Origin: Winogradskyella jejuensis
GTDB taxonomy: Bacteria; Bacteroidota; Bacteroidia; Flavobacteriales; Flavobacteriaceae
DNA length: 64,000 nt
Direction: 5' to 3'
Assembly (NCBI RefSeq): GCF_900129745.1
Contig: NZ_FQWS01000002.1
Coordinates: 682,001-746,000 of the forward strand
In this document: piece after piece, positions 1 through 64,000 of the stretch
Layout of the letters: every line of letters begins with the position of its first letter
Position numbering within the stretch: the first letter of the stretch is position 1
Notes under the pieces: generated by a model
The model's input: the letters and a program-made list of their open reading frames with translations, nothing else
What the model was told of the DNA's origin: nothing
Database searches by the model: none
Position numbers and translations under genes: made by a program

Positions 1-273
1 GCACTCTATTTTTCTAGAAGCCCAATTCCTTATCCACGCGATAAGAGTGTGGCTTCACGATATTTTAAGCATAAAGGTATATATGCTTTTAGAAAGGAAG
101 CTTTATTAGACTTTACAGTATTGCCAATGCAATTTTTGGAAGCTACAGAAAAGATAGAATGCATACGGTATCTGGAATACGGAAAGCGAATTAAAATGGT
201 AGAAACAGATATTCAAGGTGTTGAAATAGATACACCTGAAGATTTAGAACGTGCTAAAAAACTTTGGAAGTAA
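1..273 (+). CDS. kdsB: 3-deoxy-manno-octulosonate cytidylyltransferase, C-terminal part
   Basis: This is the 3' end of a gene that starts before the window; the reading frame is open from base 1 to the TAA at 271-273 (90 residues). The fragment begins [14 protein letters not shown] and continues with [13 protein letters not shown] and a C-terminal [11 protein letters not shown], the conserved tail of KdsB. KdsB activates Kdo as CMP-Kdo in the cytoplasm for the inner core of lipopolysaccharide. The next gene begins on the base after its stop codon, so the two are probably co-transcribed. A KdnB-like dehydrogenase two genes downstream suggests that the activated sugar could be the amino variant Kdo8N. 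Confidence 0.88.
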
Positions 274-981
274 TTGAAGGCTGATTACAATAACATAAAA
301 GTCATAGGTTTTGATGCAGACGATACGCTTTGGGTTAATGAAACGTATTTTAGAGATGCAGAACAAGAGTTTGCTCTATTGTTGTCTCAGTTTGAAACAC
401 CAAATAAAATAGACCAAGAGCTCTTTAAAATGGAAATGAAAAACCTTCCTGTTTACGGTTACGGTGTTAAAGGATTTGTACTTTCTATGGTAGAGATGGC
501 TTTAGAATTATCTAACCATACCGTATCTAGTAAAACTATAGAGAAAATCTTAGATATAGGTAAAGACATGATTAATAAGCCCGTAGAGTTATTGGACGGC
601 GTTGAAGAGACCTTAAAGTCACTTTCAAGAAAATATCGGTTAATTGTAGCCACTAAAGGCGATTTGTTAGACCAAGAACGAAAGCTGGAGAAGTCAGGAT
701 TATTACATTATTTCCATCATATCGAAGTGTTGAGTGAAAAAGAGAGTGCAAATTATTCAAAATTATTAGCGCATTTAGATATTAATCCATCAGAATTTTT
801 AATGGTGGGAAACTCTTTAAAATCTGATATTTTGCCTTTAGTAGAAATAGGAGCCAAGGCAATTCATGTTCCCTTTCATACCACATGGCAACATGAGACC
901 GTATCGCAATCGGTAGCTGATAATGCAGATTATTTAACTGTAGATTCGATTAATGAGGTTTTAAATTATTTAAATCAATAG
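274..981 (+). CDS. HAD-superfamily hydrolase
   Basis: A 235-residue cytoplasmic HAD phosphatase. Motif I is FDADDTLW (nucleophile D14, acid D16), the motif II region is VATKGD, and motif IV is GNSLKSD near residue 179, with a helical cap between motifs I and II. The start is a TTG that abuts the kdsB stop; no ATG lies before motif I. The substrate cannot be read from the sequence. Its place between kdsB and a KdnB-like gene makes a sugar-phosphate step possible, but the fold is the capped YjjG/phosphoglycolate-like type, unlike the small capless KdsC, so a Kdo-8-phosphate phosphatase role is only a guess. Confidence 0.8.
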   Translation: MKADYNNIKVIGFDADDTLWVNETYFRDAEQEFALLLSQFETPNKIDQELFKMEMKNLPVYGYGVKGFVLSMVEMALELSNHTVSSKTIEKILDIGKDMINKPVELLDGVEETLKSLSRKYRLIVATKGDLLDQERKLEKSGLLHYFHHIEVLSEKESANYSKLLAHLDINPSEFLMVGNSLKSDILPLVEIGAKAIHVPFHTTWQHETVSQSVADNADYLTVDSINEVLNYLNQ

Positions 982-1001
982 GTAGAACGTATAAGTATTT
1001 A

Positions 1002-1009
1002 TATTTTTG
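1002..1009 (+). promoter_or_regulatory. candidate -7 box (TATTTTTG) for kdnB
   Basis: TATTTTTG matches the Bacteroidota TAnnTTTG box and lies 18 bases before the ATG of the dehydrogenase, in the 45-base gap after the HAD gene. No clear TTG sits 19-20 bases upstream, so this is a weak call. It would give the dehydrogenase and acyltransferase a promoter of their own. Confidence 0.3.
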
Positions 1010-1026
1010 TTAGAGAAATTAAGTCA

Positions 1027-2109
1027 ATGAGTTTTAAGAATTTTCCAATGGTTTCGCGTGTCATGTTTGGGCGTGGTAGTTTCAATCAATTAGATGAAAT
1101 TATTACTCCAAAACGCCAAGGACGTGAAGCTCCTTTTATTTACTATGTAGATGATGTTTTTAAAGGAAACCCTTGGTTGACTTCAAGAATTTCATTGTCT
1201 TACAAGGATAAAATAATCTATGTACCAACAAAGGAAGAGCCTAAAACGTCTCAAATAGACCAGCTTGTAGAAGATATTATTTTAGAGTTTAGTGAGCGTC
1301 CATCTGGTATCATCGGTATCGGTGGTGGAATTGTATTAGATATTGCAAAAGCCGTATCCATAATGCTAACTAATGAAGGCGAAGCTAAAGATTATCAGGG
1401 TTGGGATTTAGTAAAAAATCCGGCAATCTATCATGTTGGTATTCCGACAATTTCTGGTACAGGAGCAGAAGTCTCTCGTACAACTATTCTAACAGGACCA
1501 GACCGCAAATTGGGTATTAATAGTGATTATACACCTTTTGATCAAGTTATATTAGACCCAGAATTAACCAAAGATGTGCCTAAAGACCAATGGTTTTACA
1601 CAGGTATGGATTGCTATGTACATTGTATAGAGTCTCTAAATGGGAGCTATTTAAATTCTTTCAGTCAATCTTATGGCGAGAAAGCTTTCGAAATTTGTAA
1701 AGAAGTTTTTTTAGGTGATAATCTTTCTGAAGAGGAAGCTCAAGATAAACTCATGATGGCCTCTTGGCATGGCGGTATGAGTATTGCTTATTCTCAAGTT
1801 GGTGTGGCTCACGCCATGAGTTATGGTTTGGGGTATCTTTTAGGAATAAAACATGGTATTGGCAATTGTATTGTTTTTGACCATCTAGAAGAATTCTATC
1901 CAGATGGTGTGAAGCTTTTCAAAGAAATGAAGGCCAAGCATAATATTGTTTTACCAAAAGGAATATGTGCCAACCTTGAAGAAGAAGAATTAGACATTAT
2001 GATTAATGTAGCCTTGAGTTTAGAGCCGCTTTGGGAGAATGCTATTGGTAAAAACTGGAAAGACATTATCACACCTCAAAAACTCAAAGAGCTGTACTTA
2101 AAAATGTAG
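1027..2109 (+). CDS. kdnB: iron-containing alcohol dehydrogenase, KdnB-like (Kdo 8-oxidase)
   Basis: A 360-residue group III iron alcohol dehydrogenase. It has the N-terminal FGRGSFNQL segment, a GIGGGIVLDIAKAV nucleotide-binding loop near 97-110, PTISGTGAEVS at 140-150, and the metal set D195, H199, H262 and H276. In Shewanella, KdnB oxidises the C8 hydroxyl of Kdo and the aminotransferase KdnA then makes 8-amino-Kdo (Kdo8N); those genes lie next to kdsB. Here kdsB is two genes upstream, which supports the same role. No KdnA candidate is visible in this window; it could lie before base 1. A generic alcohol dehydrogenase is the alternative. Confidence 0.68.
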   Translation: MSFKNFPMVSRVMFGRGSFNQLDEIITPKRQGREAPFIYYVDDVFKGNPWLTSRISLSYKDKIIYVPTKEEPKTSQIDQLVEDIILEFSERPSGIIGIGGGIVLDIAKAVSIMLTNEGEAKDYQGWDLVKNPAIYHVGIPTISGTGAEVSRTTILTGPDRKLGINSDYTPFDQVILDPELTKDVPKDQWFYTGMDCYVHCIESLNGSYLNSFSQSYGEKAFEICKEVFLGDNLSEEEAQDKLMMASWHGGMSIAYSQVGVAHAMSYGLGYLLGIKHGIGNCIVFDHLEEFYPDGVKLFKEMKAKHNIVLPKGICANLEEEELDIMINVALSLEPLWENAIGKNWKDIITPQKLKELYLKM

Positions 2110-2110
2110 T

Positions 2111-2659
2111 ATGAAAGCTCTTGCAAAGTTTATCTATTTTAAGTTGCTCGGCTGGAAAGTTGTAGGCAATACCAATTTCTCACAAGACAAAGTAAAGAAA
2201 GCTGTCATCATTGCGGCACCACATACAAGCTGGCATGACTTTTTTATAGGTTTGTACCTGAGAAAAGTTACAGGCGTAAAGACTAATTTTATCGGCAAGA
2301 AAGAATTATTTGTTTGGCCTTTAAAATATTACTTTAGAGCCATTGGCGGTAGACCAGTTGACCGTACCTCGGGTCAGAATAAGGTAGAGGCCATTGCAAA
2401 GTTATTTGAAGGTGAAGAAGAATTTAGACTCACGCTTGCTCCTGAAGGTACTCGTAAAAAAGTTGACGAATGGAAAACAGGATTCTACTATATCGCTAAA
2501 GCGGCAAAAGTGCCTATAATAATGTTTACTCTAGATTTTAAGAATAAGCAAAATAAAGTATCTGAGCCTTTTTATCCAACAGATGATAAAGAAGCAGATT
2601 TTGCATTTATGCATGCGTTTTATGAAGGTGTTGTTGGTAAGGTGCCTGACTATTCCTAA
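2111..2659 (+). CDS. PlsC-family 1-acylglycerol-3-phosphate acyltransferase-like
   Basis: A 182-residue acyltransferase of the PlsC/LPLAT superfamily with the catalytic HTSWHD (H38-x4-D43) and the phosphate-binding PEGTR block at 111-115. It is shorter than classical PlsC and has no clear N-terminal membrane anchor, as in the short Bacteroidota versions. It starts one base after the kdnB stop, so the two are one transcription unit. The family moves fatty acids onto lysophospholipids at the inner membrane; the exact acceptor is unknown. It ends before a bidirectional terminator. Confidence 0.82.
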   Translation: MKALAKFIYFKLLGWKVVGNTNFSQDKVKKAVIIAAPHTSWHDFFIGLYLRKVTGVKTNFIGKKELFVWPLKYYFRAIGGRPVDRTSGQNKVEAIAKLFEGEEEFRLTLAPEGTRKKVDEWKTGFYYIAKAAKVPIIMFTLDFKNKQNKVSEPFYPTDDKEADFAFMHAFYEGVVGKVPDYS

Positions 2660-2749
2660 GATCTAGTTTGGCACAAGGTTTGATTTATTGTAAATGTAAT
2701 GAAACATAAAATAAACTTAAAAGTGTCACTAGAAAGAAACATTACCATT

Positions 2750-2785
2750 AAAAAAGGCTATCAAGTAATTTTGATAGCCTTTTTT
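2750..2785. terminator. bidirectional intrinsic terminator
   Basis: GGCTATCAA (2756-2764) pairs with TTGATAGCC (2771-2779) around a 6-base loop, with A6 on the left and T6 on the right. It lies between two convergent genes and can end both. The same stem occurs again near 6162. Confidence 0.85.
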
Positions 2786-2805
2786 CAGTATATAATTTGA
2801 GAACT

Positions 2806-5400
2806 TTATTTTACTTCTTTCAAAGCATTATCTATAAGTGTTCTTAAATGTTGCTTATGTGCTTTTGATGAAACATCACCCGTAGGTGCTGCCATGGTTC
2901 TAATATTCTTTAGGTTATAAAGCGCCATAGATTTTGCATTATTTGTAAACCTACCACTTTGTTTACCCGTAAGCATATCTATAAGCATATTAGTGTATTC
3001 TAATTGTAAATTCTGTCTGAAAGAATTTACATTTCCGTAAATATCAGCTTTAAAAATAGCATTATTTAAGTCCGTCATAAAACTAGATAACTTATACTTA
3101 TTTCCATATAACTCACTGTCAGTAATACGTTGTAATGTATTAGGATGTAGAATATGAATTAAAACGCCTCTTTGATAGTTTAATACTTGATTGTGAATTT
3201 TTGGGTCTTCTGGTCCTCCAAAGAAGTTGTAACCTCTACGCTGCATGGCTAAATAGTTATACAAATCGTTAGGTGCATCAAATGCATCTGGTGCAAAAAC
3301 ATAAGTTTTAAGGGCGTCCATTGCACGTTTTTGGTCTTCTAAACTTACAGGCGTGTATGGCTTAGTAGCTCCAGGTTGTCCTACCATAGCGCGGTCTACA
3401 TAAACACCACCAATAAATCTTGAAATAACATTACCAGCTGTAGCGCGTTGCCCGCTAAGAATATAATAGGCACGACGCATTTCTTGGAAAGATTCTCCTC
3501 GCTTTGCAAACTTAGTCTTAATGTTACCCATCATTTGGTCAACTAGCTTAAATCTGTCAATAGAATATCCAATTTGGTCATTAGATAAATCACCAATCAT
3601 TACACGTGGGTCAATAGCTTTTCCTGGAGCACGCATATCATCTGCATCATTTCCAAAAATTAGTTCTGGTTTTGTAGATTGACTTAAAAGCGCTTCTTTT
3701 TCGGCTCCAGTTTTAAAAGGTGTATACCCAAACTGAATTGCCCAAACATCATATGGTCCTACAGAGGTGTCGTAATATTGACCTTGCTTGCTTCTGTCTA
3801 ATGTTAAGTTAATACCTGCATAATCCATTACAGAACCTGTAAGGCATTTACCCTCTATAAAATCTGCATCTGCTAATTGTTCTGGCGAAAATAACTGACT
3901 CGCCTTCATATTGTGGTTAAGTCCAAGAGTATGACCAACTTCATGCATGATTAAAGCTAACATGGCTTCTTTTTTCATACGTGCCATTTCTAAATCATCT
4001 GCTCCAGCAACTTCTAAAACCGCTTGACCAAACATGGTGTTTTCATGCATCACATGTCCCATTGAACAGAATACTTTATTCTCTCTTAAGAATTCTGAAG
4101 GGTCAAAAGCTTTTGGCTTGGCAGATAAATCAAAAAGCTTATCATACATTACTCTATTTGTAAAGTGCACGTACTCTAACATAATATCTGCACCCATAAT
4201 TTCACCCGTTTTAGGATTTACAAAACTTGGTCCATAACCACCAAAAGGAGGATTTGGAGAAGATGTCCAGCGTAATACATTATAATTGATATCTCCAGCA
4301 TCCCAAGTTGCATCGTCTGGTTGCATTTTCACCACCATAGCGTTTTTAAAACCAGCTTTTTCAAAAGCTTTGTTCCACTCTAAAACCCCTTGCTTTATAG
4401 TTTCTCTCCATTCTACAGGTGTAGAATTTTCCATCCACCATGTAATTGGCTTTACGGGCTCAGAAATTGCAGCATTTGGGTCTTTCTTTTTAAGATTCCA
4501 ACGGTGGACTAAATCTCTAAACGGCGTAGAGTTTGTTGCTGTTTGGTCTTCAACTTGTGTCGTAAAATATCCCACGCGTGGGTCATCTAAACGTATTTCA
4601 TAATCATTGTCTGGCATAGCAATAAAACTGTGGAATACTTGTACGCTAACATTTCTTCCATCTGCGATAGCTGCAGAACCACCGTTTAAAACAGAAGGTT
4701 TAGAATACACATACTCAACTTCTAAATTGGTATTGTCTTCATAATTATTTATAGTTTTTACTGTAGTTTTATTTTTATCAAGGTTTCCTAGTGAGAAAGC
4801 AAATGGTGATTGACCAGGGAAACGTGGACGCTTTAATTGTCTTAAAGTCTCTTTTAGGAAAATATCATCGGCTTTTATAAGATACTCTCCGGTTTTCTCG
4901 TCATGTGCTTCTACTTTAATAGAAGCCATTTTTCCGTTTGTAACATTTGCATCTTTTGAACGTGATATGGCATTATTTTCATCAAAGTAGAACGAAGTGT
5001 TTTGTCCTTCAAACTCTAATTTATTAAAGTTCTTATTCACTTTAAAAACTTTAGAGCCACCATATGCACCACGGAAAAGACCTGCATCTGTACTACCATT
5101 AGAAACTTGACTAAAATAGATGTATTCTTTGCCAATTTGGTCTTCTTTTACAATCATATGCATAGTGCCAGTGATTGTATCTTGATAAATGGTAAAAAGA
5201 CCATCAATCTTTTTACTGGACTTAGTTAAGTCTTTGATTGATTTTTCTTTTTTCTTAGCAGGCGTAGGAGCAGCTGCTTCAGTCTTATCCTTTTTTCTTT
5301 TTTTCTTGCGTTGCGCAAAAGAATTTTGTGGCATTATAAACGCACACAAAAGTAGAGCCATAGTCATAAGTTTTATGGCTTTGATTGATGTCATTTTCAT
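2806..5400 (-). CDS. secreted zinc-dependent metalloprotease (DUF5117/DUF5118, Met-zincin)
   Basis: An 864-residue exported protein. An N-terminal hydrophobic segment ends in QNSFAQ, a typical signal peptidase site, and is followed by a very Lys-rich linker (RKKKRKKDK). The N-terminal half matches the DUF5118/DUF5117 layout seen before bacterial metzincins. The zinc site HEVGHTLGLNH is near residues 485-495, followed by a Met-turn region (SVMDYAGI). This is the family Bacteroidota genomes annotate as zinc-dependent metalloprotease; it is expected in the periplasm or at the surface, with an unknown substrate. It stands alone, with a terminator directly downstream. Confidence 0.88.
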   Translation of the reverse strand: MKMTSIKAIKLMTMALLLCAFIMPQNSFAQRKKKRKKDKTEAAAPTPAKKKEKSIKDLTKSSKKIDGLFTIYQDTITGTMHMIVKEDQIGKEYIYFSQVSNGSTDAGLFRGAYGGSKVFKVNKNFNKLEFEGQNTSFYFDENNAISRSKDANVTNGKMASIKVEAHDEKTGEYLIKADDIFLKETLRQLKRPRFPGQSPFAFSLGNLDKNKTTVKTINNYEDNTNLEVEYVYSKPSVLNGGSAAIADGRNVSVQVFHSFIAMPDNDYEIRLDDPRVGYFTTQVEDQTATNSTPFRDLVHRWNLKKKDPNAAISEPVKPITWWMENSTPVEWRETIKQGVLEWNKAFEKAGFKNAMVVKMQPDDATWDAGDINYNVLRWTSSPNPPFGGYGPSFVNPKTGEIMGADIMLEYVHFTNRVMYDKLFDLSAKPKAFDPSEFLRENKVFCSMGHVMHENTMFGQAVLEVAGADDLEMARMKKEAMLALIMHEVGHTLGLNHNMKASQLFSPEQLADADFIEGKCLTGSVMDYAGINLTLDRSKQGQYYDTSVGPYDVWAIQFGYTPFKTGAEKEALLSQSTKPELIFGNDADDMRAPGKAIDPRVMIGDLSNDQIGYSIDRFKLVDQMMGNIKTKFAKRGESFQEMRRAYYILSGQRATAGNVISRFIGGVYVDRAMVGQPGATKPYTPVSLEDQKRAMDALKTYVFAPDAFDAPNDLYNYLAMQRRGYNFFGGPEDPKIHNQVLNYQRGVLIHILHPNTLQRITDSELYGNKYKLSSFMTDLNNAIFKADIYGNVNSFRQNLQLEYTNMLIDMLTGKQSGRFTNNAKSMALYNLKNIRTMAAPTGDVSSKAHKQHLRTLIDNALKEVK

Positions 5401-5503
5401 AATTAATAATTTGGTTTAGTGGTAAATAGATGTATTCCGTGAAAGAATAGTTCTACAATATATAAAATATGAGTTTTGCTTTGAGTTAACTAGTGTTAAA
5501 AGA

Positions 5504-5968
5504 TTAGTACTTTTTTTCAAACTTATCTAGTAATGCGTTAGTCTGTTTTTGTAATTTTTTTTGAAAGAATGATGTGCCACCTATAAGCCATCCTTTAAAT
5601 CCCATAGCCTGTGAAGCCCATTTATGCAAATTAAAAGTATCTGTATGTTTAATGATTAATCCATCTTTAAACTCAAATTGGGCCGAAATTTTATTATGAA
5701 CTTTTCGCCCAGTTTTGCTGAAATGATATACAGCTTCCCAATTGGCAGAACACCTATTTTCATGACTTTCTACATTAGAAAATGAAATTTTAAATTCTTT
5801 TCCTTTTTGAGAGGCACTGAGCATACGCCACATATCCTTAGCGCGTTCACCCTTTAAAACACCAAAAGCAGGGTCTTCAAAAATTACATCTTTATGGTAA
5901 CAACTTACCATAGTTTCTGTATCATGATTGGCAAAAGCGGTGTAAAATTTTGTAACTAATTCTTCCAT
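5504..5968 (-). CDS. NTF2-like / SnoaL-like protein
   Basis: A 154-residue cytoplasmic protein with the alpha+beta NTF2 cone pattern: an N-terminal helix (VTKFYTAFANHDTETM), CYHKDVIFEDPAFG, then a series of beta strands. This fold serves both as small enzymes (isomerases, dehydratases) and as ligand-binding proteins, and nothing here fixes the substrate. It is transcribed alone from the minus strand, 103 bases from the metalloprotease start and 238 bases from the upstream gene. Bacteroidota genomes often label such genes nuclear transport factor 2 family protein. Confidence 0.75.
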   Translation of the reverse strand: MEELVTKFYTAFANHDTETMVSCYHKDVIFEDPAFGVLKGERAKDMWRMLSASQKGKEFKISFSNVESHENRCSANWEAVYHFSKTGRKVHNKISAQFEFKDGLIIKHTDTFNLHKWASQAMGFKGWLIGGTSFFQKKLQKQTNALLDKFEKKY

Positions 5969-6156
5969 TTTCTAAAGCTACAAAAAGTAAATTCAGCATT
6001 ACATTAGAAATGAATTGATTTTTTTTACGACAAAACATCCAAAAAGAGGTTTGTAACGTAAATACGTAATATTGATTTATCTTTGCTCACTCGTAAAGTA
6101 TGCTAAACACATAAAATTCCCCTTTTTTTAATTTAATGGATTAATTGAAAAAGGAA

Positions 6157-6188
6157 GAAAAGGCTATCATTAATTTGATAGCCTTTTT
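6157..6188. terminator. intrinsic terminator with the same stem as at 2750
   Basis: GGCTATCA (6162-6169) pairs with TGATAGCC (6176-6183) around TTAATT, with A-rich and T5 flanks. It lies downstream of the minus-strand gene that ends at 6207. The stem is the same eight bases as in the terminator at 2756-2779. Confidence 0.8.
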
Positions 6189-6206
6189 GATTTTATTTTC
6201 TTGTGT

Positions 6207-7703
6207 TTACTTTAAAATCATAAACTGTTTCTTTTTTCTGCCAGCGCTAGTCATAATAAATGTACCGTTATTGAAAGTACCAAAATATGGAATATAATGG
6301 GTATTGCCTTTATTATCCTGTACTTTGTTATAAGACGAATCGCCATATTTATCAAAAACAATATCATAGAGCGATGTAGATTCAAACCAACCTTTAGATA
6401 CTTTTGTGCGACCATCTTCTTTTTCTATTAAGTTTTTTCCGGAGTTTAGCAGTACATGTAATTTGTCGTCTTTAAGAAATACGTTGTAAGAAGGAGCTCC
6501 TGACCTTTTGAAAATACTTCGTCCCCAATCGAGATTTCCAGCTTTATTTATTTTCATGATTAAAATATCGTCATAATGAGGTATAGTTTGCATATAGCCT
6601 CCACCCATGCCATTAGGAACATAGTTTGTAGTAATGTAAAACTCTTCGGCCACTAAATAGGTATTTCCGCCTTCGTCTTCAATTATGTAATCTGTGTAAA
6701 AGTTAGAGAGTTCTTTGCCTTTAGTTTTTTTACGTTTCGCTGCGCTTTCAGAATATAAATCATAATATACCTGTTTTGGTAATTCAAAATGATTACTTTT
6801 TTCTATTGACAAACTTTCTGAATTCACTGTGAATGTGCAACCACCTTTAATTCTTGATGAGTTTCTTTCAGAATAAAAGCCAGTAAGCTGTAGATTAGTA
6901 TCGTTTTGACTGATACTTAGTGAGCGTATAAACTGCTCTCCTTTCAAGATTATGTCCGTAGCTTGTACATTGTCTTCTATAATTTTATAGATAATAAAGT
7001 CGTAGTTGGCTTTACCGTTTACTTTATCATAATCGCTTGTTTTATAAAGTTTACCAAGACTGTATGTAATTGCATCATTGTTAATAGCTAAATCATTAAA
7101 TTCAAAATATTTATTTTCTTCGTCCTTGTAAGATTTTGAATATACAAGACTCAAATCGTCAGTGTCGAAGACATGGATGCTATAAGCATTGGAGTTCTTT
7201 TTAATATCATCTGTAGCCATAGCTATGTATTGGCCGTTTGGCGAAATGGCAAAACTAGTTTCACGTTTTCTACCACCAGAAAAAATAGGGAATCTCTTTG
7301 TAATGGTTTTGCTCAGTAATTGCGTTTTAGAATGTTTTTTGGTCTTAACATTAAAGGTGTGGCAATTTATTACGCGCTCTTTTTTGCTTGGGGAATAGAG
7401 CGTAAATACTTTTATCTCGTCGCCATACGTTACATAATCTTTAAAAAATTCCCTTTTATCGGTCTCTATTAAAGATGAATGGGTTTTGTTTAGTGAACTA
7501 TCGAATACATCAAAGAGAATATGTCTTTTACTTTCTCTAATAAGCGCTGTTATACTTTCTTTATTCGTATAAATAGCAAGGACACCGCCAGCTTTTTCTT
7601 TGTCTTTAAATTCGGGACTTTCGCTAACAGCGAGTTGCGCAGTTTGTGCAAAAGCAGACAAGGCCATTACAAGGGTAATAGCCAATGTAAATAGTTTCCT
7701 CAT
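6207..7703 (-). CDS. exported protein of unknown function (beta-rich)
   Basis: A 498-residue protein with a clear signal peptide (MRKLFTLAITLVMALSAFAQ). The rest is beta-rich with recurring stretches such as ISPNGQYIAMATDD and SISQNDTNLQLTGFY, which look like the blades of a propeller, but I cannot name a family. No lipobox, transmembrane helix after the signal, or T9SS sorting tail is visible; the C-terminus ends KKKQFMILK. It is likely periplasmic or surface-bound. It is single-standing, 52 bases from the downstream end of yebC, with a terminator beyond its stop. Confidence 0.7.
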   Translation of the reverse strand: MRKLFTLAITLVMALSAFAQTAQLAVSESPEFKDKEKAGGVLAIYTNKESITALIRESKRHILFDVFDSSLNKTHSSLIETDKREFFKDYVTYGDEIKVFTLYSPSKKERVINCHTFNVKTKKHSKTQLLSKTITKRFPIFSGGRKRETSFAISPNGQYIAMATDDIKKNSNAYSIHVFDTDDLSLVYSKSYKDEENKYFEFNDLAINNDAITYSLGKLYKTSDYDKVNGKANYDFIIYKIIEDNVQATDIILKGEQFIRSLSISQNDTNLQLTGFYSERNSSRIKGGCTFTVNSESLSIEKSNHFELPKQVYYDLYSESAAKRKKTKGKELSNFYTDYIIEDEGGNTYLVAEEFYITTNYVPNGMGGGYMQTIPHYDDILIMKINKAGNLDWGRSIFKRSGAPSYNVFLKDDKLHVLLNSGKNLIEKEDGRTKVSKGWFESTSLYDIVFDKYGDSSYNKVQDNKGNTHYIPYFGTFNNGTFIMTSAGRKKKQFMILK

Positions 7704-7755
7704 TGAATGATTATAGTGTTTTGGTTAAAATTGAAATGGAAACGTGTATTGTTAA

Positions 7756-8502
7756 TTATTCTGAAGCTTCTTCCATAGTATGATATACGTTTTGTACATC
7801 ATCGTCTTCTTCAATTTTTTCTAGAAGTTTTTCTACATCCGCAGCTTGTTCTGGAGTTAATTTTTTTGTGACTTGTGGGATACGCTCAAAACCAGAGGAA
7901 AGGATTTCAATATTATTTTCTTCTAAATAAGACTGTATTTTACCAAAGCTTTCAAAAGGTGCGTAAATCATTACACTCTTCACTTCGTTTCCGTCGTCGT
8001 CTTCATCGGTGTCTTCAAATATTTCTTCAACACCAAAATCAATCAGTTCTAGTTCTAGTTCTTCTAAATCAAGCTCTTCACCTTTAATTTTAAAATTACA
8101 AGTATGGTCAAACATAAAAACTACAGAACCAGAGGTGCCTAAGCTACCATCGCACTTATTAAAATAACTTCTTACATTAGCCACAGTTCTGGTATTATTA
8201 TCTGTGGCGGTTTCTACTAAAATGGCGATGCCGTGAGGTGCATAACCTTCGAATATTACTTCTTTGTAGTCGCCTTGACTTTTATCGGATGCCCTTTTTA
8301 TAGCACGTTCTATATTGTCTTTAGGCATGTTAACAGACTTTGCATTTTGTATTACTGCTCTAAGTCTACTATTGCTATCGGGGTCTGGTCCACCTTCTTT
8401 TACAGCCATTACAATATCTTTACCAATACGCGTAAAGGCTTTGCTCATTGCGGACCAACGTTTCATTTTTCTTGCTTTTCTAAATTCAAAAGCTCTTCCC
8501 AT
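7756..8502 (-). CDS. yebC: YebC/PmpR family protein (TACO1-like)
   Basis: A 248-residue protein of the YebC/PmpR/TACO1 family, with the N-terminal MGRAFEFRKARKMKRWSAMS and the hallmark GGPDPDSNSRLRAVIQNAK followed by NMPKDNIERAIKRA. The C-terminal EEDDDVQNVYHTM is also typical. Members have been described as DNA-binding regulators and, more recently, as factors that help ribosomes through difficult sequences. The C-terminal domain carries an acidic insert (EDTDEDDDGNE). A candidate -7 box lies just upstream. Confidence 0.92.
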   Translation of the reverse strand: MGRAFEFRKARKMKRWSAMSKAFTRIGKDIVMAVKEGGPDPDSNSRLRAVIQNAKSVNMPKDNIERAIKRASDKSQGDYKEVIFEGYAPHGIAILVETATDNNTRTVANVRSYFNKCDGSLGTSGSVVFMFDHTCNFKIKGEELDLEELELELIDFGVEEIFEDTDEDDDGNEVKSVMIYAPFESFGKIQSYLEENNIEILSSGFERIPQVTKKLTPEQAADVEKLLEKIEEDDDVQNVYHTMEEASE

Positions 8503-8523
8503 AGTCTATTGTATTTGTTTTGT

Positions 8524-8531
8524 CAAATTTA
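8524..8531 (-). promoter_or_regulatory. candidate -7 box for yebC
   Basis: On the minus strand the bases read TAAATTTG, a full match to TAnnTTTG, 21 bases before the yebC ATG. No good TTG is found at the usual distance upstream, so the call is tentative. Confidence 0.35.
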
Positions 8532-8645
8532 AATAATTATCTGCATTCCTTAGTCATTTGGTATATGACGACTCAAAAAGTTTTGATTAACTGTATTTGG
8601 TTAATGATTGCAGTCGCTCCCATTTTATTTAACTCTTGTTTTATA

Positions 8646-10700
8646 TTAATAATTGCTTAATACATCTTGGAGAATATTAGCAGCTTCCGTAAGATGTATA
8701 TCGTTAGATAAAGTCTTTAAATATTGATTGTTTATAGTTTTTTCGTCTTTATTATATTCCAAGCGTTCTGCTGTAGATTTTGTATTCATTACCTTTAATA
8801 AACCCGAATTTTTAGAATTGAAATTACTGTAGGCTTGCCACATCCTCTTATAAGTTTCAGTATCCTCATAGATACCTTCTAGGGTTAATGGTACAATAGC
8901 TTTTCGGTTGATGACATGCTTTACCATTTTTTGGTTTATGGACTTAAGTTCTTTAAAAGCAACGTTTTTATTCGTTCTTGCTTCACTTTTTCTTTTTAGG
9001 TCAGCAATGCCATATCCTCTTAAGGGTATGTATGTCATTGTAGTATTTATAGTGTCATTTTCAATGGCATATTTATAGAATTTCTCTTCAGTTTTAAAAT
9101 CATCATAAAAATCTGGAAGTTCTATATCTGGTATCACACCAATGGATTGATGACTTCTGCCAGTTATTCTATAAAATTTTTGAATTGACAGTCGTGCAAA
9201 TCCTATATTTTCTTTATCATTTAAAGGAATGATTTGTTGCGAAGTCGCTTTTCCATGTGTACCACTTCCAACAATTACAGCTCTCTTGTAATCTTGCATG
9301 GCGCCTGCGAAGAATTCTGAAGCAGAGGCACTAAAATGGTCTTGTAAAACAATAATTGGTTTGTAGAATGCCATTCCACGATTTGGGTCTCTAACTGTAA
9401 ACTGGCCATCTATTCTGTCTTTAGTTATTGCTACAGGACCTCTGTCTATAAATAGGCCTGTTAATTCTGCTGCTTCTTTCATTGAACCTCCGCCGTTATA
9501 GCGTAAATCAATAATAAGTCCTTCTATTCCTTCTCTTTGCAGTAAATACAATTGTTTTGAAACATCATTAGCAAGTCCCAGGCCATTAAAAGACTCTAAG
9601 TCTGTGTAAAAACTTGAAATTTTGATGTAACCTAACCGTTTTTCGCCTTCAATAATGTAACCTTTAACGGTATTATCTTCAACTTTTGTTTCTTCTTTTG
9701 AAAGCTTAATAGTTTTTACACTCCCGTCTTTCTTTTTTATTTTAAAGTTGACGTCATCATAGTCTTCGTTGTTTAAAAAGGCTACAACTGCATCATTAGA
9801 TATGCAGTTAGTCTCTAAACTTGTGTTTTTATAATTTAGTACTAAGATTTCATCATTAACATCAAAATTACCATTCTTAAAGGCTGCACTACCGTTAGTT
9901 ATATAGCCTATAATGATTTTACCATCATCATTTTTGTAGGTATCTATCCCAAAAGAAAACTGTGTATTGGAGATACCTTGTTCAAATAGTGACTTTTCTG
10001 AAGAGTTGAAGTAAGATGAATTTGGGTCTTGATAAGAGAGATAAGCATTTAAAAAAGATTCTTCTACAAACTGAAGAAGCCCGCCATCTCTGTTTTCAAT
10101 TTCGTTAAGCACACAAATTTCATTCTCAATAACGGTTTGTCTGTACTTTAGTTCTAAGGTTTTAAAATTAGATTTTAAATTTTCGAGAACTGAATCTTGC
10201 TCCATGAGTTTAAAGATAAGCTCATAACGTACGCGCTTATTCCAATAGCGTTTTACAGAACTTTCATCTCTGAAGTAGGAGTCCACTTTTCCTGCATTAA
10301 AGTATAGGCTATCACTACCTGTGTAGTCTAATTTGGCATTAGAAAGTGCTTCTAAATATCCTTTAGACTCATTGATTCTAGACTTAAGGATTTTGGCATA
10401 CTTACCAATAAAATTGCAATTTTTGTCTTTAATGTAGTCATCTATTTTAAGTCTATCAACGTTAAAAGCAGCAGTATCAGATTGTGTTAATAACCTTTTT
10501 TTTGGGTCAATAAGTTCAATAAACAAGTCGTAAACTCCAATAGAAAGGCTGTCATTTAGCTTTTTTGGCTTAAAGTGATAGGTGTCTACTAAGTTAGAGA
10601 CAGCCTCAACTTTACCACAAAAAGAATCAGTCTGTGCTCCAGATTGAAAGTAGAAGCAGCACAAGACTAAACCGAGAAATTTGATAATAGAGTTTTGCAA
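8646..10700 (-). CDS. carboxy-terminal (tail-specific) processing protease, S41 family
   Basis: A 684-residue exported protease with an N-terminal signal segment ending near QSGAQ. A long helical N-domain is followed by a PDZ domain (about 245-330, FSFGIDTYKNDDGK to FLNNEDYDDVNF) and the S41 core: DLRYNGGGS, then FSASASEFFAGA with the nucleophile near residue 457, then HGKATSQQ with the general-base Lys about 26 residues later. The length and C-terminal helical extension fit Prc/Tsp rather than the shorter CtpA. It should trim C-termini of periplasmic proteins. It follows phhB by 3 bases and so is probably in one transcript with it. Confidence 0.88.
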   Translation of the reverse strand: MQNSIIKFLGLVLCCFYFQSGAQTDSFCGKVEAVSNLVDTYHFKPKKLNDSLSIGVYDLFIELIDPKKRLLTQSDTAAFNVDRLKIDDYIKDKNCNFIGKYAKILKSRINESKGYLEALSNAKLDYTGSDSLYFNAGKVDSYFRDESSVKRYWNKRVRYELIFKLMEQDSVLENLKSNFKTLELKYRQTVIENEICVLNEIENRDGGLLQFVEESFLNAYLSYQDPNSSYFNSSEKSLFEQGISNTQFSFGIDTYKNDDGKIIIGYITNGSAAFKNGNFDVNDEILVLNYKNTSLETNCISNDAVVAFLNNEDYDDVNFKIKKKDGSVKTIKLSKEETKVEDNTVKGYIIEGEKRLGYIKISSFYTDLESFNGLGLANDVSKQLYLLQREGIEGLIIDLRYNGGGSMKEAAELTGLFIDRGPVAITKDRIDGQFTVRDPNRGMAFYKPIIVLQDHFSASASEFFAGAMQDYKRAVIVGSGTHGKATSQQIIPLNDKENIGFARLSIQKFYRITGRSHQSIGVIPDIELPDFYDDFKTEEKFYKYAIENDTINTTMTYIPLRGYGIADLKRKSEARTNKNVAFKELKSINQKMVKHVINRKAIVPLTLEGIYEDTETYKRMWQAYSNFNSKNSGLLKVMNTKSTAERLEYNKDEKTINNQYLKTLSNDIHLTEAANILQDVLSNY

Positions 10701-10703
10701 GGG

Positions 10704-10994
10704 CTATTCGTCTTCAGGCTCAACAATACGCTCAATAGCCTGAGCTAATTTAAAATCTTTGTCAGTTACACCTCCAGCATCATGTGTAGATAAAGAGATT
10801 TTTAAAACGTTGTATACGTTAGTCCAGTCTGGGTGATGATTTAAAGCTTCGCACTCAAAGGCGATACGACTCATTGCACTGAAGCAATCTTTAAAGTTTT
10901 CAAATTCAAATTCAGCATGAAGTGCATTATCAAAATAGTCCCAATCTGGGAGATGCAGTAATCGTTTTTCTATAGTCGAGTCGTCTAATTTCAT
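10704..10994 (-). CDS. phhB: 4a-hydroxytetrahydrobiopterin dehydratase
   Basis: A 96-residue pterin-4a-carbinolamine dehydratase with the signature EALNHHPDWTNVYNVL and LSTHDAGGVTDKDFKLAQAI. The His pair and Trp of the signature form the active site. It regenerates the pterin cofactor of aromatic amino acid hydroxylases; no such hydroxylase lies in the window. Length is normal for the family. It lies 3 bases before the S41 protease and 51 bases after the epimerase gene. Confidence 0.93.
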   Translation of the reverse strand: MKLDDSTIEKRLLHLPDWDYFDNALHAEFEFENFKDCFSAMSRIAFECEALNHHPDWTNVYNVLKISLSTHDAGGVTDKDFKLAQAIERIVEPEDE

Positions 10995-11045
10995 AGGCTA
11001 ATTTTATGAAAAGGAAATTTAACAAATAATGTGGTTTAATCAAAC

Positions 11046-11876
11046 CTATTTTTGAAGTTCTTCTAGAACTTTTTGACTTGTAATCTGAAGATGCTTTGGT
11101 AACGTATTGTATTTGGGTAGAACTGCCAAATAACGGTCATCATTAGTCGTATACACATTTTTGAAAGCCACTTTTGTCGGGAATAGACTAGCCACCAATT
11201 CTTGGATAAACTCATCGTGATGGACTAAATCTGTACTACCCAAATGAAAAATCCCATATTTATTACGATTAATAATGTAATGAATCTGTTGCGTCACTTT
11301 CTTGTCGAGAGTGACATTCATTATTAAGTTTGGGAAAATCTCAACAGCTTCTTTCTCTGAGATGAGTTGTTTTATTTCTTGTATTCTTGGACAGTTAGTG
11401 CCAAAAACCATAGGCATACGTAAAATTGCTACTTGACGCTTAGGCATACGCATGAGCATATTCTCAATTTTTATTTTGAAATGCCCATAAATACTATGAC
11501 TTAAGGTTTTATCCGTTTCGTAGCTAGGGTATTTGCTGTAAGCATCAAATGCATTGGCTGATGATAGAAATATAATTTTTGAACCATGTTCTAAAGCATA
11601 TTCTGCAACATGTGCGTGCGCTATAGTCTGTGCATGAAAATCGCCACGTAAAGCCGAAACGATGATATCTGGTTTTGTGGCTTCTAAAATGTCGTAGATG
11701 TCATCTTCTTCAACATTGTAGTGAAAAAAATGTTTGTTGTTTTCAAATTCTTTTTTAGGCGAAAAATAGGTGCCGTAGGTATTAAAATACATGCAGAGCT
11801 CCTTGTATATAGCGTTACCTAGATAACCACTAGCACCAAGAACCAAGATTCTATATTTCTTTTCTATCTTCTTCAT
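11046..11876 (-). CDS. NAD(P)-dependent epimerase/reductase, RmlD-like
   Basis: A 276-residue extended short-chain dehydrogenase. The nucleotide-binding motif VLGASGYLGNAIY lies near residues 12-24, a Ser region is FLSSANAFD, and the catalytic Tyr-x3-Lys is probably YGHFK near 130. It resembles RmlD/SDR sugar-nucleotide reductases, but no sugar pathway genes surround it, so the substrate is unknown. It starts 27 bases after the gcvT stop, and the run gcvT-epimerase-phhB-protease may be one operon. Confidence 0.75.
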   Translation of the reverse strand: MKKIEKKYRILVLGASGYLGNAIYKELCMYFNTYGTYFSPKKEFENNKHFFHYNVEEDDIYDILEATKPDIIVSALRGDFHAQTIAHAHVAEYALEHGSKIIFLSSANAFDAYSKYPSYETDKTLSHSIYGHFKIKIENMLMRMPKRQVAILRMPMVFGTNCPRIQEIKQLISEKEAVEIFPNLIMNVTLDKKVTQQIHYIINRNKYGIFHLGSTDLVHHDEFIQELVASLFPTKVAFKNVYTTNDDRYLAVLPKYNTLPKHLQITSQKVLEELQK

Positions 11877-11903
11877 TAATCTTACAACGCTAAGAACAGA
11901 AAT

Positions 11904-12986
11904 TTAGCCTTTATAAAATGGTAATTTTACCACAGTAGCAGGAATTGCTTTTTTACGTATCTGAATATTAATTTTACTATCCACTGAAGCAAAGACACGC
12001 GGTACATAACCAAGACCTATACCAATACCTAAACTTGGACTCATGGTTCCAGACGTTACACGTCCAATAGTTTTACCAGACCCATCGACAATATCATAGG
12101 CGTTACGTGGAATGCCGCGCTCGTCCATCTTAAAGCCTACGAGTCTATTTTCTGGTTTACGCTCTTTTTCGGCTTGTAGTGCTTCACTATTGGTAAACGC
12201 TTTATTGAATTTACACACCCAGCTCAATCCCGCTTCAATAGGTGAAGTCGTGTCATCGATATCGTTACCATACAAACAATAACCCATTTCTAAACGAAGT
12301 GTATCTCTTGCTGCTAATCCGATAGGTTTAATGCCAAAATCGGTTCCAGCTTCCAAGACTTTATCCCAAATTTGTTTTACTTCAGTGTTCTTGCAATAAA
12401 TCTCAAAGCCACCACTACCAGTATAACCTGTTGCCGAAATAATTACGTGTTCTATGCCTGCAAAATCACCAACGAGGAAATTGTAAAAATTGATTTCTGA
12501 TAAATCATGACTAGATAGAGACTGCATTGCTTCTACAGCTTTTGGGCCTTGAATGGCAAGTAATGAATAATCTTCACTTAAATCGCGCATTTCGGCACCG
12601 ACATCGTTTTTTGATGAAATCCAGTTCCAATCTTTTTCTATATTACTAGCGTTAACAACTAGAAGGTAGGTTTCATCTTTAATCTTGTAGATGATTAAAT
12701 CGTCTACAATGCCGCCATCATCATTTGGTAGGCAACTGTATTGTGCTTTACCGACTTCTAATTTTGACGCATCATTACTAGATACTTTTTGTATTAAATC
12801 TAAGGCGTTTGGTCCTTCGATTAAAAACTCACCCATATGCGACACGTCAAAAACACCAACGGCGTTTCTTACAGTTTCATGTTCTATGTTTACGCCTTCG
12901 TATTGAACAGGCATATTGTAACCAGCAAAAGGAACCATCTTTGCACCTAAAGCTATATGAGTATCTGTTAATGCAGTATTTTTCAT
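11904..12986 (-). CDS. gcvT: glycine cleavage system T protein (aminomethyltransferase)
   Basis: A 360-residue GcvT of standard length. It has the N-terminal MVPFAGYNMPVQYEG and VGVFDVSHMGEF, then GYTGSGGFEIYC and the folate-site region LAARDTLRLEMGYCLYGND, and TSGTMSPSLGIGIGLGYV near the C-terminus. It transfers the methylene group from the aminomethyl-H-protein to tetrahydrofolate. The P and H proteins are not nearby, as is common in Bacteroidota. No glycine riboswitch is visible upstream; there is only a 19-base palindrome seven bases before the start codon. Confidence 0.95.
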   Translation of the reverse strand: MKNTALTDTHIALGAKMVPFAGYNMPVQYEGVNIEHETVRNAVGVFDVSHMGEFLIEGPNALDLIQKVSSNDASKLEVGKAQYSCLPNDDGGIVDDLIIYKIKDETYLLVVNASNIEKDWNWISSKNDVGAEMRDLSEDYSLLAIQGPKAVEAMQSLSSHDLSEINFYNFLVGDFAGIEHVIISATGYTGSGGFEIYCKNTEVKQIWDKVLEAGTDFGIKPIGLAARDTLRLEMGYCLYGNDIDDTTSPIEAGLSWVCKFNKAFTNSEALQAEKERKPENRLVGFKMDERGIPRNAYDIVDGSGKTIGRVTSGTMSPSLGIGIGLGYVPRVFASVDSKINIQIRKKAIPATVVKLPFYKG

Positions 12987-12992
12987 GATTTA

Positions 12993-13011
12993 CGTTTCAA
13001 AATTTGAAACG
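12993..13011. promoter_or_regulatory. 19-base palindrome before gcvT
   Basis: CGTTTCAAAATTTGAAACG is a perfect palindrome (9+1+9) that ends 7 bases before the gcvT ATG. On the minus strand it contains AAATTTTG, one base from the TAnnTTTG -7 consensus. It could be an operator lying over the promoter, or a short hairpin in the leader. No regulator can be named. Confidence 0.35.
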
Positions 13012-13119
13012 CTAAATTAAGGATTTTTTTAAAGGAAGTGTATTTGAATTAAGAGATTGTTATAGGTAGTTTTTTGATTACATTTTATAAGTTGTATATG
13101 TGTGTTGTTGGTAGTATTT

Positions 13120-13464
13120 TTAAAAGACTGACCATAAAAAATATGCCATAACACACCAAAAAGTATAAAGACAACTCAAAAATGTACCTGCAATAAAAAA
13201 GAATAATCTAAATCTTTTGATACCAAGTCTGTTTTTCAAATAATACCAATCAAAGAGTTCAACTAAAGTTCCCAGCGAATAAAAAATGTTAGCTCCAATT
13301 CCTCAAATGATAACGCCAATAGTATCGTCAAATGTCCAGTCATAAGGGCTTTCTGCTAGCACATTAAATATAGACACTATACCGGATAGTCCTACTAGAA
13401 CATTATATAGCCACCTCTTAGATTCCCACCACTTTATATTTATCTTTAATTCGTTTAAGGTCAT
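13120..13464 (-). pseudogene. small membrane protein gene with an in-frame TGA
   Basis: From an ATG at 13464 a frame of 115 codons runs to TAA at 13120-13122, broken once by TGA at codon 54 (13303-13305). On both sides the translation looks coding: a polar start (MTLNELKINIKWWESKRW), then three hydrophobic segments at about 18-37, 48-70 and 86-114. The broken codon is flanked by GVII and GIGANIFYS, inside the second segment; TGG (Trp) to TGA is the simplest explanation. I do not recognise the family. It fills most of the 548-base gap between gcvT and the next gene; the rest of that gap (12987-13119) shows only the palindrome. Confidence 0.65.
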
Positions 13465-13534
13465 TTTAAAATTAGCTGATACTAGTTATATGTGCGATTT
13501 GTAGTTAATGATACACTTTAAAGATAAAATCATT

Positions 13535-14005
13535 TTATAACTCTTCCAATTGCATGCGATAATCATACTGTAAGTCTTCATGAAATGCAGAGATTTTCTT
13601 CTCTATAGCTATAATCTGTCTTTGGTAAAGATTATCAAGGGTTCGGTTACGATGAATGTTAGGTTTTAAATCATTGAGGCGTTCGCAAAAGTAGAGGAGA
13701 AGTTCAATTTCAGTGGTTTTGGTAAGGCTGTAACGACTAAAGGTTTTTATCTGGCGCAGGATTTTTCGGATGGTTTTTTTCATGTAGAAATAGCTATCCG
13801 TATTCATACTTTCAAATTGCACGTCTAGGGTTTCTTTAATGCTTTCGATATAGCGGTCTTCATCGTGTGCTTGAAATAATAAATAGGTGAGCAGTTCCTT
13901 ATTTTCCTTTTTAAATCGCCCTAAGCGGAGGCATAATTGTAATAAGTCTTCTTTAGGAAGATGTTGTAATTCTTTTTTTATGATAACAATAGATTCGGCC
14001 TTCAT
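13535..14005 (-). CDS. conserved helical protein of unknown function
   Basis: A 156-residue, almost wholly alpha-helical, charged cytoplasmic protein (ELQHLPKEDLLQLCLRLGRF, LRQIKTFSRYSLTKTTEIEL, EDLQYDYRMQLEEL). There is no signal peptide, catalytic motif or metal site. I do not recognise a named family. It begins one base after the stop of the LytR-type regulator, so it is almost certainly co-expressed with the two-component pair and may take part in, or be an output of, that signalling unit. Confidence 0.7.
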   Translation of the reverse strand: MKAESIVIIKKELQHLPKEDLLQLCLRLGRFKKENKELLTYLLFQAHDEDRYIESIKETLDVQFESMNTDSYFYMKKTIRKILRQIKTFSRYSLTKTTEIELLLYFCERLNDLKPNIHRNRTLDNLYQRQIIAIEKKISAFHEDLQYDYRMQLEEL

Positions 14006-14006
14006 A

Positions 14007-14696
14007 TTACAAATCTAAGGCTTTTAAAACTTTTGATTTGTAGGTTTGTCCTATAGGAATTTTATGTCCAGAAATCTGAATTTGATTACCCGAAAGTTGC
14101 TCCATTTTATTCAAATTAATACTAAACGATTTGTGGACTCTTATAAAATGAGTCGGTAATTGCTCAATAAAACCTGAAAATGTACTGTGTGTTACTATAG
14201 TTTTGTCTGCCAAATGCACTTTTACATAATCTCCAAAGGCTTCAATAACAGCAATGTCTGAAAAGAAGACTTTATGCAGTGCTTTATTTTCTTTAAGAAT
14301 CAAGAAATCTTGTTTTGGCTGAAGTGCTTTTTCATTCAGAACTTTATTAATCGCCGTTAAAAACCGTTCGTAAGCAATTGGTTTTAAAAGATAGTCGGTA
14401 GCATTGACCTCAAAACCCTCTACAGCATATTGCGGATAAGCGGTAGTGAAAATTACAGCTGGCGGATGCTGCAAACTTTTATAAAAATCCAATCCGGTTT
14501 GTTTTGGCATATTAATATCTAAAAATAACAAGTCCACTGCTGAATTGAGTTGTAGATATTTAAAGGCTTCCGCAGTATTAATACAGGTTTGTTTAAGCTC
14601 TAAAACTTCGGTTTCCGAAACAAAATGCTGCAACACTTTTTGAGACGATAATTCGTCATCAACAATAATACAGGTTATGCGATTTTGGTTATTCAT
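14007..14696 (-). CDS. LytTR-type response regulator
   Basis: A 229-residue response regulator with an N-terminal receiver domain (acidic pocket D13/D14, phosphorylation site D60 in LLFLDINMPKQTG, Lys of LLKPI near 107) and a C-terminal LytTR DNA-binding domain (about 130-229, IAVIEAFGDYVKVHL and FIRVHKSFSINLNKME). It overlaps the 3' end of its histidine kinase gene by 8 bases, so translation is probably coupled. LytTR regulators bind paired direct repeats; the targets are unknown. Confidence 0.93.
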   Translation of the reverse strand: MNNQNRITCIIVDDELSSQKVLQHFVSETEVLELKQTCINTAEAFKYLQLNSAVDLLFLDINMPKQTGLDFYKSLQHPPAVIFTTAYPQYAVEGFEVNATDYLLKPIAYERFLTAINKVLNEKALQPKQDFLILKENKALHKVFFSDIAVIEAFGDYVKVHLADKTIVTHSTFSGFIEQLPTHFIRVHKSFSINLNKMEQLSGNQIQISGHKIPIGQTYKSKVLKALDL

Positions 14697-15750
14697 TCTT
14701 TAGATTCAGAGTGACTATAAAGGTTTGCGCTGTGTTTTCAATATTGAGTTTATGCCTATTTGGATAGACCAAATTTAGATTATTCTTCAAATTTTCTAAG
14801 CCTACGCCAGAATAGTTGTCGTCTATACTATGTTGATTAGTTCCATTTGAATTTTCGATTCTAAACATAAAATCATCACTTTTTTGAATAAACTCTATCT
14901 TAATTTTGTCCAAGATATTATCTTCAGAAAATCCATATTTATAGGCGTTTTCAATAAGTGGTAACAAAAGCATAGGATATATTTTGAAGCTCTCATCTTC
15001 GATATCTACAATGACATCAACCGTATTTTCTGAGTGTCCACGATATTTTTGAAACGAAATATAGTTGTGCAGTAATTCTAATTCGTCTTTAAGTGAAACA
15101 CGCTCTGTGTCCGAATCGTAAATAATGTAACGTAGAATGTCCGAAAGTTCTACAATAGCAGTTTTTATATTCTCCTTTTTTTCTAATGCCATGGCGTAAA
15201 TCACATTTAGCGAATTGAATAAAAAATGCGGATTTATCTGAGCTCGTAAGGCAGATAATTGTGTTTGTATTTGCTGATTTTGAAGTTTTAATAGCTTGTT
15301 CTCATTGGTGTTGTAATACAACCAGTCTTCAGCCAATTTAAGGAGCGTTGTTGCAATTAAAATAATGCCATAGGTTAAGTAAATATTGGTTTTAGACAAA
15401 TAGGAGATAAAGAAATATTTAGAAAATAAAATATCTAGAATTGAATTAAAAAACTGTGCGTTTAGAAATGAAAACACACCAAAATTCAGAATAAAAAGCA
15501 GGATATATATGGCATAGCGTTCTTGTTTTAAAAACTTGGGTATTAGTATGTAAAAGTTGATGGAAACAGGAACTATTACCACGACTAAAAAGCCTAATGT
15601 GTATATATAATCTGCAGTAATTGGTATTTTACCTTTTGAAAAAATAAAGAGTAAAATAAGAAATGCCAAAAACCACAGTATGCCATTAAATAATAGCGGT
15701 CTGTGGTAATTGCTGCGTTGTAATATGGTTTTAATATTAAGGCTTTGCAT
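14689..15750 (-). CDS. LytS-type sensor histidine kinase
   Basis: A 353-residue membrane kinase. About four transmembrane helices occupy residues 20-140, followed by a short coiled coil (NKLLKLQNQQIQTQLSALRA) and the His_kinase domain QINPHFLFNSLNV with the phospho-accepting H175. The ATPase part is the short LytS kind (PMLLLPLIENAYKYGF, GVGLENLKNNL). There is no periplasmic sensor domain, so the stimulus is probably sensed in the membrane. It overlaps the lipoprotein gene before it by 14 bases and the regulator after it by 8, giving a tight lipoprotein-kinase-regulator unit. Confidence 0.92.
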   Translation of the reverse strand: MQSLNIKTILQRSNYHRPLLFNGILWFLAFLILLFIFSKGKIPITADYIYTLGFLVVVIVPVSINFYILIPKFLKQERYAIYILLFILNFGVFSFLNAQFFNSILDILFSKYFFISYLSKTNIYLTYGIILIATTLLKLAEDWLYYNTNENKLLKLQNQQIQTQLSALRAQINPHFLFNSLNVIYAMALEKKENIKTAIVELSDILRYIIYDSDTERVSLKDELELLHNYISFQKYRGHSENTVDVIVDIEDESFKIYPMLLLPLIENAYKYGFSEDNILDKIKIEFIQKSDDFMFRIENSNGTNQHSIDDNYSGVGLENLKNNLNLVYPNRHKLNIENTAQTFIVTLNLKNE

Positions 15751-16393
15751 TGTTTGGCTTTAATCTTCTAATATCATCATTATCCCATTTATCTTCAAAA
15801 TCTGAGACCATAAATTTCTTTAGAAAATTATGCAGTTCCTCACTTGTGGCAGTTAAGACCAAATCTTCATCAATACCAGTTCTTTCGTGCTTAATGCGTA
15901 ACCGTTTTTCAGTTATCAGTTTATTGACTGCCTTTTCTGATAACCATTTTAAAGTAAAGCCTTCATTTGTGATATCTACAAAAGCGGTAGAATGGGTTTT
16001 TAATAGGTGCTGCGCAACTAATTTATTTAAATCATCACTATCGTATTCAAAAGGCGTAAGGTCTATAAAAAGGTGTTCATCTACCATAAAGGGCATGGCG
16101 ATAAACGAGGCTTCAGTATCTTTCTTTTTATACTTAATGTAATACCCATCTTTAAAGCGCTCAAAAGCCTCTTTTGATTCCTTAGACAGCGTTGTATTTG
16201 GGTCCGTTTCTTTTTCCCATTCGTCTTTAAACGAGCGAATATCCCATTGTCCGTTTTTATTATCTGTCCAATTGCCTACAAGCTTTCCTGAATAATTTAT
16301 ACTTGATTTTGTATAAAACGGCTGAATAGATTTTACTATACAAGAGCTAAATAGCAAAACACATAAACTCACTACTACTAATCTCGTTTTCAT
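15737..16393 (-). CDS. lipoprotein of unknown function
   Basis: A 218-residue lipoprotein: the signal peptide ends in LLFSSC, with the lipid-bearing Cys at residue 18. The mature part is polar and begins IVKSIQPFYTKSSINYSGKLVGNWTDN, the sort of N-terminus found in small Bacteroidota lipoproteins that carry a beta-sandwich. No enzyme motif is visible. Its 3' end overlaps the LytS-type kinase gene by 14 bases, so it may be a partner or sensor input of that kinase. A strong hairpin lies between it and the DoxX gene upstream. Confidence 0.75.
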   Translation of the reverse strand: MKTRLVVVSLCVLLFSSCIVKSIQPFYTKSSINYSGKLVGNWTDNKNGQWDIRSFKDEWEKETDPNTTLSKESKEAFERFKDGYYIKYKKKDTEASFIAMPFMVDEHLFIDLTPFEYDSDDLNKLVAQHLLKTHSTAFVDITNEGFTLKWLSEKAVNKLITEKRLRIKHERTGIDEDLVLTATSEELHNFLKKFMVSDFEDKWDNDDIRRLKPNNAKP

Positions 16394-16433
16394 AATTTTT
16401 GATTTTAAAAGTTTATGCTAAACTCTTATAAAA

Positions 16434-16480
16434 GACAATGAGTTGCAACGTTTTTCGACAAACACGTTGCAACTCATGTC
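16434..16480 (-). promoter_or_regulatory. long hairpin between doxX and the lipoprotein gene
   Basis: ATGAGTTGCAACGT (16438-16451) pairs perfectly with ACGTTGCAACTCAT (16464-16477) around a 12-base loop, and the arms extend three more pairs past a single bulged A. Read on the minus strand it is followed by TTTT. It could be a partial terminator, an mRNA-stabilising end or an operator. It splits the cluster into a DoxX/GIN half and a lipoprotein/two-component half. Confidence 0.6.
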
Positions 16481-16503
16481 AAACACTTACTAAGTTATAA
16501 GTT

Positions 16504-16887
16504 CTAGCGTCCCTTTCTTCCGTCTACAGAGAATTTTCCAGGACCAGCTAAAAAGATAACCACAAAAGCAATTAAATATAACAATGCCATTTCTTTACGT
16601 GCTAATGGGTCACTACCGTGAACAATAAATGCTGCGACAGCCATTGTAATAGCCGCCGGAATTGCAGCAAACTTAGTTTTTATGCCAAAAATAATTAGTA
16701 CTGGTGCTAATACTTCGCCAACAAGACAAAGGATTAAAGACGCCGTTGCACCAATACCTAATGGGTCTGCAAATTCAATGGGTCCGTTTAGTTTATCGAG
16801 TTTTGGGATACCATGATTTATTAGCATTAGTGCTGAGAATCCAACTCTATGGATTAATAACGCTAGGTCGTTGTAGTTTGTTTTCAA
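16504..16887 (-). CDS. DoxX family membrane protein
   Basis: A 127-residue protein with four transmembrane helices and the DoxX/SURF4 pattern: an N-terminal RVGFSALMLINHGIPKL, LCLVGEVLAPVLIIFGIKTK, and a final helix followed by GPGKFSVDGRKGR. DoxX proteins are linked to redox balance and oxidative stress, but the biochemical activity is not settled. It is the second DoxX gene of this cluster; the first is at 18793. It lies 99 bases after the GIN-domain gene and is followed by the long hairpin. Confidence 0.88.
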   Translation of the reverse strand: MKTNYNDLALLIHRVGFSALMLINHGIPKLDKLNGPIEFADPLGIGATASLILCLVGEVLAPVLIIFGIKTKFAAIPAAITMAVAAFIVHGSDPLARKEMALLYLIAFVVIFLAGPGKFSVDGRKGR

Positions 16888-16986
16888 AATAGTGGGTGTT
16901 ATTAATTAGTTATCGTCTAAATATAGACAGAAATAATAAACCTTCAAATTTTGAAGTTTTGAAATTATTTGTCCTACAATTAACCT

Positions 16987-17880
16987 CTATTCAAATAGAT
17001 TTACGACTTTACCTTCGTCTTCTGGTTTAATAATCACTAATAATTTTTTAAAGCCTAGTGCGTTTTGTTTATATACTTTTGTGCCTACAGACCATTTTTC
17101 TTTACGTTTAGAGTTGGGCATCATTGGGAAACCGTAACCAAAATAACTACCGTCTGCTTTTGGGCCTTTAACTATAAATTGATTTCTGTTAGACGAATTG
17201 TTTTTTATTTTAAAAGATATCCACTTTATATCTTCTTTTTTCATCTTGTAATTTGAAGACGATTCTACCATGCCGCCAGACTTCGTTTTTATTTTATTGT
17301 CTTTTGGGAGTTGTGTATAAAGTAATTTTCCATCGTTTGAAACATCTGCCCATAAGTATTTGGTTGGATTAACTTTTATAGTCCCAGAATCCCAAAGATT
17401 TACAAAAACCTTTTCTGCCTCTATGTTTGATGCGTCTATTTGACCTATCTCTGTACCCAAACGCAGCTCTTTTGTTTTTCCTTCTATAATTACCTTACCA
17501 ATATTGGCATTGACTCTTAAAATAGCATTGTTTACATTAGTAATTATGGTTTTGTCATGCGTATCGTGCACAACACGTTTTAGGTTGGGTGCACCAATTT
17601 TTATACTAATTTTTTGAGTAGGTGCAATCCATTTTAGCTGACTAAAGTGAATGGTGCCATCTACAATTTCTGTATCAATGTATTTAAATAGGTTAGACTC
17701 TGCGGTAATTTCCAAGCTTTCACTTGTAGAATTATCAATGGTAATATTGGCGTATAAATCTATTTTTATGGTTTCAACATTTTCAAACGGAAATGCTCGA
17801 GTTTCTACTTTTTTATTTCCTTTTATTTGTGCTAGACCTGTAAATCCTACAAGCATTAGCAATAAGCTTAACTTTTTCAT
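16987..17880 (-). CDS. exported GIN-domain (DUF2807) protein
   Basis: A 297-residue protein with a signal peptide ending in GLAQ. The rest has the repeating beta-strand pattern of the GIN/DUF2807 right-handed helix: FENVETIKIDLYANITID, SLEITAES, KISIKIGAPNLKRV, AILRVNANIGKVIIEG, EIGQIDASNIEAEKVFVNL. The domain is common in Bacteroidota envelope proteins and its function is unknown. It has an extra C-terminal part (about 200-297). It lies 8 bases after the small lipoprotein gene, in the same direction. Confidence 0.78.
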   Translation of the reverse strand: MKKLSLLLMLVGFTGLAQIKGNKKVETRAFPFENVETIKIDLYANITIDNSTSESLEITAESNLFKYIDTEIVDGTIHFSQLKWIAPTQKISIKIGAPNLKRVVHDTHDKTIITNVNNAILRVNANIGKVIIEGKTKELRLGTEIGQIDASNIEAEKVFVNLWDSGTIKVNPTKYLWADVSNDGKLLYTQLPKDNKIKTKSGGMVESSSNYKMKKEDIKWISFKIKNNSSNRNQFIVKGPKADGSYFGYGFPMMPNSKRKEKWSVGTKVYKQNALGFKKLLVIIKPEDEGKVVNLFE

Positions 17881-17888
17881 TTTATGAA

Positions 17889-18272
17889 TTATTTTTTTGT
17901 GGTTTTTGCCTCAGGAGTATTGAAAGTTGCTTCATAAGTGAAGTTTTCAGGCTCATATTCAAATTTTATCGAGCGATTTGGTTGATTTTGTAATTCATAT
18001 TCGTCATTATTTACAAATTTGAATTTGATATCGTATTGCGCTGCTTGAAATTCAACTTTTGCTTCATAAATGCTGTCTTTGTTTTCATCTGTGAGCGGAA
18101 CTAATTCTTTCCAAGCTGGACTTGTAAACTGACCTCTCACGCCTGGATTAGTAATATTCTCTAGACCTCTCATATCTACTTTAAATGTGATGGTTTTGAG
18201 ATGTGTTTCTTGCACGCAACTTGTTATAAATAAGATTGCGATTAAAATTAAAAGTGATTTATAATTTTTCAT
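17889..18272 (-). CDS. small lipoprotein with an immunoglobulin-like fold
   Basis: A 127-residue lipoprotein with lipobox LFITSC (Cys at residue 19). The mature sequence has strands such as ITFKVDMRGLENI, RGQFTSPAWKELVPL, IYEAKVEF and YDIKFKFVNNDEYELQ, which resemble the E-set/CBM48- or CBM20-like modules that bind glycans. No binding role can be shown. It lies 12 bases after an exported protein gene and 8 bases before the GIN-domain gene, so it belongs to the same transcript. Confidence 0.7.
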   Translation of the reverse strand: MKNYKSLLILIAILFITSCVQETHLKTITFKVDMRGLENITNPGVRGQFTSPAWKELVPLTDENKDSIYEAKVEFQAAQYDIKFKFVNNDEYELQNQPNRSIKFEYEPENFTYEATFNTPEAKTTKK

Positions 18273-18284
18273 GAGTTCTTTATT

Positions 18285-18770
18285 TTAAAGTTTAGTGTAA
18301 CTGTAGGTGTTTCTTACAAATTTTTCATCGCTGTCTAGATATGAAACTTCTTTCGTCACAGTATATGTTGAATCCGTTAAAGTATGTGTGATAAACATAT
18401 CGGCCTTTTTGCCATTATCTCTACTTTGGTAGCTGGTCACCAGAGTTTTGGTTCCGTTTTCTTCTTTAAAACTTAACACCTTCTCATTGCCAAAATAGGT
18501 GCCGTTCTTTTTGATTTTCACTGAACCTTTATGGTTTTTGCTCGGCTCGTAAGTGTATTGTACATTGGAGATTAATTTGTCACCTTCAATCTTAAACTGC
18601 ATAGTAGCATCTATAGTTTCTTGTTTGCCAGATTGGTAGTCTTTGTAAGTTAAAGTGCCTTCCCAACTGGTATTGTTCATACTTTCAAAATCTGAAAGTG
18701 AAATGGTGTCTTGTGCGTTAATAGTTATTACTGCGAATAGTAAAGCGAATGTTGTAAATAGAGTTTTCAT
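18285..18770 (-). CDS. exported protein of unknown function, lipocalin-like pattern
   Basis: A 161-residue protein with a signal peptide ending in TINAQ. The mature part opens with NTSWEGTLTYKDYQSGK, followed by alternating beta strands with many Thr and Lys, reminiscent of the small lipocalin-like or DUF-type beta barrels of Bacteroidota. No catalytic motif is seen and no named family is claimed. It lies 22 bases after the first DoxX gene and 12 before the small lipoprotein gene, within the same minus-strand run. Confidence 0.68.
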   Translation of the reverse strand: MKTLFTTFALLFAVITINAQDTISLSDFESMNNTSWEGTLTYKDYQSGKQETIDATMQFKIEGDKLISNVQYTYEPSKNHKGSVKIKKNGTYFGNEKVLSFKEENGTKTLVTSYQSRDNGKKADMFITHTLTDSTYTVTKEVSYLDSDEKFVRNTYSYTKL

Positions 18771-18792
18771 AATATATTGTTTTTTTAAATGA

Positions 18793-19287
18793 TTATTTTA
18801 ATTTTTTACTGATAAAAAAGTCAAGTCCAAAGCGTCCTGAACCCAATGTTAAGTTGTAAATCGCAACCCATAAAAAGCCCATTGCTGGTAGCATGTTCCA
18901 AGCTGGTCCATTCCATTTTTGTAGAAAAATTGCAACAAGCATGGTACACATAATTAAGAAAGAAGAGATACGCGTACCAATACCTAGAGCCAATAATATT
19001 CCGCCTACAGCTTCGCTAAAAGCGCCCATCCAAGCAAAAAAGACGGGGAACATAGCAAAGATACCGCCGTAAGCTTTAACGTCTTCCGGGAACCAGGCAG
19101 CGACTTCGAATAAGTTGAGATTTTGACTATCTGGCGTCCATGGCACACCAAATTTGTCAGCACCAAAACCAATAGAGAGTCCAATCCCGCATCCGAATCT
19201 GATAATAAAGAATACGAAATCTGAAAACCAGTTTTTCTGAACAGTAGGTGTAATTAAAAATTTGAGGAAAGTTTTTAAGCGTGTCAT
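18793..19287 (-). CDS. DoxX family membrane protein, first gene of the cluster
   Basis: A 164-residue four-helix DoxX/MauE-like protein: FSDFVFFIIRFGCGIGLSIG near the start, a loop (KFGVPWTPDSQNLNLFEVAAWFP) facing outward, GAFSEAVGGILLALGIGTR, and a last helix GFLWVAIYNLTLGSGRFGLD. It is the first gene after three direct repeats (19351-19411) and leads a run of five genes down to 16504. The neighbouring AraC regulator suggests it is induced as part of a membrane or redox response. Confidence 0.87.
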   Translation of the reverse strand: MTRLKTFLKFLITPTVQKNWFSDFVFFIIRFGCGIGLSIGFGADKFGVPWTPDSQNLNLFEVAAWFPEDVKAYGGIFAMFPVFFAWMGAFSEAVGGILLALGIGTRISSFLIMCTMLVAIFLQKWNGPAWNMLPAMGFLWVAIYNLTLGSGRFGLDFFISKKLK

Positions 19288-19350
19288 CGTATTTGTGTTT
19301 TAAGGGCTGACATACATCAGCGAGATTGATGATACAAATTTGCGACACAA

Positions 19351-19411
19351 ACGCTCCCTGAACGACTTAAAGCGTACTAGAACGTCCTAAATACGATTTG
19401 AGACGTCTTAT
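19351..19411 (-). promoter_or_regulatory. three ~20-bp direct repeats, candidate AraC operator
   Basis: The blocks CGCTCCCTGAACGACTTAA, GCGTACTAGAACGTCCTAA and ACGATTTGAGACGTCTTAT follow each other, with the core (A/G)ACG(A/T)C(T/C)TA beginning at 19361, 19381 and 19402, i.e. at spacings of 20 and 21 bases (two helical turns). They end 64 bases upstream of the first DoxX start, and the last overlaps the stop codon of the AraC-type gene. AraC regulators typically bind such tandem direct repeats, so this is the likely control site of the DoxX cluster. Confidence 0.6.
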
Positions 19412-20580
19412 TTTAGTTGTGTTTTTAAATATTCGGTAGGAGAGAAGCTCGTTAGCTTTTTAAATACTCTATTGAAAGTAGCCTTGCTGTTAAAACCACA
19501 TTCTTGAGCAATACCAAGTAAGGATAATTGTTGTTGCTTATTTTCTTTCAGCATAGTTTTAAACGCTTCAACACGATAGCCATTTACAAAATCGTTGAAG
19601 TTTTTGTTGTAGCCCGAATTTATAGTTTCGGAAAGTTGTCCTCTAGTCATGTTAGCCATTTTGGCTAAGTCTGATAAATTAAGCTCAGGATTTAAATAGG
19701 CTTTTTGTTCTACCATTAAATAATTTACCGTAGCAATATCGTTTTCAGAAACAGATTTATGCTCTATGTTATCTCTTTCCTCTGGAATCCCAATAGTTTT
19801 TGGAGAGAAGCTAAAGTCTAATTTATTCAGTTTTGTGGTGTCTGTAAAGTAACCTTTAATACCGACAAACAAGGTCACCAAGGCAGCCAAAAAGTTGAGC
19901 CACCAACGTTCTTGATATCCTAATTCCATAAAACGCGAACCAATAATATCTTGAACGGTACCGTAAAGAAATAGCGTGCTAAAGAGTATTAAGAAAGTTA
20001 AAATCCAATTAAGTTCTAGCTTATACGTATTTGAAAAATACTGCATAATCTTTTTACGGTAGCTATAAAATAGTTGAAACGTAAATGCTAAATACAGCAA
20101 CATAAACGGAGGTTCTATGTAAGACATGATGCTTAAAATGTATTCCTCATCTAAGGAGATTTTAAGCACACCATTCTGCGTATCACTAAATCCAGGTTGC
20201 AGCGCATCATAAGTGTAAATTGAAAATCGGTAGACTACGAAAGCGATTGCCAAAGCAAAATGCCACCAATAGTTTTTTTTGAATTTAAAATTTGAAGTCG
20301 TTACAGACTTGACATACAAGTAAATTAATGGCGCTAATGCAATGCCAATATTTATAAGAAAGTAATTGATTTTTGTAGTTCTAAAAGCATCATACCAGCC
20401 CATAAATCCTAGAGTATAACAGGTCTGAGAGTATGAGGTAAGTAATAGAATGCATCCTAAAAACAAATCTGAAAGGTTACGCTTTTTAAAATACCTACCG
20501 AATAGAAGGCATACAAAAACAAGGCCTTGCAAAGCCAAAATTAAAAGCGGTAAACTCCAACGGTTAAAATCTGGAAACAT
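19408..20580 (-). CDS. membrane-bound AraC-family transcriptional regulator (7TM + HTH)
   Basis: A 390-residue protein. Residues 1-235 form about seven transmembrane helices (LILALQGLVFVCLLFG onward); after a linker the C-terminal ~100 residues are an AraC HTH (LSDLAKMANMTRGQLSETIN, LLGIAQECGFNSKATFNRVF, SPTEYLKTQL). Such 7TM-AraC proteins sense a signal in the membrane and bind DNA directly. It is in the same direction as the DoxX cluster, 120 bases upstream of it, and that gap holds three direct repeats. No ligand can be inferred. Confidence 0.9.
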   Translation of the reverse strand: MFPDFNRWSLPLLILALQGLVFVCLLFGRYFKKRNLSDLFLGCILLLTSYSQTCYTLGFMGWYDAFRTTKINYFLINIGIALAPLIYLYVKSVTTSNFKFKKNYWWHFALAIAFVVYRFSIYTYDALQPGFSDTQNGVLKISLDEEYILSIMSYIEPPFMLLYLAFTFQLFYSYRKKIMQYFSNTYKLELNWILTFLILFSTLFLYGTVQDIIGSRFMELGYQERWWLNFLAALVTLFVGIKGYFTDTTKLNKLDFSFSPKTIGIPEERDNIEHKSVSENDIATVNYLMVEQKAYLNPELNLSDLAKMANMTRGQLSETINSGYNKNFNDFVNGYRVEAFKTMLKENKQQQLSLLGIAQECGFNSKATFNRVFKKLTSFSPTEYLKTQLK

Positions 20581-20681
20581 TCTGTGTTTAATTTAAAACC
20601 TAAATGTATCTATTTTATGAGAGAATTGAAAAATGAATACGGCTCAAATTGTTTCAAAGGCAAACTACAGGAAAAATTCCA

Positions 20682-21425
20682 TCAATTTTCGCAATAACGT
20701 TCATAATCATCAGCTATTTTTCTAAAAGCTTTTCCGCTTCTTGGAAAGTAATCCCCATTTTGAGCATTTTCAACAATTTTTGGACAGGTTTTAAAAAAGC
20801 GTTTTACAGATTTTTTAAAAGCTTTATGGTTATTATAATTTAGAAAATAGGTGTCGCTTTCATAAACTGGTTTTTCTGTCTTTTGAAAGTAAACTATCTG
20901 TGAAGTTGCGTAATAATTTGAACTTATATCTTTAAAAATTCGAGCTTTGCTATTTTCATAATATAACGTACGCAGACTATTGGCTATAGCACCTTTTATA
21001 TTTCTTAAGAAGAACACCTGTATAGTATCGTCTATAGCATAATTTGTAGTTAATATTCTTTTTTTCTGAATAGAATCTAAATTAGGGTCTAAATCAAGCA
21101 TTCTAAAAGATAAGTCTTTGAGCTTTGAAGTATATATTGTTGCAGATTTTACTTTTACATCTTTCCAGCCTTTAACAAGGCTTTCATTCGGCTTTTCCTT
21201 TACAAATACAATTGATTTGGCATCTATAGGGTTAACAAAACCAAAACCTGATACTGTTTCATTATTAACAGATGTATAGGTCAATGAATCAAAAGCAATT
21301 CTAGGTTGTTCTTTTTTTAGACTTCTACTCGTAATATAGAATTGTGCATGTAGTTTGTTTGTGTAACTAAGAAGTATTAACGTAATAAATAATAGACTGT
21401 AAATGTTTATTGACCTTCTGCGCAT
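20682..21425 (-). CDS. exported protein of unknown function
   Basis: A 247-residue protein with a signal peptide (hydrophobic core YSLLFITLILLSY, ending KLHAQ). The mature part is mixed alpha/beta and basic, ending GKAFRKIADDYERYCEN. I see no catalytic motif, lipobox or T9SS tail and cannot name a family. It lies 101 bases upstream of the AraC regulator in the same direction, so it could be co-transcribed with it, but the spacing also permits a separate promoter. Confidence 0.6.
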   Translation of the reverse strand: MRRRSINIYSLLFITLILLSYTNKLHAQFYITSRSLKKEQPRIAFDSLTYTSVNNETVSGFGFVNPIDAKSIVFVKEKPNESLVKGWKDVKVKSATIYTSKLKDLSFRMLDLDPNLDSIQKKRILTTNYAIDDTIQVFFLRNIKGAIANSLRTLYYENSKARIFKDISSNYYATSQIVYFQKTEKPVYESDTYFLNYNNHKAFKKSVKRFFKTCPKIVENAQNGDYFPRSGKAFRKIADDYERYCEN

Positions 21426-21543
21426 AAAATTGTTCTTTACTATTTTTTATCAATATTAATAAATGATTCTTAATTAATAAAATGAGCTGTACACATAATT
21501 TTTACTGTGTCTTGACGGTTACAAGCCTTTAATTAGATTGCAA

Positions 21544-21665
21544 TTATTCTTGAGTTGTTTCTGTTACCAACTTTGCAATAACTCCATTTTCAGCTGTGTG
21601 TTTACTATATTCATTAGTACCTCTTATATGATTTTTGGAAGGATGTTTTACTCTTCTAATAATTT
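21544..21665 (-). other. short coding-like frame after ppk2, no canonical start
   Basis: On the minus strand a 40-codon frame ending at TAA 21544-21546 reads like protein (HPSKNHIRGTNEYSKHT, then AENGVIAKLVTETTQE). It has no ATG, GTG or TTG: it opens inside the last codons of the PPK2 gene with ATT codons. It may be the end of a decayed gene, a tiny gene using ATT, or chance. Confidence 0.25.
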
Positions 21666-22457
21666 ACGCATGGACTTATGACGTATTCTGTCTAAGTCCT
21701 TAGTTTCATATGGTATTTCTTTAAGTATATATTCAAATGCAGCAATACGAGCATTGGTTTTTCTATTAGCTTTTATAATTTTCCAAGGTGCGTATTGTTG
21801 TGTGTTTTTAAACATAGCTTCTTTGTACGTTGTATACTCATCCCAAAGAGATAATGCACGTCTGTCTACTGCACTATATTTCCATTTTTTAATAGGAGAA
21901 CTAATAATATCTTTAAATCGACGTTCTTGTTCGGCTTTAGTAATAGAAAAGTAGAGTTTTAGTAGATAAATACCAGAGTCTTGAATCATTTGTTCAAACT
22001 CGTTCACTTGTTTCATAAAAATATCATACTCTTTTTTGGTACAAAACTCATTTACGGGCTCTACTACAGCACGGTTATACCAACTACGGTCAAAGAATAC
22101 AATTTCGCCATTGTTTGGTAGCCTATTGATGTAGCGTTGAAAATACCATTGTCCTTGCTCAGTTTCATTAGGTTTAGGTAAAGCTACAACTCTAATAGCT
22201 CTTGGCGGAAGATGTTGTATAATACGACGTATGGCTCCACCTTTTCCGGCTGCATCTCGTCCTTCAAAAAGAATAACAACTTTTTTATTGTTTTTAGCAA
22301 CCCATTGCTGAAGTATTAGCATTTCTTCTTGCAAACGAGACAAGCGTTTTTCGTACTTAACATTGCGTATAGCTTTATTAGTATCTAATCGATTTAGCCT
22401 TAACAGTGCTTCTAATCCCTCTTTTGAATTGATAATTTTTAAATCTTTTTCTATCAT
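21648..22457 (-). CDS. polyphosphate kinase 2 family protein (second of two)
   Basis: A 269-residue one-domain PPK2. It has the Walker A FEGRDAAGKGG (residues 65-74), the basic PPRAIRVVALPKPNETEQGQ, Walker B FFDRSWYNRAVVEPV, and the lid SITKAEQERRF. PPK2 enzymes use polyphosphate to phosphorylate nucleotides (or the reverse); one-domain forms of this type act on NMPs or NDPs, and the sequence alone does not tell which. It lies 10 bases after a paralogue with the same motifs, so the two are co-expressed. Both have the long insert after Walker A that is normal for the family. Confidence 0.92.
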   Translation of the reverse strand: MIEKDLKIINSKEGLEALLRLNRLDTNKAIRNVKYEKRLSRLQEEMLILQQWVAKNNKKVVILFEGRDAAGKGGAIRRIIQHLPPRAIRVVALPKPNETEQGQWYFQRYINRLPNNGEIVFFDRSWYNRAVVEPVNEFCTKKEYDIFMKQVNEFEQMIQDSGIYLLKLYFSITKAEQERRFKDIISSPIKKWKYSAVDRRALSLWDEYTTYKEAMFKNTQQYAPWKIIKANRKTNARIAAFEYILKEIPYETKDLDRIRHKSMRKLLEE

Positions 22458-22467
22458 GATAAAGAGT

Positions 22468-23322
22468 TTAACGGTCTAATTGAATTGTATTTCTAAAATA
22501 GCGCTGTACTACATTTGGGTCTGGTAAAATTGTTTTGCAGTTTTTGCCTTTATTATCGTAGTCAAAAAGACTTAAAACATATTTTATACTCTCAAGTCGT
22601 GCTTGTTTTTTGTTATTTGATTTTACAATAACCCATGGCGAAAACGAATTATGTGTCCTAGAAAACATTTGATTTTTATAAGTTGAAAAATCATCCCATA
22701 ATTCTTGACCTTTTTCATCTACAGGACTAAATTTCCATTTTTTCAATGGATTATTTAATCGTTTTTCAAAACGCCGTTGTTGCTCTTCTTTAGATACGGA
22801 AAACCAAAACTTTATAATTGTAGTACCAGATTCATGAAGCATGTTTTCAAACTCAGGTACTTGTATCATAAATCGATTATATTGTTTTTTATCACAAAAT
22901 CCCATGACAGGCTCAACAACAGCGCGATTATACCAACTACGGTCAAAAAATACAATTTCTCCTGCGTTTGGTAATTCTTTAATGTAGCGATTAAAGTACC
23001 ATTGATTTTTTTCTACTTCTGTAGGTTTGTTTAAAGCTACAATCCGCATAGCTCTAGGGTTTAAATGTTCTTTAAAGCGCTTAATTGTACCACCTTTTCC
23101 AGAAGCATCTCTGCCTTCAAAAATGATGGCTATTTTTTTATTTTCTTTCTGAACCCAGCGCTGAAATTCAACCAACTCTGCTTGAAGTGGTAGTAGTTCT
23201 TGTTCGTATTCAAATTTCTCAAGAGCAGATTTATAAATCGGATTATGTTCTTTATTTGCTGTTAAGTATGCAACTAAATCTGTATTTGTTTTTAGAGTTT
23301 TTAAGAGTTCTTCTGTAAGCAT
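22468..23322 (-). CDS. polyphosphate kinase 2 family protein (first of two)
   Basis: A 284-residue PPK2 with Walker A FEGRDASGKGG, the NPRAMRIVALNKPTEVEKNQ block, Walker B FFDRSWYNRAVVEPVMGF and the lid SVSKEEQQRRFEKRL. It is clearly a paralogue of the following gene, but the two differ in the position after the Walker A Ala and in the lid, which can set AMP/ADP/GDP preference. The C-terminus (ILPDPNVVQRYFRNTIQLDR) extends slightly past that of its partner. It is preceded by the terminator of the E1 gene and so has its own promoter. Confidence 0.92.
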   Translation of the reverse strand: MLTEELLKTLKTNTDLVAYLTANKEHNPIYKSALEKFEYEQELLPLQAELVEFQRWVQKENKKIAIIFEGRDASGKGGTIKRFKEHLNPRAMRIVALNKPTEVEKNQWYFNRYIKELPNAGEIVFFDRSWYNRAVVEPVMGFCDKKQYNRFMIQVPEFENMLHESGTTIIKFWFSVSKEEQQRRFEKRLNNPLKKWKFSPVDEKGQELWDDFSTYKNQMFSRTHNSFSPWVIVKSNNKKQARLESIKYVLSLFDYDNKGKNCKTILPDPNVVQRYFRNTIQLDR

Positions 23323-23413
23323 ATATTTAGTTGAGTATGTGATATAGAAATTAAACTTACTATAATTAGAAATAATGGTATATGATAAAAATCATAATGA
23401 CTTTATAAAAAAC

Positions 23414-23442
23414 AAAAAACCTTCTTTTTTAGAAGGTTTTTT
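23414..23442 (-). terminator. intrinsic terminator of the E1 gene
   Basis: AAAAAACCTTCT (23414-23425) pairs with AGAAGGTTTTTT (23431-23442) around a 5-base loop. On the minus strand it ends in a long T run, 20 bases past the stop codon of the E1 gene. Confidence 0.85.
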
Positions 23443-23462
23443 ATATTATACAAGAAATAAAC

Positions 23463-25874
23463 TTATCTCAGCTTAGGAAAATCCGTAGGATTTGCCTCGT
23501 GCATCACATTGTAAATCGCTTCAAAAATATCTTCTACAGATGGTTTGGAAAAATAATCGCCGTCTGTACCATAAGCTGGTCTATGCGGTTTTGCCGCTAA
23601 CGTTTTTGGTTGACTGTCTAAATGTTTGTAGGCGTTCTGTTTGTTTAGTATTTCGTCTAAAATATATGCGGAAGCTCCACCAGAAACATCCTCGTCAATC
23701 ACCATTAAACGATTGGTTTTAGAAACACTTTTTACGATATCATGGTTAACATCAAAAGGTAGTAACGATTGTACGTCAATAATTTCGGCATTAATACCAA
23801 CTTCTTGCAATTCTTTTGCAGCCTGCTCAACTAGGCGCAGTGTTGAGCCGTAAGATACTAAAGTAATGTCTTCACCTTCTTTAATTGTTTCTACCACACC
23901 TATTGGTGTTTTAAACTTTCCAATGTTGTTTGGCATCTTTTCTTTAAGACGGTAACCGTTGAGACATTCTACAACTAAAGCAGGCTCATCACTTTCTAAA
24001 AGTGTATTGTAAAATCCAGCGGCTTTAGTCATATTTCTTGGTACAAGCACATGGATACCACGCACTAAATTAAGAATACCACCCATTTGTGAGCCAGAAT
24101 GCCAAATACCTTCTAAACGGTGACCACGTGTTCTTACAATTAGTGGTGCTTTCTGGCGCCCTTTTGTACGATAATGTACGGTTGCCAAATCGTCACTCAT
24201 TAATTGTAACGCATACAAGATATAATCTAAATATTGTATCTCTGCAATTGGGCGCAAACCACGCATGGCCATTCCAATTCCTGAACCTAAAATAGTGGCT
24301 TCTCTAATCCCAGTATCTGCTACTCGAAGTTCGCCATACTTAGCTTGTAGACCTTCTAGTCCTTGGTTTACATCACCAATATGTCCGGCATCTTCACCAA
24401 AAATCAACGCTTCTGGGTAATTGCCAAAAATAGCATCAAAATTATCTCTTAAGACGAGACGACCATCAACCTCTTCAGCATTTGTATCGTAAGTTGGTAA
24501 CACTTCAGTTTGGTTCAATGCTTTCTTCTCCGAATGGCTTAATAGATGTGAGCTGTATTTTGGCTGAATTGTTTCGATATAACTATTTATCCAATTTTGA
24601 AGCTCAGTTTTTTCTGAAGAACTTTCTGAAACTACATAACGTAAGGCTTTACGTGTTGCTGATAATATATCTTTACGAATTGGCTCATCTATTGAGGCTA
24701 AATCGTTTTTAAGTTTGGTAATGAAAACACCGTTAGCACTAGAGTTAGCAACGCGGTCTAATAAAGAAACGGCTTCGTCTCTTTCAGCTTTTATAGGGTT
24801 TATAAATGCAGACCAAGCGGCTTTTTTACCATCTCTTACGGCTTTTTTAATATCTTTTTCGATGGCTTTTAACGCCTCGTCAGTGGCGATGTTATTCTCT
24901 ATCATCCAAAGACGCATTTGTGCGTTACAGTCGTATTCTGCTTCCCAAGCTAAACGCGCTTCGTCTTTGTAACGCTCATGAGAACCAGAGGTTGAATGTC
25001 CTTGCGGCTGTGTTAATTCTTTTACGTGAATCATCACAGGCACATGCTCTTTGCGTGCTACTTGTGCCGCACGTTGGTAGGTGTCAATTAACTCAGCATA
25101 GTTCCAACCATTAACTCGGAAGATTTCATATCCATTTCCGTTTTCATCACGTTGAAAACCTTTTAATATTTCAGAGATATTTTCTTTAGTGGTTTGGTGT
25201 CTTGCATGTACAGAAATACCATATTCATCATCCCAAATGCTAATTACCATTGGTACTTGTAAAACCCCAGCTGCATTTATAGTTTCAAAAAACAAACCTT
25301 CACTTGTACTAGCATTACCAATAGTTCCCCAAGCGACTTCGTTTCCTTCTTTAGAAAATTTAGTGGTATCAATACCTTTTACATTTCGGTATATTTTAGA
25401 AGCCTGTGCTAGACCCAAAAGTCTTGGCATTTGCCCGGCAGTAGGAGAGATGTCTGCACTCGAGTTTTTCTGCTCTGTGAGATTTTTCCATTCGCCATTT
25501 TCATCTAAACTGTGCGTTGCAAAGTGTCCGCCCATTTGGCGACCAGCAGACATAGGCTCATCTTCTAAGTTAGTATTGGCATATAAGCCTGCAAAAAACT
25601 GCTCAATGGTTAGCTCACCAATAGCCATCATAAAGGTTTGGTCTCGGTAATACCCAGAGCGGAAGTCTCCATTTTGAAACGCTTTTGCCCAAGCAATTTG
25701 TGGTACTTCTTTACCGTCTCCAAAAATCCCGAATTTAGCCTTTCCTGTTAATACTTCGCGACGGCCTAGAAGGCTACACTCACGACTGGTCACTACAGTT
25801 TTGTAATCATTTAAAACTTCAGCTTTAAAATCTTCAAACGTAATCTCAGTTTTCGTATTTGTATTTGGCTTCAT
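23463..25874 (-). CDS. 2-oxoacid dehydrogenase E1, fused alpha and beta subunits
   Basis: An 803-residue fusion. Residues 1-430 match the E1 alpha subunit (GYYRDQTFMMAIGELTIEQF, GSHERYKDEARLAWEAEYD) and 460-803 match E1 beta (GEDAGHIGDVNQGLEGLQAKYG, RVADTGIREATILGSGIGMA, GIHVLVPRNMTKAAGF). It should decarboxylate a 2-oxoacid, probably branched-chain or pyruvate, and acylate the lipoyl group of E2. No E2 or E3 gene is nearby. Odd feature: the thiamine/Mg motif GDG...NN reads G186-N187-A188 ... D215-D216, as if Asp and Asn had been exchanged. A well-formed promoter lies directly upstream and a terminator downstream, so it is monocistronic. Confidence 0.9.
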   Translation of the reverse strand: MKPNTNTKTEITFEDFKAEVLNDYKTVVTSRECSLLGRREVLTGKAKFGIFGDGKEVPQIAWAKAFQNGDFRSGYYRDQTFMMAIGELTIEQFFAGLYANTNLEDEPMSAGRQMGGHFATHSLDENGEWKNLTEQKNSSADISPTAGQMPRLLGLAQASKIYRNVKGIDTTKFSKEGNEVAWGTIGNASTSEGLFFETINAAGVLQVPMVISIWDDEYGISVHARHQTTKENISEILKGFQRDENGNGYEIFRVNGWNYAELIDTYQRAAQVARKEHVPVMIHVKELTQPQGHSTSGSHERYKDEARLAWEAEYDCNAQMRLWMIENNIATDEALKAIEKDIKKAVRDGKKAAWSAFINPIKAERDEAVSLLDRVANSSANGVFITKLKNDLASIDEPIRKDILSATRKALRYVVSESSSEKTELQNWINSYIETIQPKYSSHLLSHSEKKALNQTEVLPTYDTNAEEVDGRLVLRDNFDAIFGNYPEALIFGEDAGHIGDVNQGLEGLQAKYGELRVADTGIREATILGSGIGMAMRGLRPIAEIQYLDYILYALQLMSDDLATVHYRTKGRQKAPLIVRTRGHRLEGIWHSGSQMGGILNLVRGIHVLVPRNMTKAAGFYNTLLESDEPALVVECLNGYRLKEKMPNNIGKFKTPIGVVETIKEGEDITLVSYGSTLRLVEQAAKELQEVGINAEIIDVQSLLPFDVNHDIVKSVSKTNRLMVIDEDVSGGASAYILDEILNKQNAYKHLDSQPKTLAAKPHRPAYGTDGDYFSKPSVEDIFEAIYNVMHEANPTDFPKLR

Positions 25875-25895
25875 AAATTGAATTTTTAGGTCTCA

Positions 25896-25926
25896 CAAAA
25901 GTAAGATATCTTTGGAAGCTACGCAA
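25896..25926 (-). promoter_or_regulatory. Bacteroidota-type promoter of the E1 gene
   Basis: Read on the minus strand: TTG (25924-25926), a 20-base spacer, then TACTTTTG (25896-25903), a full match to the TTG-N19/20-TAnnTTTG consensus. The ATG follows 21 bases after the -7 box, giving a leader of about 15 bases, which is typical for the group. Confidence 0.65.
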
Positions 25927-26027
25927 TGTCAAAAAGTGTTATAATTTTGAATTATTCTTCGTAATTTTGAAATAATTTACAAATTCTTCAAAAAAAGAAT
26001 AAAATTTAACATTTCAGTAAGAATATG

Positions 26028-28865
26028 TTAATACCATTTGCGTCTAAATAACCCTAGAAGTACTTGAGGGTCAACAGTAAACATAAAGCGGATTTTTTGG
26101 TCATAGCCAGGTTGAGCAATTTCCCAACCATTATTGGAATACAACGGTAAGAATATCTCAAAATAGTCTTCGACTAAATTTAGACGAATACCAGAATCGT
26201 AAACAAATTTTGCACTACTAAACTTATTCTTAACAAAACCTGCATCACCATAAAGTTGAATATATCGCCAAATGGAGGTACTAAAGTTAGCAGTGGCCAT
26301 CCATTGATTGGCAAAAGCTGTATCGAGTTGCGATTTAAAGCCACCTTCTGCTATAATGATTTGCTGACTAAATATTCCTGACGCTTCAGAACGCCCCAAA
26401 TAATTAAAATCGAATAAGTAATCCGTTGGACGGTCTAATGCAAAACTGAAAAAGTTAGAAGATGGGTCTGTATTGTTCTTTAGAAATGTACCTGCAAATA
26501 ATCTAAGATTATAATTGCGATTCTTTTTTGTGAGTTTTCTGAACTCATAATTTAGGGCAATCTTACTAAAGTTACTTGCCACTTGGAAGTCTGCAAAAAA
26601 TCTTGAAAAGTTAATAATTCCTGGACTAGAATGCACATATCTTAAGTTAAGGACGCTATAATCTGGCTCTGTTTCTAATTCTTCTAGGATAGCATCTGGC
26701 CCAATAGTTCTAGCAATATCTACGTAACGTAACCTTATAGTATGTCTTTTGTCAGACCTTAAGTCGTCTTTATCTCTAAACCCAAAGGTGACACTAGGTC
26801 TAATACGTCTAAAGAAAGCATCTTGCGCAAAAGATTGGTAACTGGCATCTATTCCGTATGAGACATTAAATAAATTGGTGTCTTCTAGATTATGGGTGTA
26901 AAATATATTTCCTGAACCGGTAATCGATTTTGAATTAAAAGCATATTGCGGAGAAAATCTATAATTTAAACGCTTTCGGAGAATGGTTTTGTTATATACT
27001 TTGGCACCTAGTGTAAATCCGTCATAGATGTTTTTAAACTCTGCAAGCGGCATTAAAAATACTTGGTTGTAGTATGGGTCTTCAACATCTTTGAATAACC
27101 TAAACTGAAGTGGTTTTGACCAAAATGAAGAACCATTGGTAGACTTGTAATTATCACGTTGGTTAAATTCTGGCACGACATTGTCATAGTCTAAAACCAA
27201 ACGCTCTGTATCGTAATTTGGGATTTTAAGTGTTTTAGAAGTACCTACACTGTCTATCCAAATTTTATTAACTACTGAATCGTTTTTTAAGCTAAATAAA
27301 GAAATAGGCATGGAATTATCACGCTTATTCTTAATAGTGAGCTGAATAGAATCTTCAGTAGCGCTAACTTTGGTAAGCTTAAAATCTATTTTCTTTCTGG
27401 TATTGATATAATCTGTAAAGAACCAATCTATATCTTTTTCGGTTTTAGATTTTAAAAAAGTTTCAAAAGCACTTGTATTAACCTTTGTTAATTTACGTCT
27501 TTCAAGATAGTCTTTAGCTAAACTTCTAAAATCCATATCAATGGCATATTCGTCTAAGTAGTTGAAACCTACACCAGTTTTATATCGTCCAGCTATATTA
27601 GCGTTGAACTTTGTCAAAGAATCTTTTGAAGTTGTGATGGCTTGGTCATTATTTTTTCTAGCCACTTCCATAGAATAGAGGAAGTATTTGGCATTATAAT
27701 CTAAATCTGCAATATGAAATGAACGTATGCCCCAAACTTTAGCTAAAGTTCCCAATAGTTTGCTATCTGGGTAGTAATCCTCAACATATTTCATTAAAAA
27801 ATAGATAATTAGGCCATCATTGAGCCAATGGTCCTTACGAGGATTTACTAAGTGTGTGTTGTAGATGTATTTGTTCAATGCAGTTTTTAATAGCTTTAAT
27901 TCGTATTGAAAACCGCTTTTAAAAGGTCTTAAAAAACTTGGTAATTGGTTGAGACCATAAAGTGGATTCTTGTTGTAATCTATTTGGCTTACCAATAAAC
28001 GCTCATGTGGATACTCACCAAGATTATCGGTTAGAAATTTAGTTACTCTATCTGTAATTATAGCTTTGTCTTGTGGAGATAAACCTTTTTCAACAATATC
28101 TGAAACTAAGGTGAAATCGTCTGTAGTGACTTGGTTAAACGCCTTCAGTTTATTCAGCGAAAGATAAGTGTCAACACGGTCATTACCTTTTAGAGTTACT
28201 GTTTTTAAATCAGATTCAATTTCTTCTACTGTATTTAATTCTGAAGTTAGATAGAATTCTTTTGGGAAAGTTAGTTTTATGCTAACGTCCGACTTTGGTA
28301 TATATAAATCATCTAAATTTTTATTACTGTAATACTGCCAATTTCCATCATACACAGCAGGTGTGAGATACCAATATTTAAGTTCTAAATTACCTGAATT
28401 GGTATAACCATAATCTGTAAAAGAGGCATCAGGCAATTTAATAACATAATTGAGCTCAATGCTATAAGACTCATTTGGTAATAGCGGATTTGCTAGCGTT
28501 ACTTTTAAGACATCTATTTGATTCTCTAGATGATTATTGCTAAGTGTGTTCCCTTTACTATCTGTAATTTTTGAAATCGTAGTAAAGCCTCTTTGTCTGT
28601 CTTTTGCTAAATGAAATTTGGTGCTAAACTCTTCTTCAAATCGCTTGGCTAAAGCTGTAGATTTTGTAGCGTAACTATTATTCCAATCGCTTAGAAACAC
28701 TTCTCTTAGCGTATCATTTGACGCGTTTTGATAAACTATAGTCTGTTTAATGTTTATGGTGCGTTCTTCAGGATTAACGTTACCTTCGACTGATATCTTG
28801 TTTTGACTATACCCTACAGCTGAAAAAACACAAAGTAAAAATGATATGATTTTCAATTTAATCAA
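26028..28865 (-). CDS. M1-peptidase-like protein without zinc site, fused to an outer-membrane barrel
   Basis: A 945-residue exported protein with a signal peptide ending in GYSQ. Residues 22-240 resemble the beta-sandwich N-domain of M1 aminopeptidases; 270-480 resemble the gluzincin catalytic domain (WLNDG at 347-351 aligns with the WLNEG of active enzymes). The zinc signature HExxH-x18-E is replaced by K327-TAL-N331-x18-D350: the spacing is exact, but every ligand and the catalytic Glu is gone. From about 600 on the sequence is a series of amphipathic strands ending in an aromatic residue (RRKWY), as in outer-membrane barrels. I read it as a non-enzymatic, possibly binding or scaffolding, surface protein. 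The nuclease gene upstream overlaps it by 4 bases. Confidence 0.72.
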   Translation of the reverse strand: MIKLKIISFLLCVFSAVGYSQNKISVEGNVNPEERTINIKQTIVYQNASNDTLREVFLSDWNNSYATKSTALAKRFEEEFSTKFHLAKDRQRGFTTISKITDSKGNTLSNNHLENQIDVLKVTLANPLLPNESYSIELNYVIKLPDASFTDYGYTNSGNLELKYWYLTPAVYDGNWQYYSNKNLDDLYIPKSDVSIKLTFPKEFYLTSELNTVEEIESDLKTVTLKGNDRVDTYLSLNKLKAFNQVTTDDFTLVSDIVEKGLSPQDKAIITDRVTKFLTDNLGEYPHERLLVSQIDYNKNPLYGLNQLPSFLRPFKSGFQYELKLLKTALNKYIYNTHLVNPRKDHWLNDGLIIYFLMKYVEDYYPDSKLLGTLAKVWGIRSFHIADLDYNAKYFLYSMEVARKNNDQAITTSKDSLTKFNANIAGRYKTGVGFNYLDEYAIDMDFRSLAKDYLERRKLTKVNTSAFETFLKSKTEKDIDWFFTDYINTRKKIDFKLTKVSATEDSIQLTIKNKRDNSMPISLFSLKNDSVVNKIWIDSVGTSKTLKIPNYDTERLVLDYDNVVPEFNQRDNYKSTNGSSFWSKPLQFRLFKDVEDPYYNQVFLMPLAEFKNIYDGFTLGAKVYNKTILRKRLNYRFSPQYAFNSKSITGSGNIFYTHNLEDTNLFNVSYGIDASYQSFAQDAFFRRIRPSVTFGFRDKDDLRSDKRHTIRLRYVDIARTIGPDAILEELETEPDYSVLNLRYVHSSPGIINFSRFFADFQVASNFSKIALNYEFRKLTKKNRNYNLRLFAGTFLKNNTDPSSNFFSFALDRPTDYLFDFNYLGRSEASGIFSQQIIIAEGGFKSQLDTAFANQWMATANFSTSIWRYIQLYGDAGFVKNKFSSAKFVYDSGIRLNLVEDYFEIFLPLYSNNGWEIAQPGYDQKIRFMFTVDPQVLLGLFRRKWY

Positions 28866-30163
28866 CGTGCAATAATAAATTTAACAGGGTTGATATTAGT
28901 ATCAGAAAATCTTAAGTAATAAATACCATTGCTTAAAGAAGAAACATCAATGGTCTCTTGTAAATTAGTATTTGTTCTTTTAGCTATGATTTGCTGACCA
29001 ATGGCATTGTAAATACTGAATGTTTTGTTGCGGAGTAGTGGAGAGCTTAGCTTTAAAACAAGTTGATATTTTACAATATTTTTTTCTAAAATTTTTATTT
29101 CAGTTGCATTTACCACTTCGGTACTTAATAGTTGGTCATCGATTTCAACTTCCATAACAACAGGAAGGTGATCACTAAAATTATGTAATGCTTCCCTTAG
29201 GTTGAATGTATAACCTGTATTATTATCTGGGTTTCCGCTATCTGCTCCTTCAGCACAATCTATTGAGTTTATGGCGCGATTAAAACAATCGGTTTCTTTA
29301 TTATTACCATATGCTTCGTAGCTGTTAGTTACATATCTTAAATTGTTTGATGAATTTAAGAGATTGGTAGAACTTAAGAGGAAATCGAAACGGTCATCAA
29401 ATCCGCCAGCTGCACCACCAAGCCCAAATGTAGTACGTGTAGACTGCGTAAACACGTCTACGAATTGACTTCCTGTATCACTCCACTCTCCAACTCTGTT
29501 TACAGGGTCTACAAATGGAATATTGTTGCTAGTATCTACTAATAATTGAAATGCAGGTTCAGAAGCGCGGTAAAGATTTAAATCACCACCAAAAATTACG
29601 TTGCTATTTGCAGGAATGGTACTTAAATAGTCATCAAGTTCTTCAACCATTAATAGTCTTTTTTGGGCGTCTTCTGGAGAATCAGAAGCTTTTAAATGTC
29701 CAACGATTATGTAAGCCTCAATTGGGTTAGAAGCTTTGTCTACAGTATTAAAGAGAATTTTGTAAACGTTAAAGTCTCTAATATTGGTTTGTACAATAAC
29801 TTCATCTGTTATACTTAACTTGGTTTTATTGTAATAGAACAAACCATGTAAACCATCAGCTCCAGGCGGTTCAAAATCTGAGGTATTGGATACAAAAGTT
29901 GCCGATTCATAATCTGAACTAATAATATTCTGAGCAATACTTAAGACAGAATTAGCTCCTGTTTCATTATTCAACTCACAGACTAAAAGCAAATCTGGTT
30001 GGTAACTTCCTAAGATAAACTCGAGATTATCTTCTCTGTTTGGAAGCGTATTTTCTAATGGGTAATTAAGAAGATTGTAAAACATCACTTTAAATGTTTC
30101 TTGAGCATAACCACAAAAACCAAATAAAAGTACAATCCCAAATCCTATAATCTTCTTTTTCAC
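28862..30163 (-). CDS. secreted endonuclease/exonuclease/phosphatase with T9SS sorting domain
   Basis: A 433-residue protein with a signal peptide ending in GYAQ. The body is the EEP fold: FYNLLNYP, LLVCELNN, VGHLKAS, FGGDLNLYR, and NFSDHLPVVMEVE, with the catalytic His/Asp in the last block. The final ~80 residues (from KNIVKYQLVL, then FSIYNAIGQQII, SLSNGIYYLRFSD, VKFIIAR) form a type A T9SS sorting domain, so it should be exported across the outer membrane. It may be an extracellular DNase or phosphodiesterase used for phosphate or nucleic acid acquisition. Its stop overlaps the start of the M1-like gene (ATGA). Confidence 0.88.
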   Translation of the reverse strand: MKKKIIGFGIVLLFGFCGYAQETFKVMFYNLLNYPLENTLPNREDNLEFILGSYQPDLLLVCELNNETGANSVLSIAQNIISSDYESATFVSNTSDFEPPGADGLHGLFYYNKTKLSITDEVIVQTNIRDFNVYKILFNTVDKASNPIEAYIIVGHLKASDSPEDAQKRLLMVEELDDYLSTIPANSNVIFGGDLNLYRASEPAFQLLVDTSNNIPFVDPVNRVGEWSDTGSQFVDVFTQSTRTTFGLGGAAGGFDDRFDFLLSSTNLLNSSNNLRYVTNSYEAYGNNKETDCFNRAINSIDCAEGADSGNPDNNTGYTFNLREALHNFSDHLPVVMEVEIDDQLLSTEVVNATEIKILEKNIVKYQLVLKLSSPLLRNKTFSIYNAIGQQIIAKRTNTNLQETIDVSSLSNGIYYLRFSDTNINPVKFIIAR

Positions 30164-30172
30164 AGTTTTTGT

Positions 30173-30859
30173 TTAGAAATTAGGGCTTAATTCAGATTTT
30201 TCGTAGAAGTTGTTTAGTATACTCACAACTTCGTCTGCTGTGTCTACTACATGAATCAAATCAATATCTTTTGGACTAATATTACCTTCGGTAAGTAATG
30301 TGTTTTTAATCCAATCGACTAATCCACCCCAAAATTTAGTTCCAACCAAAACAATAGGGAAGGTGTCTATTTTATGAGTTTGTATTAGGGTGATAGCTTC
30401 AAACAATTCATCGAGAGTACCAAAGCCACCGGGCATAACTACAAAACCTTGGGAGTATTTTACGAACATAACCTTACGAACAAAGAAATAATCGAAATCT
30501 AAGCTCTTATCAGAATCTATATAGGGATTATCGTGTTGCTCAAAAGGTAATTCTATATTTAAACCAACAGATGTCCCACCAGCAATGTGTGCACCTTTGT
30601 TACCAGCCTCCATAATACCAGGTCCACCACCAGTGATAACACCATAACCACTATCTACAATCTTACTAGCAACCTCTTCAGCTAATTTGTAATATTCATG
30701 GTCTGGTTTTGTACGTGCCGACCCAAATATTGAAACACAAGGCCCAATTTTACTCAGTTTTTCATACCCATTTACAAATTCTCCCATGATTTTAAAAATC
30801 GCCCATGAGTCGTTTGTTTTTATTTCGTTCCAGCCTTTATAGTGTTTTTCTTTTCTCAT
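30173..30859 (-). CDS. LOG family protein (TIGR00730 type)
   Basis: A 228-residue Rossmann-fold protein of the LOG family. It has SIFGSARTKPD, GGGPGIMEAGNKGAH, and the signature MPGGFGTLDELFEAI with the catalytic residues. LOG proteins release cytokinin-type nucleobases from nucleoside monophosphates; in bacteria many act as AMP/nucleotide 5'-monophosphate phosphoribohydrolases. It is in the same direction as uvrA, 70 bases downstream of it, and 9 bases before the T9SS nuclease gene. Length is normal for this longer subgroup. Confidence 0.88.
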   Translation of the reverse strand: MRKEKHYKGWNEIKTNDSWAIFKIMGEFVNGYEKLSKIGPCVSIFGSARTKPDHEYYKLAEEVASKIVDSGYGVITGGGPGIMEAGNKGAHIAGGTSVGLNIELPFEQHDNPYIDSDKSLDFDYFFVRKVMFVKYSQGFVVMPGGFGTLDELFEAITLIQTHKIDTFPIVLVGTKFWGGLVDWIKNTLLTEGNISPKDIDLIHVVDTADEVVSILNNFYEKSELSPNF

Positions 30860-30929
30860 TTATTTTGATTGTTAAGTTGATTCAGTTCTAGCTCTTTTGA
30901 AAGTCTGTCTTTGAGATTTCCAAAGCTTG

Positions 30930-33758
30930 CTAATTTAACTCTTTCTTCAAAAATTTAGCTGTGTAGCTTTTTTTATTTTTTATTATTTCTTCTGGAGTCC
31001 CTTTTGCAACAACTTCGCCACCACCTTTTCCACCTTCGTGACCAATATCTATAATGTAGTCAACGGTTTTGATAACGTCTAAATTGTGCTCGATAATTAA
31101 AACCGTATTGCCTTTGTCTGCCAATTTATTCAATACTTTCATTAGTACATTGATATCTTCAAAATGTAAACCAGTAGTAGGTTCGTCTAGAATATAAAAT
31201 GTATTTCCTGTATCACGCTTGCTTAACTCAGTTGCTAATTTTATACGCTGTGCTTCACCACCTGAGAGGGTTGTGCTTTGTTGACCCAGAGTAATGTAGC
31301 CCAGGCCAACATCTTTTATGGTTTTAAGCTTTCTATATATTTTTGGAATATGCTCAAAGAAATCTACAGCTTCATTAATCGTCATATTCAGTACATCACT
31401 AATTGATTTTCCTTTATAACGAATTTCTAATGTTTCTCTATTGAAACGTTTACCTTGACAAGTTTCACATTCTACATAAACATCTGGCAGAAAATTCATT
31501 TCTATAACTTTAAGCCCGCCACCTTGACAAGTTTCACATCGTCCTCCCGCTACATTAAAACTAAAACGCCCCGCTTTGTACCCACGAATCATAGCTTCAG
31601 GAATCATGGCAAAAAGTTTTCTTATCTCGTCAAAGGTCTTGGTGTACGTTGCTGGATTGCTGCGTGGTGTGCGACCAATTGGCGATTGGTTAATGTCTAT
31701 TACTTTGTCTATATGCTCTAAACCTTTGATACTTTTGTACGGCATTGGCTTTTTTACGCCATTAAAATAATGGGTATTGAGAATTGGGTAGAGCGTGCCA
31801 TTTATCAAAGTCGATTTACCACTACCAGAAACACCAGTAACACCAATCATTTGACCTAAAGGAAATTCTACATCGACATTCTTAAGATTATTCCCCGTAC
31901 AGCCTTTTAAGATTAGCTTCTTACCATTGCCTTTACGGCGTTTCTTTGGTATGGCTATTTCTTTTTCTCCGTTGAGATATTCAGCAGTTAGCGTACTTTC
32001 TGCTATGAGTGCTTTTGGGGTACCTTCACTTATAATTTCTCCACCATGTTTACCAGCAAAAGGTCCTATATCTATAACATGGTCTGCACGCTCTATCATA
32101 TCTTTGTCATGTTCTACGACAATTACAGAGTTGCCAACGTCACGAAGTGATATTAAGGAATTGATAAGTTTTTCATTATCGCGCTGGTGCAAACCAATGC
32201 TAGGCTCGTCTAAAATATATAGGACGCCAACCAATTGTGACCCTATCTGTGTTGCTAAGCGTATGCGCTGTGCTTCTCCGCCAGAAAGCGATTTTGAGCT
32301 TCGGTTTAAGGATAAATAAGTAAGACCAACATCTACCAAAAATTGTACTCTAGCTTTTATCTCTTTTATTATTTCGGCTGCGATTTTTTGTTGTTTTGAA
32401 GATAGTCTTTCTTTAAGATTATCAATCCATTCACCTAACTCAATAATATCCATTTTTACTAAATCGGCAATACTTTTATTATCAACTTTAAAGTAGAGTG
32501 ATTCTTTTCTTAAACGTGAACCTTCACAAGTAGGGCATTCAACTTTGTCCATAAACTCTTTTGCCCAACGCACAAGAGAAGTTGAGTTAGACTTGTATTG
32601 ACTTTCTATAAAATTGGCAACACCTTCAAAATCGATATCATAATTTCTAGAAACGCCTAGTAGTTTGCTTTCAACAGTAAATTTTTCATTACCGCCATAA
32701 AAAATCATTTGTTTAGCCTCTTTAGGAATATCTTTCCAAGCGCTATCTAGTGAAAAGTCGAAGCGTTGTGCAATGGTATCAAATTGCTTAAAAATCCAAC
32801 TCTTTTTTTGCGGTCCATGAGGTGCTAAAGCCCCATTTTTGATGGATAAAGATTCGTCTGGTACTAATTTTTTCTCGTTTACAACATACAACTCGCCAAT
32901 GCCATTACATTTTGGGCAAGCACCTTTAGGTGAGTTAAATGAGAAATTATTTGGCTCTGGATTTGGATATGAAATTCCTGAAGACGGACACATTAAATTC
33001 CGACTAAAATACCGAGGTTCATTGGTATCTTGGTCAATAACCATAAGCACATCATCGCCGTGATACATGGCAGTATTGATAGATTCCATGACGCGCTTTT
33101 CATTGTCTTTGGAATCGTCAATTTTTAAACGGTCAATAACAATTTCTATATCATGTGTTTTGTAGCGGTCGAGTTTCATACCCTTTTCGAGGTCAACAAT
33201 CTCACCGTCGGTACGAACTTTTACAAAACCTTGTTTGGCAATTTGCTCAAAAAGCTCCCGATAGTGTCCTTTACGAGAACGAATGACAGGTGCCAATATA
33301 TTAATGCGTTTTCCCCTAAAAGATTCTAAAACCAAATCTTTAATTTGCTCATCAGAATATCTTACCATTTTGTCCCCAGTTTCATAACTGTAAGCGTCTG
33401 CAGCACGAGCAAAAAGAAGTCTTAAAAAATCATAGATTTCTGTAATAGTGCCAACTGTAGAACGTGGCGATTTACTTGTGGTTTTTTGCTCAATGGCTAT
33501 TACTGGAGATAAACCATCTATTTTATCTACATCTGGCCGTTCTAAACTTCCTAAAAACTGACGTGCGTATGCAGAAAATGTCTCGATATAACGACGTTGA
33601 CCTTCGGCATAGATAGTATCAAACGCTAAAGAAGATTTCCCGCTACCAGATAAACCCGTTATTACAACTAGTTTTTCCCTTGGTATGGTAACATCTATAT
33701 TTTTTAAATTATGAACTCGTGCGCCTTGTACTTCGATAGCATCATCAAATTTGGACAT
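30930..33758 (-). CDS. uvrA: excinuclease ABC subunit A
   Basis: A 942-residue UvrA of normal length. It has two ABC modules: Walker A GLSGSGKSSLAF near 34 and GVSGSGKSTLING near 645; signatures LSGGEAQRIRLATQ and LSGGEAQRIKLATE; and two zinc fingers (CPKCNGIG with its partner Cys pair, and CETCQGGG...CETCQGKRF). It recognises DNA damage and loads UvrB in nucleotide excision repair. The start is the ATG at 33758. A small Tudor-like gene is divergently placed 121 bases away. No SOS box was identified in the gap, but Bacteroidota boxes are poorly defined. Confidence 0.97.
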   Translation of the reverse strand: MSKFDDAIEVQGARVHNLKNIDVTIPREKLVVITGLSGSGKSSLAFDTIYAEGQRRYIETFSAYARQFLGSLERPDVDKIDGLSPVIAIEQKTTSKSPRSTVGTITEIYDFLRLLFARAADAYSYETGDKMVRYSDEQIKDLVLESFRGKRINILAPVIRSRKGHYRELFEQIAKQGFVKVRTDGEIVDLEKGMKLDRYKTHDIEIVIDRLKIDDSKDNEKRVMESINTAMYHGDDVLMVIDQDTNEPRYFSRNLMCPSSGISYPNPEPNNFSFNSPKGACPKCNGIGELYVVNEKKLVPDESLSIKNGALAPHGPQKKSWIFKQFDTIAQRFDFSLDSAWKDIPKEAKQMIFYGGNEKFTVESKLLGVSRNYDIDFEGVANFIESQYKSNSTSLVRWAKEFMDKVECPTCEGSRLRKESLYFKVDNKSIADLVKMDIIELGEWIDNLKERLSSKQQKIAAEIIKEIKARVQFLVDVGLTYLSLNRSSKSLSGGEAQRIRLATQIGSQLVGVLYILDEPSIGLHQRDNEKLINSLISLRDVGNSVIVVEHDKDMIERADHVIDIGPFAGKHGGEIISEGTPKALIAESTLTAEYLNGEKEIAIPKKRRKGNGKKLILKGCTGNNLKNVDVEFPLGQMIGVTGVSGSGKSTLINGTLYPILNTHYFNGVKKPMPYKSIKGLEHIDKVIDINQSPIGRTPRSNPATYTKTFDEIRKLFAMIPEAMIRGYKAGRFSFNVAGGRCETCQGGGLKVIEMNFLPDVYVECETCQGKRFNRETLEIRYKGKSISDVLNMTINEAVDFFEHIPKIYRKLKTIKDVGLGYITLGQQSTTLSGGEAQRIKLATELSKRDTGNTFYILDEPTTGLHFEDINVLMKVLNKLADKGNTVLIIEHNLDVIKTVDYIIDIGHEGGKGGGEVVAKGTPEEIIKNKKSYTAKFLKKELN

Positions 33759-33879
33759 AAAATCTTCCTTCTTTTTCTTTATTAAGCAAGTCGTAAAGGT
33801 ACAATATTTAGTTGTTAATTTAGTGCTAAGGTTTGCCTCAGAATTATTATAATTGTGTTAGAAATTTAAAAGAAATACT

Positions 33880-34407
33880 ATGAAATTATTAGGAATAGGC
33901 TCAAGAATAAATCATACTGAATACGGAAAAGGTGTTGTAACCAACGTGACATCTCAACATTATTGGGTAACCTTTATTGAAAACGGATTGGAAACATTAG
34001 AATTAGATGAAAACTTTGAGGTGATTGAAGGTGCTGAAGATGATGTAGACACGGTTAGTTTTTATGAAGTAGAGAAGAGTTTGCGACGTATTCTTAAAAG
34101 ATGGTCAGACGTTTCTGAAGTGGTTAACATAGCTGATAAGTGGAAAGGAGGAAAGTTGATTTTTGAAGCTGGAGACCCTAATCTACAAGGAAAAGAAATG
34201 CCAATCGATACGTTTTTTCATAAAATCACAATGGTAAGAGATAGGCTTAGAGTTATGGAACAGAAAATTAATTCTAGTAAGAACTTGGATGAGCAAGAAA
34301 AAATAGACTTACAGCAGTATATTACCCGTAGCTACGGAAGTTTAACAAGTTTTAATGTGTTGTTTAAACTAAAGAGTCAACAGTTTAAAGGGCAGTCTTC
34401 AAAATAA
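33880..34407 (+). CDS. Tudor/SH3-like protein of unknown function next to uvrA
   Basis: A 175-residue cytoplasmic protein. Residues 5-45 (GSRINHTEYGKGVVTNV, YWVTFIENG) match the small beta-barrel pattern G-x-x-V-x-H-x-x-F/Y-G-x-G-x-V seen at the C-terminus of UvrD/PcrA helicases and in other Tudor-like modules that contact RNA polymerase or nucleic acid. The remaining part is helical, with a charged segment (KSLRRILKRWSDV) and a C-terminal helix pair. It sits alone between uvrA (divergent) and a T9SS protease (convergent), with a terminator after it. A repair or transcription role is an inference from the fold and position. Confidence 0.62.
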   Translation: MKLLGIGSRINHTEYGKGVVTNVTSQHYWVTFIENGLETLELDENFEVIEGAEDDVDTVSFYEVEKSLRRILKRWSDVSEVVNIADKWKGGKLIFEAGDPNLQGKEMPIDTFFHKITMVRDRLRVMEQKINSSKNLDEQEKIDLQQYITRSYGSLTSFNVLFKLKSQQFKGQSSK

Positions 34408-34430
34408 AAAATATTAATTCCTGTAAAAAC

Positions 34431-34462
34431 AAAAACGCCGAGGTATTAGCTTCGGCGTTTTT
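34431..34462. terminator. bidirectional intrinsic terminator
   Basis: CGCCGA (34436-34441) pairs with TCGGCG (34452-34457), flanked by A5 on the left and T5 on the right, between two convergent genes. Confidence 0.85.
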
Positions 34463-34482
34463 GTTTGAATTATTTAATGGCG

Positions 34483-37194
34483 TTATTTTATAATAAGTTT
34501 TCGTGTAACGCTTTTATCACCGTCATTTACTTTCATGATGTAAATACCAGTACTAACGTTGTTAAGATTAATTTGCTTATCAAATCTTGATGTCGGATCG
34601 TAATTTTTGTTAAATACTAACTTACCTGAAATATCGTATACATCTACATTAACCCCAATACCTGAATTAGAATTAAATTGTATCGTAAAATCACCATTAT
34701 TTGGATTCGGGAATAACGCGAAATCATTAAGCTCAAAGTCATTATCTCCTAGTACAGCTTCAACTGTACCTGAACATATAGTTATAGTAACTGTATCTAA
34801 GGTTCCAGTATTTGCATTATCACTAACATCTGTAATTAAAAATACCCATTGACCATTTGAGTTTTGGCCATCGTAAATTGATAGTGTCTCAGCTGGTTGC
34901 CCTGAGCCTCCAGAATTAAAATCTACACAATTAATAGTTCCTGCTTCATCATCATAGGTGAAATCAGTGTTAGCGGTTCCGTTACAACTTCCATTACTTA
35001 ATTCTTGAAAACCTGAGGCTTGTTCCGGGCTTATTATTGCTGTGAAAACTTCTCCATTATTTGGATGAGTTATATTTACACTTACATCTACATCAGTTAT
35101 AGTTTCAGAGTCATTAATAGTAAGTGCAAAACCAGTGTATGTTGTACTACTGACAGGAATTGTTTGATTTACATTAAAAATATAATCTTGACATGATTCG
35201 TTATTGACTATAGTATAATTTCCAATAGCAAAAAATGATTTGTTTATTGCAAAATAAATATTGCCTACAGCTTCTATTTTTATTCTACAATCCCCAGAAG
35301 TAACTCCAGGAGGAAATGTAACTGATTCTGTCCCGTCATTTGCAGTGTTTGCAGCTAAAGTTGTATTAAAATTTAATCCACCATCTGTTGAAAGTAATAT
35401 ATTTACTTGTGATGTATTAATTCCATTTGCTGTGGTGCCGGCAACATCCCATTCTACAGTTGTTGATGAATTTTCCATAAAAACCACTGGAGTTGACTGA
35501 GAAGTAATTTGAAATGGACCTACATTAGCAGTAGTAACTATCATATCATCTCTATTAGTCTGTCCTCCATTGGGTGATTGATTATCTCTTACTGTTAGTG
35601 CAAAATTCATTGTACGAGCTACATTAGGAATGACTTCCCATTGCGGTGTTAAGTTATCATCTAAAATATCACTTAATTGAGGAAATGTTCTCTCACCGGT
35701 AGATAATGAAGGTCTTGATCTAAATTGCGGGTTAGTTGTACTAGTAGTATTAGGTTGGTCAGTAGTTGTACCTGTGTCTACCTGCTCCCAATTGTAAGAA
35801 AGTGAAGCGCCAGAATCTATATCCGTACCTGTGCCGGTGAGCGTAAATGCTGTTCCAAACGGAATTGTATAATCATCACCTGCATCAGCAGTTGGTGCAG
35901 TATTGCCATTTGGTGTATTAACAGAACACGTTGGCGAAGAAGTTATTCTTGCATACATTTCATCTATGCTTACTGCATGAAAATGGTCATCACTATTTGG
36001 CTGTACATTATCTGACGCACAGATACCTGCGTAACCCATGATAGTATTACCACTTCCAACCTCTACAGCTGTTCCTTGGTTTCGTTGTCCACCACAATTG
36101 CCATCTCCACCATTATAACTATGGTTTGCACCAAAATGATGTCCTACTTCATGTGCTACAAAATCGACATCAAATACATCACCAATAGGGCTGTTGAGAC
36201 CAGTTACAGCTCTAGCTTTTGTGTTAGAAAAACAAATTCCACCTAAGGATGCAACACCACCACCACCAGTTGAAAATACATGACCGACATCATAATTGGC
36301 AGTACCTATATTTGCATCAATAATTGATTGATTTTGAGCTAACATTGCAAAACCATCATTGTTTGTATAGCCATCATTTTCTGCAAGAAAGATGATATTT
36401 GTATTATCAATTAGCATCATGGAGGCAGATAAGTCCCTCTCATATATACCATTAACTCTTGTCATGGTTACATTCATTGCAGCTAATACAGTTGCTCTTT
36501 TTACTTCGTCAGTTGCAGCTTGCTGACCGGCTGCATTAATATGGAAATTAGAATATTCTTGGGTTGACGCTAATGCAAAACGAAAAGTCCTAAATAGACC
36601 GTCATTTGCATTTCTCAGATTTTGTAGTCTATTAGAGTCTGGTTGATAAGGGCTATTTAAAGCCATTTCGTCCGTTAATTGGCAGCTTAATCTATCGATA
36701 TCGGAATACAGGTTATCTTTTGCATACAATATGTAAGAGCCTAAATCTTCTGTGTAAGGGTCTATATAATACGTTTTACCAATAGTGTAAATTGAAGCAT
36801 GAAATCCAAAAATAGTTGTACTAAAACGCATTGATACTCCAGGATTATCGATATTTATGCCAACATAAGATTGAATGTCTGGATGCTTTTCCGCAAATTC
36901 TGCCTCCATGATTGAGGCATTGTAAATCTGATAACGTTCTAATTCTCCTTTAGCATTCGGGAATTTTATATAGGTATCAGATTCTAAATTAGAAGAACGG
37001 CTAACAGCATTTCCCAGTTCGTTTTTTATACCTTCAAAATTTAGGTTGTAAACATCAAATTTAGTAGGAGTTGAGTTCCTATCTAACAATTGGCTTTGCT
37101 GAATTTTACTTGCTGATGTTTTAGACCAAAATGATTTTTCTTGAGAAAAAGCAAAAAAGGGCAAAATCAGTAAGAATAAGTAGATTTTTTTCAT
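34483..37194 (-). CDS. secreted reprolysin-like metalloprotease with P-domain and T9SS tail
   Basis: A 903-residue protein with a signal peptide ending in AFSQ and a propeptide to about 190. The M12-type zinc motif HEVGHHFGANHSYNG lies near 347, with a Met-turn NTIMGYAGIC about 40 residues later. Further domains are an immunoglobulin/PKD-like block (TADAGDDYTIPFG), a second beta block, a proprotein-convertase P-domain-like region (ETITDVDVSVNITHPN to TLDTVTITICSG), and a C-terminal type A T9SS sorting domain (FALFPNPNNGDFTI, LNNVSTGIYIMKVND, KLIIK). It is exported to the surface or medium to cut proteins. Confidence 0.92.
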   Translation of the reverse strand: MKKIYLFLLILPFFAFSQEKSFWSKTSASKIQQSQLLDRNSTPTKFDVYNLNFEGIKNELGNAVSRSSNLESDTYIKFPNAKGELERYQIYNASIMEAEFAEKHPDIQSYVGINIDNPGVSMRFSTTIFGFHASIYTIGKTYYIDPYTEDLGSYILYAKDNLYSDIDRLSCQLTDEMALNSPYQPDSNRLQNLRNANDGLFRTFRFALASTQEYSNFHINAAGQQAATDEVKRATVLAAMNVTMTRVNGIYERDLSASMMLIDNTNIIFLAENDGYTNNDGFAMLAQNQSIIDANIGTANYDVGHVFSTGGGGVASLGGICFSNTKARAVTGLNSPIGDVFDVDFVAHEVGHHFGANHSYNGGDGNCGGQRNQGTAVEVGSGNTIMGYAGICASDNVQPNSDDHFHAVSIDEMYARITSSPTCSVNTPNGNTAPTADAGDDYTIPFGTAFTLTGTGTDIDSGASLSYNWEQVDTGTTTDQPNTTSTTNPQFRSRPSLSTGERTFPQLSDILDDNLTPQWEVIPNVARTMNFALTVRDNQSPNGGQTNRDDMIVTTANVGPFQITSQSTPVVFMENSSTTVEWDVAGTTANGINTSQVNILLSTDGGLNFNTTLAANTANDGTESVTFPPGVTSGDCRIKIEAVGNIYFAINKSFFAIGNYTIVNNESCQDYIFNVNQTIPVSSTTYTGFALTINDSETITDVDVSVNITHPNNGEVFTAIISPEQASGFQELSNGSCNGTANTDFTYDDEAGTINCVDFNSGGSGQPAETLSIYDGQNSNGQWVFLITDVSDNANTGTLDTVTITICSGTVEAVLGDNDFELNDFALFPNPNNGDFTIQFNSNSGIGVNVDVYDISGKLVFNKNYDPTSRFDKQINLNNVSTGIYIMKVNDGDKSVTRKLIIK

Positions 37195-37270
37195 GAGTAA
37201 TTAAATTTAAATGGCTAAAGTTAACAGATTTTAAGAAAAAAATATGTTAATAAAGCGACCTAATTTAATC

Positions 37271-38038
37271 TCAATAGTTTATTCCTTTCAAATTTGTAAG
37301 TTCTAAATCTAAAAATAATAACTTGTGATGTGTCGGTAAATTAGCTCCACTAGACATTGTTTTCCAATTATTCCATGTCGCTTTAAGCCCAGAAATGGGC
37401 AAAATATCAACCCACATTTGATAGCTTGTTGGCATACCTTTTTCATTGATATGCCAAAGATAAGAATCCCCAGGTGTGGTGCCTCCAGAAGTATAGGTCA
37501 CCAATAATGCCTCTTTATTGTCTTCTGTTTTTGCCAGCTTTCTTATCGTTCCTTTATCGAATACTTTATAAGGTGCTACTAACCAAAACGAATCGTTATT
37601 AAAATAAGACTCCGCCTTACTTATTAAATTTTGTTTCTCAATACCATTGTATTTTTTATTTGAAACAAATACACTTGATTTTTCTGGATTTTTTAGTTGA
37701 AGTATTACTGTGAAATCTTTCCATTTTACCTCACAACTATCAGCAGATTTATACCATTTGTAGCTATGTGCACTTTTAAATGTCCACTCAATATAATCGG
37801 TATTTTTGTAGGCTTCATAATCAAGAGCGTTCAGCATTTTATGGGCTAATAGGTCTGCTTTTGGGCTTTCGATAGCTTCTGGCAGAGGCTCATTGTATTT
37901 TAAGTAAATAAACCCAAAAAAGAGTAGTGTAGGAAGTGTAATAAAAACAACAGCACCGCCTATGAACTTTAATATTCGGAATATCTTTTGCTTTGGTGAA
38001 AGCTTACTAAATGGTTTTATTCTTTTGAATTTGAACAA
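37271..38038 (-). CDS. membrane-anchored protein of unknown function
   Basis: A 255-residue protein with a basic N-terminus (FKFKRIKPFSKLSPKQKIFR), one transmembrane helix (VVFITLPTLLFFGFIY, about 34-51) and a soluble part outside the membrane with beta strands. No catalytic motif or family name is recognised; the type is frequent in Flavobacteriaceae as a hypothetical protein. It lies between a T9SS protease and a tricorn-like protease, all on the minus strand, with a terminator between it and the latter, so it has its own promoter. Confidence 0.65.
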   Translation of the reverse strand: MFKFKRIKPFSKLSPKQKIFRILKFIGGAVVFITLPTLLFFGFIYLKYNEPLPEAIESPKADLLAHKMLNALDYEAYKNTDYIEWTFKSAHSYKWYKSADSCEVKWKDFTVILQLKNPEKSSVFVSNKKYNGIEKQNLISKAESYFNNDSFWLVAPYKVFDKGTIRKLAKTEDNKEALLVTYTSGGTTPGDSYLWHINEKGMPTSYQMWVDILPISGLKATWNNWKTMSSGANLPTHHKLLFLDLELTNLKGINY

Positions 38039-38086
38039 GATATTGTTTGTTTTAAAATTTCAAAATTACAATTATGAGATTAAAAA

Positions 38087-38119
38087 ACGGATTGATAAAT
38101 CATCGAATTATCAATCCGT
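38087..38119 (-). terminator. intrinsic terminator of the tricorn-like protease
   Basis: ACGGATTGATAA (38087-38098) pairs perfectly with TTATCAATCCGT (38108-38119). On the minus strand a T6 run follows, 25 bases past the stop of the tricorn-like gene. Confidence 0.85.
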
Positions 38120-38144
38120 CCATATCTTAATTTATAATAGTTCT

Positions 38145-41100
38145 TTAATTATCATTTTTATAGCCTTCTGGACGTTTCCATCTAATAGGAGGAGCAGGTT
38201 CAGGTTTTAATTGAAATTCTTCGGTTTTTAATAGTTTCATGGCTTCTTCAACAGCACGCTCCAATTGTGGGTCGTTACCTTTTGCTGTTTCTTTTGGATG
38301 CTGAATAACTTCGATATCTGGAGCGACGCCTTCGCCTTCAACAGCCCATTTTCCATCAACATCATAAAATCCACCACGAGGTGCAACCATACGACCACCA
38401 TCTATAAATCTTGGTGTATCCCAAGTACCAACTAATCCACCCCAAGTTCTAGTTCCTATAAGTGGTCCGATATTTTTCATCTTAAACATATACGGCAACA
38501 AATCACCACCAGAACCTGAACGCTCGTTAATAAGCATTACTTTAGGACCCCAAATTCCTGCCATTGGCGTTGTCCAAGGTCGGTTGTCGTTTGCTTTGCT
38601 ATTAAAATAGCCAAATAACTCTCTAGACATTATATCTATCATGTAATCTGCTGCGGAGCCACCACCGTTGTTACGCTCATCGATAACAGCCCCTTTTTTA
38701 TCTTGTTGTGCAAAATAGTAACGGTTGAAAGAGGTAAAGCCGCCACCTGAGGTGTTTGGAACATAAACGTAAGCTAATTTTCCGTTTGATAATTTATCTA
38801 CTTTACGTCTATTGCTTTCCACCCAATCAATGGTTCTAAGTCCGCGTTCATTTCTAATTGGTTTTATTAAAACGTCTCTTGAATCGTTTTCTGAAGGTTT
38901 AGAGTTTACTGTCAATGTAATCTCTCTTCCCGCTGTTTGTTCTAAATGCTTGTAGATGTTTTCAGAACCTGAAATAGGTTTACCATTAATGGCTATAATA
39001 TAATCACCTTCTTTAATATTTAAACCGGGTTTTGCCAATGGTGCATCTAGATTTGGATTCCAACGTTCACCATTATAGATTTTTGAGATTTTATAACGTC
39101 CATTAGAAACTTCAAAATCACAACCTAAAAGACCAACAGGCACATTGTCTAAATCAGGGAAATCGCCTCCAGACACATAAGAATGTCCTACGGCTACCTC
39201 ACCACTCATTATGTCTACGACATAGTTGAGGTCTGTTCTATGGCGCACATGGTCTATCCAAGGCGAATACCATTGATAAACCTCATCCCATGGCGCACCA
39301 TGTACGTTGTCCACATACAAGAAATCTCGCATATAGCGCCAGCCTTCTTTAAAAATTTGATGTGCTTCTGCTTTAGGGTCTAATTTTATCTTTAGATTTG
39401 TTTTTAGGACATCTTTACCTGGTTTTGGAGCTGAAGACGTACTTGTTAACATCCATTTTCCACCACTAAATAATAGAATTGATTTTCTGTCTGCTGAAGT
39501 CACCAGTTGGGTAACGCCGTCGGCAAAGTCCGACGCTTCTTCTTTTTCTACATCATAAGAGTGTAATTTAAACCCTTGTTTGTTCGGTATAGTTTCCGCT
39601 ATAAATATTTTATGTTTTGGACCTTTAGCAAGAGCTACATAGTTTCTTGCTGGTAAATCTAAGGCTACTGCTCTATCAAAGATGCCTTCTTTATGAATGC
39701 TTACTTTAACGTCTTTTTTATCCTCGTTTTTCTTTTCGCTGTCATCGTCAGTTTTAACGTCTTCCAGATCACTCTTTGGAAGGTTTGGCGCTTTATCATT
39801 TTTGCTCAGTACAACAGCATAAAGGCTTCTGGCTAAATTGGCACCTGGGTCGTAATTACTCATATCTAACCAACCAGACGATAAGCCGTAATTAGTGCTA
39901 GCTAGTGTATAAAGGTATTTGCCTGAAGCATCCCAAATTGGTGTAATGGCATCTGCTATTGGGTCTGTTAATTGAATGATTTCTTTGGACTCTATATTGT
40001 AAGCAAAGATGGATTTAAAATGACTTTTCTGTTGTTTGGCATATGCAATCCACTTACTATCTGGAGACCAAACAGGATTCATAGCTCTGTTTGGATGGGC
40101 ATAACTATCTGTATCTACAATGTTTGTTTTTTTTGTTTCAAGATTTATAATCCAAATGTTGTAATGTGTATCTGTGTAGGCTATGTGCTTTCCATCAGGA
40201 GACCAATCGGGTTGAAAATAAAACGTAGGATTTGGTAAAGTAATAGCTTCTATATTCTGGCCATGTTGGTCTGCTAACATCAGTTGGTATTCACCGCTTT
40301 TATCAGAAAACCAAGCAACTTTATCACCTTTTGGAGACCAAATTGGTGCACGGTCTGCAACACCAGGTGAATTGGTTAAGTTAGTCCAAGTACCATTTTC
40401 TTTTGGAATAGTAAAGATTTCGCCTCTGTGTTCAAAAATAGCGCGTTTACCAGTTGGTGATACGTTGGGGTTGCTTAAACTACTTGCTGAAACATTTTCC
40501 CATCTTGGTCTGTAAAAGTTGAGGTCACCATTAACAGTGATGTTGAGTTGTTTTGTATTTCCGTTTGAAGGATTATAAAGGTGTAAATAGCCACCTTGCT
40601 CATAAACAATTTGATTATCACTTGCATCTAAACTTTTGACATCAAATTTTTTATGAAACGTCACTTGTTTTTCTTCTTTTGTATCGGGATTAAATGACCA
40701 TATATTCATCGTATAGTCACGCTCGGACAAATAGTAAACCAATCCGTTTAACCAAACCGGGTCAAGATGACGTTCTTGGGTTGGCTGCTGGGTTCTTATC
40801 AGCGCTTTTGTTTTCATATTAACTACCCAAATTGGCATGGCTTGTCCACCACGATAATTTCGCCATTCTGCATCCCAACCTGTAATCGGTGTGTAGGCTA
40901 GATATTTTCCGTCTGGTGATAATTCGCCATAAGCAGCACGAGGAATATCTAGTGCTTCCGGTAAACCGCTATCGGTGGCTACTGTGAAGAATTTGCTCGT
41001 CATTGTTGGTTGATTCTCTCTTCCCGAACGAAATAATACTTTTCCGTCTGGTGTCCAGCCTTGCACAAAATCGCCATCAGGATGATACGTTAATCGTTTT

Positions 41101-41387
41101 GGTTCGCCACCTTCAGAAGGAATAACAAAGACGTCTATATTTCCATCGTATTGCGCAGTAAAGGCTATTTGCTTTCCGTCTTTAGAGAAATGCGGGCTAG
41201 ATTCGTAACCTTCGTCACTAGTTAGTCGAATAGCGTTGCCGCCATTAATATTTGCTTTCCAAAGATCATTGGCATAAACAAATACCACATCGTTACCATG
41301 CAGTGTTGGTTGTCTTAACAGTTGTGTGCCTTGAGCGTTAAGATTAAGCACAAGAAGAAGTGCTAAACCCGATAATAGATGTTTCAT
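38145..41387 (-). CDS. tricorn-like S41 protease
   Basis: A 1080-residue exported protein (signal ending in LNAQG). Residues 25-500 carry PD40/WD40-like propeller repeats such as SSPHFSKDGKQIAFTA, LSPDGKYLAYTP and DWSPDGKHIAYTD. A Lys/Asp-rich linker (SEKKNEDKKDVK) is followed by a second propeller remnant, a tricorn C1-like helical domain, a PDZ domain (about 770-850, GLNIKEGDYIIAINGKPI) and the S41 core with DERNNGGGSA and the Ser block NERSGSGGDLLPY near 955. It should degrade peptides in the periplasm. It is monocistronic with its own terminator. Confidence 0.92.
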   Translation of the reverse strand: MKHLLSGLALLLVLNLNAQGTQLLRQPTLHGNDVVFVYANDLWKANINGGNAIRLTSDEGYESSPHFSKDGKQIAFTAQYDGNIDVFVIPSEGGEPKRLTYHPDGDFVQGWTPDGKVLFRSGRENQPTMTSKFFTVATDSGLPEALDIPRAAYGELSPDGKYLAYTPITGWDAEWRNYRGGQAMPIWVVNMKTKALIRTQQPTQERHLDPVWLNGLVYYLSERDYTMNIWSFNPDTKEEKQVTFHKKFDVKSLDASDNQIVYEQGGYLHLYNPSNGNTKQLNITVNGDLNFYRPRWENVSASSLSNPNVSPTGKRAIFEHRGEIFTIPKENGTWTNLTNSPGVADRAPIWSPKGDKVAWFSDKSGEYQLMLADQHGQNIEAITLPNPTFYFQPDWSPDGKHIAYTDTHYNIWIINLETKKTNIVDTDSYAHPNRAMNPVWSPDSKWIAYAKQQKSHFKSIFAYNIESKEIIQLTDPIADAITPIWDASGKYLYTLASTNYGLSSGWLDMSNYDPGANLARSLYAVVLSKNDKAPNLPKSDLEDVKTDDDSEKKNEDKKDVKVSIHKEGIFDRAVALDLPARNYVALAKGPKHKIFIAETIPNKQGFKLHSYDVEKEEASDFADGVTQLVTSADRKSILLFSGGKWMLTSTSSAPKPGKDVLKTNLKIKLDPKAEAHQIFKEGWRYMRDFLYVDNVHGAPWDEVYQWYSPWIDHVRHRTDLNYVVDIMSGEVAVGHSYVSGGDFPDLDNVPVGLLGCDFEVSNGRYKISKIYNGERWNPNLDAPLAKPGLNIKEGDYIIAINGKPISGSENIYKHLEQTAGREITLTVNSKPSENDSRDVLIKPIRNERGLRTIDWVESNRRKVDKLSNGKLAYVYVPNTSGGGFTSFNRYYFAQQDKKGAVIDERNNGGGSAADYMIDIMSRELFGYFNSKANDNRPWTTPMAGIWGPKVMLINERSGSGGDLLPYMFKMKNIGPLIGTRTWGGLVGTWDTPRFIDGGRMVAPRGGFYDVDGKWAVEGEGVAPDIEVIQHPKETAKGNDPQLERAVEEAMKLLKTEEFQLKPEPAPPIRWKRPEGYKNDN

Positions 41388-41460
41388 GTTGGTCGATTTA
41401 ATTATACCAATTAAAGATACAACTATGCGTTATATGAAATTATAAGACAATGTTAAAACC

Positions 41461-43164
41461 TTAAAAGCCAACTGCAGTATCGTCTCCGCGTTTGTCTGCG
41501 CCACCTTCTAATTTACCATTTTCTAGCTTTAGAATGCCATCTACAATACCAATAATTGGTGAACGAGACTCATTTATTATGTAGCCTTTAGCTTCGAGTT
41601 GTTTGATAAGGGTTTTATCAAATGAATTGGGTTCCATTCGGATTTCATCTGGCAGCCATTGATTATGAAATCTTGGAGCGTTAACGGCGTCTTGCATGGT
41701 CATTTTAAATTCGTGAACATTTAAAATAGTCTGCAAAACCGAAGTAATTATTGTAGAGCCACCAGGTGTACCAACTGTCATTAACAATTCGCCATCTTTT
41801 TCAACAATTGTAGGCGTCATAGAGCTTAGCATTCTTTTTTCTGGAGCAATACTATTGGCTTCCGCGCCAATAAGGCCATAATAATTGGGTTCTCCAGGTT
41901 TAGAGCTAAAATCATCCATCTCGTTATTTAAAAAGAAGCCTAAATCGTCTGCGTAGAGCTTAGAGCCATAACCTCCGTTTAAGGTCGTAGTAACTGCAAT
42001 GGCATTTCCAAATTGGTCTACAATAGAATAATGGGTGGTTTCGTCACTTTCGTAGCCAATAATTTGTCCGTGAGAGATGGAATCTACTGGCGTTGCTTGA
42101 TTGAAAGAGAAGTCCTTCATTCTATTTTCTAGATAAACACTGCTAGTTAAGGTTTCCGTGGGTATTTCAACAAAATCAGGGTCGCCCAAATAATAGCTTC
42201 TATCTGCATAAGCACGTTTTTCAGCTTCCACTAATACTTGGATGGTTTTTAATGAATTATGCCCAGAACCAGCTAAATCAAAATCTTCAATCATCGTCAT
42301 TATCTGATTTAAACAAATACCACCAGACGACGGTGGCGACATGGATGTGATGGTTAAATCATCGTACATAAACTGAATGGGTTGACGCCATTTAGCTTCG
42401 TATTTTGTTAAATCTTCTAGCGTTATAATGCTACCTTTTTCTTGAAGAAACGTCACGAGTTTTTTAGCTGTTTCGCCTTTGTAGAACTCATCTCGTCCAT
42501 TAGTTGCAATTCGCGTTAATGTTTCTGCTAAAGCGAAATTGAAGACTTTATCGTTTTCCTTTAAGTCTTTATTAAAGAGGATTTTCTTTCCATTAATAAC
42601 TCTAAATATGCTATCGTAGCTTTTAAATCTGTTCTCCTGATTTTTGGTTACAACAAATCCATTATTGGCCAAATCGATAACTAGCTGTAAGATGGTTTTT
42701 ACATCTAAGTTTCCAAAGCGTTCCTGAGCTTTGAAAATACCAGCGATTGTACCTGGAATTCCAATAGCTAGAGGACCAACTGTACTTTTTCCTTTTATAA
42801 CATTTCCCTCTTCATCAAGATACATGTCTTTAGTTGCTGCCAGAGGTGCTTTTTCGCGATAGTCTAATGCACCAACTTCTCCATTTGCTAAGCGGTAAAC
42901 CAAAAATCCACCACCACCTAAATTACCAGCATATGGGTAACTTACAGCCAACGCTAGTTCTGTGGCCATCATGGCATCAAAAGCATTTCCACCTTTAGCC
43001 ATAATATTTGAGCCTATTTTTGATGCTTCTTTACGTGCGCTAACTACCATAGCATTTTCGGTAATTAGTCCTCTATTATTAATGGTGGTTTTGGATTCTT
43101 TAGTTGTCTCTTTACAATTGAATAGTAGAGATATTAGAAGTAATAAAAAAAGATGTTTTCTCAT
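41461..43164 (-). CDS. ggt: gamma-glutamyltransferase (lipoprotein)
   Basis: A 567-residue GGT. The signal peptide ends with LLFNC, making Cys17 a lipid anchor, so the enzyme is probably outer-membrane-attached in the periplasm. The autocleavage site and nucleophile is T376 of ETTHYSIVDQFG; the substrate loop is SSMTPTIV, with GTPGGSTI further on. It hydrolyses glutathione and transfers the gamma-glutamyl group. Its start overlaps the end of the AcpH-like gene by 4 bases, indicating one transcript. Confidence 0.94.
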   Translation of the reverse strand: MRKHLFLLLLISLLFNCKETTKESKTTINNRGLITENAMVVSARKEASKIGSNIMAKGGNAFDAMMATELALAVSYPYAGNLGGGGFLVYRLANGEVGALDYREKAPLAATKDMYLDEEGNVIKGKSTVGPLAIGIPGTIAGIFKAQERFGNLDVKTILQLVIDLANNGFVVTKNQENRFKSYDSIFRVINGKKILFNKDLKENDKVFNFALAETLTRIATNGRDEFYKGETAKKLVTFLQEKGSIITLEDLTKYEAKWRQPIQFMYDDLTITSMSPPSSGGICLNQIMTMIEDFDLAGSGHNSLKTIQVLVEAEKRAYADRSYYLGDPDFVEIPTETLTSSVYLENRMKDFSFNQATPVDSISHGQIIGYESDETTHYSIVDQFGNAIAVTTTLNGGYGSKLYADDLGFFLNNEMDDFSSKPGEPNYYGLIGAEANSIAPEKRMLSSMTPTIVEKDGELLMTVGTPGGSTIITSVLQTILNVHEFKMTMQDAVNAPRFHNQWLPDEIRMEPNSFDKTLIKQLEAKGYIINESRSPIIGIVDGILKLENGKLEGGADKRGDDTAVGF

Positions 43165-43763
43165 AAGCTGTATTCTTTTTCTAATGCTATTCGCTTTGTT
43201 TCAGTTTCTTGTTTTAGTTCCTCAAAGAAGAGTTTAAAATCATTTTCAAAGGCTTCATAAAATTCAACAAGTTCCTTTGTTGCTTCATTCATTTTAGAGC
43301 GTCCTTTTGTTCTACGATTCATGCCATCTAAAACTTTCTGAATACCTTCAATAGTGGCATAACTCAACAACCAGTTATCGTTTATCATAAAGGGCACTAG
43401 TTTTTTAAAGCGTTCAGGTAATATTTCAAAATGTTGTTTTAAACTGTTATAAAAGTTCTGAATGTAAGCGTCCAAGGATTGCTCATTATAATCGTTCCAG
43501 TTTTTTGCTAAAAAATGATCATAAAAAATATCTACAATGACACCGCTGTAATGGCCATAAGCTTTATGCAATCTTCTTGTGCTATCCCTAAAGCTGGGAT
43601 GTGCATCCGTGTAAGAATCGATAAACCGATGCAATAAAATACCGACTTGCATTGCTTTAGGATAGTCTTTATAACGTCTTCCTCTTATGCCATCTGCGGC
43701 AAAATTGCCAATGGTAAGTAGTTCGTTTTCTCCAGATAGGTAAATATGGGCTAAAAAGTTCAT
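43161..43763 (-). CDS. acyl carrier protein phosphodiesterase-like (AcpH/DUF479)
   Basis: A 200-residue protein of the AcpH family, starting MNFLAHIYLSG, with NFAADGIRGR, VGILLHRFIDSYTDAHP and DIFYDHFLAKNW; the conserved His and Asp residues form the metal site of this HD-like fold. E. coli AcpH removes phosphopantetheine from ACP; whether the Bacteroidota members do the same is not established. It is the promoter-proximal gene of a pair with ggt (4-base overlap) and is divergent from glmM across 71 bases. Confidence 0.85.
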   Translation of the reverse strand: MNFLAHIYLSGENELLTIGNFAADGIRGRRYKDYPKAMQVGILLHRFIDSYTDAHPSFRDSTRRLHKAYGHYSGVIVDIFYDHFLAKNWNDYNEQSLDAYIQNFYNSLKQHFEILPERFKKLVPFMINDNWLLSYATIEGIQKVLDGMNRRTKGRSKMNEATKELVEFYEAFENDFKLFFEELKQETETKRIALEKEYSL

Positions 43764-43809
43764 TGCCCCGAATTTACAAATTCGTAATCATAAAATAGGA
43801 TTAACTAAT

Positions 43810-43817
43810 TATATTTG
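43810..43817 (+). promoter_or_regulatory. candidate -7 box for glmM
   Basis: TATATTTG fully matches TAnnTTTG and lies 17 bases before the glmM ATG. No TTG is seen at the standard 19-20 base distance (the nearest candidate, TTCG, is 25 bases away), so the promoter is only partly supported. Confidence 0.35.
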
Positions 43818-43834
43818 CCAAAAACAAAATAGAC

Positions 43835-45223
43835 ATGACTTTAATAAAATCTATATCAGGAATTCGTGGTACTATCGGAGGCGCTGTTGAAGAAAATTTA
43901 ACACCTATTGATGCTGTAAAATTCGCAGCAGCATACGGCACATGGTTGAGACAACAACGTTCTAAAGAAAATTATAGAGTTGTAGTTGGTCGTGATGCAC
44001 GTTTGTCTGGAGAAATGATTCAGAATTTAGTGATGAACACACTTGTCGGTATGGGAATTCATGTTATAGATTTAGGTTTGTCAACTACACCAACGGTTGA
44101 AATTGCTGTGCCTCTAGAACATGCTGATGGTGGAATTATTTTAACGGCAAGTCATAACCCTAAACAATGGAATGCGCTAAAGTTGTTGAATGCTAAAGGC
44201 GAATTTTTGAATGGTGCAGATGGTAAGAAAATTTTAGAGATAGCTGAGTCTTCTGACATGACCTTTGCCGAGGTTGATGATTTAGGAGTTATCACTAAAA
44301 ATGAAGCATATATCGATATTCATATTGATGAGGTTTTAGATTTGCCATTGGTAAATAAAGAAGCCATAGAGGCTGCAAATTTTAAAGTCGTAGTAGATGG
44401 TGTTAATTCTACAGGAGGTATCGCTATTCCTTTACTTTTAGAGCGTTTAGGAGTTGAAGCTGTAAAACTATATTGCGACCCAACGGGTCATTTTCCGCAT
44501 AACCCAGAACCTTTAAAAGAACATTTAGGAGATTTGGCAGATGCTGTTGTAAAAAATCATGCTGATTTTGGTATTGTTGTCGACCCAGATGTAGACCGTT
44601 TGGCATTTATGGATGAAAAAGGTGAAATGTTTGGTGAAGAATATACACTCGTGGCTTGCGCCGATTATGTCTTGAGCAAAACGCCAGGAAATACGGTGAG
44701 TAACATGAGTTCTACAAGAGCATTACATGACGTTACTGAAAAACATGGTGGAACTTACGAAGCTAGCGCTGTTGGTGAAGTGAATGTTGTAGAATTAATG
44801 AAGAAAAATAATGCTATTATCGGAGGCGAAGGTAATGGTGGTATCATATACCCAGAATCGCATTATGGTCGTGATGCATTAGTTGGGGTTGCTTTATTTC
44901 TAAGTCTTTTAGCTGAAAAGAAAATGGCAGTGAGCGAATTAAGAGCAAGTTATCCAAACTATTTTATGAGCAAAAAGAAGATTGAATTAACACCAGGTTT
45001 GGATGTAGATGGGATTTTAAAAACAATGGAGTCTAACTACAGCCATGAAAAATTAACTACAATAGATGGTGTTAAGATTGATTTCGAAAATAGTTGGGTA
45101 CATCTTCGTAAAAGCAACACGGAACCGATTATTAGAATATATACCGAAGCACCTTCACAAAACGAAGCTGATACGCTTGCTGATAGAATAATAGAAGAGA
45201 TAAAAGCTATCGCAAATATTTAA
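43835..45223 (+). CDS. glmM: phosphoglucosamine mutase
   Basis: A 462-residue alpha-D-phosphohexomutase. The phosphoserine loop is TASHNPKQWN with S106, the metal loop DPDVDRLAF lies near 249, the sugar loop GEGNGG near 330, and the phosphate loop RKSNTEPIIRIY near the C-terminus. It converts glucosamine-6-phosphate to glucosamine-1-phosphate for UDP-GlcNAc. The length is typical of the Bacteroidota members, which some annotate as phosphomannomutase/phosphoglucomutase. The PLP enzyme gene follows after 28 bases. Confidence 0.9.
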   Translation: MTLIKSISGIRGTIGGAVEENLTPIDAVKFAAAYGTWLRQQRSKENYRVVVGRDARLSGEMIQNLVMNTLVGMGIHVIDLGLSTTPTVEIAVPLEHADGGIILTASHNPKQWNALKLLNAKGEFLNGADGKKILEIAESSDMTFAEVDDLGVITKNEAYIDIHIDEVLDLPLVNKEAIEAANFKVVVDGVNSTGGIAIPLLLERLGVEAVKLYCDPTGHFPHNPEPLKEHLGDLADAVVKNHADFGIVVDPDVDRLAFMDEKGEMFGEEYTLVACADYVLSKTPGNTVSNMSSTRALHDVTEKHGGTYEASAVGEVNVVELMKKNNAIIGGEGNGGIIYPESHYGRDALVGVALFLSLLAEKKMAVSELRASYPNYFMSKKKIELTPGLDVDGILKTMESNYSHEKLTTIDGVKIDFENSWVHLRKSNTEPIIRIYTEAPSQNEADTLADRIIEEIKAIANI

Positions 45224-45251
45224 TATCTTCGTAAAACGTTAACAGTCAATT

Positions 45252-46763
45252 ATGTCAGTTGTTTCAACATCAGTTTCAAAGTCATCAACAGAACTCGAGC
45301 AGTATTTTAAAAAGTTCAGAGCGCAAATTGTTGGAATTGACCAAACGTTTGTTTCACCTTATGGGGAAAAGAAGATAATCTATACCGATTGGACAGCTTC
45401 TGGTCGTTTGTATAGACCAATAGAAGAGAAGCTACTTAACGATTTTGGTCCTTTTGTAGCCAATACACATACCGAAACTACAGTATCTGGTACGGCTATG
45501 ACACAGGCTTACCACAAGGCCAAGCACATTATTAAAAATCACGTTAACTGTAATGAAGATGATGTCTTAATTGTCTCTGGTAATGGGATGACGGGCGTTA
45601 TCAATAAATTTCAGCGTATTTTAGGATTAAAGGTTCCAGAAAATTTAAGAGATTTTACAAGCATTCCTGATGAAATGCGACCTGTGGTTTTTGTATCTCA
45701 TATGGAGCATCACTCCAATCATACCTCATGGTTAGAGACAATGGCAAAGGTTGAGGTGATTCCTCCAAGCAACGATGGATTGTTTAGCTTAGAGAATTTA
45801 GAAAAACTACTTGTTGAGTATAAAGATTGCACCATAAAAATAGCCTCTGTTATTGCAGGATCTAACGTTACTGGTATAGAAACACCATATCATGATATTG
45901 CTAAATTAATGCACCAAAACGGTGGTGTTTGCTTTGTAGATTTTGCATGTTCCGGTCCATACGTAGATATTAATATGCACCCAGAGAATGAAGACGAAAG
46001 CTTAGATGCTATCTTCTTTTCACCACATAAATTTTTAGGAGGTCCAGGTACATCAGGTGTACTAGTTTTTAGTAAGAAACTATATAAAAACATGGTGCCA
46101 GATTGTCCTGGTGGCGGTACAGTAAGTTGGACAAATCCTTGGGGAGAGCATAAGTATATTGATAATATTGAAGAACGCGAAGACGGCGGTACACCAGGAT
46201 TTCTTCAAACTATAAAAACGGCGCTTTCCATAAAGTTGAAAGAGCAGATGGGTGTTGATAACATTCTTAAGCGTGAGCATGAGTTAGTAGATACTATTTT
46301 TAATAGATTAGATTCTGTTGAAAACATCAATATTCTTGCCGGACAACATAAAGATAGATTAGGTGTTATTTCCTTTTATATTGACGACTTGCATTACAAC
46401 CTTGGTGTAAAATTATTAAACGATAAGTTTGGCGTGCAAACGCGGGGTGGTTGTAGTTGTGCAGGTACTTACGGGCATTTTTTGCTTCATGTTGATCAAA
46501 AAACATCTAAGGAATTAACAGATGAAATAACTATAGGTGATTTGGTCAGAAAACCAGGTTGGATTCGCATGTCTATTCATCCAACAACAACAAATCAAGA
46601 AATTGAATTCGTTTGCGATAGTATTATCGCCTTAGCTAAGCATCATAAAGAATGGGCAATGGATTACGAATATTCTAGATGTAATAATGAGTTTATCCAC
46701 AAGAGCTTAGTTGGCAAACCCTGTGAGGCTACTTCCGTTAACGATTGGTTTAATCTAGACTAA
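45252..46763 (+). CDS. class V aminotransferase-fold PLP enzyme
   Basis: A 503-residue fold-type I enzyme of the class V group (SufS/CsdA relatives). It has YTDWTASGRLYRPIE near the start, THTETTVSGTAMT, SHMEHHSNHTSWLE, the Lys block FFSPHKFLGGPGTSG with K260, and a Cys-rich loop RGGCSCAGTYGHFL near 400. The Cys before the loop is where desulfurases carry their sulfur acceptor, but the enzyme is longer than SufS and its substrate is unknown. It follows glmM in the same direction and ends in a 4-base overlap with the convergent acyltransferase gene. Confidence 0.85.
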   Translation: MSVVSTSVSKSSTELEQYFKKFRAQIVGIDQTFVSPYGEKKIIYTDWTASGRLYRPIEEKLLNDFGPFVANTHTETTVSGTAMTQAYHKAKHIIKNHVNCNEDDVLIVSGNGMTGVINKFQRILGLKVPENLRDFTSIPDEMRPVVFVSHMEHHSNHTSWLETMAKVEVIPPSNDGLFSLENLEKLLVEYKDCTIKIASVIAGSNVTGIETPYHDIAKLMHQNGGVCFVDFACSGPYVDINMHPENEDESLDAIFFSPHKFLGGPGTSGVLVFSKKLYKNMVPDCPGGGTVSWTNPWGEHKYIDNIEEREDGGTPGFLQTIKTALSIKLKEQMGVDNILKREHELVDTIFNRLDSVENINILAGQHKDRLGVISFYIDDLHYNLGVKLLNDKFGVQTRGGCSCAGTYGHFLLHVDQKTSKELTDEITIGDLVRKPGWIRMSIHPTTTNQEIEFVCDSIIALAKHHKEWAMDYEYSRCNNEFIHKSLVGKPCEATSVNDWFNLD

Positions 46764-47650
46764 TTACTGAATTCCTCATATCGGTCTTTATGTTTCCAAC
46801 GTTTATGCGTCCATAAATAGTATTGAGGTTCTTCAAGTATTTGTTCTTCTACTAACCTGAAGAAATTATCAGTTATTTCAAAGTCTTTAAAGTTATTTGG
46901 GCTTTCGGTTATAGTCTGAAAAGTGGTCTGGTAATAGCCACGTTTTATACGTTTAACACTAAAAAATACTACGGCCATATCAAATTGTTTTGCTATAGTT
47001 TCTGCACCAGTATGCATCGGTACTTTAATACCCATAAATTTATTCCAATGTAAATTTTCTCGAATTTTTGGAGATTGATCAGATGCAAAGCCGTTGATAG
47101 TTAATTCTCCCTTTTTTTGTGACTTTTCTAGGACTTTATAGGTTTCTTTTGTGGTGATGAGGTATGAGTCGTATTTTGCACGTATACGTTTTACAAGCTT
47201 GTCAAAGTACTTGTTTGCCAATTTTTTATAGACTGCATAACCTTTATGATTAATTTGTGGCTGTAGAATAAAAATCCATTCCCAACTGCCATAGTGAGCA
47301 CACATTAACATGATGCTTTTTTTCTTTTCTTCTAAATCATGGATTAATTCTAGATTAGTAAACTTGTAGCGTTTCATCATAGAAGCTTCAGAAATGGTCA
47401 TAGATTTTATGGCTTCAAGAATCATATCGCATAAATGATGATAAAATTTACAGCAAATATCTTCGATTTCCTCCATTGATTTATCTGGGAATACCAGTCT
47501 GAGATTAGATTTTACAACCTTCTTACGATACTTGAATATTCTAAAAATAAAAAAATGAAATACGTCAGATAGACCATAAAGTAATCTAAAAGGTAAAATA
47601 GAGATTAACCAAAGAATGGGATATAAAATGATGTATGCGAGTAGTTGCAT
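46760..47650 (-). CDS. lipid A biosynthesis (LpxL/HtrB-type) acyltransferase
   Basis: A 296-residue inner-membrane-bound acyltransferase with an N-terminal hydrophobic segment (AYIILYPILWLISILP) and the catalytic H119-YGSW-E124 (HX4E). Further conserved parts are RIRAKYDSYLITTKE, FASDQSP and VPMHTGAETIAKQF. It adds a secondary fatty acid to lipid A, or to another lipid in some Bacteroidota. It converges with the PLP enzyme gene (4-base overlap) and is divergent from the rhomboid gene. Confidence 0.9.
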   Translation of the reverse strand: MQLLAYIILYPILWLISILPFRLLYGLSDVFHFFIFRIFKYRKKVVKSNLRLVFPDKSMEEIEDICCKFYHHLCDMILEAIKSMTISEASMMKRYKFTNLELIHDLEEKKKSIMLMCAHYGSWEWIFILQPQINHKGYAVYKKLANKYFDKLVKRIRAKYDSYLITTKETYKVLEKSQKKGELTINGFASDQSPKIRENLHWNKFMGIKVPMHTGAETIAKQFDMAVVFFSVKRIKRGYYQTTFQTITESPNNFKDFEITDNFFRLVEEQILEEPQYYLWTHKRWKHKDRYEEFSN

Positions 47651-47679
47651 TTACTTCCAATTTAAAGCGCAAATATATT

Positions 47680-47687
47680 TATATTTG
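47680..47687 (+). promoter_or_regulatory. candidate -7 box for the rhomboid gene
   Basis: TATATTTG fully matches TAnnTTTG and lies 19 bases before the rhomboid ATG, in the 56-base divergent gap. No matching TTG lies at the usual distance, so the support is partial. Confidence 0.33.
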
Positions 47688-47706
47688 AACTATAACTGTA
47701 AGATAT

Positions 47707-48342
47707 ATGCTCAATTTAAGTTTAGTCACCATTGTAATTATAGCAGCTAATGTAATTATCTCATTCAAAGGCTTCGAAGACCGTCTTTTTTTTGAGCGTT
47801 ATAAGTTTAATGTGGGGAGCATTAAGCGTAATGAGCATATCCGTATGTTTAGTTCTGGGTTTTTACATGCGGATACTAAGCATCTTGCTTTTAATATGAT
47901 AACATTATTCTTTTTTGCTGGCACAGTAATAAAAGATTTAGGAAGTTACAATTTTATTATTATTTATATAGCAAGTCTAATTTTTGGAAATCTATTGTCA
48001 TTATATTTTCATAAAGATGAGTATTGGTATAGTGCTATTGGTGCTAGTGGTGCAGTAACAGGTATATTATACTCTGCAATTTTACTTGAGCCCACTTTGA
48101 GAATTAATTTTATACCTGGTTATATATTTGGTGTAGGATACCTCTTATATTCTATCTATGGGATGAAAAAACGCATCGGAAATATTGGCCACGATGCTCA
48201 TTTTGGAGGTGCAATAGGCGGTTATGTGATTACTTTAGTACTAGAGCCTTCGTTACTTAAAACAGATTTGTTATATGTTGGTTTATTGGCAATACCAATA
48301 GTTATTTTATTTGTGATGTATAAGACAGGTAAACTCTCGTAG
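47707..48342 (+). CDS. rhomboid-family intramembrane serine protease
   Basis: A 211-residue six-helix rhomboid. The catalytic Ser is S114 in IGASGAVTG and the catalytic His is H165 in GHDAHFGGAIGGY; the helix-2 motif HADTKHLAFNM is also typical. It cuts substrates inside or next to the membrane. It is a stand-alone rhomboid core with no extra domain. It stands alone upstream of the tRNA cluster. Confidence 0.92.
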   Translation: MLNLSLVTIVIIAANVIISFKGFEDRLFFERYKFNVGSIKRNEHIRMFSSGFLHADTKHLAFNMITLFFFAGTVIKDLGSYNFIIIYIASLIFGNLLSLYFHKDEYWYSAIGASGAVTGILYSAILLEPTLRINFIPGYIFGVGYLLYSIYGMKKRIGNIGHDAHFGGAIGGYVITLVLEPSLLKTDLLYVGLLAIPIVILFVMYKTGKLS

Positions 48343-48393
48343 ATATTACTAATCAACAGATTAGATTTTATTCTAAAAAACTCAAAAAAATTG

Positions 48394-48424
48394 TTGCGTT
48401 CTTTAATATGAAAAGTTACATTTG
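48394..48424 (+). promoter_or_regulatory. Bacteroidota-type promoter of the tRNA-Ser/Pro cluster
   Basis: TTG (48394-48396), a 20-base spacer and TACATTTG (48417-48424) match the TTG-N19/20-TAnnTTTG consensus. Transcription would start near 48431, about 33 bases before tRNA-Ser. Confidence 0.65.
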
Positions 48425-48463
48425 CATCCGCAATTTTAAGGAACGTTCTTAATTTATTGTATT

Positions 48464-48547
48464 GGAGAGGTGCCAGAGTGGTAATGGAGCAGATTGCTAA
48501 TCTGTCAACGCGTAAGTGTTGCCCGGGTTCGAATCCCGGTCTCTCCG
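48464..48547 (+). tRNA. tRNA-Ser (GCT)
   Basis: A full cloverleaf: acceptor GGAGAGG/TCTCTCC (one G-T pair), anticodon stem GCAGA/TCTGT with loop TTGCTAA, so the anticodon is GCT. It has the long variable arm expected for a type II tRNA (CAACGCGTAAGTGTTGC) and a T arm with GGTTCGAATCC. The 3' CCA is not encoded. Confidence 0.95.
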
Positions 48548-48572
48548 CAAAATTGAAATGATAACCGTTTTT

Positions 48573-48647
48573 CGGGGTGTAGCGTAGCCCGGTTATCGCG
48601 CCGCGTTTGGGACGCGGAGGTCGCAGGTTCGAATCCTGCCACCCCGA
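48573..48647 (+). tRNA. tRNA-Pro (TGG)
   Basis: Acceptor CGGGGTG/CACCCCG, anticodon stem CCGCG/CGCGG with loop TTTGGGA giving the anticodon TGG, and T arm GCAGGTTCGAATCCTGC. It lies 25 bases after tRNA-Ser and is probably cut from the same transcript. The CCA is not encoded. Confidence 0.95.
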
Positions 48648-48747
48648 CAAAATAAAGCGTGCTGTTTTTGTAGAAAGTTCACTTTCTTAAAAAAGTAAAA
48701 CGTTTTATAAAAATTAAAGTATTGCTTTAATTTGCAACAACCTTAAT

Positions 48748-48779
48748 CAGGATGACTGAGCAAAGCGAAGTAATCCTTG
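48748..48779. repeat. imperfect inverted repeat before tRNA-Arg
   Basis: CAGGATGACT (48748-48757) pairs with AGTAATCCTTG (48769-48779) with one bulge and one mismatch, around an 11-base loop. It resembles the short palindromic intergenic repeats common in Flavobacteriaceae (core CTGAGC...GCGAAGTAATC). Its function is unknown. Confidence 0.35.
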
Positions 48780-48782
48780 AAT

Positions 48783-48856
48783 GGTCGCGTAGCTCAGCTG
48801 GATAGAGCATCTGCCTTCTAAGCAGACGGTCACAGGTTCGAATCCTGTCGCGATCA
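48783..48856 (+). tRNA. tRNA-Arg (TCT)
   Basis: Acceptor GGTCGCG/CGCGATC (one G-T pair), D arm with GCTCAGCTGGATAGAGC, anticodon stem TCTGC/GCAGA with loop CTTCTAA giving the anticodon TCT, and T arm ACAGGTTCGAATCCTGT. A terminator follows directly. A broken second copy of its 3' part lies at 49141, behind the GIY-YIG gene. Confidence 0.95.
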
Positions 48857-48857
48857 C

Positions 48858-48889
48858 AAAAAGTCTTACCTTTATGGTAGGACTTTTTT
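48858..48889 (+). terminator. terminator of tRNA-Arg
   Basis: AGTCTTACC pairs with GGTAGGACT around TTTAT (one G-T pair), followed by T6. The same hairpin, with one loop base changed, recurs at 49220. Confidence 0.85.
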
Positions 48890-48900
48890 GTTTTAAGAAT

Positions 48901-49149
48901 ATGCTATTCAAAGTTTACATCATTTATTCTAATAAAATCGATAAGTTTTATGTTGGTTATTCTGGTGACATTTTAGAAGAAAGAATAAGAAAACATAACA
49001 CAAATCACAAAGGTTTTACTGGAAAAGCAAATGATTGGGAATTGAAATATTTTGAGGAATATTCAGAAAAATCCGAAGCCATAAAACGTGAATTATCAAT
49101 TAAGAATAAGAAGTCAAGAAAACATATCGAAAGATTGATTGCTGGATAG
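48901..49149 (+). CDS. single-domain GIY-YIG endonuclease-like protein
   Basis: An 82-residue protein. The ATG at 48901 is preferred over one at 48874, which lies inside the terminator hairpin. Motifs are VYIIYS...FYVGYS (the GIY-YIG pair), the Arg in ERIRKHN, and the metal-binding Glu in SEAIKREL. Such short GIY-YIG proteins resemble the UPF0213/SLX1 core without a DNA-binding domain. The gene lies 11 bases after the tRNA-Arg terminator, and its last codons (Ala, Gly, stop) are read from the start of a degenerate tRNA-Arg copy. It may be a minimal mobile element or a relic of one. Confidence 0.85.
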   Translation: MLFKVYIIYSNKIDKFYVGYSGDILEERIRKHNTNHKGFTGKANDWELKYFEEYSEKSEAIKRELSIKNKKSRKHIERLIAG

Positions 49150-49214
49150 AGCATCCCGATTTTCAATCGGGACGGTCATAGGTTCTCCCGAAAGCTTTCG
49201 GGATATCGTAATCA
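49141..49214 (+). pseudogene. degenerate tRNA-Arg copy overlapping the end of the GIY-YIG gene
   Basis: GCTGGATAGAGCATC is identical to 48797-48811 of tRNA-Arg, GACGGTCA and AGGTTC follow in order, and the copy ends AATCACAAAG like the original. The acceptor 5' half and most of the D arm are missing. The anticodon arm is replaced by the palindrome TCCCGATTTTCAATCGGGA (49154-49172), and the T arm is interrupted by TCCCGAAAGCTTTCGGGA (49186-49203). It cannot fold as a working tRNA. Confidence 0.75.
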
Positions 49215-49219
49215 CAAAG

Positions 49220-49247
49220 AGTCTTACCTTCATGGTAGGACTTTTTT
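49220..49247 (+). terminator. second copy of the tRNA-Arg terminator
   Basis: AGTCTTACC pairs with GGTAGGACT around TTCAT, followed by T6. It differs from the hairpin at 48858 by one loop base, and the identity continues through GTTTT after it. It ends the GIY-YIG transcript. Confidence 0.8.
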
Positions 49248-49325
49248 GTTTTCAGGTGTTTTTAGCTAATCTTTAACGTCTTTTTACAATTCCTACGATT
49301 TTATTTTCAATAACTTCGTGTTGCA

Positions 49326-50363
49326 ATGTTAGAAGAAAACCAACTCCTTAAGTTTACCAAAAAAGGGATTTATTGCCCACAAGGAAAATTCTACCTTGAC
49401 CCATGGTATCCAGTAGATTACGCAATTATTTCTCATGGACATGCAGACCACGCGCGTTTGGGAATGAAACGCTATTTATGTACAAACGACTCTAAAGCTA
49501 TTCTTCAACATCGTTTAGGAGCAGACATCAATATTCAAAGTATTCCGTACAACGAAGTTTTAAAAATTAATGACGTATCTGTAAGTTTTCATCCTGCCGG
49601 TCACGTCATTGGTTCGGCACAAATTCGTTTAGAATACAAAGGCTATGTCGTAGTTTTTTCGGGTGATTATAAAACCCAACCCGATTTTATCAGTACACCA
49701 TTTGAGCCAATTAAATGTCACACTTTCATTACAGAAAGTACATTCGGATTGCCAATTTACAATTGGAAAACTGAAGAAGAGCTTCAAACGGAACTACAAT
49801 CGTGGGTAAAAACCAATCAAGCTAATAATAGAACTTCTGTATTTTTTGGCTATTCTCTCGGAAAAGCACAGCGTTTAATGTCCCTCTTAGATGGCTGTGA
49901 CGATATTTACGTGCATCGTGCCATTCATAATTTAAATAATGCTATTTCTGGTTCAGGTATAGATTTGCCTAAATCCAAACTTTGGTCAGCTGACTTAGAT
50001 AAAAAAGAACTTCAGAATAAAATAATAATTGCACCGCCAGCTTTATTAGGTTCACGAATGCTTAAACGGGTTCCCAATGCCGCAACAGCACTCTGTTCGG
50101 GTTGGATGCAGATACGAGGAAACAAACGCTGGCAAGCCGTTGATGCTGGTTTTGTAGTCAGTGACCATGCCGATTGGAATGGCCTAATTTCAGCCGTAAA
50201 AGCTACTGAAGCTGAGCGCGTTTATGTGACGCACGGTTCTCAAGCGACATTTTCAAAATATTTAAATGAAATCGGTATTGAAGCCTACGAGCTTAAAACA
50301 GAATATGGTGATGAAGCCTTAGCACAGGCTGAAAAGGAAACTGAAAAAATCGAAACCGAATGA
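49326..50363 (+). CDS. ligase-associated DNA exonuclease (metallo-beta-lactamase/beta-CASP fold)
   Basis: A 345-residue MBL-fold nuclease with the metal motif SHGHADH (H37, H39, D41, H42), HPAGHVIGSAQIRLE, FSGDYKTQPD, TESTFGLPIY and SDHADWNGL at the C-terminus. It is the first gene of the four-gene ligase-associated DNA repair operon (exonuclease, ligase, DEXH helicase, PdeM) found in many bacteria. The family is named from that linkage; it probably trims DNA or RNA ends before ligation. It overlaps the ligase gene by 4 bases (ATGA). Confidence 0.93.
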   Translation: MLEENQLLKFTKKGIYCPQGKFYLDPWYPVDYAIISHGHADHARLGMKRYLCTNDSKAILQHRLGADINIQSIPYNEVLKINDVSVSFHPAGHVIGSAQIRLEYKGYVVVFSGDYKTQPDFISTPFEPIKCHTFITESTFGLPIYNWKTEEELQTELQSWVKTNQANNRTSVFFGYSLGKAQRLMSLLDGCDDIYVHRAIHNLNNAISGSGIDLPKSKLWSADLDKKELQNKIIIAPPALLGSRMLKRVPNAATALCSGWMQIRGNKRWQAVDAGFVVSDHADWNGLISAVKATEAERVYVTHGSQATFSKYLNEIGIEAYELKTEYGDEALAQAEKETEKIETE

Positions 50364-51949
50364 AGCAGTTTTCCAAACTTATTTCTGCTATAGAAATTAC
50401 CAATAAAACAAATGCTAAGATTGATGCTTTGGTTGAATATTTCCGCACAGCGCCAGAAAAAGACAAATTATGGCTTATCGCCTTATTCACAGGCAAAAGA
50501 CCTTCACGTCCTGTAAAAACTGCATTGATGAAGCAATGGTGTATGGAGATTACAGAATTGCCAGAGTGGTTATTCTTAGAAAGCTACAGTACTGTTGGAG
50601 ATTTGGGCGAAACGATTGCCTTATTATTGCCAAATCCTACGCATCATATTGATATTACGTTGAGCGAATGGATGACAGAACTGAAACAGCTAAAACCAAA
50701 ATCAGATGAAGAAAAAAAAGAGTTTGTTCTTCAAGCGTGGTCAGGATTAAATCAACAAGAGCGTTTAATTTTTAATAAATTAATAGGTGGAAGTTTTCGT
50801 ATTGGTGTTTCAAAAAAGACTTTGGTAAATGCCTTAGCAAAGCTAACAGGCATTGATGCTAACCAATTAATGCACAGTATAATAGGGAGTTGGGAAGTTG
50901 ATAAAATTTCATTTGAAGATTTAATTCTTGGTAAGCATATTAATTACGATAACTCCAAACCTTATCCGTTTTGTCTAGCTTATGCCTTGGAAAAAGATAT
51001 TACAGAACTTGGAGAACCGAATGATTGGATTGTTGAGCAAAAATGGGATGGCATTCGTGGACAAATTGTAAAGCGAAATGATGAAATTTTTATTTGGTCT
51101 CGTGGTGAAGAATTGGTCACACAGCAGTTTCCAGAGTTGGTAGAAGCGATGTCGAACTTTCAAGATGATTTTGTTATTGATGGCGAAATATTAGCCATTA
51201 AAGACAGTGCTGTTCTGTTATTTAACGACTTGCAAAAACGCTTAAATCGAAAAAATGTTACAAAAAAATTATTAGAAGAAGTACCTATCGGGTTTTATGC
51301 TTACGACTTGTTAGAATATAATGGTGAGGATATTCGCAATAAACCATTTTCAGAAAGACGTCAGGTTTTAGAATTACTTTTTGGTTTAGTTTCATTACCA
51401 AGTCATATAAAGCTTTCGCATTTAGTTCAATTTAAACAGTGGGAAGAATTATATGCGATTAGAGAAAATTCTCGAAGCGTAAATAGCGAAGGTTTAATGT
51501 TGAAGCAGAAAGCTTCACCATATCATACAGGTCGAAAAAAAGGCGATTGGTGGAAATGGAAAGTGGACCCATTAACGATTGATGCCGTCATGATTTACGC
51601 CCAAAAAGGTAGCGGTCGCCGAAGTAGTAAATACACAGATTATACATTTGCTGTTAAAAAAGATGATGCCTTAGTTACGGTAGCTAAAGCGTATTCTGGT
51701 TTAACCGATAAAGAAATTACCGAAATCTCTAAATGGGTCAACAAAAATGCCATTGAAAAATTCGGTCCAGTACGTACTGTAAAACCTGAGTTGGTTTTTG
51801 AAATTGCTTTTGAAGGTATCGCGCTCAGCAATCGTCACAAATCAGGTGTAGCATTGCGTTTTCCAAGAATTGCACGTTGGCGAAAAGATAAGCCTGTTGA
51901 TGAAATTGACACTATCGAATCCGTTAAAGAATTAATCACAGCGTTTTGA
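50360..51949 (+). CDS. ATP-dependent DNA ligase (ligase-associated repair operon)
   Basis: A 529-residue ATP-dependent ligase. Residues 1-200 are the helical N-terminal DNA-binding domain; the adenylation motif I is EQKWDGIRG with K228; further motifs are DGEILA, EGLMLK and WWKWK. The C-terminal OB domain ends KELITAF. It belongs to the bacterial ligase type that always travels with the MBL exonuclease and Lhr-like helicase. It overlaps both neighbours by 4 bases (ATGA before, TTGA after), so the operon is translationally coupled. Confidence 0.95.
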   Translation: MKQFSKLISAIEITNKTNAKIDALVEYFRTAPEKDKLWLIALFTGKRPSRPVKTALMKQWCMEITELPEWLFLESYSTVGDLGETIALLLPNPTHHIDITLSEWMTELKQLKPKSDEEKKEFVLQAWSGLNQQERLIFNKLIGGSFRIGVSKKTLVNALAKLTGIDANQLMHSIIGSWEVDKISFEDLILGKHINYDNSKPYPFCLAYALEKDITELGEPNDWIVEQKWDGIRGQIVKRNDEIFIWSRGEELVTQQFPELVEAMSNFQDDFVIDGEILAIKDSAVLLFNDLQKRLNRKNVTKKLLEEVPIGFYAYDLLEYNGEDIRNKPFSERRQVLELLFGLVSLPSHIKLSHLVQFKQWEELYAIRENSRSVNSEGLMLKQKASPYHTGRKKGDWWKWKVDPLTIDAVMIYAQKGSGRRSSKYTDYTFAVKKDDALVTVAKAYSGLTDKEITEISKWVNKNAIEKFGPVRTVKPELVFEIAFEGIALSNRHKSGVALRFPRIARWRKDKPVDEIDTIESVKELITAF

Positions 51950-54399
51950 GCAACTTTAGAGATAGCGAAGGTTTACGCATCATCAATAATTGGATGGTAG
52001 AAAAAGGTAACGCACCTTTTACGTTTCAGATGCAAACATGGCAACGATTTTCTAATGGCTATTCAGGTATGGTTGTGGCGCCAACTGGTTTTGGTAAAAC
52101 GTTCTCAGTATTTCTTGCTGTAGTTATCGATTATCTTAATCATCCTGAGAAATATCCCAAAGGTCTCAAATTATTATGGGTAAGTCCCTTACGTTCTTTG
52201 GCAAAAGATTTGGCAAAAGCCATGAGCGAAGCTGTAGATGAAATTGGCCTTGATTGGTCGGTGCAAGTCCGAAATGGTGATACACCAACAAAAGTGCGTC
52301 GTCAACAAGAGCGTCTTATGCCAGATGTCATGCTTACGACTCCAGAAACAATGCATTTGTTGTTTTCTCAGAAGAAAAATTCGCGTTGGTTTAAAAATGT
52401 AAAATGTGTCGCTATTGACGAGTGGCATGAATTATTAGGAAATAAGCGCGGCGTATTGACAGAATTGGCGATTTCTCAACTGCGACATTATTCACCAAAA
52501 CTTCAAATTTGGGGAATCACAGCAACCATTGGTAATCTTGAAGAAGCTAAAATGGTGCTTTTACCATATCCAAATCTTAAAGTCACGCAGATAAAAGCTT
52601 CCGAAAAGAAGAAAATTGATATCATTTCTGTTTTACCAGATGAAATTGAAGTCTTGCCTTGGGCAGGACATTTAGGTGCTAAAATGGTTGATAAAATTTT
52701 GCCAATTATTGCAAATAATACAACGACTTTAATATTTACAAACACACGTGGTCAGTCAGAATTATGGTATCAACTATTGTTAACCGCACAACCAGATTTA
52801 GCAGGTTTAATCGCCATTCATCATGGTTCTATAGATAAAAAACTTCGGAATTGGATTGAAGATAATATCGCTTCGGGTTATCTTAAAGCTGTGGTTTGTA
52901 CGTCATCACTTGATTTAGGCGTTGATTTTAAACCAGTAGATTGTGTAATTCAAATTGGTTCGGTAAAAGGCGTTGCACGTTTTATGCAACGCGCTGGGCG
53001 AAGTGGTCATTCACCTTACGAGCGTTCTAAAATCTATTTTGTACCAACGCATTCATTAGAATTGGTAGAAGTTTCCGCATTAAAAGAAGCGGTAAAAGAA
53101 AGGCAAATTGAGTCTCGTGACCCAATGGTTCTGACTTACGATACTTTAGTTCAGTTTATGGTCACACTTGCTGTTGGTGAAGGTTTTGTTGCTGAAGAAT
53201 TATTTAAAAGAATTCAGCAAGTTCATGCTTTTCATTATATCACAGAAGATGATTGGCAATGGTGTTTACAGTTTATTACCAAAGGTGGAAAAACGCTGAA
53301 TAACTATGAGGAATTTCATAAAGTTATTCAAGATGAAGACGGCTTATATAAAGTAAAAAGCCGTCGTGTAAGCATGTTACATCGTATGAATATTGGAGCT
53401 ATCGTCAGTGAGGTGATGCTCATGGTAAAGTTCTTTTCTGGCGGTTATATTGGCATGATTGAAGAGTTTTTTATTTCAAAATTAAAGCCTGGTGACAGCT
53501 TTATTTTAGCTGGAAGAATATTAGAACTCCAGCAAATAAAAGATATGACGGTTTTAGTTCGTAGGAGCAAAGCCAAAAAAGCCGTTACTCCAAGTTGGCT
53601 TGGCGGACGATTGCCATTAACATCGCATTTGAGTCATTATATGCGTGAGAAATTATCTGATGCGTTGGAACCTGGAAGATTAGAAAAAGAACTAAGATTT
53701 TTAAATCCTTTAATAAGTCGTCAAGATGCGCATTCTCACATCCCAAAAGCAGATGAATTCTTAGTAGAACTGATTGAAACACGAGATGGGCATCACTTAT
53801 TTATGTATCCGTTTGAAGGGCGTTTGGTACACGAAGTCTTCTCTGCTTTAATGGCGTATAGAATTAGTAAATTAAAGCCATTGACATTCACTATTGCCAT
53901 GAACGACTACGGTTTTGAATTACTGAGTGACCAACCAATCCCTATTTCAGAAGATAATGTAGAACAGTTGTTATCAAAAGAAAACTTAATGGATGATGTT
54001 ATTGCGAGTATCAACGCTTCAGAAATGGCATCTCGTAAGTTTAGAGATATTGCCGTTATTGCAGGTTTGGTGGTCCAAAGTCAGCCAGGAGTTCGTAAAA
54101 ATAATAAGAGTTTGCAATCTTCGTCGGGATTAATTTTTAGAGTTTTAGAAGATTACGAACCTGATAATTTATTATTACGTCAGGCGTATACCGAAGTTTT
54201 TAATCAGCAATTAGAAGAAGCGCGATTGCAAAAAGCTTTTGAGCGTATTTCTAAAAGTAAAATTATTGTAAAACGTGCTAAATCTTTTACGCCGTTAAGT
54301 TTTCCACTGAAGGTTGATAGTTTGCGTGGTACTATGAGTAACGAAAGTTTAGATAAACGTATTCAGCGTATTAAAGAGCAGGCTTTTAAGATTGATTAA
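51946..54399 (+). CDS. ligase-associated Lhr-like DEXH helicase
   Basis: An 817-residue superfamily 2 helicase. Walker A APTGFGKT is at 45-52, motif II DEWH at 158-161, GITATIG follows, and motif VI QRAGRSGHS is near 345. The C-terminal half holds the winged-helix and Lhr-type domains. The start is a TTG that shares its bases with the ligase stop (TTGA); the first in-frame ATG is 16 codons later and would shorten the conserved start. It likely unwinds DNA for the ligase and nucleases of this operon. PdeM begins on the base after its stop. Confidence 0.95.
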   Translation: MSNFRDSEGLRIINNWMVEKGNAPFTFQMQTWQRFSNGYSGMVVAPTGFGKTFSVFLAVVIDYLNHPEKYPKGLKLLWVSPLRSLAKDLAKAMSEAVDEIGLDWSVQVRNGDTPTKVRRQQERLMPDVMLTTPETMHLLFSQKKNSRWFKNVKCVAIDEWHELLGNKRGVLTELAISQLRHYSPKLQIWGITATIGNLEEAKMVLLPYPNLKVTQIKASEKKKIDIISVLPDEIEVLPWAGHLGAKMVDKILPIIANNTTTLIFTNTRGQSELWYQLLLTAQPDLAGLIAIHHGSIDKKLRNWIEDNIASGYLKAVVCTSSLDLGVDFKPVDCVIQIGSVKGVARFMQRAGRSGHSPYERSKIYFVPTHSLELVEVSALKEAVKERQIESRDPMVLTYDTLVQFMVTLAVGEGFVAEELFKRIQQVHAFHYITEDDWQWCLQFITKGGKTLNNYEEFHKVIQDEDGLYKVKSRRVSMLHRMNIGAIVSEVMLMVKFFSGGYIGMIEEFFISKLKPGDSFILAGRILELQQIKDMTVLVRRSKAKKAVTPSWLGGRLPLTSHLSHYMREKLSDALEPGRLEKELRFLNPLISRQDAHSHIPKADEFLVELIETRDGHHLFMYPFEGRLVHEVFSALMAYRISKLKPLTFTIAMNDYGFELLSDQPIPISEDNVEQLLSKENLMDDVIASINASEMASRKFRDIAVIAGLVVQSQPGVRKNNKSLQSSSGLIFRVLEDYEPDNLLLRQAYTEVFNQQLEEARLQKAFERISKSKIIVKRAKSFTPLSFPLKVDSLRGTMSNESLDKRIQRIKEQAFKID

Positions 54400-55047
54400 A
54401 TGAAAATCATCACCGAAAATATCACCATTAACAAAGAGGTTTTAATGCTAACCAACCATCGCGCCATTTATTGGCAACGCGAAAATGCGTTGATATTGTC
54501 GGACATTCATATTGGTAAAACAGCTCATTTTAGACGAAATGGTATTCCTATGCCAGATGATATTCTTCAAAAAGATTTAGAGCGTTTACAACATCTTATA
54601 CTTCATTTTAAGCCGAAAACTTTATTAATTGTTGGCGATTTGTTCCATGCTGAAACTAATGTTGATATGACGACATTTAAAGAATGGTTGAGTCAGTTTG
54701 AAGAATTAAAATTGGTTTTAATAAAAGGCAATCACGACAGACAGTCTAAAAAACTAATGATTGATTTAAGGATTAAAGTTGAAAAAGAATTGAATTTAGA
54801 ACCTTTCACGTTAGTTCATGAACATTTAAAAAGTCATTCTGATGTTTTTACAATTTCAGGACATACACATCCTGGTGTTTTAATCAAAGGTAAAGGCAGG
54901 CAGAAACTGAAATTACCTTGTTATCAGATTTCTAAAAATCAGATAGTTTTACCTGCTTTTAGCTTGTTTACTGGTTTAAATACTGCGAGTCAACTTAAGG
55001 ATTCGGTTTGTTATGCCTTTACAGACGAATCGATTTTTAAATTTTAG
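54400..55047 (+). CDS. pdeM: ligase-associated DNA repair phosphoesterase
   Basis: A 215-residue calcineurin-like phosphoesterase. The metal-binding motifs are SDIHIGK (D35, H37), VGDLFHAE, KGNHDR and SGHTHPG. It is the fourth gene of the ligase-associated operon (TIGR04123-like). The first base of its ATG follows the helicase stop. Its 3' end overlaps the end of a convergent methyltransferase gene by 11 bases, so the two transcripts must run into each other. Confidence 0.93.
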   Translation: MKIITENITINKEVLMLTNHRAIYWQRENALILSDIHIGKTAHFRRNGIPMPDDILQKDLERLQHLILHFKPKTLLIVGDLFHAETNVDMTTFKEWLSQFEELKLVLIKGNHDRQSKKLMIDLRIKVEKELNLEPFTLVHEHLKSHSDVFTISGHTHPGVLIKGKGRQKLKLPCYQISKNQIVLPAFSLFTGLNTASQLKDSVCYAFTDESIFKF

Positions 55048-56215
55048 AACAGACTAAAATTATCTTCTCATCCTTCATATTTATGGTGAAAAACAGATAG
55101 ATATTTCCGCCGTCTTTAACTTTAAGTTTCTTTCTGATATCACCAACGGATAAAGGGAAATTCCGAGTGGTGACGTTAGCTTTTGAGATTTTTTCTTTAG
55201 CGAAAGCTTTTTTGTTGAACGGTAGTTTTTTTTCAATCTTAAAGCGTCTTCCAGGAAATTCAACTACATCTTCAGAAGTATATAAATGTGAGTGTTGATG
55301 CAATTTCGGAATACTTAATTTTGTACTCAAAACATTAAATGCACCAGCCTTAAGAACAGAAACATTTGGCTCGTACAAATAGGTGAGTGGCAAACTGTAA
55401 TCAGCTTGACTTTCGGTTTCCTCATCTATATTAAAGTTGAAAGTTTGATTAGTTTCTTTCTGAATATTTACAGTTTTCACGAGAGTTTCACTTTCAAAAT
55501 TTCGTTTTAAAATCCAGATAAGTTCTTTTACCTCATTGTTTAATGCTACAATATGAATTTCTTTGACGTGTTTTAAATCAGATAACGTCGCTTTCAAATC
55601 TAGTAATGGCGATGTTTTTACCATTACATTTTCAGCATACTTTAAAAATAGCCCTTGAAATGTTTTAATGTTTGGGGCACAATCCGACAATAAAAATACT
55701 TTTTGTTTGGCATCATCTCGTCGTGATGGGTCAATATAAATCCAGTTGAATTGCTGGTCGATTCGCTTTAAAGCATCAATGCCGTTTTCATTCAAACACT
55801 CAATATTATCAGCTTTTAATTGTTTGTAATTGTGTGTAACAATTTTCGATAATTCGGTATTTATTTCGCAATGTGTGATGTGCTTTATTTGTTTTGCAAA
55901 ATAAAAGGCATCAATTCCAAATCCGCCAGTCAAATCAATAAGAGATTCTCCAGAAACTAAGATGGCTTTGTATTTACCTGTAATTTCAGACGATGTTTGT
56001 TCTATGTTGAGCTTGTTTGGGTAATATATATTTTCAGTATTAAACCAAGTTGGTAACTTCTTTTCAGAGCGTTTTTTGGCTTCAATCTGTTCGATTATTT
56101 GTTTAGAATCTACAGCTTCAAAGCCTATTCCTTTTAATAAAAGTTTATTGATATCTGTCTTTAAGTTTTGGTTGATAAACTCTTGGACTTTGGTATTTAA
56201 AATTTCAGGATTCAA
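55037..56215 (-). CDS. class I SAM methyltransferase with THUMP-like domain
   Basis: A 392-residue protein. The SAM motif LTGGFGIDAFYFAK is near 93, with ITHCEINTEL after it and IYIDPSRRDDAKQKV as the catalytic-loop region. The C-terminal ~120 residues are the THUMP-like domain (FPGRRFKIEKKLPFNKK, NVTTRNFPLSVGDIRKKL). By its relatives it should methylate RNA, but no substrate is known to me. It forms a tandem with the PerM-type gene (6 bases apart) and its 3' end overlaps pdeM. Confidence 0.85.
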   Translation of the reverse strand: MNPEILNTKVQEFINQNLKTDINKLLLKGIGFEAVDSKQIIEQIEAKKRSEKKLPTWFNTENIYYPNKLNIEQTSSEITGKYKAILVSGESLIDLTGGFGIDAFYFAKQIKHITHCEINTELSKIVTHNYKQLKADNIECLNENGIDALKRIDQQFNWIYIDPSRRDDAKQKVFLLSDCAPNIKTFQGLFLKYAENVMVKTSPLLDLKATLSDLKHVKEIHIVALNNEVKELIWILKRNFESETLVKTVNIQKETNQTFNFNIDEETESQADYSLPLTYLYEPNVSVLKAGAFNVLSTKLSIPKLHQHSHLYTSEDVVEFPGRRFKIEKKLPFNKKAFAKEKISKANVTTRNFPLSVGDIRKKLKVKDGGNIYLFFTINMKDEKIILVCSKI

Positions 56216-56221
56216 ATGCGA

Positions 56222-57310
56222 TTATAAGCCTTTAGTGAGTTTTTTTACAAACTTGTATTCTGATAAAAATTCCTTTAAAATGACTTTAATAGCGGTGTAA
56301 GTTGGTACAGCGATAATCATGCCTACAATGCCAAATAAAATTCCTGAAATAATAATAATTAAGAAAATTTCTAAAGGATGCGATTTTACGCTTTTTGAAA
56401 ATATATAGGGTTGACTAAAAAAATTATCTACCAATTGGGCAATGATAAAACCAATCATAACATAAGTGGTTTTTGGCAGAATCACGGCACTAAAACTTTC
56501 ACCAAGATTACTTGACATACTTAACAGTAACATTAAAAAACCACTAACTAGTGGACCCACATAGGGTACTAAGTTGAGTAAAGCACATAAAAAAGCAATA
56601 ACCACAGCATTATCGATTCCGAAAACGAGAAGCACAACGGTATAGATGATAAACAAGATTAAGATTTGAAGCAGTAATCCTCCAAAATAGCGAGATAATA
56701 AATCTTTAATGGTATTTATTGAGCGTCTTGTTTTCTGTTCGTTGCCTTGAGGAACAAAAGTCATGATTCCGTTTTCAAATAACTGACTGTCCTTTAAAAA
56801 GAAAAAGACAATAAATAATACAGAAAATAAGCCAATACTAAAGCTACCTAAACCGCTTACAATCTTATTGAGATAATCTGGAATTAGCGAGAAATCTATT
56901 TTAGACAATACTCCAGAATCTTTGATGGATTCTTCAACATCAATATTTTTGAATTCAAAATAAGTAACGATTTGATTATATAAGTCTTGAACATTGCTCT
57001 GTAATTGGTCAATGTTCAGTAAGGCTAAATTTTGTCCTTGCTCCGCAACTAAAGGAATAAACAAGCCTACCAAACCTACAAAAACACTAATAAATAAAAC
57101 CATAGTAACAACTACAGCTAATGTGTTATTGAATTTTAGTCTACGCCTTAAAAAGAGAACAATTGGTCGCCCTATAAGTGATATGACAGCGGCTACTAGT
57201 ATGTAAACGATGACCGACTGAATTTGATATAAAAAGAATAAAATTAGCGCAACAGCTAAAAATATGCCTACTGCTCTTAATATACCGTTGGCTATAATTT
57301 TTGAATTCAT
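56222..57310 (-). CDS. AI-2E/PerM family membrane protein (UPF0118)
   Basis: A 362-residue membrane protein with about eight helices: an N-terminal pair, IYILVAAVISLIGRPIV, a large soluble loop (about 100-160), then FSIGLFSVLFIVFFFLKDSQLF and ALLNLVPYVGPLVSG. It is of the PerM/TqsA type, whose members have been linked to autoinducer-2 export or Na+/H+ exchange. Substrate unknown. It lies 6 bases before the THUMP-like gene and 54 bases after the TrmH-type gene. Confidence 0.87.
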   Translation of the reverse strand: MNSKIIANGILRAVGIFLAVALILFFLYQIQSVIVYILVAAVISLIGRPIVLFLRRRLKFNNTLAVVVTMVLFISVFVGLVGLFIPLVAEQGQNLALLNIDQLQSNVQDLYNQIVTYFEFKNIDVEESIKDSGVLSKIDFSLIPDYLNKIVSGLGSFSIGLFSVLFIVFFFLKDSQLFENGIMTFVPQGNEQKTRRSINTIKDLLSRYFGGLLLQILILFIIYTVVLLVFGIDNAVVIAFLCALLNLVPYVGPLVSGFLMLLLSMSSNLGESFSAVILPKTTYVMIGFIIAQLVDNFFSQPYIFSKSVKSHPLEIFLIIIISGILFGIVGMIIAVPTYTAIKVILKEFLSEYKFVKKLTKGL

Positions 57311-57363
57311 AGGCTTTGTTTACTCAAAGATGCTGAAATAATTTTAGTAGCGCAAATAAGATG

Positions 57364-57864
57364 TTATTTTAGTTGATTGGTCAATTCATAAAGAGCAACG
57401 GCTGTAGCTTGAACGACATTCATGCTACTATTTTCGCCATACATGTTTATGTGTAGCGCCTTATCTATATGATTTAAAACTGTTTCTGATACACCATGAT
57501 TTTCGTTTCCAATAATGAGTGCTATGGGTTTGTCTTTTGGCATTTTGCAATCATTGATTGGCATGCTATCCTTTGTAATCTCTAAAGCGATGAGATGATA
57601 GTTTTTAGATTTTAGATATTCTAAAACTTTTTGAATATCATTTTCAATAGCATGTTTTACATATTTCTCAGTAGAACGCGATGTGCGTTTCATTCGTTTT
57701 CCTAGCGGAATATCTTCACCGCAGAAAATTAATTCCTCAACACCAAAAGCATCAGCAATACGGAATAAGCTACCAATATTTGGTGCATTATTCACATTAT
57801 CACAAACAATAGTTATGGAAAAAGTTTGCTTTTTGAATTCAGAATTGTAGTGGGTGAGTTGCAA
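57364..57864 (-). CDS. TrmH/SpoU-family RNA methyltransferase
   Basis: A 166-residue short SPOUT methyltransferase. It has motif 1 NAPNIGSLFRIADAFG (the Asn and Arg for substrate), motif 2 IALIIGNENHGVS, and motif 3 NSSMNVVQATAVALYEL; together they make the knot that binds SAM. It has no N-terminal extension, so the target (tRNA Gm18, Cm32/Um32 or rRNA) is not certain. It lies between a Cys/His-rich small gene and the PerM gene. Confidence 0.85.
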   Translation of the reverse strand: MQLTHYNSEFKKQTFSITIVCDNVNNAPNIGSLFRIADAFGVEELIFCGEDIPLGKRMKRTSRSTEKYVKHAIENDIQKVLEYLKSKNYHLIALEITKDSMPINDCKMPKDKPIALIIGNENHGVSETVLNHIDKALHINMYGENSSMNVVQATAVALYELTNQLK

Positions 57865-57906
57865 TTGTTGAGATATAAAATATAGATTAAGACAATGAAG
57901 ATATAC

Positions 57907-58095
57907 CTAGAAACTTATTCTCTCGGTTTTTTCGCAATAATGAGAAAGATGCATTGGATTCGTGCAGTCATGTCTATGTATTACTACACCTTTTGAGTTG
58001 TAAGTGTGCCAATTTATAGAACTCATAGTTTGAAATGTAAAAGACAAAATCAATATAATAGCAACTATTTTATATCTCAATGAAAATTTCTTCAT
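57907..58095 (-). CDS. small membrane/exported Cys-His-rich protein
   Basis: A 62-residue protein. An N-terminal helix (YKIVAIILILSFTFQT) acts as a signal anchor or signal peptide, followed by a short polar part with many His and two Cys (VVIHRHDCTNPMHLSHYCEK), spaced so that a metal site could form. No family is recognised. It starts 5 bases after the stop of the DUF4159 gene, so it is probably translated from the same message. The length is small, but the composition and tight spacing argue for a real gene. Confidence 0.5.
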   Translation of the reverse strand: MKKFSLRYKIVAIILILSFTFQTMSSINWHTYNSKGVVIHRHDCTNPMHLSHYCEKTERISF

Positions 58096-58100
58096 TACAT

Positions 58101-58763
58101 TTAATTTACAAAAACATATTTCATAATATTCGCACCCATTTTTAAAGCTTTTAATCGCACATCTTCAGGGTCGTTATGTACTTCTGGGTCTTCCCAACCA
58201 TCACCGATATCGCTTTCAAAAGTAAAGAGAAGCAGAAGACGTCCTTCATCAAAAATTCCAAGTGCTTGCGGCGCCTTACCATCATGTTCATGAATTTTAG
58301 GTAATCCATTAGGAAATTCATAGGCTGCATTAAATATAGGATGCGTCTTAGGAATTTCTACTAATTCCTTATTCGGGAATACTTTTTTTAATTCTTTAGT
58401 AATGTAAGGCTCCATTCCATAATTATCATCAATATGAAGAAATCCACCTGAGAATAGATAATTTCTTAGGTTTTCAGCATCCTCATCACTAAAAAAGACA
58501 TTGCCATGACCTGTCATGTGTAAAAAAGGATATTGAAAAATATCAGTACTACTCACTTCTACCGTTTCAATAGATTCGTTAATATTGGTATTTATATTAT
58601 CGTTACAGAATTTCACCAAGTTTGGTAATGCAGTTGGATTACCATACCAGTCACCACCACCATTGTATTTTAATACTGCTACATCTTGCGCATTAAGCGT
58701 TAAACCTATTATAAAGCAAGCGCTTAGTGTAAGTAAAGTTTTTTTGGACGTACTAAATCTCAT
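58101..58763 (-). CDS. exported DUF4159 protein
   Basis: A 220-residue exported protein (signal ending in TLNAQ) with the DUF4159 pattern: VLKYNGGGDWYGNPTALPNL, PFLHMTGHGNVFFSD, YLFSGGFLHIDDNYG and LKKVFPNKELVEIP. The fold resembles the GATase-like ThuA/Rossmann group, but the catalytic triad is not clearly kept. Function unknown. It leads a short minus-strand run with the Cys/His-rich protein and possibly the TrmH gene, and is divergent from the DUF1223 gene with only 18 bases between the starts. Confidence 0.85.
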   Translation of the reverse strand: MRFSTSKKTLLTLSACFIIGLTLNAQDVAVLKYNGGGDWYGNPTALPNLVKFCNDNINTNINESIETVEVSSTDIFQYPFLHMTGHGNVFFSDEDAENLRNYLFSGGFLHIDDNYGMEPYITKELKKVFPNKELVEIPKTHPIFNAAYEFPNGLPKIHEHDGKAPQALGIFDEGRLLLLFTFESDIGDGWEDPEVHNDPEDVRLKALKMGANIMKYVFVN

Positions 58764-58781
58764 ATTCCAAATTTAAAAAGA

Positions 58782-59519
58782 ATGTTTATGAAATCTACAG
58801 TCTTAACATTATTTATAATTCCGTTTTTATTAGTAACGACATTTCAAACTCCAGACAGCACAAATTTTGGGACAAATCCAGTGGTTTTAGAATTGTTTAC
58901 ATCTCAAGGTTGCTCAAGCTGTCCACCTGCAGATAGATTGCTGAAAGACGTAAAATCAGACAAGGTGATTACACTATCTTATCATGTAGATTATTGGAAT
59001 TATATTGGCTGGAAAGACCCTTTTAGTAATGAGGAATTCACAAGAAAGCAACGACGATACGGAAACAAGTTTTATAGCAGTACTATTTACACGCCACAAT
59101 TGGTGGTAAACGGTAGAGAGCATTTTGTAGGTTCAGATAAGCGAAAACTTCAACAAAAAATCAAGCAATATTCAACTAAAAAATCAGAAAGTCATATTTC
59201 TATTTTAAAAGCTTCAACAAATGATACAAAAGTAGATTTCGATTATGTAATTGAAGACTTAAAACCCAATGATAATCTACGAATTGTATTGGTGATTGAT
59301 GAGCGAAAAACCTCAGTAAAGCGAGGTGAAAATCGTAATAAAGTGCTTGTAAATAATAATATAGTAGTAGCCGAACAAAAATTCAAGCTTGATAAATCCT
59401 CAGGTTCGGGAGTAATACTAATACCAAAGATTGTCGAAGCAAATGATAATTTGTCTTTGGTATTAATTTTAGAAAATGATACAATGGATATTACTACAGC
59501 AGCTCAGAAAAGCTTGTAA
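58782..59519 (+). CDS. DUF1223 protein, thioredoxin-like
   Basis: A 245-residue exported protein with LELFTSQGCSSCPPADRLL near 34, i.e. a thioredoxin-like C-S-S-C pair, followed by VDYWNYIGWKDPF and YTPQLVVNG. The signal peptide may start at the second Met (58788), which is equally likely as the start. DUF1223 proteins are thioredoxin-fold proteins of unknown role. It is convergent with rsmE without a single base between the two stop codons. Confidence 0.85.
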   Translation: MFMKSTVLTLFIIPFLLVTTFQTPDSTNFGTNPVVLELFTSQGCSSCPPADRLLKDVKSDKVITLSYHVDYWNYIGWKDPFSNEEFTRKQRRYGNKFYSSTIYTPQLVVNGREHFVGSDKRKLQQKIKQYSTKKSESHISILKASTNDTKVDFDYVIEDLKPNDNLRIVLVIDERKTSVKRGENRNKVLVNNNIVVAEQKFKLDKSSGSGVILIPKIVEANDNLSLVLILENDTMDITTAAQKSL

Positions 59520-60224
59520 TTATTCATTTGTAAAAACTACAGAATGACAGGCTGCAATTGCTGCGGTTTCTGTTCTTAATCTCGTTTCCCCTAGAGTCAC
59601 AGGAACAAAACCAGTTGCGATTGCAGCTTCTATTTCTTTAGTGCTAAAATCGCCTTCTGGGCCAATTAAGATGGTAACATCAGAATTAGGTTCAATTTCT
59701 GACTTCAAAGATTTACGGTCAGTTTCTTCGCAATGCGCAATAAATCGTTGTCCAGAAAAATCTTGAGAAATAAATTCTTTAAATGAGGTTAGTGGCTTTA
59801 ATTCTGGTAGATGATATTGAAGCGATTGCTTCATTGCCGACTGGATAATCTTTTCAAAACGTTCTGTTTTTATGACTTTGCGCTCGCTATGGTCGCAAAG
59901 GAGAGGTGTTATCGTATGTATGCCAATCTCTGTAGCTTTTTCTAGAAACCATTCAAAACGGTCATTCATTTTAGTTGGAGCTACTGCAATGTGCAACTTG
60001 TAATCACGTTTTGCATACTCTTCTTTCTCAATAATTTTTGCAGTACAATGCTTTTGTTCTGCTGTGATTAATTCTGATGTAAATAGCCAACCTTTTCCGT
60101 TGGTAATGTGTAATTGGTCTCCAACAGATTTGCGTAACACTTTGACAATATGGCGACTTTCATCTTTATCAAAATTGATAACATCGTTACTGTCGGAAAC
60201 ATTGGGGTTGTAAAACAGTTGCAT
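59520..60224 (-). CDS. rsmE: 16S rRNA (uracil-1498-N3)-methyltransferase
   Basis: A 234-residue RsmE of normal length with an N-terminal PUA-like domain (MQLFYNPNVSD, HIVKVLRKSVGDQLHI) and the SPOUT core: LIGPEGDFSTKEIEAA and LGETRLRTETAAIAA, the knot that binds SAM. It methylates U1498 of 16S rRNA. It shares one base with the end of the parvulin gene upstream, so the two are translationally coupled. Confidence 0.94.
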   Translation of the reverse strand: MQLFYNPNVSDSNDVINFDKDESRHIVKVLRKSVGDQLHITNGKGWLFTSELITAEQKHCTAKIIEKEEYAKRDYKLHIAVAPTKMNDRFEWFLEKATEIGIHTITPLLCDHSERKVIKTERFEKIIQSAMKQSLQYHLPELKPLTSFKEFISQDFSGQRFIAHCEETDRKSLKSEIEPNSDVTILIGPEGDFSTKEIEAAIATGFVPVTLGETRLRTETAAIAACHSVVFTNE

Positions 60225-60853
60225 TAGTTAAGCTCGCTAATTTTGAGAACAGTAATTTCTTCGATGTTTTGATTGTCCTCAGTTTTCATTATGACGTAAT
60301 GCTTTTTCTCACGGTGTTCATCAAAACTAAAAACTTGTCCTACACGTTTGTCAGCAATCGCTTTTTCGAAGCGCTTAGAGAATGTTCCTTTTTTTACCCA
60401 ACCTAAGTCGCCACCTGTTTTTGCTGTTGGATGTGCAGAATAGACACGAGCTAAATTTTCGAACTTATGCTCTTTGTTTTTTAAGCCTTTTAATATAAAT
60501 GAGCGTAGTGAATTTATTTCAGAAATAGTTGTCTTTTTACTATCAAATAGCATGATACTTGCTTTGTAATGCGAAGATGTTTTTTTATCAATTAGCTTGT
60601 ATATCGTCTTTCCGTTTTCAGATTTAATCACCTTTTTTCCGCCTTTAGATAGTTCGAAAAGTTCTTTAGCCAATTTAGTTTTATGCTTTTCTTTATTGAA
60701 GGTTATAAGTTTTCCTTTGGCTTCATTCTTGTAAGACTTCAAGAATGCTTTAGCTTCTTCCTTTGTTGAAATACTGTCAATTGAAGCCTCAAGTTTTGCT
60801 TGAGAAAAACTTATAAAAGGAATTAAGAGTAATAGCGTAAAGTAGTATTTCAT
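60224..60853 (-). CDS. exported parvulin-type peptidylprolyl isomerase
   Basis: A 209-residue protein with a signal peptide ending in SFSQ. The C-terminal 100 residues are a parvulin domain (ARVYSAHPTAKTGGDLGWV, SKRFEKAI, KVGQVFSFDEHREKKHYVIM-like strands). It probably helps fold periplasmic or outer-membrane proteins, as SurA and PpiD do. The N-terminal part is helical and lacks a SurA-like chaperone domain of full size. It overlaps rsmE by one base. Confidence 0.85.
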   Translation of the reverse strand: MKYYFTLLLLIPFISFSQAKLEASIDSISTKEEAKAFLKSYKNEAKGKLITFNKEKHKTKLAKELFELSKGGKKVIKSENGKTIYKLIDKKTSSHYKASIMLFDSKKTTISEINSLRSFILKGLKNKEHKFENLARVYSAHPTAKTGGDLGWVKKGTFSKRFEKAIADKRVGQVFSFDEHREKKHYVIMKTEDNQNIEEITVLKISELN

Positions 60854-60969
60854 GTTTAGTTTAGTGTTTAATTCAGTGTTATGAATTCAAATTTCATGCC
60901 TTTTTCTAAAATGCCTTATTGATGCAATTATTAGGTTAAATATAAATAGAATTTTGATTGAGGCTTTAA

Positions 60970-61992
60970 CTAAATCTTTAATCTCGCCGTAGCCATAACG
61001 TCAAAATCTGAAAAATCTTTTTCTAAATACTTTAAGTAGCCTACAATAGCAATCATTGCGGCGTTATCTGTAGTGTATTCAAACTTTGGGATGTAGGTAA
61101 TCCAACCAAATTTTTGCTCGGCATTTTTTAGAGCGATTCTTATCCCTGAGTTAGCAGAAACACCACCTCCAATAGCAATATGGGTAATACCCGTTTCTTT
61201 TACCGCCAATTTTAGTTTATCCATTAAAATCCCAATAATGGTATATTGTATCGAAGCACAGATATCAGCTAAGTTGTCTTTTACAAAATCAGGATTGGCT
61301 TTAGTTTCGCGTTGAACAAAATAGAGTATAGCTGTTTTTAATCCTGAGAAGCTAAAATTTAAACCCTCAACTTTTGGCTTAGTAAACTTGTAGGCTTTTG
61401 GATTTCCTTTTTGAGCCAATTGGTCTATCTGTGGTCCAGCAGGATAACCAAGACCTAATATTTTTCCACTTTTGTCATATGCCTCACCAACAGCATCATC
61501 AATAGTTTCACCAATAACTTCCATATCAAAGTAGTTATTCACTTTTACGATTTGTGTATGACCGCCAGAGATTGTCATTGCCAAAAAAGGAAATGGTGGT
61601 TTTGTATAGCCATCTTCCTCAATAAAATGCGCCAAGATATGGCCTTGCATGTGGTTAACATCAATCAGTGGGATGTCTAATCCGTAGGCTAATGATTTTG
61701 CAAAAGAAGTACCAACTAATAGCGAACCCATTAATCCTGGTCCACGAGTAAAGGCTATGGCTTGAAGCTGTTTTTTGCTTATTCCGGCTTTTTCTAGTGC
61801 TTGGTCTACAACAGGAACAATATTAGATTGATGCGCTCTAGATGCCAATTCTGGTACAACACCACCGTATTCTTCATGTATTTTCTGACTAGCAACAACA
61901 TTACTCAAAATACTATCGTTACAAAGTACCGCAGCAGATGTATCGTCACAAGAAGATTCAATCCCTAAAATGTATATATTTTCTTTAGCCAT
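60970..61992 (-). CDS. tsaD: tRNA N6-threonylcarbamoyladenosine synthase subunit TsaD
   Basis: A 340-residue TsaD/Kae1 protein of normal length. It has GIESSCDDTSAAV near 10, the metal-binding H114-MQG-H118, SGGHTQIV, and the GGGVSAN block. It transfers the threonylcarbamoyl group to A37 of tRNAs reading ANN codons. It is divergent from the TamB-like gene, with about 90-110 bases between. Confidence 0.96.
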   Translation of the reverse strand: MAKENIYILGIESSCDDTSAAVLCNDSILSNVVASQKIHEEYGGVVPELASRAHQSNIVPVVDQALEKAGISKKQLQAIAFTRGPGLMGSLLVGTSFAKSLAYGLDIPLIDVNHMQGHILAHFIEEDGYTKPPFPFLAMTISGGHTQIVKVNNYFDMEVIGETIDDAVGEAYDKSGKILGLGYPAGPQIDQLAQKGNPKAYKFTKPKVEGLNFSFSGLKTAILYFVQRETKANPDFVKDNLADICASIQYTIIGILMDKLKLAVKETGITHIAIGGGVSANSGIRIALKNAEQKFGWITYIPKFEYTTDNAAMIAIVGYLKYLEKDFSDFDVMATARLKI

Positions 61993-62083
61993 TAATTATG
62001 ATTAGGCACAATAATTGTTAATTTTGAAATACGTAGGCCAAATACCATTTAAAATCGTACTATTAAGTGCAAATATAAGGGTT

Positions 62084-64000
62084 TTGCGTACATCAATTAA
62101 AACCAAAATACTATCAAAAGAGTACTAAAAATAATAGGAAAAATAGCAGGCATCATTCTGCTTCTTTTTATTATTTTGGTTTTAATTCTCTCAATACCAG
62201 CAGTTCAAACCAAACTTGGTAAATACGCCACCAAGCGATTAAACGAAGATTATAAAACGAATATTAATATTGGTAAGGTTGGTCTTCAGTTTAATGGTGA
62301 TGTAGAATTAAAAGAAATCTTGATTAAAGATTATAAGCTGGATACCCTTTTTAGTATTCAAGAGCTAAACACATCAATTATTAGCGTAAACAACCTTTAC
62401 AATGGTAAGTTGACGTTTGGAGATATCGATATTGAAGATTTAGTCTTCAACCTAAAAACGTATGAAGGCGACGAAGATACGAATCTCGATATTTTTGTTG
62501 AACGATTTGAGGACGATAACCCGCGCCAAGGACCAAGCAGTTTTTTATTGTCTTCTAGTGATGTGTCTATTTACAATGGTGTTTTTAGATTGATTGATGA
62601 AAATAGAGAAACCAAAAATATTCTTGAATTCTCGGAGCTAAACGCAAATGCCACAGACTTTGTAATCAATGGCCCAGAAGTGAGAACACGTATTAATACC
62701 TTTAGCTTTTTAGATAATAGAGGTGTTAGAGTGGAAAATCTTATGACTAACTTTGAGTACGCTTTAGACCATATGAGTTTTAACCAACTCAATATAAAAA
62801 CGAAGGCTTCAAATTTAGTAGGAGACCTTCGTTTTGATTATAAGCGTGACGACCTTAGGGTGTTTACAGATAAGGTAAACATAACGGCTAATTTTAAAAA
62901 TTCTTATGTACAGTTAAGTGAGTTAAATGCATTCTACAATGAGTTCGGTACCAATCAACGTGCAAGTTTAGATGTTGATTTATCTGGTACATTAAATAAC
63001 TTACAAGCTAGCAATCTGAACATAAGTACGACAAGAAATACAAAAATCTTAGGTGATATTAATTTCAAAAATATTTTTAATGGCGCTAAAGATAAGTTTG
63101 TTCTTGATGGAAGATATACCAACTTATCCTCAAACTATAATGATTTAACGGCACTTTTACCAAACGTACTTGGGAATTCTATTCCTTCGCTTTTTTCTAA
63201 GGTAGGTAACTTTAGACTTACCGGAACCTCAATTATTACAAACGAAGAAATTGATGCTGATTTAGATATTACCACAGAGCTAGGATTTGTAAAATCTGAT
63301 TTAAAACTCACAAATATTGATGACATTGATAATGCCGATTATATAGGTAATATTATCCTCGAAGATTTTAATATAGGTGTATTACTTAATGACCCATTGG
63401 TAGAAAACACATCACTTAACTTAGATGTCGAAGGTTCTAGTTTTAAGCTTGATGCTATTGAAACTAATATCAAAGGCGAGGTCACATATTTAGATTATAA
63501 CAACTACAAATATTCTGGTATTACTGTATCTGGTGACGTGGGAAAAAATATCTTTAATGGAAAGCTTAATGCCAATGATCCAAATATTGTTTTAGACTTT
63601 AATGGTTTGGCAGATATGTCTAATGAAATTAGGAAATTCGATTTTAAGGCTAACGTCACTTATGCAAACTTAAGAGCTTTAAATTTTGTCACTAGAGATA
63701 GTATATCTGAATTTAGAGGTCTTGTAGATATGGCTGTAACTGGTTCTACATACGATAACTTGAAAGGTAAAATAGATGTAAAGAATACGACTTATAAAAA
63801 TCAGGATAAACGTTATAGTTTCAAGGATTTTGCTATTGTTTCTAGTTTTAATAATGCTATTAGAACCATAAAAGTAAACTCACCAGATATTATTGAAGGC
63901 GAAGTTACTGGGAAGTTTAAAATTGAAGAAATCATTAAACTTTCTGAAAATGCTTTGGGAAGTATATATACCAATTATGTGCCTCATGAAATTTCTGAAG
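62084..64000 (+). CDS. tamB: TamB-like translocation/assembly protein, N-terminal part, apparent frameshift
   Basis: The frame open from 62101 to the window end reads as a TamB homologue: a basic stretch and transmembrane helix (IIGKIAGIILLLFIIL), LSIPAVQTKLGKYATKRL, then a long series of beta strands (NINIGKVGLQFNG, FLLSSSDVSIYNG). It has no ATG, GTG or TTG before the helix. The frame starting at TTG 62084 reads MRTSIKTKILSK and stops at 62126. Adding one A to the A4 run at 62117-62120 joins them as ILSKRVLKIIG. The gene therefore looks broken by a one-base loss, or the assembly is wrong there. TamB spans the periplasm and helps move lipids or proteins to the outer membrane. It continues beyond the window. 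Confidence 0.72.

Follow-up and report, generated by a model that had tools for sequence, protein, structure and literature searches.

A GIY-YIG gene between an intact and a palindrome-broken tRNA-Arg in Winogradskyella jejuensis: a candidate minimal homing-like element of Bacteroidota tRNA genes

Why should a gene for an 82-residue GIY-YIG nuclease lie between a tRNA-Arg gene and a damaged piece of the same tRNA? The question is raised by a 64,000-nt stretch of the Winogradskyella jejuensis genome (hereafter the window), the relevant parts of which are collected in Table 1. A preliminary description of this DNA had stated that the tRNA-Arg sequence from the D loop to the terminator recurs behind the gene, that the gene occupies the space between the two copies and that its Ala, Gly and stop codons belong to the repeat, all of which is correct. 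The sequence GCTGGATAGAGCATC is the same at 48797-48811 and 49141-49155, giving an exact start of 15 nt, and 48848-48897 matches 49206-49255 at 90% over 50 nt; the ORF carries the GIY-YIG domain PF01541 (E 4.1e-14), and its last codons, GCT GGA TAG, are the first bases of the partial tRNA-Arg repeat. This partial copy scores 11 to 13 standard deviations above shuffled flank. The earlier account identified the D loop, 3′ end and terminator of the second copy properly but missed that its middle consists of two palindromes. The likely start codon of the ORF is the ATG at 48901, which matches the start in relatives and gives a protein of 82 aa, rather than an upstream ATG within the terminator. 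The GIY-YIG gene is the sole ORF of at least 60 aa between the tRNA copies, and no site-specific recombinase is encoded among ORFs of that size there. We consider it about an even chance (roughly 0.5) that the locus is one copy of a Bacteroidota-wide, minimal and probably selfish homing-like element that parasitizes tRNA genes and whose junction is marked by a palindrome.

Table 1. Parts of the tRNA-Arg(TCT) locus and its upstream context (window coordinates)
Feature	Position	Strand	Basis or remark
tRNA-Ser(GCT)	48464..48548	+	ARAGORN; context
tRNA-Pro(TGG)	48573..48648	+	ARAGORN; context
Intact tRNA-Arg(TCT)	48783..48857	+	ARAGORN; Rfam RF00005, 72.2 bits
Terminator of intact tRNA-Arg	48858..48888	+	Terminator prediction
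GIY-YIG nuclease gene, 82 aa	48901..49149	+	PF01541; family alignment; structure model, mean pLDDT 88.8
D-loop start of partial tRNA-Arg copy	49141..49155	+	Identical to 48797-48811
Palindrome TCCCGATTTTCAATCGGGA replacing anticodon arm of partial copy	49154..49172	+	
Palindrome TCCCGAAAGCTTTCGGGA replacing part of T arm of partial copy	49186..49203	+	
3′ acceptor piece of partial tRNA copy	49204..49215	+	
Second terminator copy	49216..49246	+	Repeat match; terminator prediction

The encoded protein appears to be a catalytic domain and nothing else. Its structure model is a bare GIY-YIG fold of one domain, with no separate DNA-binding domain of the I-TevI type within the 82 residues, and the catalytic residues Y6, Y17, R28 and E64 are invariant in all ten aligned proteins, which share 43-56% identity with the window protein. 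The closest solved sequence is UPF0213 BH0048 (1zg2, E 3.1e-9), to which the I-TevI catalytic domain and Slx1 are weaker alternatives as relatives; the small GIY-YIG proteins of UPF0213 are those we take to be COG2827. A fold search likewise ranked 1zg2 first (2.5e-3), with Slx1 at 2.2e-2 and no match reaching E 0.001, and three members of the family that were compared with NCBIfam and PHROGs matched no family there. By analogy, a preference for branched DNA like that of Slx1 would suit a palindromic target.

The arrangement is not peculiar to this species. Loci selected by likeness to the window protein were gathered from 60 relatives (29 with a match), from 299 genomes of the family (78 with a match; the automatically supplied loci plus 60 further stretches, with the weakest matches left out) and from a named genome collection, in which the best 80 of 139 relatives were used. 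These best 80 of 139 loci all belong to Bacteroidota and represent at least six orders. After removal of duplicates with an identical gene and identical 30-nt flanks, 241 distinct GIY-YIG genes remained, 129 of which have a tRNA on the same strand within 200 nt (a few of these tRNAs may be ARAGORN miscalls), whereas a tRNA on the opposite strand within that distance was found for none of the 241. Leaving out two genes cut by contig ends, 127 of the tRNA-adjacent genes had enough flank to be assessed, and in 119 the sequence of the neighbouring tRNA is copied on the other side of the gene; in eight no such copy occurs on the far side. Five of the 119 copies are doubtful, and without them there are 114, 100 of which have a palindrome. 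The doubtful cases are L007 and L008, in which the alignment paired two intact tRNA-Val, and L080 (surely), L197 and L208 (both probably), in which a partial copy with a palindrome was called as a tRNA by ARAGORN. In L007, L008 and also L015, tRNA-Val(tac) and tRNA-Val(gac) enclose the GIY-YIG gene, and a palindrome-broken tRNA copy was not found in L007 and L008.

Two forms of the unit can be distinguished. In the downstream form (n=88), to which the window locus belongs, the intact tRNA stands upstream and the copy downstream, and the gene starts 40-56 nt past the tRNA (middle half of the values); the stop codon of the ORF falls within the aligned tRNA copy in 61 of these 88 units, so overlap between ORF and copy is common. 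In the mirror form (n=31) the copy is upstream and the intact tRNA downstream, with the ORF ending between 23 nt inside and 9 nt before the tRNA in 26 of 31. Where the preliminary description had spoken of a tRNA 3′ segment, this applies to the downstream form, but in the mirror form it is the 5′ part that is found, upstream of the gene. Its expectation that further units would be found beside other tRNAs and would contain part of whichever tRNA is local agrees with the eleven isoacceptors used, each represented by at least two clean cases or one clear case: Val(tac), Arg(tct), Arg(tcg), Arg(acg), Asn, Asp, Met, Phe, Pro(ggg), Pro(tgg) and Ala(ggc). At tRNA-Arg(tcg), the genome of W. jejuensis itself has another unit, this time of the mirror form. 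A more distant GIY-YIG gene in the same genome (E 0.3 to the query; L005, C4:285226-285417) follows the tmRNA gene in the same orientation, at a distance of about 240 nt.

The origin of the tRNA piece could be traced in units of the downstream form whose copies reach the tRNA 3′ end. The last 30 nt of the partial copy match its own neighbouring tRNA best, or tie for best, in 46 of 47 cases (36/37 Val, 10/10 Arg), and the next 32 nt beyond the copy do so in 22 of 37 Val and 8 of 10 Arg units. The tRNA part is thus copied on the spot, and it is the palindrome that goes with the nuclease. The earlier idea of an element that carries both a nuclease and a tRNA segment is supported as far as its recurrence at tRNA genes is concerned, but the tRNA part is of local origin rather than carried in. 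Units are also amplified in place: at 33 loci at least two distinct GIY-YIG genes lie close together in tandem, and about six near-identical 427-bp units follow a tRNA-Asn at L035. As to a vehicle, no match was obtained among 72,556 records of plasmids or 50,697 of phages, and viral contigs gave a single match at a contig edge. This contig (L310) begins with a GIY-YIG gene and a palindrome-broken piece of tRNA-Arg, as if a provirus had adjoined a unit.

A palindrome, defined as a perfect arm of at least 6 with a loop of at most 6, is present in 103 of the 119 copies, compared with 477 of 3000 random segments of equal length and 38 of 133 intact tRNAs, and is lacking in 16 of the 119. With arms of at least 7 the corresponding figures are 92/119, 187/3000 and 18/133. 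Its position is mostly specific to the tRNA: in the anticodon arm for Val(tac) (28|46 in 33 of 43), Arg(tct) (27|45 in 12 of 18) and Pro(ggg) (4 of 5), in the D loop for the mirror form at Asn (14|18 in 7 of 7) and in the T loop for the downstream form at Phe (56|62 in 3 of 3). In the Val palindromes the outer TCCCG/CGGGA does not vary, but the seventh pair may be T-A, A-T, C-G or G-C, and this pair is complementary in 33 of 33, a set of rows chosen for having the palindrome; when the segment was bounded only by tRNA anchors, at least seven pairs were found in 26 of 29.

Both the tRNA used and the palindrome follow the relationships of the nucleases. When form and tRNA are combined into one label, this label requires 33 changes on a tree of 119 proteins compared with a mean of 72.3 after shuffling (0 of 200 shuffles as low), and the tRNA label alone requires 30; this tree rests on few alignment columns and leaves many forks open, both near copies and vertical descent add to the clustering, and clustering of tRNA labels could also arise from vertical descent plus loss, which may be the origin of the distribution as a whole. 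On a tree of 236 proteins (duplicates removed by identical gene), the palindrome class, assigned to 189, requires 27 changes compared with 69.8 when shuffled, again with 0 of 200 as low. For these 189 of 236 genes a palindrome belonging to one of the named classes lies no more than 150 nt away, compared with none of 30 loci of Y1 transposases. Where both flanks could be classed, the class agrees in 45 of 50 compared with 11.5 in shuffled data, a figure that tandem arrays inflate, tandem neighbours in such counts not being independent. Palindromes on both sides were also found for 23 of 54 GIY-YIG genes without a tRNA in the locus compared with 6 of 259 control ORFs, counts that involve no naming of classes, keep terminators in and include some tandem copies; the 15 classes of tRNA-free GIY-YIG genes and the palindrome classes were named from the same data. 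The notion that palindrome class depends on the genome was refuted by G011, which contains three different palindrome classes, each with its own GIY-YIG clade. A stretch at L158 (G232:C34:6000-9600), in which there is no tRNA, comprises seven different tandem GIY-YIG genes mostly separated by TCCGCC..GGCGGA palindromes.

Some of these palindromes are scattered through genomes as well. TTCCTGC..GCAGGAA occurs in 0 to 74 copies per genome among 68 congeners, and genomes with the GIY-YIG clade that it flanks have a median of 25 copies (two per gene subtracted) compared with 11 in the others (p 0.015), with no enrichment of the other palindrome class (p 0.95). For a second clade the association with its own class falls from p 0.004 in raw counts to 0.13 after subtraction of two copies per gene, and it shows no link to the TTCCTGC class (p 0.83). 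TCCCGA palindromes are commoner across the family in genomes with the gene (p 1e-15 raw, 5e-5 after subtraction); within-genus pairs do not differ (7 higher, 6 lower, 1 tie), and the correlation within the genus drops from rho 0.57 to 0.09 upon subtraction. In the 3.03-Mb genome of W. jejuensis, TCCCGA-N(2-10)-TCGGGA has nine copies and the reversed control pattern none; two of the nine are the pair in the partial tRNA-Arg of the window and the other seven are scattered. One of the seven (L168, C9:483804-483822) begins what appears by eye to be a cobalamin riboswitch leader, and another (L164) lies within a coding ORF. The same genome contains sixteen TGCTGAA..TTCAGCA palindromes, and no gene of the GIY-YIG clade flanked by that class was detected in it at E 1e-12. 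From these distributions, dispersal of palindromes by the nuclease is possible. Y1 transposases of the RAYT type were considered as the source and rejected: Y1_Tnp matches occur in only 20 of the 68 congener genomes and not in the window genome at E 1e-5, and with named palindromes absent from their loci, Y1 transposases cannot generally account for the palindromes in this genus.

Empty sites, whose absence the preliminary description had named as counting against mobility, are the rule at this very tRNA. Of the 14 congeneric loci in which the tRNA-Arg(TCT) site was recognised, 12 are empty, in the sense of no GIY-YIG match by tblastn (E 0.01) within at most 900 nt downstream, the available contig stretch ending about 220 to 360 nt downstream in four of them. 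The two occupied sites are the window and G011, where the gene is broken by a stop and its protein is 38% identical to that of the window. In six empty congeners the tRNA-Arg does not differ from the intact one of the window, where only the partial copy is altered. The exact insertion junction could not be read from the empty congeners, as the downstream flanks of the occupied sites fail to align with them beyond the terminator. Two loci that are empty at tRNA-Arg (L058, L060) have, as judged by eye, apparent gene-less remnants at the next tRNA, Pro(GGG), consisting of a 5′ tRNA piece broken by a palindrome. Downstream of another empty tRNA-Arg(TCT) (L059, G036) there is an ORF that by eye resembles a tyrosine integrase, so larger elements, too, may make use of this tRNA. 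In the window the Ser-Pro-Arg tRNA cluster and an exonuclease-like gene share a strand, whereas in 13 congeneric loci they lie on opposite strands; this difference between window positions 48464-49252 and L055 and L057-L068 points to a local inversion.

Taken as a homing-like element, the unit would comprise an intact tRNA, a GIY-YIG nuclease and, for homology, a stretch of that tRNA in which a palindrome replaces an arm or loop. The nuclease would cause the DNA to break, either in a tRNA allele or in the palindrome, and during repair the intact tRNA would recombine with the partial copy, which would serve as the homology arm; the outcome could be insertion of a unit, tandem duplication or deletion back to an empty site. 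The palindrome would mark the junction and probably is the site of the nuclease, or abolishes that site in the copy. As the intact tRNA of the window equals six empty alleles, the carrier would itself remain open to cleavage at any site lying wholly within the tRNA. Because the intact tRNA is preserved, the cost to the host would be little. We infer cleavage, its site and the movement of the unit from the arrangement and distribution described above.

Elements that integrate at tRNA genes by means of a tyrosine integrase preserve a complete tRNA and have part of it repeated at their far end. The present units differ from them in having no integrase, a repeat spacing of about 0.35 kb and a copy that may be the 5′ or the 3′ part. 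They resemble free-standing GIY-YIG homing endonucleases in the conserved Tyr, Tyr, Arg and Glu and in the existence of alleles lacking the gene, whereas the window protein differs from enzymes of the I-TevI type in having no separate DNA-binding domain. The nearest known system is SegB, a free-standing GIY-YIG homing endonuclease of T4/T6 phages that adjoins tRNA genes and is reported to cut inside them and to drive recombination-dependent tandem amplification of the tRNA-segB unit (PMC13096335, PMC2988022). The likeness, as far as the descriptions in these sources go, is that of a free-standing GIY-YIG gene beside tRNA genes; the differences are that SegB is phage-borne and the present genes are chromosomal, that the window protein has 82 aa and only a catalytic domain, and that a partial tRNA with a palindrome is present here and not mentioned in the passages on SegB. 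By this analogy the units would be homing genes of the SegB manner, and without a DNA-binding domain of the I-TevI type they would stand outside the named families. Among the papers listed in topic searches of an open-licence library, none was seen to describe tRNA-linked GIY-YIG elements in Bacteroidota.

Another comparison is with REP/RAYT systems, in which the gene of a tyrosine transposase has REPs on both sides and these cognate palindromes co-vary with the gene and are scattered over the genome (PMC2817692). Here too palindromes lie beside the gene, their class varies with that of the enzyme and further copies occur in the genome; the enzyme is GIY-YIG rather than Y1 (HuH), however, and the units at tRNAs have the tRNA as one boundary. 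That the locus is such a counterpart, its nuclease acting on a cognate, genome-dispersed palindrome and the tRNA hairpin forming one of two bounding hairpins, is a rather doubtful alternative, though a serious one: it would account for the proximity of named palindromes to GIY-YIG genes but not to Y1 loci, the agreement between flanks, the clustering of palindrome classes on the nuclease tree, the tRNA-free genes with palindromes on both sides, the abundance of TTCCTGC..GCAGGAA with its own clade and not with the other, and the sparse occurrence of Y1_Tnp. Against these points, the dispersal correlations of TCCCGA and of the second clade weaken once two copies per gene are subtracted, the sixteen TGCTGAA..TTCAGCA palindromes of the window genome occur without the GIY-YIG clade of that class, both palindromes of the window are on one side of the gene, and the named classes were defined on the data tested. 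The related conjecture that each Bacteroidota GIY-YIG nuclease recognises and spreads its own palindrome, as in a REP/RAYT-like system with an unrelated enzyme, tRNAs being invaded because their arms are natural hairpins that could replace one palindrome, has a similar, rather low probability.

More conventional histories of the locus should also be weighed. Since the partial copies are of local origin, tandem duplication clearly takes place and most palindromes of the window's class lie elsewhere in its genome, one could imagine that a tRNA part and its terminator were locally duplicated in tandem on either side of a passenger GIY-YIG gene and then decayed, with the palindromes as unrelated repeats that build up wherever the sequence is unconstrained. 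Duplication and decay, however, leave the fixed position of the palindrome, its agreement in class with the nuclease and the recurrence of the arrangement unexplained, and the chance of two of nine genomic palindromes falling in one 63-nt segment is about 2e-8 (computed post hoc); this explanation is disfavoured and we regard it as unlikely. The tandem duplication that the preliminary description offered as an alternative thus survives as a contributing process, but the palindrome matching the nuclease clade is a regular component of the unit. Still less probable, in our view, is a gene useful to the host, in defence, tRNA quality control or repair, for which the tRNA gene would be an expression site: the invariant catalytic residues and the location of the gene on the strand of the tRNA agree with such a role, yet patchy presence, empty sites and tandem and broken copies fit a parasite better. 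The idea that the partial copy is retained as a tRNA-like RNA, its acceptor stem pairing anew with the end of the ORF, which came from the fold of the window sequence and odd ARAGORN calls, was rejected, since strands from the same locus score no better than those from other loci (4.52 versus 4.48; 73 loci) and 1269 of 5000 permutations were as good in acceptor re-pairing.

If the reading as a homing-like parasite of tRNA genes is true, many of the small GIY-YIG proteins found beside tRNAs in Bacteroidota would be tiny DNA parasites rather than stray repair genes, each consisting of one gene, a borrowed tRNA piece and a palindrome. It would also provide a simple origin for tRNA fragments, for tandem arrays beside tRNA genes and perhaps for some dispersed palindromes, and the spread of palindromes by a GIY-YIG enzyme would become testable.
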